Shown here: positions 1-46,728 of the stretch, piece by piece
How the letters are laid out: every line of letters begins with the position of its first letter
Numbering within the stretch: position 1 is the stretch's first letter
Assembly (NCBI GenBank): GCA_016927955.1
Contig: JAFGLR010000134.1
Span: 1-46,728 of the forward strand
Reading direction: 5' to 3'
Origin: Dehalococcoidales bacterium
GTDB taxonomy: Bacteria; Chloroflexota; Dehalococcoidia; Dehalococcoidales; JAFGLR01
DNA: 46,728 nucleotides
Made by a program: the position numbers and the translations under genes
The notes under the pieces: model-generated
What the model was told of the DNA's origin: nothing
The model's database searches: none
The model's input: only the letters and a program-made list of their open reading frames with translations

Positions 1-801
1 ATTCTGGATTAGCTGGTCGACCCCGATTTTACCAACGTCATGGAGTAAGCTACCACAACGGAGGTCTTCCAAATCTTCTTTGGACAAACACATTTTATTG
101 CCTATGCACATAGTGATATCAGTTACTCGACGAGAGTGTCCGGCGGTGTATTTATCTTTCGCTTCCAGCGCGAATACCAAAGACTCCATGGCACGAAGAG
201 AAAGTGTTCGGAGGTCTCTTTCCGCTTTCTTGCGTTCATTGACTTCCAATCTTAGTTGCATCGCCTGTTGTTGTAATTCATAGGCTGTTTTGGTTAATAG
301 TTTCTGCATTTTACCCTGCCTGCCGATAACAAAACTTACAATGATACTAAACCCGACGACACCTAACTCAAGCCATGTGTTAAATGCGGCAGGCGGGGTA
401 AAAAGAAGGGGCGAAAATAATACCAAAGCTAATACAACAGACGTGATGATCCCGTTTAATATGCCGAGACGCCAGGCGGCTACAGTAACACATAAAATAT
501 AAAATGTACGATAGCCGGCAACAAAAAAAGCATATTCCCAATCAGGTAGGGGGGCTACTCCAGCTAGTATGGCAAGTTTAGGTGCATAACAAAAAATACC
601 CATAAGGATTGCCAGGATAACAACATACCAAAAATAACGGTCACGTAAGATATTACTATTTCGTTGTAAATGTTGTAGTATTTCTGAAGGGTTATCACCG
701 GAATCCTTATTAATACCGGCCGGTATGTTATCTTGATTGAGTCGGATATTATTTTGGTTATTCATTTTGGTCGGATAAACAAGCCTTCTCTGATTTAGCA
801 T
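1..801 (-). CDS. HD-GYP domain membrane protein, truncated by window edge (C-terminus missing)
   Basis: Reverse-strand translation from ATG at 801 is open to the window edge: several hydrophobic segments, then ...AMESLVFALEAKDKYTAGHSRRVTDI...LRCGSLLHDVGKIGVDQLIQN, with HD-GYP signature H-S-x-R-V and LLHDVGKIG. Confidence 0.88.
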   Translation of the reverse strand, partial: MLNQRRLVYPTKMNNQNNIRLNQDNIPAGINKDSGDNPSEILQHLQRNSNILRDRYFWYVVILAILMGIFCYAPKLAILAGVAPLPDWEYAFFVAGYRTFYILCVTVAAWRLGILNGIITSVVLALVLFSPLLFTPPAAFNTWLELGVVGFSIIVSFVIGRQGKMQKLLTKTAYELQQQAMQLRLEVNERKKAERDLRTLSLRAMESLVFALEAKDKYTAGHSRRVTDITMCIGNKMCLSKEDLEDLRCGSLLHDVGKIGVDQLIQN

Positions 802-1039
802 TTCACTCACCACACCGATTGTTTTGTATAAATTGATTAGACTACATTAACAACCGAATAATTAATGAATAATTAGTATTACCAGACGTTCGGCAAAAAA
901 TTTAACAACTATTATGACGCTATTATAATGTACCAAAAACTATCGGATATTTAAATAATATTATAGTACTATGCTGAGGCAAATTAAGGTTACTTTAGTA
1001 CTAAGAAGGGGCGATATTGACATCCAGGAATAAACTTAA

Positions 1040-1686
1040 AATTAGGCAATTATCCCCTCTTAACACGTAGGAGGCAAAATGTCACTCGAATATTCAAAGC
1101 AACATTACACTATTCTTGCTCAAGAATTTTTGGATTATGTTTTAGATAACGATATGCCTTTAAGAAAGCGTAAACCATTGCCCTTGCGACTGCTTTATCG
1201 TGTAATCGCTCTTTGTACTCATCCAATGTTAAACCTTCGGCTTGCTTTGATAAGGAGGGGTTTCTATGTGCCAAACCGTCACGATAATCAGGGGAATCCA
1301 ATTCTTTTAGAATCAAGCCCATTTCTTTCCGCTCTTGTTTCAGTCTATGAAGAAAGACATCCACAATCTCGGCAATTAATTTCTCAGTCTCATCTTGCGA
1401 AGGCATATAACTCCTTCTTTATGTGGTGGGTATTGGTGAAGACCAATGAATTATAGGTTAAACTTTCTTTGGATAGTCTTGATTATGGCTAGTAAAGCAA
1501 CTGCCGTTAACGGTTGTTCTACATTTGCCACAATCAACAGCAAAGCGATTATTGCTTCGATTAACTTCATACATAGGAATGTTTAAGTGACCTCCGAATA
1601 ATCGTTAGCACAACTGAATTTACCAATACCCACCTCTATGCTATTTTACCATAATTACGTGCTATAAGGGGATAATTGCGTAAAAT
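1040..1686. mobile_element. Small element with imperfect terminal inverted repeats (core GCAATTATCCCC / GGGGATAATTGC) flanked by 9-bp direct repeat TAAACTTAA
   Basis: TAAACTTAA at 1031-1039 and 1687-1695 brackets inverted ends 1040-1063 and 1664-1686. Confidence 0.5.
1110..1406 (-). CDS. Small hypothetical protein (98 aa)
   Basis: Charged protein-like composition; AAGGAG ribosome-binding site upstream on minus strand; overlaps an antisense ORF. Confidence 0.5.
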   Translation of the reverse strand: MPSQDETEKLIAEIVDVFLHRLKQERKEMGLILKELDSPDYRDGLAHRNPSLSKQAEGLTLDEYKERLHDKAVARAMVYAFLKAYRYLKHNPKILEQE

Positions 1687-1827
1687 TAAACTTAAGGATA
1701 AACAGTACATTATCATTGATAATGCCGTATAGATAAATTATATTGACATTAAATGAGTTATCCGTTCGGTGATTCATTTGGTTAGCATAGCTGAATATAT
1801 TATAGACTAATTATATGGGAGGTTAGT

Positions 1828-2274
1828 ATGAAAAAAGTATTAGTGGCGTACTTCAGTCTAACAGGGAACACGGAGAAGATGGCTCAATTCATTGCGGAAG
1901 GAGTTCGCATTAGCGGCCAACAAGCTGTAATAAAAAGGATATCCGATATTAAAACAATCGATGACCTGAATAATTATGACGGATATATCTTCGGTTCGCC
2001 GACCTATCACCGGGATATAACGGAAACCGTAAAAACATTCCTGTTTTTCGCCCGGAAAGGTAATCTGGCCGGGAAATTGGCAGGTGCTTTCGGCTCCTAT
2101 ACTCACAGCGGTGATGCCCCGAGCATCGTTTTTGAAACGATGGAATACGTTTATAAGATGGTACCTTTCAAACTCAGTTCTTTCCGGTTGAAGGATGACG
2201 TTATCGATACCACCGAAGGGATGCGGGCTTGCCACGACTACGGACGGGTTTTCGGAGAAGAAATAGAAAAGTGA
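1828..2274 (+). CDS. Flavodoxin family protein
   Basis: MKKVLVAYFSLTGNTEKMA FMN-binding P-loop; GSPTYHRD; SD GGGAGG. Confidence 0.9.
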   Translation: MKKVLVAYFSLTGNTEKMAQFIAEGVRISGQQAVIKRISDIKTIDDLNNYDGYIFGSPTYHRDITETVKTFLFFARKGNLAGKLAGAFGSYTHSGDAPSIVFETMEYVYKMVPFKLSSFRLKDDVIDTTEGMRACHDYGRVFGEEIEK

Positions 2275-2279
2275 TGTAA

Positions 2280-2305
2280 AAGGCTGGGGAGTATTCCCCA
2301 GCCTT
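2280..2305. terminator. Hairpin terminator between convergent genes
   Basis: AAGGCTGGGGA-GTAT-TCCCCAGCCTT perfect 11-bp stem directly after flavodoxin stop. Confidence 0.75.
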
Positions 2306-2327
2306 AATACGTTAAGAGAAAACGATT

Positions 2328-2795
2328 TTATTTAACGATTATAGTCAATTCAAAAGTCCGGACGCCCTTTTCACCACCTTCCCAAGGTCGGTCATAGCTT
2401 AAATTAACTTTTACCGTACCGGTTTGGCTAGCTTTAAATGTCCATTCCTCAGTACCTCCTGCAGCTACCATAGGTGTATCATCTTGGGTTTGCGGTTCGA
2501 TGTACTGATGGCCGGTCTGTGTTAATATATCGGCATCACTAATAACTGCCTGTTCCGTCCAGCTAAAACCGGTGGTGGCATTGGAATCCAGAATAATAGT
2601 GATGGTATCTCCGTCTTTTACTTCAATTTGTTTCGTAATATTAGCAGACCCGTTAAAATCTTCGTCCGTAGCAACGACCTGATGGTACTCAGGAGAGGGG
2701 GGCGTAGTGTTATCCGCAGCATTATTTGCACTACATGCACCGAGGAATAAAACTAGTCCGGTTAACATTATGGTGGCCAAAGTTCTAATTTTCAT
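2328..2795 (-). CDS. Chagasin-type (I42) protease-inhibitor-like lipoprotein
   Basis: Lipobox LFLGAC; NATTGFSW, GGTEEWTFKA and L-SYDRPWE motifs of the chagasin family. Confidence 0.82.
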   Translation of the reverse strand: MKIRTLATIMLTGLVLFLGACSANNAADNTTPPSPEYHQVVATDEDFNGSANITKQIEVKDGDTITIILDSNATTGFSWTEQAVISDADILTQTGHQYIEPQTQDDTPMVAAGGTEEWTFKASQTGTVKVNLSYDRPWEGGEKGVRTFELTIIVK

Positions 2796-2978
2796 ATTTA
2801 TTTCTCCTTTTTCTTGTTTCTAAAAATATATACGTGAAATAAGAAAAAGGATTACAACGTTAATAGTCGGATAGGGTCAATACAAACGTAGATACGATAC
2901 AAAGGATAAAAATCCTTTGGACAGGATAATCATCAGGTGTTATAATATGCCCTACCCGAGTTCGATGGAGGTGTAATA

Positions 2979-3401
2979 ATGCCGACAATAAAGGTAGAAT
3001 TCACCGCAGACGTCAAAGCTAAAGCAGAAAGACTCTGGGATATACTCACCGACGTGTCATCCTGGCCCCAATGGCTAAAAACAACCTACGTAAAACAGGA
3101 TATATCAGGGCCGTTAGCAGAAGGCGCTACCTTTACCGCAGAACTCGGTGGTATCAGATGGAATCTTACCATAATAAAAGCCAAGAAACCGGAACTAATT
3201 CGCTGGAAGGGACGGCGTTTTGGTATCGAGGCTATTCATGAATGGGAATTTATTGAAGACGGTGAAAATACAAGAATAGTAACCAGAGAGAGTATGACCG
3301 GTTGGATTGCCATTCTTACCTATCCGGTAACAAAACCGAGATTATCGAAATACGATGAGAAATGGCTGGCCGGCCTTAAAACAAAAGCGGAAAGCCTGTG
3401 A
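2979..3401 (+). CDS. SRPBCC / polyketide cyclase-like protein
   Basis: VEFTADVKAKAERLWDILTDVSSWPQW, typical SRPBCC N-terminus. Confidence 0.8.
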   Translation: MPTIKVEFTADVKAKAERLWDILTDVSSWPQWLKTTYVKQDISGPLAEGATFTAELGGIRWNLTIIKAKKPELIRWKGRRFGIEAIHEWEFIEDGENTRIVTRESMTGWIAILTYPVTKPRLSKYDEKWLAGLKTKAESL

Positions 3402-3449
3402 ATATTTAAACGGCATTAGATAGTGTATTTAAAATTAACCGGCAAAATC

Positions 3450-4760
3450 CTAAATAATTGCACAATCTTTACAGGCAAAAAGTATGTTATTAAACAACTT
3501 TTCTAATTTATCAAAGGGAGTTGAGGCGAAGGCAATGCGTAGTATATTTTTGTCGCTGTAGCAAATAACCCCGGTACTGTATTTATTTAAAAGTAACTCC
3601 CAAACTCTATCTGCACTGGTATTTTTCAGCTTGACGCACATGAAATACCCGGAATTAAAAGGTAAAGCCTCGAAATATTCTTCATACTCCGGATGTGCTG
3701 CAAATACGGACTTGACCCGTAAATATCGTTTTCCAATTTCCTTTTTATTATTCTCCTTTTCCTTCTCATGGCTTTCAGAGATAAGTCCATGGAGAAAGAT
3801 AGACTGGGAAAGGTGAGGTGAATTAGATATATTTCCTCTTATGGCTCCGGCAGTCTTAGATTCAAAAGCTTTATAAAGTTCCGGCGTACCATTCTTAATG
3901 CCATAAGTGATGAATCCTATACGTAAACCCCAGGCATACTCTTCTTTGGTTATGCCATCTACTTTAACGGCAAGTATATTCTCATGGCAATTCGCTAATT
4001 TAGAGAATAACGATTCGGTCATTATGGCATCTTCAAAGAAAAGCCCGAAGTAAGAATCATCCAAGATTACGACCAGTTTGTTACCGGAAACGGCGGCTTC
4101 TTTTAAGATACGGACTATTTCTTGCCCCTCTGTTTCCGTAGGTGTGTATCCTGAGGGATTATTAGGGAAATTTAAGAGCACTATTTTTTTACCTATAGGA
4201 CCTGAATTCACCTCTTCCTTGAAGGAATCAATATCAAAAGCTCTGTTTTTAAATAGATTAAATAATCTTAAAATTACCCCATAAGCATTAGAGAATACCA
4301 GGTCGTAATTCTCCCAATACAGGTCGGATAGGATTATCTCATCCGTATCATCAAAAAATAAGTAACCTACGATACTTAAACCGTTTGTTACGCCGCAGGT
4401 GACTACCGGCAGGCTAATTTCTTGTGTATTCAGGGAATGATTTTTTAATTTTATCAGGTCCCTCCATTTGTCCCGTAAGGGCTTGATTCCTTCACTCGGA
4501 GCATAGGGAAAGGCATCTTTAGCATCAATATTTAAAAGGCGGGAAATACTCGGTAAGACCATCGGTTTCCCGTCGTCATTATAGGCCGTGCCTACCGTAG
4601 CATTGATTTCTTTACCCTTAGCTGCAGCTCCCTGAGCCAGGATTCCTTTTGCAGGAAAATAAATGGCTTTACCTTTTTTGGACAATAGCTCATAGGCTGT
4701 TTGATTATGATTTTCGATAATACGATTGAGCTCGACGGCTTGTGGGTTAAATCCGGACAT
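3450..4760 (-). CDS. Class I/II PLP-dependent aminotransferase
   Basis: 436 aa; LLNFPNNPSGYTPTETEG, VVILDDSYFGLFFED. Confidence 0.87.
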   Translation of the reverse strand: MSGFNPQAVELNRIIENHNQTAYELLSKKGKAIYFPAKGILAQGAAAKGKEINATVGTAYNDDGKPMVLPSISRLLNIDAKDAFPYAPSEGIKPLRDKWRDLIKLKNHSLNTQEISLPVVTCGVTNGLSIVGYLFFDDTDEIILSDLYWENYDLVFSNAYGVILRLFNLFKNRAFDIDSFKEEVNSGPIGKKIVLLNFPNNPSGYTPTETEGQEIVRILKEAAVSGNKLVVILDDSYFGLFFEDAIMTESLFSKLANCHENILAVKVDGITKEEYAWGLRIGFITYGIKNGTPELYKAFESKTAGAIRGNISNSPHLSQSIFLHGLISESHEKEKENNKKEIGKRYLRVKSVFAAHPEYEEYFEALPFNSGYFMCVKLKNTSADRVWELLLNKYSTGVICYSDKNILRIAFASTPFDKLEKLFNNILFACKDCAII

Positions 4761-4887
4761 AAACTACTCCCTTGATTTTAATCTGTTAATATTTTACATT
4801 ATAACGTTTTTTCAACATAGAATCATTTCTCTTTTTAAAAATATTCTATTATGCAAAAGAAGTAATTTAACGAATAAATAGTATTTT

Positions 4888-5131
4888 CACACCGATTAGA
4901 CTAAGCAAATTGGAGAGGCTCCGGGCATCACCTCGGATAAGTTTGATGTAGAACAATACCGCATAGAGCCGGATGTAGAACTGGAGCGTAGAAAAAGAGA
5001 TACTAATAATAATGTTACTAAATGATAGCCCGATTATGACAGGCAAGATAGCTCTGGACTATCTTTACGGATTTCTTGGTTACAATACGCGTTTGAATAA
5101 AATGGGAAAAGAGGCGGAAGGCAATCTATAA
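4888..5131 (+). pseudogene. DUF5661-like small protein, disrupted by in-frame TAG and a frameshift
   Basis: TKQIGEAPGITSDKFDVEQYRIEPDVELERRKRDTNNNVT, then after +1 shift NDSPIMTGKIALDYLYGFLGYNTRLNKMGKEAEGNL; family assignment from memory. Confidence 0.55.
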
Positions 5132-5174
5132 GAAGCAACCGGCATCTCATAGACATATACTGGCGGGCTAAGTA

Positions 5175-5420
5175 TTAATATTTTATTTCTTCCTTATAGC
5201 AAATCTGCTTGCAGTCAAAACAATAATACGGCTGCATTCTAATACCACGGAATACTTTTACGGTACCCTGGGCTTTGATTTTCGTGCTGCCGCAGTGGAC
5301 GCAACCGATGCCATCATTACGTTTTACTACCGGTTTAGGCCGTGGTGCGTTTATAATATCCGATAGTGTAAATTCAGGCAATTTCTTTGGTGTTTGTTTA
5401 TGTGGTTTCTTCTGTCCCAA
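5175..5420 (-). CDS. Small zinc-ribbon protein
   Basis: CVHCGSTKIKAQG...YYCFDCKQIC, two CxxC knuckles. Confidence 0.7.
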   Translation of the reverse strand: MGQKKPHKQTPKKLPEFTLSDIINAPRPKPVVKRNDGIGCVHCGSTKIKAQGTVKVFRGIRMQPYYCFDCKQICYKEEIKY

Positions 5421-5497
5421 TGTAATTTCCTATTGTAAAATAGTGTGTAATTTAATTCGGTATGGTGATTGAATCATAACCGGCCTACGAGTAAATA

Positions 5498-6316
5498 TTA
5501 ACGCCACGTTATAACGGGATCCTTTCGCGTCGGAATCCGGTGATACTTATGTTTCGGGTAGCCGACTAACATACTTCCAAAATTCGAATGACCTTCAGGT
5601 AAGGTTAAGGCTTCTTTAACCGGAGGAAACTCAGCTGATAACATGGTATAACCACTCCAACAAGTACCCACGCCGATGCTCCTGGCTGTTAATTCTAAAA
5701 AGGTTAAGGCAGCAGCACAGGCTGGCGGGGCTACAATATCATCCGACTTAGCATGAGTAATTATTAAGACCGGGGCATGATGCAGGAGTACATCTTTCCC
5801 GTTTTCCTGTCCTTCCAATATCAATTGCATATGTGCCTCTGCGGCTAATTCCGGCTGGTTTGCAATCATAAACCGTAAAAATTCGGTAATTGCGCTTCTA
5901 ATTTTGTCTAATCTATCAGGATTCTCTATCACGAGCCACTCTACACATTGGTTGTTGCCGGCTGTAGGAGCGTAACGGGCTACATCGATTAACTTATTTA
6001 TAATTTCCTTTGATACCGGCTTTTTCTTAAATAACCTTATGGAACGGCGGCTCTTCAGGAGTTGTTCACACTGTTCAGGACTGATTTGCAGTCCGTTTTG
6101 TACAGGCACACATTTTTCGACTGGTACCGCGCGGTGGGTTAGGCTGCCGGTAGGGCATGCGGCGACGCAATGACCGCACCTGACACAAGCTGTTTCGATA
6201 AACGGTACCGGTGAGGGGAATTCGTTGGCTCGAAACTCGATTAATCCTATCCTGCACTCTTCGGTACAGATACCACATTTGGTACACGTATTTTGATTTA
6301 CTTCGATAAACTGCAT
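5498..6316 (-). CDS. 4Fe-4S ferredoxin-nitroreductase fusion protein
   Basis: CTKCGICTEECRIG and CVRCGHCVAACPTG followed by nitroreductase RRSIRLFKKKPVSKEIINKLIDVARYAPTAGNNQ. Confidence 0.92.
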   Translation of the reverse strand: MQFIEVNQNTCTKCGICTEECRIGLIEFRANEFPSPVPFIETACVRCGHCVAACPTGSLTHRAVPVEKCVPVQNGLQISPEQCEQLLKSRRSIRLFKKKPVSKEIINKLIDVARYAPTAGNNQCVEWLVIENPDRLDKIRSAITEFLRFMIANQPELAAEAHMQLILEGQENGKDVLLHHAPVLIITHAKSDDIVAPPACAAALTFLELTARSIGVGTCWSGYTMLSAEFPPVKEALTLPEGHSNFGSMLVGYPKHKYHRIPTRKDPVITWR

Positions 6317-6396
6317 TTTTACCTACCTTCTCTTGGTTCTCGTTTTCATAGGAATAGCGGTTTTAAACAACAATTTGTTGCGTATTTGTTTATACT

Positions 6397-6687
6397 TTAG
6401 GTATCACATTCCTGGTAAACGTTTATTTCCGGAGGCCCTGCCTCAAATTGTTTGGCTTTTCCCATAAATGCCTGAAAATGTGGCGTCGAACCGTGGTATT
6501 TTAACGCTTCCTCATTCTCATACTTTTCATAGACAAAATATTGGTTAGGATTTTGAGTATGGCGGTTAAGCACATAAGCGATTGCACCGGGGTCCTTGCG
6601 TACTTTTAGAGCAAGTTCACGGAATTCCTTTTCGAATTCATTACCCTTACCGGTGATTACCTTGATTACTGCGGTAACGACTAACAT
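6397..6687 (-). CDS. Antibiotic biosynthesis monooxygenase (ABM) / quinol monooxygenase-like protein, copy 1
   Basis: Small ABM-fold protein: FVYEKYENEEALKYHGSTPHFQAF. Confidence 0.85.
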   Translation of the reverse strand: MLVVTAVIKVITGKGNEFEKEFRELALKVRKDPGAIAYVLNRHTQNPNQYFVYEKYENEEALKYHGSTPHFQAFMGKAKQFEAGPPEINVYQECDT

Positions 6688-6730
6688 ATATAAAGCGCCT
6701 CCTTTGTACTTGTTACTGCGTAGAATAGTT

Positions 6731-6770
6731 GTGGTAATTAAATCCGGCCTATTGGCCGAGGGCTTCTGAC
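6731..6770 (-). repeat. Very degenerate copy of tRNA-Met 3' half (putative att scar R5)
   Basis: GTGGT...AATCCGGCCTATTGGCCGAGGGCTT aligned with tRNA GTGGT...GATTCGGACTACCGACCAAGGGCTT. Confidence 0.4.
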
Positions 6771-6839
6771 AGCAAAGCTTCGTGAGTGATAGTATAGCAT
6801 CTATATTAAATATCCTTCAAATACTATTTCCGAAATAAT

Positions 6840-7034
6840 TTAGCGTCTTATCATGCCCAATCCGTTACATTTAGAGCAAATTTTATAATTCAGTTTCGGT
6901 TTTTCCTGTTTACCGAATATTCTGGAAAAAATACCGGGGTTATCCTCAAGATACGATTTATTCGGTGACTTAGATTCAGGCAGGATTATTTCACCGGTTC
7001 CGTCACAATTCGGACATTTTATCAACTCTTGCAT
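6840..7034 (-). CDS. Small DnaJ-like zinc-finger protein
   Basis: CPNCDGTGEI...CSKCNGLGMI. Confidence 0.65.
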   Translation of the reverse strand: MQELIKCPNCDGTGEIILPESKSPNKSYLEDNPGIFSRIFGKQEKPKLNYKICSKCNGLGMIRR

Positions 7035-7110
7035 TTTTTAATATCCTTCCTTTATGTAAGTATTCATGTAGTAAGTATATTATAATACAAAATTACAGTT
7101 ACAGGGACCG

Positions 7111-7130
7111 GATTCGGACTACCGACTAAG
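7111..7130 (-). repeat. Partial copy of tRNA-Met 3' region (R4)
   Basis: GATTCGGACTACCGACTAAG, 19/20 identical to tRNA sequence at 10347 onward. Confidence 0.6.
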
Positions 7131-7376
7131 GATTAAGTGATTATCATCAAAAACTCGGAAATATTACGTATAATAAGAACTCGCTGGACTAATCAGAGTA
7201 AAAGCAACAGTTATAGGGAGAGATAATATTGTGATTCACCTGATTGTAACTAGTGGAAAAAGTTACTGCTATTTTTGGCAAGTTAGATATCTCTACGTTA
7301 CAATTAAAGATATAAGGAGTTGAGTAGATTATATTGTAATGATACTTATAAATTCGGCCTTGGGGAGGTATGTGGA

Positions 7377-8189
7377 ATGTTTAGGAAGGTACGGTTATTA
7401 TCACTCGGTTTTATTGTAATTTGCATTCTTGTTTCAACTTTAGGGTGTAAACAAACAGTAACTTACACCAATAATACGACACCGGCGTCTTCAACAAAAA
7501 CGAATTTACCCTTACTTGATATGGAAAGCCATGATTCTATAGAAACTGCATATTTTGCTTTAGGTTGATTCTGGGGTTCCGACTCCCGGTTTGGGAGTAT
7601 CGAAGGAGTTATTCGCACTCAGGCAGGATATTCGGGCGGCAGCTTATTAAATCCTACTTATCATAATCTCGGAGACCATAGTGAGACTGTTAGAATTGAT
7701 TACGATCCCACAGTTATCTCTTATGAACAACTGCTCGCTACATTTTGGAGTGCACATAATCCGATATATCCTAACGATTTAATCCAGTACCGGTCAGCAA
7801 TATTCTATGTAAACGATAAACAAAAGGAACAGGCGAATGCGGTTCTAAAGTCAGAAGAAGAGAGATTAGGAATGACTTTATATACGGATATTGAACCATA
7901 CGGTAATTTTTATGTAGCAGAGGACTATCATCAAAAATATAATTTGCGCCAGGTATCTCTTTTAGCAAACGAGCTATATGCTATTTATCCAAACCCGGCG
8001 GATTTCAGAGATTCTACAGCCGCTGCCAGATTAAACGGATATAGCGTTGGATATGGCAATATGAATGTACTATTAAAGACCATCGGTAGCCTTGGCCTTT
8101 CAGAGGCGGGTAAAAATGATTTACTGCAAATTGTTGGGGACAGTCTAACTCCAGGATGTCCGGTGGCAGTTTGTCCGAGCAACGAATGA
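7377..8189 (+). CDS. msrA: Peptide methionine sulfoxide reductase MsrA, predicted selenocysteine lipoprotein (UGA at 7566-7568)
   Basis: Lipobox LVSTLGC; ...FALG-U-FWGSDSRFGSIEGVIRTQAGYSGG...; the only interruption is TGA at the GCFWG catalytic Cys; same frame continues to 8189; SD GGGGAGG. Confidence 0.88.
7582..7598 (+). promoter_or_regulatory. Bacterial SECIS-like hairpin
   Basis: ACTCCC-GGTTT-GGGAGT, loop starts 19 nt after UGA, G in first two loop positions. Confidence 0.7.
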
Positions 8190-8216
8190 CTTTAATTAAA
8201 AAGGTGATAAAGCGGT

Positions 8217-8651
8217 ATGAGATTAGTAAAATATCTACTGGTTATTATGGTATTATTAGTGATTTTAGTATTACCGGGATGTGCCGGAGAAGACCAAGCT
8301 GTGAACGGTACTTATAAAAATATAACCGTTCCAGAAGCATTCGGATTAATAGAAGAGAATGCGAATAATCCTGATTTCGTAATAATAGACGTACGAACAC
8401 CCGCAGAATATGCGGCCGGGCATATCATAGATGCGATTAACATGGACTTTTACGCTGCAACATTCAAAGATGACCTCGCGAAACTGGATAAAGATATAAC
8501 CTACTTTATTTATTGCAGAACCGGGAATCGCAGCGGACAGGTATTGAAATTAATGGAGTCACTTAGTTTCAAGGAAGTTTTTAACCTATCTCCGGGTGGT
8601 ATGCCCGATTGGATTGCGGCCGGATTGCCCTATGTAACAATAGAAAATTAA
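8217..8651 (+). CDS. Rhodanese-domain lipoprotein
   Basis: Lipobox VLPGC; VIIDVRTPAEYAAGHI; active loop CRTGNRS. Confidence 0.9.
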   Translation: MRLVKYLLVIMVLLVILVLPGCAGEDQAVNGTYKNITVPEAFGLIEENANNPDFVIIDVRTPAEYAAGHIIDAINMDFYAATFKDDLAKLDKDITYFIYCRTGNRSGQVLKLMESLSFKEVFNLSPGGMPDWIAAGLPYVTIEN

Positions 8652-8656
8652 TAGCA

Positions 8657-8682
8657 ACGGATAGATTCGGACTACCGGCCGA
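8657..8682 (-). repeat. Partial copy of tRNA-Met 3' region (R3)
   Basis: 23/26 identities with tRNA, incl. exact TAGATTCGGACTACCG. Confidence 0.6.
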
Positions 8683-8730
8683 AGAGGATTAACATATTCT
8701 TAACGGTAATACCTGATAACCAAAATGGCT

Positions 8731-9018
8731 TCAGACGATTTCCTGGTAAGCGGTGACTTCAGGAGGACCAGCTGAAATAGGATTGGCATTTTTAATAAAC
8801 TCCTGGAAGTGAGGCGTTGCGGTATGGTATTTTAACGCTTCGTCATTCTCATACTTTTCAAAGACAAAGTATTGATTGGGGTTTTGAACATTACGGTGTA
8901 GAACATAGGCTATCACACCTGGGTCTTTACGCACCTTGAGAGCCAGTTTATTAAACTCCCTCTCAAATTCCTTACCCTTACCGTCAACTACTTTGGCCAT
9001 TGCTGTTAATACTATCAT
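8731..9018 (-). CDS. ABM-domain monooxygenase-like protein, copy 2
   Basis: Paralogue of 6397-6687 (shared ALKVRKDPG, QNPNQYFV, FEKYEN). Confidence 0.85.
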   Translation of the reverse strand: MIVLTAMAKVVDGKGKEFEREFNKLALKVRKDPGVIAYVLHRNVQNPNQYFVFEKYENDEALKYHTATPHFQEFIKNANPISAGPPEVTAYQEIV

Positions 9019-9045
9019 TTGTAGAATTCCTCCTTGAAGAATTAA

Positions 9046-9085
9046 TGGTGGCGAGTAAATTCGGACTACTGACCAAGGGCTTATG
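9046..9085 (-). repeat. Copy of tRNA-Met 3' half (R2)
   Basis: 36/40 identities with tRNA positions 10335-10374 by manual alignment. Confidence 0.8.
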
Positions 9086-9382
9086 CATACCAGTCTTGGA
9101 TATAACTAATATAATAACGTTAACTGCCCCAAAAAGACAAATAGCTCTTTTTATGGTTACCATAGCTTAAACAGACATTGAACCTATCCTCCTTTTCGTT
9201 CGATTGCGTGCGAGAGTACACGACTATCGGAAAGAGGTTAATATGTATGCGAGTACGATTTTAAGCTCATAATTTGAAAGGAGAATCTGTTATTTAGTAT
9301 TTTGTTTAGACTGTCATATCAGCAGTCGTGTGATACAATTAGTATAAAGAAGAAATGGATAAGTAATAGCCGGAGGAAGGGA

Positions 9383-9799
9383 ATGACAGAACAAGAGAAA
9401 AGAAAACAGGCATCTCCATATACACAGGCACCTCCCGGACAACAGGCACCCCCTGGACCACAGGCATTTCCCGGAGCACAAAGGTCTCCTGAGCAACAAG
9501 AGACTGCCAGGCAACAAGCACCTTCTGAACTACTTAATAAGCTCAAAAACAAGGATAGCAACGTCAGGCGCAGTGCAGCAGAAACAATTGGAATCATGGG
9601 AGATAATAAAGCGGTAGATTATCTTATTGTATTACTAAAAGACGATAATAGGTTTGTTCGTCAGGAAACAGTAAGGGCACTGGGTAAAATAGGAGGTGCA
9701 ATGGCATTAGAAACTCTTACCCAAGCCTTATTTGAGGAGAAGGACGAATTTGTGAAAGACTTTATTAAAAAGGCTGTAGAGAAGTTGCAGCCTAAATAA
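9383..9799 (+). CDS. HEAT-repeat protein with Pro/Gly/Gln-rich N-terminus
   Basis: ATG at 9383 after GGAGG; QAPPGQQAPPGPQAFPGAQ then HEAT-like VRRSAAETIGIMGDNKAVDYLIVLLKDDNRFVRQETVRALGKIG. Confidence 0.8.
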   Translation: MTEQEKRKQASPYTQAPPGQQAPPGPQAFPGAQRSPEQQETARQQAPSELLNKLKNKDSNVRRSAAETIGIMGDNKAVDYLIVLLKDDNRFVRQETVRALGKIGGAMALETLTQALFEEKDEFVKDFIKKAVEKLQPK

Positions 9800-9840
9800 A
9801 ATACTCAATAATTAGCTTTTGACATGCACTTAGAAACAAT

Positions 9841-9864
9841 AAAGTGGTGACGGGCAGATTCGGA
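9841..9864 (-). repeat. Copy of tRNA-Met 3' terminal segment (R1)
   Basis: AAAGTGGTGACGGGCAGATTCGGA, 23/24 identical to 10331-10354. Confidence 0.75.
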
Positions 9865-9882
9865 ATATTACCAGTAATATGA

Positions 9883-10296
9883 TTAAAGGTTAATATATGT
9901 TTTGGGAGCAAAGTTAGTGTCCATAGTCCAAATAGTAGCTTTACCTTTTACACGGTATATAGCCACTACATCGATGCCTTTCGATTCCACTATAGGCTTC
10001 ATGAATGGGCGATCATTAATAACTTTCTGTACATAATCCGGGTCTTCGATTAATTCCGCTTTACCACTCACCCGCACCTGGACTCCAGCCTTAAAGTCAT
10101 TGAAACAGAGTTCTACCTCCGGATTATTAATTATTTGTTTATGTATATCCTTAATTTTCCAGGTCTGTATGATAATGCCGTTATCGTTTGCATCGACTAT
10201 TCCAATCCCGCGAACATGTGGCTTTTGCCCTTCAACAGTTGCCATAAAGCAAATACCATTATTTTTAATAAGATTCAGAATTTCTGTTTTAGTCAT
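9883..10296 (-). CDS. Pyridoxamine 5'-phosphate oxidase-like flavin-binding protein
   Basis: FMATVEGQKPHVRGIGIVD..., V-VRVSGKAELIED. Confidence 0.85.
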   Translation of the reverse strand: MTKTEILNLIKNNGICFMATVEGQKPHVRGIGIVDANDNGIIIQTWKIKDIHKQIINNPEVELCFNDFKAGVQVRVSGKAELIEDPDYVQKVINDRPFMKPIVESKGIDVVAIYRVKGKATIWTMDTNFAPKTYINL

Positions 10297-10334
10297 GATA
10301 AATGTAAGCTCCTTTTATTATTATAACAAAAAAG

Positions 10335-10406
10335 TGGTGACGGGTAGATTCGGACTACCGACCAAGGGCTTATGAGTCCCCTGCTCTACCACTGAGCTAC
10401 GCCACC
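10335..10406 (-). tRNA. tRNA-Met (CAT)
   Basis: Cloverleaf: acceptor GGTGGCG/CGTCACC, D arm GCTC/GAGC, anticodon loop CTCATAA, T arm GGTAG-TCCGAAT-CTACC; CCA not encoded. Confidence 0.83.
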
Positions 10407-10473
10407 ATAGAAAACAATATTATCATAAATGAGTTGTGCTTGGAGTGTCAATTAATAATTATATTTTTACAGA

Positions 10474-11124
10474 TTAAATTTGGGCGACGGCTTTAGCCAG
10501 TTCCCAGCTATACTCGTAAAGATGCAGTCCCTTACTGGAAGCAATCAGTTCGCCGTCTTTGACGCCGATTTCATCAGCCATATATTCCTTCAGCAATTGA
10601 ATAGCCGCTAGATTAGAGGGAAATCCCGCCCATAAATCCCAGGAGCGGAAATAGACCATAAAATGCAGTCTATTATTACTGATACGGGTATCTATGCTAC
10701 GCAGGCAGGGGGGGTCGGGCAGGTTTATCGACTGAGCATCGCCCACAGCCATAAACGCCTGGTTGGTATTATGGCCGTCGTTTTTATACATCCGGATGAC
10801 ATCAGCGATTTGTTTCTCGAGAAACTGACCGTAGGTATATTGTTCACCTTCAGCTTTGTGAGAAGTCATCAAATAGGGCAGATAGCTTTCGATATAATCC
10901 ATAGTGCTGGGTGAAGGTATACCGGGAGGTACCGTAGGCACAAGAGGACGGCTTTCCGGATATTCAACGTGGATAATCGCATAATCGAGTTCTTTCCGGT
11001 GTTGTCCGGCATAACTACCACGTTCAATTTTATACTTTCGGCCTTCGGTTAATACTTTACGTAATGATAGGAACCAGGCTTCGGGTAAATCTCTAGCTTT
11101 AATGACCGTAATATTTAACGGCAT
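10474..11124 (-). CDS. Thymidylate synthase family protein (archaeal-like short ThyA)
   Basis: DPPCLRSIDTRISNNRLHFMVYFRSWDLWAGFPSNLAAIQLL...GLHLYEYSWELA. Confidence 0.82.
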   Translation of the reverse strand: MPLNITVIKARDLPEAWFLSLRKVLTEGRKYKIERGSYAGQHRKELDYAIIHVEYPESRPLVPTVPPGIPSPSTMDYIESYLPYLMTSHKAEGEQYTYGQFLEKQIADVIRMYKNDGHNTNQAFMAVGDAQSINLPDPPCLRSIDTRISNNRLHFMVYFRSWDLWAGFPSNLAAIQLLKEYMADEIGVKDGELIASSKGLHLYEYSWELAKAVAQI

Positions 11125-11825
11125 TACGACTTCTTTCTGAACAGGTCTAAAAACCTGTCCTGATAATCTTCAAAAACATCCCAGCGAGCCAGTTCGTCTT
11201 TCAAATCGCGTGGCTCAATTTCTCCAGCTTCAACTTTGGCAAACAACTGTTCGATTCTCATACGGGCTTCGCCAGGTAAACCACGGCGGTCCGTATGTAA
11301 TAATCCCCGCGTACTGAAGTCCCTGACATTATTACCGAGTGAACTTCGGGTGACTTCGTATATGAACTTCATCAGGGAAACATCCCAGAGTTCGTCCCGG
11401 CCTTTGATAATCGAGACTAGAGAATCGCCGCTACGGTCGATGTCTGCATTCAGTTTATCGACTACGGCCGGAACGCTGTCAGAGACGATGTTCATTTCTT
11501 TCGGCTCATTCTTGTACGTATAGAAAATTCCCGGTGCGTTAGACCCGTGCTCCTGTAATAACATTTCGAAATAATGACGGGCGTCGGTACTGAAACCTTC
11601 TAGCCTGGTAAGGTAGTAAGGTGTTACGACACGCGGCCGCTGGGCTATGACTCTGCCTTCACGAATGACAGTTTCGGTAGTATGACTATCCAGCTCGGTA
11701 TAAATCGGTTCGGTAAGCAGGTAATAGTAAATATTAGTGATACCGAAAGTAGACAAAGTCTGCTTGGGCAGCCTGATTATTTCAGTTTGCCGGACGGCAT
11801 CTAATATACGTTCGTCAATCTCCAT
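11124..11825 (-). CDS. Uncharacterised protein (233 aa)
   Basis: Clean ORF with coding-like composition, overlaps downstream ThyA-like start. Confidence 0.7.
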   Translation of the reverse strand: MEIDERILDAVRQTEIIRLPKQTLSTFGITNIYYYLLTEPIYTELDSHTTETVIREGRVIAQRPRVVTPYYLTRLEGFSTDARHYFEMLLQEHGSNAPGIFYTYKNEPKEMNIVSDSVPAVVDKLNADIDRSGDSLVSIIKGRDELWDVSLMKFIYEVTRSSLGNNVRDFSTRGLLHTDRRGLPGEARMRIEQLFAKVEAGEIEPRDLKDELARWDVFEDYQDRFLDLFRKKS

Positions 11826-11842
11826 TTATCCGTTACCTGTAT

Positions 11843-12436
11843 TTATTTTGCTTCAAGTAGCTGTTGCTTATATTCTTCCAATAGTTTGATATATTGTGAC
11901 TCAAGCTGGTTGAGTATCTTATGCCATTCTTCCTGGAATTGCGGCTGCTTCTCAACGTCTATTTTGAGACCGGCCGCGTTTTGGCCCATCTGCTGCTGAA
12001 TAGCTTGCTGTAATTTAGCCTCGAAGGTCGCCTTAACCTGCTGGTAAGCCTGCCGGCGCTGCTGTTCACCCTGTTCGGAATAATGACTGAATAACCGTCT
12101 AATCTGGCTGAATAGGTTCTCTATCGTTACTTTATCTTTCTTAATTACTTTAATACCATCCATCACCCGTTTATTGGTCTTTTTAAAGATGTCACTACTG
12201 GGCAGATTGATATTTCGGACCAGTATCGTCGTAGCCCCCGTAACTATGTATCCAGCGATATCAGGGGAATATTTACCCAATTCCGCGGCTATATCAAAAT
12301 CCTCTCTTAAATAGTTTGCCGCCAGTTTTTCACCTTCGGGAGTATACTTCCATTTTAAAAGCTCCTCGCCGGTAGCTTTAGGAATCTTATCCACTTTCTC
12401 CATCGCAATTTCGTAAGCACTTTTTATATCAGCCAT
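11843..12436 (-). CDS. Uncharacterised alpha-helical protein (197 aa)
   Basis: Clean ORF, SD present, coiled-coil-like Gln-rich C-terminus. Confidence 0.72.
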   Translation of the reverse strand: MADIKSAYEIAMEKVDKIPKATGEELLKWKYTPEGEKLAANYLREDFDIAAELGKYSPDIAGYIVTGATTILVRNINLPSSDIFKKTNKRVMDGIKVIKKDKVTIENLFSQIRRLFSHYSEQGEQQRRQAYQQVKATFEAKLQQAIQQQMGQNAAGLKIDVEKQPQFQEEWHKILNQLESQYIKLLEEYKQQLLEAK

Positions 12437-12602
12437 ATTAACCTCCGGATACTTTACCTGTAATCATTATACAAGATAAACCGCGGGAAGTTAATTTATA
12501 AATACGTGAATCTATTTAAAAAAATATGTATCTATACTTATATACGGATGAGAATAATTAGGTCATAATTTTAGACGTGACTAAATTAAGGGAAATAAAT
12601 CC

Positions 12603-15149
12603 GTGTTAAAAAAGGTTAACTTACAGGTTGGCGGTATGACCTGTGCTTCCTGTGTGGCAAATGTCGAAACTGCTCTGGGCATGATACATGGCGTAAAGAA
12701 AGCAATTGTCAATCTGGCTACCGGGAAAGCTTCTGTGGAATATGACACCGAGCAGGTTTCTCTGTCCGTAATGAAAAAAGCGGTAGATGAAATCGGCTAT
12801 GAAGTTGTGCTCAGTACAGCGACGTTACAAATAGCGGGAATGTCCTGTGCTGCTTGTGTGTCCAACATTGAAAAAGCGGTTGGTGAATTGCCTGGAGTAT
12901 ATAAAATAGTCGTCAATCTGCCCTTAGAAAAAGCCCAATTGGAATATGCCCCGGAAATTACTTCTCTTGAAGAAGTGAAACACATGATTACCGAATTGGG
13001 TTATAACGTGGCGGATAAGGTCGAAGGGCAAGCTGCTCTTGACCGCGAAAGAGAATCCCGGGAACGAGATATCCGCAGGCAGCGGACTAACCTTATTATT
13101 GCAGCTATACTGGGCGGTATCGTTATGCTGGGAACGATGCAACCTTATTTTTTCTTCCCAAAAATATTACCGGATATCCTAAATAATAAAATACTGCTGT
13201 TTATTCTAACGACGCCGATTGTTTTCGGACCGGGCAGGCAATTTTTCATCAATAGCTGGAACGGTTTGCGGCACGGCATCGCCGATATGAATTTATTATA
13301 TGCTACGGGCATCGGTGCCGCTTATGGTATTGCGGTGGTTAACACTTTTTGGCCTGAAGCCGGCTTTGGTGGTAAAGACGCCACTTTCTATGAAGCAGCT
13401 GGTTTATTGATTACCTTTATTGTTCTAGGCAGGTATTTGGAGGCGGTAACTCGTGGACGTACTTCTGAAGCAATACGGCGTTTAATGAAATTACAGCCGA
13501 AAATAGCCAGAGTAATTAGAGACGGACAGGAACTCGAAGTTTCGGCAGAAGAAGTACAGATAAATGATATTCTGGCAGTTCGGCCTGGTGAAGCATTACC
13601 GGTAGACGGCATAGTTATCGAAGGCTATTCAGCAGTAGACCAGTCGATGATTACAGGCGAGAGTTTGCCGGTTGAAAAACGCAATGGTGATGAAGTTATC
13701 GGCGGTACGTTTAATAAGACCGGTGTCTTTAAGTTCAAAGCAACCAGAGTAGGAACTGAGACTGCATTATCTCAGATTATTAAACTGGTGGAAGAAGCCC
13801 AAACAACCAAAGCCCCTATTCAGAGAATTGCCGATAGCGTAGCCGGGAAGTTTATCCTGGGTGTCCATGCTTTGTCGTTAGCTACGTTTTTATTCTGGTT
13901 CTTCATCGGCTTTAATTTATGGTTTACACCTGATAGCCGTCTGGTATTAACACCGTATATGTTAACGACAGTAGGGGCATTCGGTTTTTCTTTACTTGTT
14001 TCGGTAACCGTGCTGGTTATTTCCTGTCCATGTGCGGTAGGGCTGGCAACGCCCACAGCAATTATGTCCGGTACGGGTAAAGGTGCCGAATACGGTATTT
14101 TATTCAAAGGAGCAGATGCCATCGAGATTACTTCAAAAGTGAATACGGTAGTCTTCGATAAGACCGGTACTTTAACGAAAGGTAAGCCGGCCGTGACTGA
14201 TATTATCACTGATACTTTACAGGTGAACGAGGTGTTACAGTTAGCAGCTTCGGTAGAAAAGAATTCCGAGCACCCATTAGGAGAGGCTATTGTTCAGGGC
14301 GCAAAAGAACGCGGTCTAACCATTGTGGAAACGAATAATTTTAACGCCATTCCAGGATACGGAGTTGAAGCCGAAATAGACGGAAGGGGTATATTATTAG
14401 GCAACCGGAAATTGATGGGTGAAAGAAATATAAGACTGAATGGTTTAATCCCTGAAGTAGAAAGATTAGAAAATGACGGTAAGACAGTAATGTTCGTAGC
14501 TGAGAATGGGGTAACCATAGGTTTAGTAGCTGTTGCCGATACAGTGAAAGAGACATCTTCACAGGCGATTGAACAATTACACCAGATGGGTATCGAGGTA
14601 GCCATGCTTACCGGTGATAACCGCCGTACTGCACAAGCAATAGCAAAGTCTGTCGGAATAGACAGGGTGATGGCCGAGGTATTACCACAAGAAAAAGCGA
14701 ATGAAATTAAAAAATTGCAGACAGAAGGGAAAATTGTAGCCATGGTCGGAGACGGTATTAATGACGCCCCGGCACTGGCGCAGGCTAATGTAGGGATTGC
14801 CATCGGTTCCGGGACGGATATCGCGAAGGAAACGGGACAGGTAGTATTAATAAAAGACGATTTACTGGACGTCGTAAGCGGAATTCAGGTTGCGAAGGCG
14901 ACAATACGGAAAGTTAAAGAAAACCTATTTTGGGCTTTCGGTTATAATACGCTGGCAATACCGCTGGGAATGGGTATTATTTATCCGTTCTCAGGTCAAA
15001 TTGTCAGTCCTGAACTAGCGTCACTATTAATGGCGATAAGTTCAATATCGGTAACATTAAATACATTAAGAATGAGAGGGTTTGTTCCGGCAGTACGGCG
15101 CCAGCAAAAGGCAAACAATAAGATTAAGGCTCATACGGGGGTAATATGA
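12603..15149 (+). CDS. copA: Copper-translocating P-type ATPase with two HMA domains
   Basis: GMTCASC and GMSCAAC; CPC ([13 protein letters not shown]); [11 protein letters not shown] motif SEHPLG. Confidence 0.95.
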
Positions 15150-15346
15150 GGAAATCAAGCGTTGTCAGTGCACTGATTTACCTTGGAATACCGGCAATTG
15201 CGGGTACGGGATTTTTCTTTGGAACGCTGGCCGGAAACTATTCAATGGTTGAAAGAGCCGGTGGCTCTATCTGGGTATTTTTACTTTTGAGTATTATTTT
15301 AATGCCCATAGTGATACCGCGTATTAAGAACAAATATATTGAGTGA
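15146..15346 (+). CDS. Small two-TM membrane protein
   Basis: Overlaps copA stop; two hydrophobic segments. Confidence 0.65.
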
Positions 15347-15359
15347 AGGGGAGTGTAAT

Positions 15360-15545
15360 ATGGAGGCTATACTGGATAATAAGAAGGATCAGGTGCGTAC
15401 GACACTATTAAAAACCACGAAAAGGGAACTGTTTTTAATAGAATGGAGCCTGGATATAATGGCCCAGAGTTCGTCTCAAACAGGAGTCTTACGCCGTGAA
15501 ATTGATACACTACGTAAGAAAATAGCTATGGCACAGGTTTTATAA
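15360..15545 (+). CDS. Small hypothetical protein (61 aa)
   Basis: MEAILDNKKDQVRTTLLKTT...; SD GAAGGGGAG upstream of ATG 15360. Confidence 0.6.
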   Translation: MEAILDNKKDQVRTTLLKTTKRELFLIEWSLDIMAQSSSQTGVLRREIDTLRKKIAMAQVL

Positions 15546-15574
15546 AAATAAATAAATCATAAAGGAGTATTAAT

Positions 15575-15733
15575 ATGGCTATTGACCCGGTATGCCACAT
15601 GGTAGTAAATGAACAAACCGCCCCGGCAAAATCAGAATACAAAGGTAATACTTATTATTTTTGTGCGAAAGGATGCAAGATAGCCTTTGATAAAGACCCG
15701 GAGAAATATTTAAAGAACGAACCTAAGATCTGA
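15575..15733 (+). CDS. YHS-domain metal-binding protein (52 aa; absent from supplied ORF list)
   Basis: MAIDPVCHMVVNEQTAPAKSEYKGNTYYFCAKGCKIAFDKDPEKYLKNEPKI; SD AAAGGAG. Confidence 0.88.
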   Translation: MAIDPVCHMVVNEQTAPAKSEYKGNTYYFCAKGCKIAFDKDPEKYLKNEPKI

Positions 15734-15814
15734 ACAAACGAATATATTAGATAGCTTCTGATACATTAATGAGTGGGATAATACTCGGTTTATCGGAAAA
15801 CTTGTGATAACAGA

Positions 15815-16558
15815 TTAATGTAGCTTTACGGCAATAACGGTCATATTATCAGTACCGCAGCGAATAATAAAGACCTCTTCTTTCAAGATTGCTAATAAGG
15901 CTTCGGGTTGCCGGTACCGACGTGTCAGAACGGCTATTTCCTCGTTACTTATAAAATCGAACAAGCCGTCACAGGCAGCAATTAACAGGATATCATCCTT
16001 TTGTATTTCATATTCATTAACTGAAGGGGTGGCGATAATACCTACCGGTTTAAAATACTCGTCGCCGATAGAGCGGGTCGGCATTAATCCGGATAAACCG
16101 CGCATCACGTAAGGTCGCCTTATTTCAGCCCCCATTTTAATAATCCGCTGCTCTTCTTCAAGATTGCCCAGACGGTGGTCGGTGGTCAGTTGGTGAACGG
16201 TATCTTGATAAACGACTATAGCACGGGCATCCCCGGCATTCGCCGTATATACCTTATCCTCTTTAATGAAAAAATCTACAGCAGTAGAACCTGAATCATA
16301 TTTTCTTACGGCGTCAGATATTTCTTCGTAACTTTCGATAAATGCTTTGGAAGGCGATTTAGAAGACAGGTATTTTTCGAGGAATAATAAAGGCAGGTGT
16401 TCCGCAGCATAGTTAGCTGTAATACTGCCTCTGTGACCATCATAAACACCGCCGTAAACCCAACTTTGGTTACCAAAATTCAGGTCTAAAAAATGGGCAT
16501 CTTCCATTTCAGCACGAGTGCCCTGTTCGGATATATGAGCCGCTTCAGTCATATTCAC
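15815..16558 (-). CDS. PP2C-family Ser/Thr protein phosphatase
   Basis: RAEMEDAH, VYDGHRG, TANAGDARA, AACDGLFD motifs. Confidence 0.92.
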   Translation of the reverse strand: MNMTEAAHISEQGTRAEMEDAHFLDLNFGNQSWVYGGVYDGHRGSITANYAAEHLPLLFLEKYLSSKSPSKAFIESYEEISDAVRKYDSGSTAVDFFIKEDKVYTANAGDARAIVVYQDTVHQLTTDHRLGNLEEEQRIIKMGAEIRRPYVMRGLSGLMPTRSIGDEYFKPVGIIATPSVNEYEIQKDDILLIAACDGLFDFISNEEIAVLTRRYRQPEALLAILKEEVFIIRCGTDNMTVIAVKLH

Positions 16559-16645
16559 TCACCATTGTATGACTTATATGATAATAATAAAAGGTTAGTT
16601 GATGTATTGAAGAAAATATTGGCTATGTTATAATAGTTAACGTAT

Positions 16646-17557
16646 ATGTACGAGATAATGATAATCGGGGCGGGACCGGCTGGGCTATCGGCCGCAGTTT
16701 ATGCCGCTCGTAAACAGTTAAAGACACTGCTTCTCAGTAGTGATATCGGCGGACAGATGAACTGGACGATGGGCATCGAAAACTATTTGGGTTATCAGTT
16801 TATTACAGCGTCTGAGTTAATCTCTAAATTTCACCAGCAAATCAGCCAGTTTCCCATCGATCAGAAAACAGGTGAGAAAGTAACGCTGGTATCCCGTACC
16901 GAAGACGGTTTTGAAGCGACGACTGATACAGGGGAAAAGTACCAAGCTAAAGCAGTAGTATTTGCGACTGGTAAACAATCCCGACGTTTAGATGTCCCCG
17001 GTGAGACTACTTTTACCGGTAAGGGGGTTACTTACTGCTCGGTATGTGACGGACCGTTATTTGCCGGAATGCCTGTGGCTATTGTGGGGGGCGGTAATTC
17101 TGCCGTTCAGGCAGCTTTAGATATGGTAAAGATTGCCAAGAACGTAACCATTATTTCACTGACGAAGCTTACCGCTGACCCAATTTTGGCGAATAAACTG
17201 CTCCAAGAGAAGAATCTTGATATATATATCGAATATAAAGTCACAAAAATTGAAGGCCAACAATTAGTTAAACAAGTTACGATGGAAGATGTTAAAAGTA
17301 AAAAGGTCAGGATACTGGACGTCAGCGGAGTCTTTATAGAGATAGGTTTAATACCGAATTCGGATGCTGTTAAAGAACTGGTTAAACTTAATTCGGCCGG
17401 GGAAGTTCCTGTAAATTGCTCGGGAGAAACAGGTGTCCCAGGTTTCTTCGCAGCAGGTGACGTTACTGACGTACCGGAAAAACAGATTGTCATTGCTGCC
17501 GGAGAAGGGGCTAAAGCAGCACTGCGAGCCCACCGCTTTTTACAGATGAATACTTAA
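16646..17557 (+). CDS. trxB: Thioredoxin reductase-like FAD/NAD(P) oxidoreductase
   Basis: GAGPAGLSAAVYAARK; CSVCDG redox motif; GGGNSAVQAA. Confidence 0.92.
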   Translation: MYEIMIIGAGPAGLSAAVYAARKQLKTLLLSSDIGGQMNWTMGIENYLGYQFITASELISKFHQQISQFPIDQKTGEKVTLVSRTEDGFEATTDTGEKYQAKAVVFATGKQSRRLDVPGETTFTGKGVTYCSVCDGPLFAGMPVAIVGGGNSAVQAALDMVKIAKNVTIISLTKLTADPILANKLLQEKNLDIYIEYKVTKIEGQQLVKQVTMEDVKSKKVRILDVSGVFIEIGLIPNSDAVKELVKLNSAGEVPVNCSGETGVPGFFAAGDVTDVPEKQIVIAAGEGAKAALRAHRFLQMNT

Positions 17558-17565
17558 TAACTTTA

Positions 17566-18066
17566 TCAGAAGGAACCTTCTATAGTTACCGGACGGTTGT
17601 TTCTGACGTAGGTTATCGAAAAACGGTTGCCCGGTTTAAATCTTGATATTAACGATACAAAATCATCGGCGTTACTTGCTACCTGCATGTTCACCGCAAT
17701 AATAATGTCTCCGGTGGTTAATCCCATTGATGCTGCTACCGAGTTCGGACGGACCTGACCGATGTAAGCTCCGGCTGCTTTACCTCCGGTTATCCGGTCA
17801 GCATCAGCTATCGAAGCCCCGAATACCGGTTTAATATTTTGCCCCAATAACCGGTCTAACTGAGGTCTATCAAAACCAATAACAATTTGACCATCAATAA
17901 TGGTTACCGGAACACCTTGCTGTCCGGTTCGATTTATCATTTCCTGAGCCGCAGCGGAATCACGGGAAACGTCATATTCCTGAAAAGGTATGCCTTTGCT
18001 CGAAAGAAACTCTTTCACCATATTGCAGTATGGTCAGGTCGGTGTGGAGTAAACGATTACTTCCAT
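17566..18066 (-). CDS. Selenocysteine-containing glutaredoxin fused to C-terminal PDZ domain (UGA at 18034-18036)
   Basis: MEVIVYSTPT-U-PYCNMVKEFLSSKGIPFQEYDVSRD...GVPVTIIDGQIVIGFD then PDZ GAYIGQVRPNSVAASMGLTTGDIIIAVN; in-frame TGA replaces first Cys of CPYC; SD AAGGGG before ATG. Confidence 0.87.
18001..18017 (-). promoter_or_regulatory. Bacterial SECIS-like hairpin
   Basis: On minus strand TGAAAG-AGTTT-CTTTCG (one U-G pair), loop starts 22 nt after UGA, G in first two loop positions. Confidence 0.62.
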
Positions 18067-18235
18067 TAGTCACCCCTTTTTCAGTTTAAAAAATACCGAT
18101 ATCGATGTCAATTATACAAACGAATATACAAACGGGTTACTATATTAATTTAATTATGATAAAGGTCAATTAATACCTCGTGTTAATAAAATAGGAGCAT
18201 ACGGTTTGTTTTAAATTCGATATAATAACTAACGA

Positions 18236-20230
18236 TTATTTCTTTCTTACCGCCAGTTTCAGCTCGTCGTACATTGCTTCAAGGTCGGATGACCATGCGC
18301 CAGCTTCAGCATCGGAGGGCATACGCCAGTCACCCCGCGGCGATAAACTGACCGAACCGACTTTAGGCCCTTCCGGCATACAGGTGCGTTTGAACTGGTT
18401 AGTAAAGAATCTCTTTATAAAGCTCTGCAGCCAGCGGTATAAGTCGTTTAATGAATATTTACGGTCAAATAAACCCAACCGGTTAGCCTGATATGCCATA
18501 AACAGTATCTTTCCCGGTCGCGTACCAAAACGGATGAAAGGATACAGGTAAAAATCCGCCAACTCTATAGGCCCGATGATATCTTCACTCTTCTGCGGGA
18601 TATTCCCACGGGAAGGAGTCAGTAATTCGGGCGATATCGGGGTTTTTAAAATATCGTATAAAATGTGTTGAGCCGGTGAATTAGATAATTCTTCGTCAGC
18701 TACCCATTTCACTAAATACTGTACCAGTGTTTTTGGTACAGATGCATTTATATGATAATGGGAAAGCTGGTCGCCGGCGAAAGTAGCCCATCCTAAAGCT
18801 ATTTCCGTAAGGTCGCCGGTACCGAGCACTATTCCGTCTAACTGATTTGCTTTATTGAATAGGAATTCCGTACGGTATCTCGCCTGAACGTTTTCGAAAA
18901 CTATATCCTCAATATTCTCATGGTCGAGATCCTTTAACACTGATTTGCAACTCATGTTGATACTTACGGTAGCGAAACTAACCCCAAGAGCTTCACAGAG
19001 TTTCGTGGCATTATTTTTAGTACGCGAAGTAGTGCCGAAGCCCGGTAGAGTATAAGTAAATACGTTCTTGTGAGGCAAGCCCAGATAGTCCATTGTCTTT
19101 ATCGCAACGAGAAGAGCTAACGTCGAATCTAAGCCTCCGGAAATGCCAAGTACAAGTTTGTTTTTACGGGCACCGGAAAGCTTCTTTGCCAGACCGGCAA
19201 CTTGCATAGAAAATATATCATGGCACCTTTCCGCACGGCGTTCAGTTTCGTCAGGTACAAACGGATGCGGATTAATATTACAATATAGTTTGGAAGCGGG
19301 AATATCCTTGACCTGACAATCAATGATACGGAAAGTTTCTAATTGGCGTGACGTATCATGATAACTAGTTTGCTGGTACCGGTCATGGACAAGACGCTGC
19401 AGGTCAATGTCGGAGATTAATAAGTCCGAATTAGTTGAAAACGGTTTTGATTCATTGAGCACTGACCCGTTTTCGGCAATGATAGAATGTCCGCCGTATA
19501 CCAGGTCGTTCGAAGACTCATCATTACCGGCTGATACATAGGCATAAGCCGCTAAACAACGTCCTGACTCAGACGTAACCATGTTACGACGCCATTCAGC
19601 TTTACCAAGTATTTCGTTACTTGCCGAAATATTAACTAGTAATGTAGCTCCGGCTAAAGCTTGATATTCATGAGGTGCCAAGGGAACCCAGAGGTCTTCA
19701 CAAATTTCGATACCGATTATAGCGGAATCCAGACCGTTCAATCTAAATAACAAATCAGTACCGAAATATACGGACTGGCCGAGGATTTCCGTATTATCAG
19801 TCGTTGCGTCCCGGCTGGAGGTAAACCACCTGTTCTCATAATATTCTTTATAATTTGGTAACAGTGTTTTAGGTACGATACCCAATATACGGCCGGAGCT
19901 CAAAACCACCGCACAATTAAAAATCCTTTGTCCTACTTCTATCGGTGTACCAACAATTATTAGCTGGTTGGTTTTTGAACTCTCCTGTAATAATACGCCA
20001 AGCCCCTTAACCGCTTTATTCAGTAAAGCCTGTTGCTGGACGAGGTCGCCAATTGTGTAGCCGGTAATTGCCATCTCGGGAAACGCTAAAACCTGTACTC
20101 CGTTACGGACTGCCTGTTTCATCGACTTAATGATGACAGCCACATTATGGTCCACGTCAGCTACCCTTATAGGTATAACACTAAGACCGACGCGAAGTAA
20201 TTCGAAGTCTTTGTTCAGGCAAACAACCAC
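18236..20230 (-). CDS. nadE: Glutamine-dependent NAD+ synthetase
   Basis: N-terminal nitrilase-like amidase (EICEDLWVP) plus synthetase LGISGGLDSTLAL. Confidence 0.94.
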   Translation of the reverse strand: MVVCLNKDFELLRVGLSVIPIRVADVDHNVAVIIKSMKQAVRNGVQVLAFPEMAITGYTIGDLVQQQALLNKAVKGLGVLLQESSKTNQLIIVGTPIEVGQRIFNCAVVLSSGRILGIVPKTLLPNYKEYYENRWFTSSRDATTDNTEILGQSVYFGTDLLFRLNGLDSAIIGIEICEDLWVPLAPHEYQALAGATLLVNISASNEILGKAEWRRNMVTSESGRCLAAYAYVSAGNDESSNDLVYGGHSIIAENGSVLNESKPFSTNSDLLISDIDLQRLVHDRYQQTSYHDTSRQLETFRIIDCQVKDIPASKLYCNINPHPFVPDETERRAERCHDIFSMQVAGLAKKLSGARKNKLVLGISGGLDSTLALLVAIKTMDYLGLPHKNVFTYTLPGFGTTSRTKNNATKLCEALGVSFATVSINMSCKSVLKDLDHENIEDIVFENVQARYRTEFLFNKANQLDGIVLGTGDLTEIALGWATFAGDQLSHYHINASVPKTLVQYLVKWVADEELSNSPAQHILYDILKTPISPELLTPSRGNIPQKSEDIIGPIELADFYLYPFIRFGTRPGKILFMAYQANRLGLFDRKYSLNDLYRWLQSFIKRFFTNQFKRTCMPEGPKVGSVSLSPRGDWRMPSDAEAGAWSSDLEAMYDELKLAVRKK

Positions 20231-20405
20231 AGGTCTACTCCTTATCTCTTACCTTGTTGATTTATATTGTAAGTATTAAAGAGTCGAAATACAAGAGTAA
20301 CCATATATAAGTATTTCGTAATAAACATACAGTATTACAAAATGGGGTATCAAAGCTTGACGCTGCGTGAAAACATCGGTTAGAATAAATTGCCTGTATT
20401 AATTA

Positions 20406-20482
20406 GGGCGGTTAGCTCAGTTGGTTAGAGCACTGCGTTGACATCGCAGAGGTCAATGGTTCGAGCCCATTACCGCCCACCA
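20406..20482 (+). tRNA. tRNA-Val (GAC), CCA encoded
   Basis: GGGCGGT...TTGACAT anticodon loop...GGTTCGAGCCC...ACCGCCCACCA. Confidence 0.95.
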
Positions 20483-20589
20483 TCGTGTACAGTCCGCAGA
20501 ACATTTTCCCCCTTGATAATTATATAATTTAAACCATAATATACTACTAAGTAAAAAGCTTAAGATAAGGTACTAGAAGGAATTTTAGA

Positions 20590-20775
20590 GTGAACGAATC
20601 GAGATTAAAAGGTAAATGTGATTGTCTTGATGACGAGCCGCATAAATGTTATGAACTTAAACTTATAAAAGCTGGGCGAAAGCTGGTAGGGGGTCCAACC
20701 CAATATTTATGCTCGTGTCATTGTCATAAAGATTATCTTGACGGAGATGTAGACCAAATTAAAGGGGGGTGTTAA
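20590..20775 (+). CDS. Small Cys/His-rich protein
   Basis: GTG start with SD; CDCLDDEPHKCYE...LCSCHCHKDY. Confidence 0.55.
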   Translation: MNESRLKGKCDCLDDEPHKCYELKLIKAGRKLVGGPTQYLCSCHCHKDYLDGDVDQIKGGC

Positions 20776-20850
20776 TCAACTGTCACACAACTGCAAATAA
20801 TAAGTTGTATTACGCATGTTTTAATACTACCTAACATTAAAAATGATACA

Positions 20851-22419
20851 CTATTCCTTTTTATACATTTCCCGTATTTTTCGACGTAATATTTTACCAG
20901 TGGCTGTTCTGGGCATTTGTTCCGGCCGAATAAAATCTACCGACTTAGGACGTTTATAGGTGGTAATCTTCCCACGTGTATATTCGATAATGTCCTGCTC
21001 CAGTTCCTTGGATGGACTAATTCCATCCGCTGGTATGATAACCGCTTTAACCGACTCACCCCACTTTTTATCCGGTATGCCAACGACAGATACCTCTTTT
21101 ATTTTGGGATGTTGTGCCAGTAGCGTTTCCACTTCGGAAGGAAACACTTTTTCACCACCGGTAATTATCATATCGGCCTTACGGTCAACCAAATAATAAT
21201 ATCCCTCAGTATCCCGCATTGCCATATCGCCGGTCTGAAAATATCCGTCAAATTTAAACACTTCCCTGGTCTTTTCCGGGTTTTTAAAATATTCGGTGAA
21301 CAATGATGAGGAACGGACGCAAATCTGTCCTACATCACCATCGGCGACCTCAAAACCATTTTCGTCGAGAAGTCTGATTTTTTCTACACCATAATGTTCT
21401 CGGCCAATGCTACTCAGCTTTAGCATCTGCTCGTAGGGCCGTAACGCAGTTACCCCACCGGTTTCTGTAGTCCCGTATTCTTCATAGATACCAGCATTTT
21501 TCCAGTATTCCATTGCTTTAAGTTTGGTTTCTTTCTGAACCGGGGCAGATGAACAAAGTAACTTTCTTACGTGAGAAACATCATATTTGGCTTTTACTAT
21601 ATCAGGTAAATCCAGCAGCATTACATAATGTGTAGGGACAAGTGAAGTAAAAGTAACTTTTTCATCCTGCATAGTTTTCAGGTAATGCTCCGGGTCGAAA
21701 CTAGCCCTGCTATATATAAATATTCCCCCGCCAATTCTTGATAAGGCCCCAAAGAAGAAAATCGAATTGATATGGCTCATCGGCATTACCAGAAGACCAA
21801 TGTCCGATTCAGAGAACTCAAAATTTGCTATATGTAACCAGTTATCGGAAGTGAAGCTCCGGTGGGAACGTACGACTCCTTTCGGTATACCGGTAGTTCC
21901 CGAGGTATATGTAATTGTCCAGGGAGCTTCATCATCTACGATTATCCCGGGGTCTGTATTAGAAGCCTTCTTTATGACTGTTTCGTAGTGCAGATATCCG
22001 TTTGGGGCTACATCGCCACCGAAACATATATAGTTTTTTTTAGGTATCGCCAGCTTCCGGCGAATGGAGTCGATGGTTTCTATAAAGTTGTTCTGTATTA
22101 TTAAAGCTTTCACTTCGCCATGTTCGCAAATATATTTATATTCATCCGGAGTTAAACGGAATAGGAGGGGGATTATCGTTAATCCCCCTTTGGCTGCTGC
22201 GACATACATCTCCACCCATTCGACACAATTATAGGCTAAAGCCGCAAAACGATCTCCCGGTTTAAGTCCCATCCCCAGTAAAGCATTGGCTAACCGATTA
22301 GTCCGGTCATTCCACTCTGAAAAAGTCAGCGAACGGTTTAAATCTTTCACTCCTATTTTTTGTGGATGCAGATGTGCATTATTTCTTAACACATCTCCTG
22401 CGTTCATCCATATACCCAT
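20851..22419 (-). CDS. AMP-binding acyl-CoA synthetase
   Basis: TITYTSGTTGIPKGVVRSHR; YEEYGTTETGG; C-terminal PRTATGKILRRKIRE. Confidence 0.92.
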   Translation of the reverse strand: MGIWMNAGDVLRNNAHLHPQKIGVKDLNRSLTFSEWNDRTNRLANALLGMGLKPGDRFAALAYNCVEWVEMYVAAAKGGLTIIPLLFRLTPDEYKYICEHGEVKALIIQNNFIETIDSIRRKLAIPKKNYICFGGDVAPNGYLHYETVIKKASNTDPGIIVDDEAPWTITYTSGTTGIPKGVVRSHRSFTSDNWLHIANFEFSESDIGLLVMPMSHINSIFFFGALSRIGGGIFIYSRASFDPEHYLKTMQDEKVTFTSLVPTHYVMLLDLPDIVKAKYDVSHVRKLLCSSAPVQKETKLKAMEYWKNAGIYEEYGTTETGGVTALRPYEQMLKLSSIGREHYGVEKIRLLDENGFEVADGDVGQICVRSSSLFTEYFKNPEKTREVFKFDGYFQTGDMAMRDTEGYYYLVDRKADMIITGGEKVFPSEVETLLAQHPKIKEVSVVGIPDKKWGESVKAVIIPADGISPSKELEQDIIEYTRGKITTYKRPKSVDFIRPEQMPRTATGKILRRKIREMYKKE

Positions 22420-22815
22420 AATTAACCTCTATATTTATTACACCGGTATCCGTCCAAAATTGTTAGGTTGAAATGTGGTTAGGGGATTACCTTTGATATG
22501 AATAAGTGACAAGTTGATAATATTATGGAATACTAATACAGTCAAGTAAATATTTTATATAATATTACGAATACAGCAATAATTAACGATATTATTATAA
22601 AAAATGCTAATATTAATTGGTATTTAATACTAACAGAATATAAATTAAGGTAGTTATCGGCGAACGGCGTTATATTTTTAATCGGTGTGATTTATTAGGT
22701 GTGTTGGTAAATTTCTCTATGACAATAAAATTGGTCCTGTTATAGTAGGAAATAAACACGAAGGGAACTAAACTAAATATAATATAGTTAATATATTCAT
22801 ATTGGAGGATTAAAG

Positions 22816-23307
22816 GTGAAAAAATACCTCAAAACAAAAGTACATACATTGGATGATATCGATAAAAATATCATTATGAACCTTCAGAATAACGCCAGAC
22901 AAAACTATAATGCCTTAGGGAAAATCGTTGGAGCTTCCGAAGGAACTATTAGAAACAGGGTAAAATTTGCTGTAAATAGAGAAGTAATACAGATAAAAGC
23001 CGTATTGAATCCAACAAAAATAGGGTTTGAATTTACCTGTATGTTAGGTATTGCAGTCGATATAGAAAAACTACTAGAGGTTGCCGAGAAACTAGCTGAT
23101 TATCCAAACGTATATTTTTTAACTTTGTGTACCGGAACTTTTGATATTATAGCGATGCTGTTATTCCGCAATTCATCCGAATTCAATACTTTTATGATGG
23201 AGCAGGTATCTAAGTTACCGGGAATAAGGAGTACTCAGACATTTGTTAACATGAACCTTATGAAAACACCCTGGACGAGTAACATCGAAATTATGAAATT
23301 ACTTTAA
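22816..23307 (+). CDS. Lrp/AsnC family transcriptional regulator
   Basis: LDDIDKNIIMNLQNNARQNYNALGKIVGASEGTIRNRV HTH plus AsnC ligand domain. Confidence 0.88.
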   Translation: MKKYLKTKVHTLDDIDKNIIMNLQNNARQNYNALGKIVGASEGTIRNRVKFAVNREVIQIKAVLNPTKIGFEFTCMLGIAVDIEKLLEVAEKLADYPNVYFLTLCTGTFDIIAMLLFRNSSEFNTFMMEQVSKLPGIRSTQTFVNMNLMKTPWTSNIEIMKLL

Positions 23308-23461
23308 TAACATATATAACCCGTTTGTCATCAAATCCATCGTTCTATATCGAAATAATGTATAAAGTGCTTGCTAAAATGAAGCCAACAAACCTGAGGG
23401 AAAGATAAAAATGAGAATAAGAGATTGACATATTACATAGACGTTTATATATTATTAAACA

Positions 23462-24436
23462 ATGCTTATTAAGGGGGAAGGGTTGAAAAGTATAGTAGTT
23501 TATTATTCTCAAACCGGAAATACTAAGAAGATCGCTCATGCAATCCATAGAGGTTTGAAAAAGGCCAGTCAGACTGGAGATCAGTATGACATAGCTCGCC
23601 TCAAGGATGTATCGCCAAGGGACATGGTAAATTATGACCTCATTGGCATTGGTAGCCCGATAATGGAACTTCGAGAACCCCTCAATGTTACAGAATTTAT
23701 TGATGGGATGAAACCTGTAGATGGGAAACATGCCTTTGTTTTTAATACTCATGGATGCCTGCCATCCTGGTATATGGCAAACGTAGTGCCGAGATTAATA
23801 CAGAGGGGTTTAACAGTTATCGGCTGGAACGACTGGTTCGGCAGCGTTGTTTATCCTTTTATCATGAAACCTTACCTGACTGATGGACATCCTGACGCTA
23901 TTGACCTGGAAGAAGCAGAGCATTTTGGTGCAGAAATGGTTGAACGTAGCCGGAGGATATACAAGGGGGAAACCCAACTCATCCCCAAGTTACCGACGGG
24001 TAAAGCATATGATGAGATATATAATCCGGTTCCTATGGAGCCCACTCCTGAATATCTCGCATTTTTAAAAGCGGTCCCTCGTGTAGCTAAAGTGAATAGG
24101 GAAAAGTGTAAATATCCTAAATGTACCCACTGTATAGATAATTGCCCGACAGGATGTATCGATTTCTCTTCGGGGGAATTTTCTATTCGCTTTGACAGTA
24201 AACGTTGTATTACGTGCTATCTATGTGAGCAGACCTGCCCGAACGGTGCTATAGAAGTCGACTATACTGAGGGGACACCGTTACACGATGTCGGGGTAAA
24301 AACATTATTTCTTCCGATATTAGAACATATGGAGAAGCAGGGGCGTTTCAGGAGGCTAGTGCCATTAAAAGACATCAAGTATGAAGATAATCGCCCCTGG
24401 AAACTAAAGCATCCGCATTTTAAGATTGATTACTAA
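23462..24436 (+). CDS. Flavodoxin-ferredoxin fusion (EFR1-like)
   Basis: YYSQTGNTKKIA flavodoxin; CKYPKCTHCIDNCPTG and CITCYLCEQTCPNG clusters. Confidence 0.88.
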   Translation: MLIKGEGLKSIVVYYSQTGNTKKIAHAIHRGLKKASQTGDQYDIARLKDVSPRDMVNYDLIGIGSPIMELREPLNVTEFIDGMKPVDGKHAFVFNTHGCLPSWYMANVVPRLIQRGLTVIGWNDWFGSVVYPFIMKPYLTDGHPDAIDLEEAEHFGAEMVERSRRIYKGETQLIPKLPTGKAYDEIYNPVPMEPTPEYLAFLKAVPRVAKVNREKCKYPKCTHCIDNCPTGCIDFSSGEFSIRFDSKRCITCYLCEQTCPNGAIEVDYTEGTPLHDVGVKTLFLPILEHMEKQGRFRRLVPLKDIKYEDNRPWKLKHPHFKIDY

Positions 24437-24517
24437 TTAGTGACTGGTAGCAGTGACATGCCCTGAATAATAGTCTTATTGTTTCAATCAGAGCAGTGCT
24501 TCAAAAATTGTGTAATT

Positions 24518-24592
24518 TGGAGCGGGTGGCGGGATTCGAACCCGTGACGTCTTGCTTGGGAAGCAAGCACTCTACCGCTGAGTTACACCCGC
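24518..24592 (-). tRNA. tRNA-Gly (CCC), CCA encoded
   Basis: GCGGGTG...CTTGC-TTCCCAA-GCAAG...GGGTTCGAATCCC...CACCCGCTCCA. Confidence 0.92.
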
Positions 24593-24709
24593 TTGTAGAT
24601 TCATTATAGGGTATTTTAAAAGATTTTACTAGCGAATGAGAACTGTTGCAGATTAAGTAAAAAATATAAGAATTTACGAGGTATTCTCTTAAGTCAATTT
24701 ACAGTATTT

Positions 24710-25651
24710 TCAGAAGTTGACTTTGTCTTTGCCCTTTAAACCCAAAATTTTCCTGGCTTCATCTGGCGTGGCAATTTCGCGACCGAGTTCTTTGGCAATT
24801 CGAACGATTTTTTCAACCAGTTCCCAATTTCCTTTTGCCAGCATACCTTCGGATATAAAGATATTATCTTCAATACCAACACGTACCATACCACCCATCA
24901 TAATCGAAAGGGCACCTACATTGAATTCTGCAGGGTAACCGATGCCGATTACGGAATACTTATAATTATCCGGACCGATTAACTTGTCAGCGGTCTGTTT
25001 CATAAACATAATATTTTCCAGGTCAGAATTGATACCACCAAGAATACCCGTTACGAATTGAATCCAAACCGGAGTTTTGATAATACCTTTCCGTATAAAG
25101 TAACTGATATTATGAAGGTGCCCTACATCATAGGCTTCAAATTCGGGCTTGGTACCATTTTCGGTCATTGTTTTATAAAACGTTTCTATATCGCCAAAGG
25201 TATTACGAAAAATGAAGTCTCTGGTAGAAGCGGCAAAATCTTTTTCCCAGGAAAATTTCCATTCTCCATCTTTGTATCTATCGGCCACAGGATGAATGGA
25301 AAAGTTAATTGAGCCCAGATTACAGGTTGCCATTTCCGGTTTTAAAAAGGGTATGATTTTTAGACGTTCCTGTGGTGTCATTGTAGCCGTACCACCGGTA
25401 GTCGGGACAAAAATGGCATCCGTCCTTTTTTTCATCAATACTGCAATCTCTTTATAAACTGACGGGTCAGTTGTCGGGGCTCCGGTATTGGAGTCCCGTG
25501 CATGAATATGAATTGAGGCCGCGCCTGCATCAGCACATTTAACTGCTTCATCCACTATCTGCTGTGGTGTAATCGGTAGGTATTGTGTCTGGGTAGGCAA
25601 CGTGATATTACCGGTTAACGCCGCAGTGATAATCAGCTTATCCATTTCCAC
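24710..25651 (-). CDS. BKACE family (3-keto-5-aminohexanoate cleavage enzyme-like)
   Basis: LIITAALTGNITLPTQTQYLPITPQQIVDEAVKCADAGAASIHIHARD. Confidence 0.9.
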   Translation of the reverse strand: MEMDKLIITAALTGNITLPTQTQYLPITPQQIVDEAVKCADAGAASIHIHARDSNTGAPTTDPSVYKEIAVLMKKRTDAIFVPTTGGTATMTPQERLKIIPFLKPEMATCNLGSINFSIHPVADRYKDGEWKFSWEKDFAASTRDFIFRNTFGDIETFYKTMTENGTKPEFEAYDVGHLHNISYFIRKGIIKTPVWIQFVTGILGGINSDLENIMFMKQTADKLIGPDNYKYSVIGIGYPAEFNVGALSIMMGGMVRVGIEDNIFISEGMLAKGNWELVEKIVRIAKELGREIATPDEARKILGLKGKDKVNF

Positions 25652-25900
25652 CCTCTGATAATATATTATTTAGTCGAAAATAGATAGTTAAAGTAAATCG
25701 AGTTATAAACGGTTAATATTATAGTTTAAATGATATCGAAAAACAAAAACATAATTAATAATTAAAATATAGTTTATAATATTTTTTAACCATATCATAA
25801 ATGCTTCAATAAATAAATATGAATATACTTGTGAGTATAGCTATTATTGTGTAAAAATATATTGAGATATTGAGTAAACTGCAATATTGAGAGTGGATAT

Positions 25901-28576
25901 ATGGATAATATAAAAGCGTTCTTTTCACCTGATAGCGTGGTCGTGGTCGGAGCTTCGGATAAGCAAGGTTCCGTAGCTAATGCCATATTAAAAAACCTGC
26001 TTGCAGGTAAAGATAAGCGGAAGGTCTTTACCGTAGGGACTAAAGGTAAAGCATATGATCTGCCTAAGTTTGATAATATAAGTTTACTTCCGGAGACCCC
26101 CGATTTAGCCGTTATCGTTACCAGAGCTGATACTGTCCCCGATATTATGGAAGAGTGCGCTAAAATCGGTATTAAATCGGTTATTGTTATTTCCTCAGGA
26201 TTTAAAGAAGTCGGTGACGAAGGAAAAGCCAGAGAAGATAGAGTAATCAAGATTGCTCGTAAAAACGGTATGCACATTCTGGGTCCAAACTGTATCGGTG
26301 TAATCAGACCATCCAGTAATTTAAACGCTACTTTCTCGGATAGAGTTCCAAAGCCGGGCTATGTTACCTTTCTTTCACAAAGCGGGGCGCTTGGTACGGC
26401 CGTATTGGACTGGGCAGTCAGTCAGGATATCGGTTTCAGCTCTTTTGTTTCATTAGGTTCTATGGTAGACTTGGACTTTGGTGATTTAATCGATTACTTC
26501 GGTACCGATCCGGAAACCAGAAGCATTATTATTTATATGGAATCGATTGGTAGCGAATTAAAGAATGCCCGTAAATTCATGAGTGCGGCAAAAGGTTTCG
26601 CACGAAACAAACCGATTATCATATTAAAACCTGGTAAATTTCCGGAAAGCACAGCAGCCGCAATGTCTCATACCGGTGCCATGGTGGGAGTAGATGCATA
26701 TTATGATGCTGCTTTCGACCGTTCCGGTGCAATACGGGTTGAGGAAATAAAAGACCTGTTTAACTGTGCGGCGATATTAAATACTTCCTACTTACCAAAA
26801 GACCCGCGTCTGGCAATCGTCACGAATGCCGGCGGGCCGGGAGTTTTAGCTACCGACGCTTTAATAACACTTTCAGGTAAACTAGCGAAATTAAACGATA
26901 AAACAATAAAAGACCTGAATGAAGCAATGCCTCCTTCATGGAGTAAGAGCAACCCCATTGACGTATTAGGTGATGCCACTCCCCAGCGTTTTGCTAAAGC
27001 TATAAATATCGCCCTACAAGACCAAGGAGTAGGCGGTTTGCTCGTTATTTACGTTCCAACGTCAATTACAACGGCAAGTGCTCTTGCTCAAGAACTGGTC
27101 AAGCTAAAACCAACCCTTAATAAACCTATATTAACTGTTATGATGGGCGGTGCCGATGCTGCTAAAGCCAGACAATACCTTTATGAAAACGGTATACCGA
27201 GTTACGAATTTCCCGAAGAAGCTATCCAAACATATTTATATATGTATAAGTATAAGGGTAATCTCGACCTTTTATACGAAGCTCCAGAACAGTTATTAAT
27301 GGATATCGGGGCTCCCAAAAATTATTTAAAAATGATGATGCGGAACGCTCTGAAAAGCGGACGGACGTTGTTAAATGAAGAGGAATCGAAGAATCTGCTG
27401 ACTGCTTACAGGATAAACTCGACAGTACCCAAACCCGCCAGGACTGTTGAGGAAGCGGTTGCCCTGGCACAAGAAATGGGATATCCGGTAGTAATGAAAA
27501 TAAATTCCCCAAATATTTCGCATAAGTCGGATATCGGCGGTGTGAAACTTGGTTTAAATAACCCTGAAGCTGTGCGAAAAACTTTCGATGATATGGTGGC
27601 CAATGTAAAGAAAAAACAACCTAATGCAAACATAACCGGTGTAACGATACAAAAAATGATTACCGGCTATGATTATGAACTTATTATCGGTAGTAAAAAA
27701 GATAATGTACTGGGTCCGGTAATTATGTTTGGGGCGGGAGGCACCAGTGCCGAGTTTTATAAAGACATAGCAGTAGGATTACCGCCATTAAACCAGACGT
27801 TGGCCAGGCGTCTAGTCGAGAAAACTAAAATTTACAAGATGCTATCTGAAGGGTTCCGTAATAATCTGCCGGTTAACTTACTGACAATCGATGAAGTACT
27901 GGTGAAAATATCCAATATTATTATAGACTTTCCGGAAATTAAAGAGCTGGATATCAACCCGCTGGTAATCAAGAAGGATGCGATTGCTCTGGATGCACGG
28001 GTAATACTCGATGATAAAGTTATAAACGGAGAACAATACGGTCACTTAATCATATCTCCTTACCCGGTGAAATATATCGAAACCTGGACAACTAAAGATG
28101 ATAAGTCTCTAACTCTGAGACCGATTCGACCTGAAGATGAGATAATGGAAAAAGAGTTACTCGCCGGATTGTCCGAGGAAACACAAAGATTCCGTTTCTT
28201 TGAACCATTAAAAGACATTACCCATGAAATGCTAATCCGGTATTGTAACATAGATTACGAGCGGGAAATGGCGTTTGTCGCAGAATATAATGTCGGCAAG
28301 AAAAAACGTATTGTAGGTGTTAGCCGGTTGATAATCAACGCAGACCTGCAAACAGCCGAATACGCTGTACTGGTAGCTGATGATTTTACCAACCTTGGAT
28401 TGGGGTTAAAATTGAGCGATAAAATCGTAGGCTTTGCAAAAGAGAAAAATCTTAAAAGAGTATTCGCGATAACGCTGGATGACAACAAGCGAATGAAGGC
28501 TTTAGGCCGGAAACTAGGTTTCATAACTAAAGAACGGCAAAATAATGAAATAGAACTGGTTCTCGAATTCGATTAG
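25901..28576 (+). CDS. ADP-forming acyl-CoA synthetase-like protein with C-terminal GNAT domain
   Basis: CoA-binding DSVVVVGASDKQGSVANAIL; AAMSHTGAMVG; ATP-grasp; C-term LTLRPIRPEDE...NLGLGLKLSDKIVGFAKEKNLKRVFAITL. Confidence 0.9.
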   Translation: MDNIKAFFSPDSVVVVGASDKQGSVANAILKNLLAGKDKRKVFTVGTKGKAYDLPKFDNISLLPETPDLAVIVTRADTVPDIMEECAKIGIKSVIVISSGFKEVGDEGKAREDRVIKIARKNGMHILGPNCIGVIRPSSNLNATFSDRVPKPGYVTFLSQSGALGTAVLDWAVSQDIGFSSFVSLGSMVDLDFGDLIDYFGTDPETRSIIIYMESIGSELKNARKFMSAAKGFARNKPIIILKPGKFPESTAAAMSHTGAMVGVDAYYDAAFDRSGAIRVEEIKDLFNCAAILNTSYLPKDPRLAIVTNAGGPGVLATDALITLSGKLAKLNDKTIKDLNEAMPPSWSKSNPIDVLGDATPQRFAKAINIALQDQGVGGLLVIYVPTSITTASALAQELVKLKPTLNKPILTVMMGGADAAKARQYLYENGIPSYEFPEEAIQTYLYMYKYKGNLDLLYEAPEQLLMDIGAPKNYLKMMMRNALKSGRTLLNEEESKNLLTAYRINSTVPKPARTVEEAVALAQEMGYPVVMKINSPNISHKSDIGGVKLGLNNPEAVRKTFDDMVANVKKKQPNANITGVTIQKMITGYDYELIIGSKKDNVLGPVIMFGAGGTSAEFYKDIAVGLPPLNQTLARRLVEKTKIYKMLSEGFRNNLPVNLLTIDEVLVKISNIIIDFPEIKELDINPLVIKKDAIALDARVILDDKVINGEQYGHLIISPYPVKYIETWTTKDDKSLTLRPIRPEDEIMEKELLAGLSEETQRFRFFEPLKDITHEMLIRYCNIDYEREMAFVAEYNVGKKKRIVGVSRLIINADLQTAEYAVLVADDFTNLGLGLKLSDKIVGFAKEKNLKRVFAITLDDNKRMKALGRKLGFITKERQNNEIELVLEFD

Positions 28577-28607
28577 CCAAGCTACCAGTCGTTCAATACA
28601 TTTTTCC

Positions 28608-28637
28608 TTGACAGTTAGAAGAATAACTTAGTATTAT
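28608..28637 (+). promoter_or_regulatory. Sigma70-like promoter TTGACA-N18-TATTAT
   Basis: Direct motif match upstream of 28701 operon. Confidence 0.6.
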
Positions 28638-28651
28638 TGTTTAAAACGTAT

Positions 28652-28668
28652 ACCTAGAGCATCTAGGT
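28652..28668. promoter_or_regulatory. Palindromic operator candidate ACCTAGA-GCA-TCTAGGT
   Basis: Perfect 7-bp half-sites, same arms as at 33048-33064. Confidence 0.7.
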
Positions 28669-28700
28669 GCATATTGGAAGATTTTTTGCGTAAGGAAGAT

Positions 28701-29852
28701 ATGGGTGAAACAAAACTAGATTCATTAGAACTTTTTCGAGAAGTAAACCGGACTTTTCCTAATACTAAAGAAATCCAGGTATTAAAAGAGCAGGGCGGCA
28801 AAGTATTTGGCTGGCTCTGTACTTATGTTCCGGAAGAAATAATCATTGCGGCTGGAGCACTTCCAATACGTATTACCGGATATAACCAGGAAGTTGAACT
28901 TGAAGACGGTAACGCTTACCTTTACATCAATAATTGTTCTTTTTCCCGCAGTTGTTTACAGATGGGCTTGCGGGGAGAATACGCTTATCTAGACGGAGTA
29001 ATCGGCGGTTCTACCTGTGATGGAGCCCGTCGTTTATTCGATTTATGGCGTTATTATATCGACCTACCGTTCTCGCATATTCTCACCGTACCGCGAAAAT
29101 ACACTGATGAAGCTCATAAGTTGTATTATGAACAGGTTTTACAATTTAAAGAAGCGTTCGAAAAGTACCTTAACATAACAATTACCGATGAAGCATTATT
29201 AAAGTCAATAACAGTTTTAAACGAGTCCCGAGAATTACTAAAGAAACTCTATGAGCTACGGAAATTACCTCAACCGCCGATAACCGGTACGGAAACAATG
29301 GAAGTGTTAAATGCTAGCTTCAGGATGCCTAAAGAACAGTTTAATCAATATTTAAAGCAATTATTACAGGAACTCGATAGTTCCGATATTAAACACTCCT
29401 GCAAGGCCAGATTGATGGTAACCGGCAGTGTGATGAACAATCCGGAATTTATTAAATCGATTGAAGACCTTGGGGCATTAGTAGTAACCGATGAATTATG
29501 CTCCAGTACACGCTATTGGTCGGACCCGGTCATTCTGGACGGACGCCCTCCGCTTGAGGCTATATCGAGGCGTTACCTGAATAACTTTCCCTGTGCCAGG
29601 ATGGTGCCCTCCGATGGCCGTTTTGACCGGATTATAGAACTGGTGAAAGATTATAAAGTAGATGGCGTCATCAGCCAGATTATTAGATATTGTGTGCCTT
29701 ATGCCCATGACTTGCCTTTAATTACAAGTAAGCTTAAAGAAATTAACACACCCACTTTATCTCTAGACGTAGAGTATGGTACCTCAGGTTCTGGACAAAT
29801 CCGGACCAGGGTACAGGCATTTTTAGAAATGCTGGAGACGAAGAGGAAATGA
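28701..29852 (+). CDS. 2-hydroxyacyl-CoA dehydratase / benzoyl-CoA reductase BcrC/HgdB-type subunit
   Basis: GWLCTYVPEEIIIAAGALPIRI; SFSRSCLQMG; GVIGGSTCDGARRLFDLW; SD AAGGAAG before ATG 28701. Confidence 0.88.
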   Translation: MGETKLDSLELFREVNRTFPNTKEIQVLKEQGGKVFGWLCTYVPEEIIIAAGALPIRITGYNQEVELEDGNAYLYINNCSFSRSCLQMGLRGEYAYLDGVIGGSTCDGARRLFDLWRYYIDLPFSHILTVPRKYTDEAHKLYYEQVLQFKEAFEKYLNITITDEALLKSITVLNESRELLKKLYELRKLPQPPITGTETMEVLNASFRMPKEQFNQYLKQLLQELDSSDIKHSCKARLMVTGSVMNNPEFIKSIEDLGALVVTDELCSSTRYWSDPVILDGRPPLEAISRRYLNNFPCARMVPSDGRFDRIIELVKDYKVDGVISQIIRYCVPYAHDLPLITSKLKEINTPTLSLDVEYGTSGSGQIRTRVQAFLEMLETKRK

Positions 29853-31117
29853 CCGTAACGCAAGAAGTAACCAAAATAGATTCCCTTATTCGAATGGTCA
29901 ATTATATGGCCCGGATGAATAAATCCCGTCCGAATGCCAGGAAATCCCAGACCATGTATTTCGATATGCTTGTGGAATATTATTCACGTATACGCGATGC
30001 AAAAAAGAACGGGGAGTTTCTTGCTTCTCATACGGTATTTTTCCCAACCGAAATTCTGTATGCGATGGACATTGTTCCGATGCATACCGAGATGACAACC
30101 TGGTTAATCGCTTTATTTCTTAAAGAACAGGCAAATTTATTATCTAAAAGTGCTGAGTTGGGTCTGTCACCGGAAATATGTTCACCCCATAGGGGAGTGG
30201 CCGGCATACTCGCTTCAAAATATATTCCCCGGCCGGATGCTGTTCTCTGGTCAAACTTAATTTGCGATAACACTGCCAAATCAGGTGAACTGATGATGGA
30301 GCTTAACGGCAGCCCCGGTTACTTTGTTGATAACCCATTCCAGTGTTCGCAAGGCGAATTGGATTATTTGGTCAGTGAATTGAAGGGTATGATTGAATTC
30401 TTGGAGAGATTGTCCGGTAAGAAAATGAACTGGAACAAGCTCTCGGAATTGATTGAAAATACCAATACAGAGATAGCACTTTATCGGGAAATCAGCGAGT
30501 TAAGAAAAGCTACTCCTTCACCTGCTTCGATTTTAAGCTATTTGGAACTACTTGCTGCCGATTATATGTTTCCCGGACAAGCACAAGCAGAACAATACCT
30601 GACCCGGTTCCGTGATGAATTGAAGGAAATGATAAAAAACGGGATAGGGGCCGTACCGCAAGAGCGGTTCCGTTTGATGACTTTATTCATCCCCCCTGTG
30701 TTTTTAATCGCCTATTTGGGTTCTTTATATGAAGAACTGGGAGTTGTCAGCGTTACCGAACCGATGTTTTTCCAGTGGCCCGAATTTAAATTAGACCCAT
30801 CTAAGCCGCTGGAAAGCGTAGCGAAAAAATCGTTTATGATACCGGAACGGCGTAGTATGTACGGTCCGTTAAGCGACGTTTCTTTGCAGGATATTACCGA
30901 TTGTGCTCAGCAGTATAAAATCGATGGTGCCGTGTATTGGGCTTTTATGGGATGCCGGCACACCTGTGCGACGATAAAAATAGTTAAAGAAAAACTTAAC
31001 GAAATCGATATTCCGATGCTAACAATCGATTGCGACCTCGTTGACCCAACGATCACATCGGAAGAAGAAGTACGAGGGAAAGTGGAACAATTCTGTGAAT
31101 TGCTGGAAGACCGCTAG
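29849..31117 (+). CDS. 2-hydroxyacyl-CoA dehydratase / benzoyl-CoA reductase second catalytic-type subunit
   Basis: FFPTEILYAMDIVPMHTEM...SPEICSPHRG...WSNLICDNTAKSGELM; overlaps previous stop. Confidence 0.87.
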   Translation: MTVTQEVTKIDSLIRMVNYMARMNKSRPNARKSQTMYFDMLVEYYSRIRDAKKNGEFLASHTVFFPTEILYAMDIVPMHTEMTTWLIALFLKEQANLLSKSAELGLSPEICSPHRGVAGILASKYIPRPDAVLWSNLICDNTAKSGELMMELNGSPGYFVDNPFQCSQGELDYLVSELKGMIEFLERLSGKKMNWNKLSELIENTNTEIALYREISELRKATPSPASILSYLELLAADYMFPGQAQAEQYLTRFRDELKEMIKNGIGAVPQERFRLMTLFIPPVFLIAYLGSLYEELGVVSVTEPMFFQWPEFKLDPSKPLESVAKKSFMIPERRSMYGPLSDVSLQDITDCAQQYKIDGAVYWAFMGCRHTCATIKIVKEKLNEIDIPMLTIDCDLVDPTITSEEEVRGKVEQFCELLEDR

Positions 31118-31120
31118 ATT

Positions 31121-31909
31121 ATGAATACTATCGGTATCGATATCGGCAGTCTCAATACAAAAGTAGTGCTACTTGGCGATAATGCCATAATCGGCAGTAG
31201 CATTATTCCGACCGGTGAAGAATCGGCAGAATCGGCTAAACAGGCTATTACCGAAGCGTTAAAACAAGCCGGTTTAAGTCAAGACGGCCTTCCGATTGTA
31301 GCTACCGGAATCGGCAGCAAGTCAGCCGCTTTTATAACTCAACAAAAGACGATTACTACTTGCATGGCAAGGGGCGTCCGTTATTTGTTCCCGGCAGTAC
31401 GGATGGCTATCGATATGGGTGCGGAAAGCACCACTGTAATTAAAATAAATGAACGCGGCAAACTTGCCGATTGGACAAACCAGGATAAGTGTGCCTCCGG
31501 TACAGGATTATTTTTACAGCAAATGGCCAAATTGATGGCGATGTCCATGGATGAAATGGCTGTATTCTCTTTACAGGCTAAATCAAGAGCGGAAATTACT
31601 AATACCTGTGCAGTATTTGCGGAATCCGAAGTTATTTCCCACGTGCACCGCGTACCGCCGACACCGAGAGAAGATTTAGTGGCAGGTATTTATTACTCAG
31701 TTGTCAGCCGTGTTATTTCTTTATGTAAGAGGGTGGGTATCGAAAAGGAAATTGCTGTGATCGGTGGAGTAGCTAAAAATATCGGTTTAATTACAATATT
31801 AGAAACAGAACTGGGATGCCAGGTAGCGAAACCGGTTGAACCTCAAACAGTAGTTGCTTTAGGAGCGGCGATTATCGCCCGGGAAAATGCCGAGAAGGGT
31901 ATTAAATAG
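31121..31909 (+). CDS. BadF/BadG/BcrA/BcrD-type ATPase (dehydratase activator), 262 aa
   Basis: GIDIGSLNTKVV; DKCASGTGLFL and TCAVFAESEVIS cluster-Cys motifs. Confidence 0.92.
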   Translation: MNTIGIDIGSLNTKVVLLGDNAIIGSSIIPTGEESAESAKQAITEALKQAGLSQDGLPIVATGIGSKSAAFITQQKTITTCMARGVRYLFPAVRMAIDMGAESTTVIKINERGKLADWTNQDKCASGTGLFLQQMAKLMAMSMDEMAVFSLQAKSRAEITNTCAVFAESEVISHVHRVPPTPREDLVAGIYYSVVSRVISLCKRVGIEKEIAVIGGVAKNIGLITILETELGCQVAKPVEPQTVVALGAAIIARENAEKGIK

Positions 31910-32977
31910 ATGATTGTTGCCGGTATAGATATTGGTTCGCGAGCGGCAAAAACCGTTATATTAAAAGACGGAAAAATAATCTCCGCAACTATCCGCGATA
32001 CAGGGCCGGAGAGTGTGAAAACTTCCTATTTGGCAATCAATGCCACGATAGAAGGAACCGGGTTAACTTTAGATAATGTCGATTATATAGTCGCAACAGG
32101 ATACGGCCGTGTTTTAGTACCCTTTGCAAAAGAAAACGTTTCAGAAATAAGCTGTCATGCCCGCGGTATTAATTATTTTTATCCATCGGTTACAACAATT
32201 CTGGATATGGGCGGACAGGATTGTAAGGCGATACGAGTCGATCAAGAAGGGCACGTGAACAACTTTGTAATGAATGATAAATGTGCCGGCGGTACCGGAC
32301 GTTTCCTGGAAATGATTGCGGATGTGCTAGGAACAAAGCTGACGGATATTGGTGATGTAGCATTACAATCGAAGAATACCATACCTTTCAACACAGTCTG
32401 TGCAGTATTTGCCAAAACTGAGGCGATATCGTATTTAAGGCGTGGTGAGTCACGAAGTGATATTTTAGCCGGGTTGAATGATGCCATCGCCACACGCTGC
32501 CTTAATTTATTAAAAAAGGTCGGCATCGAAAAAGATTTCACTATCACCGGCGGCATCGCTAAAAATAAAGGTATGGTTGCTAAAATTAAAGAGAGAGTTG
32601 GACTGGAACCTTTACTGGCAGAAGACCCGCAGCTCATTGGAGCTCTGGGTGCTGCGTTATTCGCCCAGGAACGATTAATGGGTAAAAGTACCGGAGAACA
32701 GGGCAAAATCCAATACGGATATAACGATGGCAACGGAGATTATTACATTACAATAGACCTTGCTCAATGCAATGGCTGCCGTGAGTGTGTCACAACCTGT
32801 CCGGCCGGCATATTTGAAGTATTGCAGGAAGACGGACGAAAGCCTAAAGCCAGAGTTACCGAAGCTACCCGTAAAAAACTGGCTATTTTATGCCCGGGAA
32901 TTCTATCTTGCTCCAATTCTAATAACAAAACCTGTCAGAGTGCTTGTCCACAAAAAGCAATTACTTTAACGTGGTAA
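31910..32977 (+). CDS. BadF/BadG/BcrA/BcrD-type ATPase with C-terminal ferredoxin domain
   Basis: GIDIGSRAAKTV; DKCAGGTGRFLE; CAVFAKTEAIS; C-term CNGCRECVTTCPAG...C...CQSACP. Confidence 0.92.
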   Translation: MIVAGIDIGSRAAKTVILKDGKIISATIRDTGPESVKTSYLAINATIEGTGLTLDNVDYIVATGYGRVLVPFAKENVSEISCHARGINYFYPSVTTILDMGGQDCKAIRVDQEGHVNNFVMNDKCAGGTGRFLEMIADVLGTKLTDIGDVALQSKNTIPFNTVCAVFAKTEAISYLRRGESRSDILAGLNDAIATRCLNLLKKVGIEKDFTITGGIAKNKGMVAKIKERVGLEPLLAEDPQLIGALGAALFAQERLMGKSTGEQGKIQYGYNDGNGDYYITIDLAQCNGCRECVTTCPAGIFEVLQEDGRKPKARVTEATRKKLAILCPGILSCSNSNNKTCQSACPQKAITLTW

Positions 32978-33006
32978 TAACTATTCAATAATGAATCGAT
33001 ACCTTA

Positions 33007-33035
33007 TTGACAAATCCATAATGAGTCGGTAATAT
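33007..33035 (+). promoter_or_regulatory. Sigma70-like promoter TTGACA-N17-TAATAT
   Basis: Direct motif match upstream of FAS-II operon. Confidence 0.65.
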
Positions 33036-33047
33036 CTTTATATCTGT

Positions 33048-33064
33048 ACCTAGACTTTCTAGGT
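33048..33064. promoter_or_regulatory. Palindromic operator candidate ACCTAGA-CTT-TCTAGGT
   Basis: Same arms as 28652-28668, same offset from -10. Confidence 0.7.
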
Positions 33065-33079
33065 ATAATAGGATTGAAA

Positions 33080-33484
33080 ATGGCTCATGAAATAAAAATA
33101 AGCGATTTGGTAAAAGACTTTAAATTTCCGCCGGTAATATATTCTATCGATTCCGGTGAAGTAAATGCATATACGAAAGCCGTAGAAGACAATAATGCAA
33201 TTTATACCAATAACGGCTATATCCCGCCAATGGCTGTTGCAGCTTTAGCCATGACCACAATGGGCGAACAGATGTCTTTGCCAAGCGGCTCGATTCATGT
33301 ATCGCAAGAGTTTACCTTTTCTAATATAGTCCGACCGGGAGATAACCTTACCAGTCAGGCTTCGGTCATACGTAATATTGAGCGTGGTAAAATCCATATG
33401 CTAACTATCGGCATTGACATTACTAACCAACAGAAACAGACAGTATTACACGGAGAAACCGGGTTTATATTACCCCGGGCATAA
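33080..33484 (+). CDS. MaoC/FAS1-like hotdog protein lacking the hydratase-2 Asp/His motif (HadA-like)
   Basis: SIHVSQEFTFSNIVRPGDNLTSQASV; degenerate EDNNAIY in motif region. Confidence 0.78.
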   Translation: MAHEIKISDLVKDFKFPPVIYSIDSGEVNAYTKAVEDNNAIYTNNGYIPPMAVAALAMTTMGEQMSLPSGSIHVSQEFTFSNIVRPGDNLTSQASVIRNIERGKIHMLTIGIDITNQQKQTVLHGETGFILPRA

Positions 33485-33495
33485 GAGTAAATTCA

Positions 33496-33918
33496 GTGTA
33501 TAGACCAGACGATTTATTAATAGGAATGCCTTTAAAAGAACTTAAGAAGCTGATTAAACAGGATAGTATCAATATGTATGCTGAAGTCAGCGGCGATAAG
33601 AACCCGATACATTTAGACCCCGAATTCGGTAAAAAGATGCAACTTGGTGGGACAATTGCACATGGAATGATAATACTGGCCTATGTCTCCGAGTTTATGC
33701 TAAACAACTTTGGACCGGATTGGTTGACTACTGGTGAAATGAATATTAGATTTAAAGAACCGGCCAGGCCGGGTGATAATATAATTATCTCCGGTAAATT
33801 AACCAATATAGATAAAGATGCCGACCAAGCAAAAATAACTTGCGATATGGTTTGTCAGAACCAGAAAGAACAGGTTATCATTACCGGCGAAACGAAAGTG
33901 AGGTTAAGGACATTATGA
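33496..33918 (+). CDS. MaoC-family hotdog dehydratase with intact hydratase-2 motif (HadB-like)
   Basis: YAEVSGDKNPIHLDPEFGKKMQLGGTIAHGMI. Confidence 0.88.
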   Translation: MYRPDDLLIGMPLKELKKLIKQDSINMYAEVSGDKNPIHLDPEFGKKMQLGGTIAHGMIILAYVSEFMLNNFGPDWLTTGEMNIRFKEPARPGDNIIISGKLTNIDKDADQAKITCDMVCQNQKEQVIITGETKVRLRTL

Positions 33919-34928
33919 AAATTGCCGTCGATGCCATGGGCGGTGACTTTGCTCCTGAGGAGATTGTTAAAGGTTCGGTAAGCGGAGCTAAACAATATGA
34001 TACAGGCATAACATTAGTGGGTCCGCAGGAGCGTATTCAGGCGGAATTAGCCAAGTATGATACTGCCGGATTAGATATCGATATTTTACATACAGACGAA
34101 TATCTTATTGAAGGCGAGCAACCGGCGTTTGCCTTGCGAGCTAAACGGAAAGCATCAATATTAATGGCTGCCAAATTAGTCCGTGATGGCAAAGCGTCTG
34201 CTGCGGTAGGAGTCGGTCCTACGGGCGGAGTATTTGCTGCGGCAGTCGGCGTTTTAGGCGTATTGGAAGGATTAGCAAGACCGGTTATAGGCGGTAACTT
34301 CCTTGGTTTCGCACCGAATACTGTCGTCATCGATTTAGGCGGTAATGTAGATTCACGTCCCGACCAGTTATTGGACTTTGGTATTATCGGTATGGTCTTC
34401 GCCAGAAAATGGATGAATATTGAAAATCCCACCATAGCTTTACTCAGCAACGGAGCCGAAGAAGGTAAGGGTAACGAGGTTGTTAAAGAGACTTACGGTT
34501 TATATAAAAAATCAGGTCTGAATTTCATCGGTAATGTTGAAGGACATGATGTAGCCTCAGGTAAAGCTAATGTAGTAGTTTGTGATGGGTTTGTCGGAAA
34601 TACCATTGTTAAATTCTGTGAGGGTTTAGGTGCAGTTACCGCTGAGTGGTTAGAAAAAAAACTAACTGGAAAGATTCCGGCCGACGAACTAAAGAATATG
34701 ATTGTTGAATACAAGAAAGCGACAATATCCGCCGATAACACCGGCGGCGGCCCACTACTCGGTATCAACGGTGTTGTTTTTAAAGCCCACGGACGGAGTA
34801 AAGCTCCCGAGGTTGCCACTACTATCGGTACAGCCAAAAAAATGGTTGAGATAGACCTTGTAGGTACGCTAAAAGCAGAATTACAGTTCGTGAGAAGCAA
34901 ACTGAATATATCGTATACTAATAGTTAA
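33915..34928 (+). CDS. plsX: Phosphate acyltransferase PlsX
   Basis: MKIAVDAMGGDFAPEEIVKG; GFVGNTIVKFCEGLG; ATG at 33915 overlaps previous TGA. Confidence 0.94.
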   Translation: MKIAVDAMGGDFAPEEIVKGSVSGAKQYDTGITLVGPQERIQAELAKYDTAGLDIDILHTDEYLIEGEQPAFALRAKRKASILMAAKLVRDGKASAAVGVGPTGGVFAAAVGVLGVLEGLARPVIGGNFLGFAPNTVVIDLGGNVDSRPDQLLDFGIIGMVFARKWMNIENPTIALLSNGAEEGKGNEVVKETYGLYKKSGLNFIGNVEGHDVASGKANVVVCDGFVGNTIVKFCEGLGAVTAEWLEKKLTGKIPADELKNMIVEYKKATISADNTGGGPLLGINGVVFKAHGRSKAPEVATTIGTAKKMVEIDLVGTLKAELQFVRSKLNISYTNS

Positions 34929-34954
34929 TTATTATAAAAGAAGGAGTAGATGAA

Positions 34955-35209
34955 ATGGCGGTTAATGCCTCAGTTGAAGAAACAATAAAAAAGATTGTAA
35001 TGAAAATTGTTAGGAAACCGGATATGGAATTCACGCCGACGGCCACTTTTAAGGATTTAAAGGCCGATTCTCTGGATGTAGTACAAATTCTGGTGGCTAT
35101 CGAAGATACTTATGAAATCGAAGTTAACGATGAGGAAATGAAAAACCTTTCCGATATGGGTAGTTTCGTCGCATACATCGAACAGAAAATCGCTGAAAAG
35201 AATAAATAA
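34955..35209 (+). CDS. acpP: Acyl carrier protein
   Basis: LKADSLDVVQILVAIEDTYEIEVNDEE phosphopantetheine site. Confidence 0.94.
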   Translation: MAVNASVEETIKKIVMKIVRKPDMEFTPTATFKDLKADSLDVVQILVAIEDTYEIEVNDEEMKNLSDMGSFVAYIEQKIAEKNK

Positions 35210-35226
35210 TCGAACCGGTTATAGAG

Positions 35227-36012
35227 ATGTTGTTAAAGGGTAAATTAGCTTTAATTACAGGCGGTTCGCGGGGTATCGGTCGGGCTATTACTTCTAAATT
35301 AGCCTCAGAAGGCGCCGATGTAATTATCAATTTCCTGCGGAAAAAAGAAACTGCAGAAAAAGCAGCACAAGCTATAAGAGAAAAGGGCGTTAACGTTCAC
35401 CTTATCCGAGCTAACCTGGCTGAACCGGAAAAAATTGACCGGATGTTCACCGAGATTACTGAAAAGTTCGGCAAATTAGATATTTTAATTAACAACGCCG
35501 CTTCCGGAGTTGCCCGTCCGGCGATGGAACTCGATGTCGATGGATGGGATTGGACGATGGACATTAATGCCAGAGCCGGATTACTCTGTGCTCAAAGAGC
35601 GGCCAAGCTAATGAAGAGTGGCGGTGCTATCGTTAGCATTTCCAGTCTTGGTTCCCGGATGGTAATGTCATCTTATACAGCTGTTGGTGTTTCAAAAGCG
35701 GCTCTTGAAGCATTAACCAGGTATCTGGCTGTCGAACTCGCGCCGAAAGGTATCCGCGTAAATGCGATTTCTGCGGGAGCTGTAGAATCCGAGGCTTTAC
35801 GGATGTATGCCAATGACCCGAATATTCCCAAACCGGCGATAATGACTACTCCGGCCGGTCGTATGGTCGTAGGTGATGATATCGCTAACTTAGTGGCGTT
35901 TCTATGCAGCGAAGAAGCTTCTATGATAAGGGGGCAAACCATAATCATCGACGGTGGTTTATCTTTATCCTCGCTAACTAATCAGCAACAAAACAATAGC
36001 AAAGGAGCTTAA
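35227..36012 (+). CDS. FabL-like SDR (enoyl-ACP reductase candidate)
   Basis: ALITGGSRGIGRAI; SYTAVGVSKAALEALTRYLAVELAPKGIRVN. Confidence 0.8.
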   Translation: MLLKGKLALITGGSRGIGRAITSKLASEGADVIINFLRKKETAEKAAQAIREKGVNVHLIRANLAEPEKIDRMFTEITEKFGKLDILINNAASGVARPAMELDVDGWDWTMDINARAGLLCAQRAAKLMKSGGAIVSISSLGSRMVMSSYTAVGVSKAALEALTRYLAVELAPKGIRVNAISAGAVESEALRMYANDPNIPKPAIMTTPAGRMVVGDDIANLVAFLCSEEASMIRGQTIIIDGGLSLSSLTNQQQNNSKGA

Positions 36013-36013
36013 A

Positions 36014-37246
36014 TTGGTCAAACAAAGAGTGGTCGTTACCGGGATGGGAGCGATAACCCCACTCGGTTTAACTGTGGAAGAACACTGGCAGGGACTGATT
36101 GCCGGAAAGTCCGGTATCGTACCGATTACTGATTTTGATTGCACTAAATTTGTCGTTAAAGTAGGCGGACAAGTAAAAGGCTTTGAACCTACCGATTATA
36201 TGGATATCAAAAGAGTAGATCGGACGTCACTGGTCACTCAATACGGCATAGCTGCCGTTAAAATGGCACTGGCTGACGCCCGCATCGACATGAGTAAAGA
36301 AAAGCCGGAGAGAGTAGGTTGTATTATCGCTACTGCCGGAGGATTGCATTTATTACTCGACATGGGAGTAGTCATGCATGATAAAGGACCGTCACGTGTC
36401 GATCCCTTAACGCTGAGTAAAGTCGCTCCAAGTATGGTACCGACGATTATCGCTCTGGAATTCGGATTAAAGGGACCTAATAGCAGTATAAACAGTGCCT
36501 GTGCTAGCGGTAACGATGCACTTGGCACGGCATTGAATTTACTACGACTGGGACATGCCGATATTATAGCTGCCGGGGGGTGTGAAACCCAGGTTAATCC
36601 TTTATCCATCGCACTCTGCAGCCGCGTCGGTGCGATGTCTAAAGAACCGGATCCCCAAAAAGCTTGCCGGCCTTTTGATTTAAACCGGAGCGGCTTTGTT
36701 TTTGGCAACGGTGCCGGTATTTTGATATTGGAAACATTAGAACACGCTAAGCAGAGGGGAGCGAATATTATCGCCGAATTATCCGGTGCCGGTTGGTCCT
36801 TCGATGCTTTTAATGAAACCGCACCGGACCCAAACCAGGAATTAATAGCGATGAAAATGGCCTTACAGGATGCCGACTTGCGCCCGGACGATATTGATTA
36901 CGTAAACGCTCATGGAACGAGTACGAAATTAAATGACATATCCGAAACTAAGGCCTTGAAAATGTTGTTAGGCGATCGGGCTTATAAGGTTCCGGTTAGT
37001 TCCAATAAATCAATGATAGGCCACCTTGCGTGTGCCTCTGGTGCTGTTGAGGCAGTCGGGGCAGTGATGACGGTTAAAGAAAATATTATTCCGCCAACGG
37101 TTAACTACGAAATACCCGACCCGGAATGCGACCTTGATTATGTGCCTAACGGTGCCCGAAGGCAGGTAGTGAATACTTGTCTTTCTAACTCTTTCGGTAT
37201 GGGTGGACAGAATTGCAGCATTGTTATAAATAAGTATAAAGAATGA
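36014..37246 (+). CDS. fabF: Beta-ketoacyl-ACP synthase II
   Basis: RVVVTGMGAITPLG; NSACASGNDALG; NAHGTSTKLND; SMIGHLACASGAVEAV. Confidence 0.95.
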   Translation: MVKQRVVVTGMGAITPLGLTVEEHWQGLIAGKSGIVPITDFDCTKFVVKVGGQVKGFEPTDYMDIKRVDRTSLVTQYGIAAVKMALADARIDMSKEKPERVGCIIATAGGLHLLLDMGVVMHDKGPSRVDPLTLSKVAPSMVPTIIALEFGLKGPNSSINSACASGNDALGTALNLLRLGHADIIAAGGCETQVNPLSIALCSRVGAMSKEPDPQKACRPFDLNRSGFVFGNGAGILILETLEHAKQRGANIIAELSGAGWSFDAFNETAPDPNQELIAMKMALQDADLRPDDIDYVNAHGTSTKLNDISETKALKMLLGDRAYKVPVSSNKSMIGHLACASGAVEAVGAVMTVKENIIPPTVNYEIPDPECDLDYVPNGARRQVVNTCLSNSFGMGGQNCSIVINKYKE

Positions 37247-37995
37247 GTGAAGATATTTTATTAAAAGATAGAGTTGCTCTGGTAACCGGTGCCTCACGTG
37301 GTCTGGGCAGGGCTATTGCGATTAGTTTAGCCCGGAATGGTGCGAAAGTTGCTATTAACTACCTTTCCAATGATACTGAAGCAAATAAGGTAGCTGAAGC
37401 CATCCAAGCCGATGGCGGTGAGACGATGATGGCTAAAGGCAGTATTGCGGATGGTACTTTCGTAAAAGATATGGTAAAACAGGTAGTCAAGCAATGGGGA
37501 AAATTAGATATTCTCGTTAATAATGCCGGCATCACCCGGGATAATCTATTGCCCCGGATGGCGGATGAAGCATGGGATGAAGTGATGAATACCAATCTGC
37601 GGGGAGCTTACCTTTGTACTAAATTTGCCGTCCGCCCGATGATGGAACAATCCTGGGGACGTATTATCAATATCGCTTCCTTAGCGGGAGTAATAGGCAA
37701 TATGGGACAAGCTAACTATTCCGCTTCTAAAGGGGGGCTGATAGCTTTTACAAAAAGCGTGGCACGTGAGGTCGGCTCACGAAAAATTACGGCTAATGTT
37801 ATCGCCCCCGGTTTCATTGTCACCGATATGACCGGTAAATTACCTCAAGAAGCCAAAGACAATATTTTAACGCGGATTCCTTTAAAGAGATTCGGTACTC
37901 CTGATGATATTGCTTCTCTGGCGGTGTTCCTCGCCGGCGAATCCGCAGGTTATATTACGGCTCAAGTAATATGTGTCGACGGCGGAGTTATTTAA
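37243..37995 (+). CDS. fabG: 3-oxoacyl-ACP reductase
   Basis: ALVTGASRGLGRAIA; NNAGITRDNLLPRM; NYSASKGGLIAFTKS. Confidence 0.95.
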   Translation: MSEDILLKDRVALVTGASRGLGRAIAISLARNGAKVAINYLSNDTEANKVAEAIQADGGETMMAKGSIADGTFVKDMVKQVVKQWGKLDILVNNAGITRDNLLPRMADEAWDEVMNTNLRGAYLCTKFAVRPMMEQSWGRIINIASLAGVIGNMGQANYSASKGGLIAFTKSVAREVGSRKITANVIAPGFIVTDMTGKLPQEAKDNILTRIPLKRFGTPDDIASLAVFLAGESAGYITAQVICVDGGVI

Positions 37996-38025
37996 TAAAC
38001 TGTTAAAGATTAATTAGGAGGTAAA

Positions 38026-38877
38026 ATGAGTACGGTTGGAATCATCACTGATACCATCGCCTGTCTGCCTGGAGAAAAAATCAAACAATATAATATAGGC
38101 ATTGTTCCGGTGGCACTTAACATTAACGGAAAACCCTATCTCGACCAGGTAGACATCACCCCTGCTGATTTCTGGAAAATATTTCCCACGATGAAAGAAC
38201 TTACTACCGGAGCACCTCCCATCGGTATATACCTCGAAGTATTCGAGAAAGCCAGTAAATCGACTAATAATATCGTCTGCACTTTTGTCTCTAAAAATCT
38301 CAGTGCTATCTTTGAGACCGCTGTCCAGGCTAAGGAGCTATTTAAAAAAGATTATCCTAATGTAAACATCGAAATTATCGATAGTAAGACAGCGGCCGGA
38401 GCACAGGCGTTTATTGTTTTAGAAATGGCTAAAGCGGCTGAAGCTGGGAAGAGTCTGGCTGAGGTAGCCAAGGTCGGGGAAGAAATGACGCACCGAGTAA
38501 AGTTTTTCTGTGCGATGGATACTTTAAAATATCTTATTAAAAGCGGCCGGGCACCGAAGACTGCTTATATGGGTGAGCTTTTTCAAATTAAACCTATTAT
38601 CGGAATGGTTGACGAGTCTGGTATAGTACAGAATATTGGCAGAGCCAGAGGCAAACGAGCGGCCATGAAAAAGCTGGTTGATTTGATAAAGGACTATGCG
38701 GATATTAATAAACCGCTGCATGTTTTTGTTCATTTTACAGATAATATCGAAGACGGCGAAATATTAAAGAAAATGGTCACCGACCAATATAAATGTGCCG
38801 AATTATATATGACCGATTATACTCCGGTCATGTCCGGACATACCGGTCCTGTTTTCACGGTAGCCTTTTATTCATAG
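38026..38877 (+). CDS. DegV family (FakB-like fatty-acid-binding) protein
   Basis: GIITDTIACLPGE..., FCAMDTLKYLIKSGRAPK...FQIKPIIGM. Confidence 0.92.
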   Translation: MSTVGIITDTIACLPGEKIKQYNIGIVPVALNINGKPYLDQVDITPADFWKIFPTMKELTTGAPPIGIYLEVFEKASKSTNNIVCTFVSKNLSAIFETAVQAKELFKKDYPNVNIEIIDSKTAAGAQAFIVLEMAKAAEAGKSLAEVAKVGEEMTHRVKFFCAMDTLKYLIKSGRAPKTAYMGELFQIKPIIGMVDESGIVQNIGRARGKRAAMKKLVDLIKDYADINKPLHVFVHFTDNIEDGEILKKMVTDQYKCAELYMTDYTPVMSGHTGPVFTVAFYS

Positions 38878-38960
38878 TCTACTCTTACGGTTGAGGTTGT
38901 ATATCTATGGTACCTTCATTATTCTAGTATTAGCTTACAAAATACTAACGAGTATAACTT

Positions 38961-39386
38961 ATGAAAAGAACTATAACAGCATTATTATTATTATGCCTTT
39001 GTATTTTATTACCTACAGGATGTAAGGAAACAACGCCGGGGGAAACCGTAAACCTGGGACAGGAATATCAATTGTACATCGGACAGACAGTGACTTTTTC
39101 TGATACCGACCTTAAAGTAAAATTCGGTGAAGTAATCGAAGACAGTCGTTGTCCGGGCGATGTCGTTTGCATCTGGGCGGGCAGAGTAAGTTGCCTTGTG
39201 GAGGTGACAATCGATAATGAATCCAGCAATACGGTGTTAACAGAACTGGGCTTGTCGGAAGGCTACACTACTACACAATACGAACATTACATCTTACAAT
39301 TCCGTGTTGAACCGTATCCTCAATCAGGAACCGAGATTAGTGACAGGGATTACCGCCTATTGTTGACTGTTACCGAAGCCCCTTAA
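38961..39386 (+). CDS. Putative lipoprotein
   Basis: Signal peptide with lipobox LLPTGC. Confidence 0.7.
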   Translation: MKRTITALLLLCLCILLPTGCKETTPGETVNLGQEYQLYIGQTVTFSDTDLKVKFGEVIEDSRCPGDVVCIWAGRVSCLVEVTIDNESSNTVLTELGLSEGYTTTQYEHYILQFRVEPYPQSGTEISDRDYRLLLTVTEAP

Positions 39387-39456
39387 TTTCGTTGTGTTTA
39401 ATCACGGATTCTTGTTATAATGAGTGTTGCTTACATTCAAATCAATCCTTTTATAC

Positions 39457-39532
39457 GGGGCCGTAGTTCAGTTGGGAGAACGCCTCCCTTGCACGGAGGA
39501 GGTAAGGGGTTCGAACCCCCTCGGCTCCACCA
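39457..39532 (+). tRNA. tRNA-Ala (TGC), CCA encoded
   Basis: GGGGCCG...CCTCC-CTTGCAC-GGAGG...GGGGTTCGAACCCCC...CGGCTCCACCA. Confidence 0.95.
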
Positions 39533-39558
39533 AAGGGTTCAATAGGCAGAACTAAATA

Positions 39559-39960
39559 CTAAACCCTTTGCCAGTTAGCCGGCACGGGAAGTTTGCAGTG
39601 AATAGTACATTTGCTGCCATTGATAATCACCTTTTCAATAAATAATTGCAGGAAGGCTTTGCTTTTTACGATTTCTGTTTCAGACAGCAGACTCCGCAAG
39701 TCACTGCAATATGAATTTACTTGGTCACCGTCGACACGTTTAACACCCTTAATTGTCATTTCCGTTTCAAGTAAAACCCGTGACTTAAACAGTGCATCTT
39801 GCCTGGCTTTCAACTACTTAATTCTAGGAGCGAGATCATTCAACTCAAGCTTTCCCGTTTCAAGGGCATCATAGAGTTTGGTTTGTCTTGAACTTACATC
39901 CTTAACTTCAGTATCCTGTACGTCCAATTTCTCCCGATATGAGGAATGGGTTTTTCTAAG
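39559..39960 (-). pseudogene. C-terminal remnant of large serine recombinase with internal TAG
   Basis: KLYDALETGKLELNDLAPRIK-*-LKARQDALFKSRVLLETEM...KAFLQLFIEKVIINGSKCTIHCKLPVP; TAG at 39814-39816; N-terminal catalytic domain absent. Confidence 0.75.
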
Positions 39961-40040
39961 TTATAAGTAACCAAACTAATCTGGAATATACTTAGCTTTT
40001 TGCTATTGAATATCAATAGCTCTAAAGTGTCAGTTTAAGT

Positions 40041-40340
40041 CTAGCTTACTACAGACTTGATGGGGGGCGGATTAGGCCTCCATGTGGCACCCCAGAAGTG
40101 GGGGCAGTCTTTAGCGATTTCAAATGATGGCATGAAAAGGACACCGTCCTTTTCTAGATCAAACAGAACCTCGTAGTTACCCGATTGTATCTTATTCTGA
40201 ATATCGCGGACCTGCTGTTTAGATAGAGGTTTACCCTTAACCTTAACATTGCAGTAACCCCGCCTCATCACCATATCTACAACTAAACAACTTGTAAAGC
40301 GGCCACAACTTTCGCAATGAGGTGGTAGATTTTCATGCAT
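40041..40340 (-). CDS. Hypothetical protein (99 aa)
   Basis: Coding-like ORF with several Cys: CESCGRFTSC...CPHFWG. Confidence 0.5.
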   Translation of the reverse strand: MHENLPPHCESCGRFTSCLVVDMVMRRGYCNVKVKGKPLSKQQVRDIQNKIQSGNYEVLFDLEKDGVLFMPSFEIAKDCPHFWGATWRPNPPPIKSVVS

Positions 40341-40413
40341 CTCCCTGATTCCCGTCCTGTTAAGCTATGATCAGTAGCTAATCGTACCAGAAACTGGTTG
40401 CTATTTAAAGTTG

Positions 40414-41064
40414 CTACATAGCATGTTTTAAAACCATTATCTGGATAGGTACAGGGAGACTATCTTTTCTAAATTCTACCTCACAGGTATCAGCGAATTT
40501 TACTTTGGTCTTACCCATCGTGAAATCATTTACTCCTGCCGGGAGGTAAGTGCATTTATCTGTCTTGAAGTGCATAGGTATGACCACTTTTGGCTTGAGT
40601 TTCTCGCAAAGTTCTGTAGCTTCTGCCGGCCCTATCGTAGTACCCCCTCCTGTGGGGAGCAGCAATACGTCCATTTTCCCGATTTTGTAAATCTGCAAAG
40701 CTGATGGTAATTGCCCAAGATCGCCCAAGTGGCAGATTCTCACTCCGTTAACGGAAAAAGAGAATATTGTATTGATTCCCATCTGTCTACCTTGAGAAGT
40801 ATCGTGAAAAGAGGCCAACCCTTTGAATTCAATCCCCATAAACTTTCGAAGGCCAACCCCTTTGACAACGCTTGGGTTGCCTTTGACTGTAGCTATATTG
40901 TTATGTCCTTCGTGGTTATGGCTGACAACGACGATATCAGCTTTCTCTTCTATGCTGCTGTAGTTTATTTGGGAATCCCTAGGAAGGTAAGGGTCGGTAA
41001 TGATTCTGGTATTTTCCTCGGATGTAATAAGGAAGCACGCATGACCCAGCCACCTGACTTTCAT
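40414..41064 (-). CDS. Metallo-beta-lactamase-fold hydrolase (UlaG-like)
   Basis: MKVRWLGHACFLITSE; VVVSHNHEGH; CHLGDLG; VIPMHFKT. Confidence 0.88.
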   Translation of the reverse strand: MKVRWLGHACFLITSEENTRIITDPYLPRDSQINYSSIEEKADIVVVSHNHEGHNNIATVKGNPSVVKGVGLRKFMGIEFKGLASFHDTSQGRQMGINTIFSFSVNGVRICHLGDLGQLPSALQIYKIGKMDVLLLPTGGGTTIGPAEATELCEKLKPKVVIPMHFKTDKCTYLPAGVNDFTMGKTKVKFADTCEVEFRKDSLPVPIQIMVLKHAM

Positions 41065-41385
41065 AGTAGTTACCCCTTCGTAATCTAATTTAGTCCTGAG
41101 TTGGAAATTCTCACAACTCTTGATTAATTTTAATATAGTGACCTCTACACATCTATCGAGGAAGATAGTTACTGACTGACTCTATACTGATAATAACTTA
41201 GTTATGAATTATACTATAAGCGTAATAATGCTTCAAAACGGAGCCAATATCGGTACACTGCTAGTGTCTTTCATATCCGGATAAATTAGGTATAGTATTC
41301 AGGGATGAGTTTTTGAATTAGAACTGAGGTCGGATGTCAATATTGGACACCAAACCGTCTATACCGCGATCACTTCGGCGTAGTA

Positions 41386-41525
41386 TTATTGTAAACTAGC
41401 AGCAGACGAAAGAAAACCCAATCTTGCTTGTCGGCGCTGGCGGTTATAAAACACTCAATATATTCTGTAATGTAGCGGATAGCTTCCTGTCTAAACTTTT
41501 TCGTGTATTTCCCGTGCGGAACTCT
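41386..41525 (-). pseudogene. IS3-family OrfB transposase C-terminal remnant (frameshifted)
   Basis: RVPHGKYTKKFRQEAIRYITEYIECF, then after frameshift FYNRQRRQARLGFLSSAASLQ. Confidence 0.7.
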
Positions 41526-41744
41526 TTACATGCTGACACTTCCCTAACTCAGAATACTTAGGTTTTAACAATATTATTGAACAACAACTCTGAGCCTAAA
41601 GAGACTTGACAAGAATCAGGACGAGTAGTAATATTTCTACAATGTTTAATTAATTAATATCTCCATTGAATAAACCCGAGCTTACCTGGAGGGGGATTTA
41701 CGAAAAAAACGAATGATTGTAGATAAATATAAAGGGGGAATATT

Positions 41745-42821
41745 TTGAATCGAAAGGCCGTGTTTATTGAGTTAGCTGAAAAGTTAGGAGCAACACCATC
41801 TAAGCGGCTACTCGCCATATTCGCTGAAATGTTTACCACTCAACAAGCTAGAATTTGTATTGAGTTAATGGAACCGGCTACAAAGAAAGAACTTGCGGAA
41901 AAGCTGAAGGTTGATGAGAAAAGCCTCACCAAGGATCTTAAAAGCCTGGAAAATAGATCAATTATCACCAGGGGAAAGACACAATATGGCTTTCACAAGT
42001 CCCTTATAGGCTTTCATCATGATTTTGCGGATACCGGAGTATTTAAAGGGCCGTATACGGTGTCTCAGAAGGTTAAAGACCTTTGGGAGGATTACTTCAG
42101 GAATGAATGGGCGGACCAAATGATGGAAGGGTTTTCCAAGCGTCCTATGGTTACTATATTTCCTGCCATCGGAGCCCTCGAACGCAGCCCCAATATCCAC
42201 CCGGATGATATCCTGCCCGAGGAGAACTGGAAATTAGTGATCGAAAAAGCCAAACGGAGAATTATCGCTCCTTGTGGTTGCCGGGTATTATGGGGGCACT
42301 GTGACCACCCGCTGATGGTATGTATGGCCACTTTCGATAATGAAAGAGGGGAGTATTATCTTAACAAGCCAGGTCGTATATTAAAAGAATACACTCTCGA
42401 AGAGACATTGGATATTGTACGTGAGGCCGAGGAAGCCGGGCTTGTTCATAATGGCGTCTGCTATTGCTGTAATGATGCCTGTGAGTGGCTCTTCCCTACT
42501 TACAAAAATAACAGGCAAGACCTGGTATTACCTAACCGATATCTCGCCGTCGTAAATGAGGACATTTGCGTCGGCTGCGGAGCCTGTGCTAAAAAATGCC
42601 CGTTTGGCGCCATCGAAATGCAAAAGGTTGAGGGTTCAAAAAAGAAAAAGGCTGTTATTGATGCCGAGAAATGTAAGGGGTGCGGTGTCTGTATCGTCGG
42701 GTGTAAGAAGAATGCATTAAGATATGAAATCGTAAGGCCACCGGAGTATCTCAAAGGCCGAGCCTTCCCTCTTACAACGCCAAAGGGAGGAAGCATATTT
42801 GGATACTATAATCTTAAGTAA
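41745..42821 (+). CDS. Winged-helix-like / 4Fe-4S ferredoxin multidomain protein
   Basis: HTH-like KKELAEKLKVDEKSLTKDLKSLENRSIITR; CGCRVLWGHCDH; CYCCNDAC; CVGCGACAKKCPFG and CKGCGVCIVGCKKN. Confidence 0.83.
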   Translation: MNRKAVFIELAEKLGATPSKRLLAIFAEMFTTQQARICIELMEPATKKELAEKLKVDEKSLTKDLKSLENRSIITRGKTQYGFHKSLIGFHHDFADTGVFKGPYTVSQKVKDLWEDYFRNEWADQMMEGFSKRPMVTIFPAIGALERSPNIHPDDILPEENWKLVIEKAKRRIIAPCGCRVLWGHCDHPLMVCMATFDNERGEYYLNKPGRILKEYTLEETLDIVREAEEAGLVHNGVCYCCNDACEWLFPTYKNNRQDLVLPNRYLAVVNEDICVGCGACAKKCPFGAIEMQKVEGSKKKKAVIDAEKCKGCGVCIVGCKKNALRYEIVRPPEYLKGRAFPLTTPKGGSIFGYYNLK

Positions 42822-42991
42822 ATAGACCTTTAATAAACATACAAACGTTATGATGCAGAATCTGGAAACGGTTCATACTTACTCAATAATAGAACGTAAT
42901 CCGAGAAGCATTTTAAGGAGTTGTCGGAGCACTAAATAAAAAGAAAAGCTAGATAATATAATATTGGTAGGTACTCTGTGAATATACGCAC

Positions 42992-43017
42992 AGTATACCA
43001 ACTAAAGTAGGTATACT
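42992..43017. promoter_or_regulatory. Inverted repeat AGTATACC-N10-GGTATACT
   Basis: Perfect 8-bp arms in intergenic region upstream of TRAP operon. Confidence 0.45.
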
Positions 43018-43365
43018 ATTTGTGGTATATTTGTTGTATAATTGTTTAACGGTTTTTACACTATATAATAAATTTAATAAATATTGTATACTTGTTCAAA
43101 CAACAATGTATAATATGACTTTATGCTAAGAAATACAGACGTCAGAGAAGTATTTGTAAAATATTTAAAATGACGTTAAAACATAATACAACTTCACCCG
43201 TAATTTTCAAGAGTAGTGTCGACGAGAGTTAATGTACAAACGGGAATCGAAATTAATCTTCAAAGATAAGCTCGACTTTAATATAAGGAGGTAAAATGAT
43301 AACTTAACCTTGTTTTGGGAAAGCAAGACAAGTAGAGAAGACCAAATAAATTAAGGAGGAACCAA

Positions 43366-44508
43366 ATGACAAAAAGACTCTATGGAGGGTTAGCAATCGT
43401 TCTAGTAACCGTATTAATGGCCGGTCTTATATTGAGCGGTTGCGGCACAGTAACTACTACTACTACCACTACTGTTACTGTTACAGCTGGTAGCTCCACC
43501 ACAACTAGTGCTACACCGACAACTACAACTAACCAACAGCCTATTAAACTAAAATTTTCCTGCCCATTTATTGAGCAAGAGCCTCCTGGAATTTTCGCAA
43601 ACCATTTCCTGGATTTAGTCGAAGAGAAGTCGAACGGCATGGTAACGTTTGACCGGTATTTTGCTGAGGCGTTGGCAAAACATACCGAACACCTTCAGCT
43701 GGTAAGTTCAGGCTCGGTCGACCTTATTGAAATCGTACCGACTTACGTTGGACAGGAACTGGTACTTACTTCGGTATTAGACTATCCCATGTTTAAAGAC
43801 GGCGCAAAATGCGTAACCGCCGTAAATAGGATTATGAATGAGATACCGGAAACCAAGGCTATATTGGATGCCGAACAAGAACGGCTTAATATCAAAATAT
43901 TATATTGGAACTTTGCTGGCGGTAATGATGTAATATGCAGGAATGAGGTAACATCTCTCAGTGAGATGGCGGGCATGAAGATAAACATGTGGGCGCCTGC
44001 CGATGTCCAGATATGGGGAGAATTCGGTATGTTTGCTGAACCCATATATGTGGCAGACCTTTACGAGTCTTTATCACGGGGCGTCATAGATAGTGTATTT
44101 ATACCCATTGGGGGTAGTTTAGCTCTTAATTTATTTGAGGCATCTAAGTCACATCTGGCCTTTGATATGGCGGGAGTTGATGTCCCGATAATATTCAACC
44201 TGGATAGTTGGAACAGCTTGCCCAGCGATATTCAGGATATTATGATGGAGGCATCTTGGGAGACCTCTCAGTTTAGTATCTCTTTTACTGAAACAGGTTT
44301 CGAGCAGGTTGAACAAATATTCAGGGATGCGGGGCTGTATGTAGGGGACGCTCCGGAAGCTGAGCGCGAGAAATTATTCGCGGCACTAATGAAGTACAGC
44401 ACAGAAGAACAGTGGTTGAATGATGCCACTGCCGCAGGATATGGCGAAGAGGCCCAGATATTGCTACCGTACTGGGAAGATGCAGCATGGGGTAGGGATT
44501 TACCGTAG
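43366..44508 (+). CDS. dctP: TRAP transporter substrate-binding lipoprotein (DctP family)
   Basis: Lipobox LILSGC; poly-Thr linker; DctP-like body (LSEMAGMKINMW...; DLYESLSRGVIDSV). Confidence 0.9.
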   Translation: MTKRLYGGLAIVLVTVLMAGLILSGCGTVTTTTTTTVTVTAGSSTTTSATPTTTTNQQPIKLKFSCPFIEQEPPGIFANHFLDLVEEKSNGMVTFDRYFAEALAKHTEHLQLVSSGSVDLIEIVPTYVGQELVLTSVLDYPMFKDGAKCVTAVNRIMNEIPETKAILDAEQERLNIKILYWNFAGGNDVICRNEVTSLSEMAGMKINMWAPADVQIWGEFGMFAEPIYVADLYESLSRGVIDSVFIPIGGSLALNLFEASKSHLAFDMAGVDVPIIFNLDSWNSLPSDIQDIMMEASWETSQFSISFTETGFEQVEQIFRDAGLYVGDAPEAEREKLFAALMKYSTEEQWLNDATAAGYGEEAQILLPYWEDAAWGRDLP

Positions 44509-44537
44509 CCTTTAAAACGGCTAATTTTCACCGATAA

Positions 44538-44580
44538 TCTACTAAGCATTAACTGTTTATTACAGTTAATGCTTAGTAGA
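44538..44580. repeat. Perfect 19-bp inverted repeat (hairpin) between dctP and dctQ
   Basis: TCTACTAAGCATTAACTGT-TTATT-ACAGTTAATGCTTAGTAGA. Confidence 0.92.
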
Positions 44581-44623
44581 AGAATTAGTCTGATATTTCA
44601 AAATGTAAAAACAGGGGTAGAAG

Positions 44624-45127
44624 ATGAAAAGTAACGCCCTGGCGGCACCTATCGGTGTATTGACAAAGGTGACGAAGTGGATAATCATTATCAGTATTAT
44701 TGCTATGGCAGTAATGCTGATAATAAATGTTATCGAGGTAGTGGGGTCGAAATTATTTGACTGGTCGTTTTCGGGTAGCCTGGAACTTACCGAGCAATTA
44801 ATGGTAATCGTGTCCCTACTGCCGATTTCTTACATTGCACTGGAAAGAGGGCATATTAATATCACTATGGTAACTGACCGCATTCCCTTTAAGGTACGTT
44901 ATGCTTTTGAGATACTTGGATACGTATTAGGAATCCTGATTATGGCTTTCTTTTTCTGGCGGGTTTTTGTACAAATGCAGTATACCATGAATATGGGACA
45001 AGAAACACCAGTTTTAGATTTTCCGCGTTGGATAACAAACTTAATAATTATGATATCGTTCGGTTTACTGGGAATTTCATGGTTATTACTCCTTATCAAA
45101 TCGTGTATTGTTGGTCCTAAGAAGTAA
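44624..45127 (+). CDS. dctQ: TRAP transporter small permease (DctQ)
   Basis: Four-TM protein; SGSLELTEQLMVIVSLLPISYIALERGHINI. Confidence 0.9.
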   Translation: MKSNALAAPIGVLTKVTKWIIIISIIAMAVMLIINVIEVVGSKLFDWSFSGSLELTEQLMVIVSLLPISYIALERGHINITMVTDRIPFKVRYAFEILGYVLGILIMAFFFWRVFVQMQYTMNMGQETPVLDFPRWITNLIIMISFGLLGISWLLLLIKSCIVGPKK

Positions 45128-45211
45128 AAAAACTCTCTTATAATTCTATCGCTGCACCGATAAACTTAAGTGTTTTCGAGTGTTTCCTGAGGAGAAAAGG
45201 AGGAAACTGAA

Positions 45212-46525
45212 ATAGATTACAGTGCATGGGTTGGAGTCTGGTGTATACTCGGTATGTTTGTGCTGGTCATGGTTGGGGTGCCGATTTTCATATCTATGGC
45301 TATTGCGTCCCTGGTAGGTTTCTGGCTTGTCGGGGGACAAGCCTTAACATTTCAGCAATTTAGTACCGAACCATATTTTGTCTCAGCTTCGTATATACTT
45401 GCCGTAATTCCTTTATTCATTTTAATGGGAATAATAGCCGGAGAAACGGGGATAGCCGATTCTACTTATAATGCTATTACCAAGTTGATGGGGGGGCTTC
45501 GCGGAGGTGTTTTAATGGCTACCGTTGGAGCAGGAGCCCTTTTCGGAGCTTGCTGCGGTATGGGTATAGCGGCAGCGGCAGTATTTACCACCCTGGCCTT
45601 ACCGGAGCTTGATAAACAGCATTATGACAGGCCGCTGAGCCTGGGTGCCATATGTCTATCCGGCTCCTTATCAGGTTTAATCCCCCCCAGTATCGGGATG
45701 GTCATTATGTGTATCATAACGGAGCAATCGGTAGGCCGGGGTTTAGTAAGTTTAATTGTTCCGGGGGTTCTTCTTGCTTTGCTAACTATGGTAATTATTT
45801 GGTCGATAGGGAAAATTAACCCGCAGAAGATACCTAAAACGATTGTTCATTACACCTGGAAAGAGAAACTATCATCGTTAGTACAGATTTGGCCGGTATT
45901 ATTTATTTTCATCATCGTAATCGGCGGGATGTTGGCGGGATTTTTCCCACCCACAATCGGCGGTGCTATCGGTGCTGCCGGTGTCCTCATTTACGCAGCT
46001 ATCCGCCGCACCAAAATGCGAAAAATATACAATGGCTTCCGCGAATCAGTCCTGACAAATGCCCAGCTATTTCCCCTTGTTCTTGCTGGTTTTTTGTTTG
46101 CCCGGTTCGTAGCCATCAGCGGCCTACCCAGGGAACTCGCGGATTTAATATCGACAGCCAATCTTTCTCCCTATCTGTTAATGTTTGTAGTCATGATATT
46201 TTATCTTATCATTGGCTGCGTCTTTGAGTTCTTGTCTATGGCTATAGTTACTCTACCTATTATTTTCCCGATTATGACTGCGGCTGGCTTTGATCCGATA
46301 GCCACGCTGGTTATTGTAGCTTTTTTGGGTGAAATAGCTGCGTTGACCCCTCCGGTAGGTCTGTCGGCTTTTATTGTCGCCGGCGTCGCGCGTACCAAGC
46401 CGGAGCAGGTATTTAAAGGTGTTCTGCCATATTTTGCAACGATGTTAATTTTAATGTGGCTGGTAGTATTTTTCCCTAAATTTGCTACCTGGTTACCTAA
46501 CTTATTTTATGGAGTATCATATTAG
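45212..46525 (+). CDS. dctM: TRAP transporter large permease (DctM); likely start ATA at 45212, otherwise ATG 45254
   Basis: FGACCGMGIAAAAVFTTLALPEL; multi-TM; in-frame N-terminal extension IDYSAWVGVWCILG preceded by AAGGAGG. Confidence 0.88.
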   Translation: MDYSAWVGVWCILGMFVLVMVGVPIFISMAIASLVGFWLVGGQALTFQQFSTEPYFVSASYILAVIPLFILMGIIAGETGIADSTYNAITKLMGGLRGGVLMATVGAGALFGACCGMGIAAAAVFTTLALPELDKQHYDRPLSLGAICLSGSLSGLIPPSIGMVIMCIITEQSVGRGLVSLIVPGVLLALLTMVIIWSIGKINPQKIPKTIVHYTWKEKLSSLVQIWPVLFIFIIVIGGMLAGFFPPTIGGAIGAAGVLIYAAIRRTKMRKIYNGFRESVLTNAQLFPLVLAGFLFARFVAISGLPRELADLISTANLSPYLLMFVVMIFYLIIGCVFEFLSMAIVTLPIIFPIMTAAGFDPIATLVIVAFLGEIAALTPPVGLSAFIVAGVARTKPEQVFKGVLPYFATMLILMWLVVFFPKFATWLPNLFYGVSY

Positions 46526-46587
46526 ACAGAATAGTACGCTTTAATATAAACTAACTATAAGCTTTAAGACAGGAAAGGAGAAAACAT

Positions 46588-46728
46588 ATGTCTAATAAAA
46601 TATTCGAACCGATAGAAATCAAAGGAATGAAACTCAAGAACAGGATAGGTTGGCCGGCATGGCTGCTGATGCCCGTCGGAAAGGGCGGTTTTGTAAGCGA
46701 CGAAACGATAGACTGGTTCGTGAAGAGG
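46588..46728 (+). CDS. Old yellow enzyme / NADH:flavin oxidoreductase family, truncated by window edge
   Basis: MSNKIFEPIEIKGMKLKNRIGWPAWLLMP... typical OYE N-terminus; SD AAAGGAG. Confidence 0.8.
   Translation, partial: MSNKIFEPIEIKGMKLKNRIGWPAWLLMPVGKGGFVSDETIDWFVKR

Follow-up and report, generated by a model that had tools for sequence, protein, structure and literature searches.

Results

A shared palindrome at two adjacent operons

The window analysed here is a 46,728-nucleotide stretch of DNA from a Dehalococcoidales bacterium in which two adjacent operons lie on the forward strand. The first resembles the genes for 2-hydroxyacyl-CoA dehydratases and benzoyl-CoA reductases (HGD/BCR-like). 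It encodes an HgdC/BcrC-like subunit (28674..29852, with a likely true start at ATG 28701; PF06050), an HgdB/BcrB-like subunit (29849..31117; PF06050), an activase ATPase (31121..31909; PF01869) and a second activase ATPase with a C-terminal ferredoxin-like domain (31910..32977; PF01869 and Fer4). Directly upstream, at 25901-28576, is an ADP-forming acyl-CoA synthetase-like protein with a C-terminal acetyltransferase-like domain; smaller homologs of this protein adjoin the PadR gene described below in genomes of family f15.

The second operon encodes type II fatty-acid synthesis (FAS-II) in the order MaoC-MaoC-PlsX-ACP-FabL-FabF-FabG-DegV. The two dehydratases are MaoC/HadA-like (33080..33484) and MaoC/HadB-like (33496..33918; PF01575). 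They are followed by the phosphate acyltransferase PlsX (33840..34928, likely start 33915; TIGR00182 above cut-off), an acyl carrier protein (34955..35209), a FabL-type enoyl-ACP reductase (35227..36012; NF005975 above cut-off), the ketoacyl-ACP synthase FabF (36014..37246), the ketoacyl-ACP reductase FabG (37243..37995; TIGR01830 above cut-off) and a DegV/FakB-type fatty-acid-binding protein (38026..38877; TIGR00762 above cut-off). The acyl carrier protein and FabF were assigned by sequence, and both recur in the FAS clusters of relatives.

Each operon is preceded on the same strand by a sigma-70-like promoter and a palindrome. The promoter of the HGD/BCR-like operon (28608..28637) consists of TTGACA (28608-28613), an 18-nt spacer and TATTAT (28632-28637), and 14 nt separate TATTAT from the 17-bp core ACCTAGA-GCA-TCTAGGT (28652-28668) of operator 1, TACCTAGAGCATCTAGGTG (28651..28669). 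The promoter of the FAS-II operon (33007..33035) consists of TTGACA (33007-33012), a 17-nt spacer and TAATAT (33030-33035), and 12 nt separate TAATAT from the core ACCTAGA-CTT-TCTAGGT (33048-33064) of operator 2, TACCTAGACTTTCTAGGTA (33047..33065). An earlier note, made from the sequence alone, had placed both promoters and both cores at these coordinates, and all of them held exactly. With 14 fixed bases, the number of perfect matches expected by chance is approximately 0.0002 per 46.7 kb and 0.009 per 2.29 Mb. There are two in the window and three in the genome, plus one genomic site with a single mismatch.

Sites in the genome containing the window

Searching the 2.29-Mb genome that contains the window (G000) for ACCTAGANNNTCTAGGT within one mismatch gave only four sites, and a reversed-pattern control gave none. 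Two are the operators described above. The third (contig C56) is 20 nt upstream of DegV, which is followed by a FakA-like DAK2 protein, and the fourth (contig C67) is 18 nt upstream of PlsY, which is followed by a glycosyltransferase (GT) and a full FakA-like protein. All four strong sites thus precede genes with fatty-acid or phospholipid functions. The earlier note had claimed that one regulator acts at both operons of the window. This claim is strongly supported by the four sites at lipid genes and by the recurrence of the same pairings in other families. It would have been refuted by many genomic occurrences outside promoters, which the genome-wide scan did not find.

A weaker site, matching the refined motif given below with one mismatch, precedes an alaS-like gene (G000:C39:2452-2470, L031) and may be due to chance; alaS (L005) was neither accepted nor discarded as a target. 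Single-mismatch matches within coding sequence (L009, L013, L016 and L018) were discarded as background, and matches with two mismatches each (L006-L008) were treated in the same way.

The motif across the order

We searched 156 genomes of the order Dehalococcoidales (class Dehalococcoidia). Allowing at most one mismatch, TACCTAGANNNTCTAGGTA occurred 51 times compared with once for the control. The collected sites showed that the palindrome is really 19 bp long with a more degenerate centre, TAC(C/A)TAG-N5-CTA(G/T)GTA. The strict 14-base pattern had missed many sites in PadR promoters because the 19-mer is variable at positions 4, 8, 12 and 16, and the motif was then refined. Exact matches to the refined motif TACMTAGNNNNNCTAKGTA (TACMTAG-N5-CTAKGTA) numbered 72 in 45 of the 156 genomes, compared with two for the control. 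The two half-sites are almost invariant and the five central bases are free to vary, as in an operator bound by a dimer.

The start of the –10 hexamer is mostly 2-22 nt, and typically 5-20 nt, before the 19-mer, which places the site across the –10 box or shortly after it. The spacing varies between targets, and many sites overlap or abut the hexamer itself. For 65 oriented sites, the best nearby TTGACA-TATAAT pair had a mean score of 10.4 compared with 8.2 in shuffled upstream sequence. This is the position expected for the site of a repressor, although repression is an inference made from sequence alone.

The nearest genome (G001, of the same family) contains seven sites within one mismatch. 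Five of these are at DegV-FakA, HgdC, FabG, the MaoC1 FAS cluster and DegV. The pairing of operator 1 with its gene is found in this genome and at further loci, and that of operator 2 is found in G001, G105, G106 and G144. When sites were de-duplicated, 74 of 85 distinct sites were located at lipid genes, at one of two families of membrane proteins or at a conserved PadR regulator: PadR/HAAS (31 sites), a small membrane protein (8), DegV (7), PlsY (7), FabG/SDR (6), MaoC1 (5), HgdC (5), PorA-like (3) and FakA/DAK2 (2). The remaining 11 were left without an assignment or were one-off cases, among them dxs, two sites by branched-chain-type ABC ATPases and contig ends. The sites, their positions, their target genes and their conservation are shown.

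Several individual sites deserve mention. The operator recurs upstream of a family of small membrane proteins of about 120-130 residues (L054, L055, L066, L075, L039, L162, L217 and L218), whose best match in Pfam, where there is one, is to PorA and below threshold, and it lies 14-23 nt upstream of PorA-like (PF11271) membrane proteins (L035, L067 and L069). One site is 15 nt upstream of dxs, a gene of isoprenoid precursor synthesis (L213:2533, G014:C19). The sites adjoining branched-chain-type ABC transporter ATPases are in different families (L026, G001:C85; L070:9143, G096:C1), and these ATPases are a possible extra target.

A PadR-HAAS pair is the candidate regulator

At 11 early loci the site lay before a gene for a PadR-family protein of about 111 residues, with genes for a HAAS-type membrane protein and DegV next in line. 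We built a PadR profile from nine of these loci. Searches with this profile detected a strong ortholog in 61 of the 156 genomes, clearly separated from other PadR proteins. The refined motif was present in 46 of 62 ortholog promoters within one mismatch and in 52 of 62 within two, covering 15 of 18 families, and it was mostly 36-50 nt before the start. As a comparison, we calculated the chance of a one-mismatch motif as approximately 1e-4 per promoter. HAAS is directly after PadR in 58 of the 62 loci, DegV is next in 49, and PlsY then follows in 15. Across families the motif is found more often at the PadR promoter than at any other single location, and its presence there at a conserved position is what autoregulation would be expected to leave, although autoregulation itself is inferred.

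The genome containing the window encodes a PadR ortholog of 111 residues (G000:C116:42764-43093; E 4.7e-50 in the profile search) in the cluster folC-PadR-HAAS-DegV-PlsY, where folC was identified by eye. It scores 90.7 bits against PF03551; the PadR of locus L056 scores 101.8 bits. The adjacent HAAS protein scores 23.1 bits against Pfam HAAS, below the cut-off of 27, compared with 28.3 bits, above the cut-off, for that of L056. Hydropathy indicates several transmembrane-like segments in the own-genome HAAS protein between residues 80 and 294. No recognizable site was found in the PadR promoters of G000 and G001, the two genomes of the window's family, where the best match has four mismatches. 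The assignment of PadR there thus rests on orthology and synteny, and autoregulation seems to have been lost or to be absent in this family.

Sites outside the PadR promoter were found in 30 of 68 genomes with PadR compared with 4 of 88 without it (Fisher p = 1.8e-9). The lists were coded by hand and the test was not corrected for relatedness. If only genomes at least 80% complete are considered, a single exception remains, G093, whose PadR match is truncated and falls short of the threshold. Sites without a detected PadR were also found in G011, G025 and G106, all of them 69-78% complete. In about half of the genomes with PadR, no strict site lies outside the promoter of that gene. The genomes of family f8 (G008, G044 and G075-G083), near-complete and mostly on single contigs, have neither a close PadR ortholog nor the operator. 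In the other orders of the class, PadR orthologs occur commonly and the motif only rarely; of the PadR promoters examined there, three carry the motif with one mismatch. The synteny, the co-occurrence and the presence of sites in PadR promoters across families are shown; that PadR binds them is inferred.

The reductase operon is linked to lipid genes

Relatives of HgdC that are 57-79% identical occur at 22 further loci, often in one operon with PlsX, ACP, MaoC1/2 or FakA, and several of these loci have the operator upstream. The earlier note had tied the radical dehydratase/reductase to fatty-acid synthesis, and these shared operons support this independently of the operator. At L190, L192, L196 and L198-L201 the four-gene BCR/HGD-like system is found in lipid operons with PlsX, ACP, MaoC or FakA.

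Like benzoyl-CoA reductases and 2-hydroxyacyl-CoA dehydratases (BzdN, HadC, HgdC), the system combines a pair of PF06050 subunits with a pair of BcrAD-type activases, and its closest solved relative is BzdN (8s02). Unlike these enzymes, the window's subunits reached no BCR or dehydratase equivalog cut-off (TIGR03190, 185.7 compared with 453.8; TIGR02263, 153 compared with 421), and the genes of relatives lie within lipid operons. Identification as a benzoyl-CoA reductase was rejected on the missed cut-offs for curated BCR subunits. The operon sharing with PlsX, ACP, MaoC and FakA may point to a role in lipids rather than in aromatic or amino-acid degradation. It is possible that the operon encodes a lipid-modifying reductase, which is plausible because plasmalogen synthases have two activation and two reduction domains (PMC12838417); the reaction is not established. 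Identification as a plasmalogen synthase is unproven and was not adopted. The DUF2229 (PF09989) family occurs in plasmalogen-synthase-type reductases. The same genome encodes DUF2229 proteins away from the window's operon (G000:C34:38879-40566 and G000:C11:999-2199).

Discussion

These data support the idea that the palindromes serve as operators in a regulon for membrane lipids in Dehalococcoidia, with the PadR-HAAS pair as the most likely regulator. We consider this likely (probability roughly 0.83), and there are no binding or expression data. In this model, a dimer of the small winged-helix PadR would bind TAC(C/A)TAG-N5-CTA(G/T)GTA. Since the operator overlaps or closely follows the –10 box, bound PadR would block RNA polymerase at the FAS-II, HGD/BCR-like reductase, DegV-FakA and PlsY-GT-FakA operons. 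The HAAS membrane protein, through its cytosolic helical domain, may relieve repression by relaying to PadR a signal from the membrane or from acyl lipids. Repression rather than activation, the HAAS signal and the physiological cue are all inferred.

Another possibility is that the regulon is real and is controlled by a different DNA-binding protein, such as one of four TetR proteins, a MarR or an unknown factor, with PadR-HAAS merely one of its targets. The PadR operon holds lipid genes (DegV and PlsY) and could itself be a target, the PadR promoters of the window's own family lack the site, and the genome does encode four TetR proteins, so this cannot be formally excluded. However, PadR promoters account for 31 of the 85 sites and 46 of 62 orthologs carry one, which is the pattern of autoregulation. 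Additionally, the presence of PadR tracks that of the sites, FapR was not detected, and the motif persists in some PadR promoters of other orders where it is otherwise rare. We therefore regard a different regulator as unlikely.

It is less likely still that PadR is an activator or that the palindrome functions in RNA as a hairpin of the 5' leader near +1. In its favour, the sites of some targets fall at approximately +5 to +25, within the part that would be transcribed. On the other side, many sites overlap or abut the –10 hexamer, the free centre and nearly fixed half-sites resemble a dimer operator, and those PadR-type proteins that have been characterised in Listeria are repressors (PMC6624303). 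Activators usually have their binding sites upstream of the –35 box. Chance, or shared descent of the two promoters without a common regulator, can be all but ruled out. The two sites are only 4.4 kb apart and both promoters contain TTGACA, but about 0.009 perfect sites are expected per genome compared with three observed, and the site is common to unrelated promoters on other contigs. Chance was rejected on the control counts (4 compared with 0 in the genome; 51 compared with 1 and 72 compared with 2 across the order).

The PadR-HAAS regulon has parallels in known systems. In Bacillus subtilis and Staphylococcus aureus, the fap regulon uses a 17-bp inverted repeat within or just after promoters (PMC5052256). 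Both there and here, a single inverted repeat at this position marks fatty-acid and phospholipid genes globally and also occurs at the gene of the regulator (PMC5052256). FapR is an HTH-hotdog protein that senses malonyl-CoA. By contrast, the candidate here is a PadR without a hotdog domain. FapR was rejected as the regulator because it was not detected: NF003359 matched nothing in G000 and gave no hit above cut-off in 21 genomes. The controls that matched included Bacillus subtilis, and one control passed the cut-off. The FapR-like lipid-sensing logic suggested by the earlier note is thus right as an analogy, with lipid sensing inferred, and the regulator is not FapR but most likely PadR with HAAS.

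A dyad of HAAS and a PadR-like winged helix-turn-helix protein was described in 2024 and proposed to handle membrane signals in place of a two-component system; signal transfer from HAAS to PadR is a proposal of that study as well (PMC11237479). The pair described here meets its criteria of a standalone PadR-like winged helix and an adjacent HAAS protein with a transmembrane region. The published dyad is tied to PspC, Toastrack and envelope stress, whereas the dyad here is clustered with DegV and PlsY and is predicted to control a lipid regulon across the genome. The relevant sections of PMC11237479 report neither an operator nor a lipid regulon for the dyad. Listeria has the PadR repressors LltR, LstR and LadR (PMC6624303). 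LltR is likewise a PadR protein that represses its own expression and has a DUF1700 membrane protein encoded after it; it differs in acting most strongly on its own operon and on genes of envelope stress (PMC6624303), and no FAS-II regulon for LltR was found in the relevant sections of that paper. FabT of Streptococcus and Enterococcus represses FAS genes and is tied to exogenous fatty acids via Fak and PlsX (PMC9083066), and in this it resembles the candidate PadR, which would also be a FAS gene repressor linked to Fak/PlsX fatty-acid handling. FabT is a MarR-family protein, and its operator differs from the one here.

We found no prior description of a PadR tied to fatty-acid or lipid regulation or to Dehalococcoidia, and no global lipid regulator of Chloroflexota or Dehalococcoidia, in the literature searched, which mostly did not include subscription papers. 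A bolder reading, which seems to us slightly more likely to be wrong than right, is that many Dehalococcoidia rely on HAAS-PadR as their main switch for membrane-lipid homeostasis, a FapR equivalent made from unrelated parts. HAAS would sense the state of the membrane, and the pair would repress FAS-II, PlsX/PlsY, FakA/DegV and a dedicated reductase, the last being an ATP-driven radical-type acyl reductase that would make an unusual lipid.

Many Chloroflexota and Dehalococcoidia are known only as metagenome-assembled genomes, and the functions of the HAAS-PadR class are merely proposed. A named regulator, an operator, a list of targets and a promoter geometry can now be tested in vitro with synthetic DNA and without cultures. 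The finding also gives a place in lipid metabolism to an orphan BCR-like reductase and to small membrane proteins that Pfam does not clearly match. If the main reading is true, this would be a membrane-lipid control system new for Dehalococcoidia, in which HAAS-PadR is known as a class and the lipid regulon is, judging by the papers searched, new.
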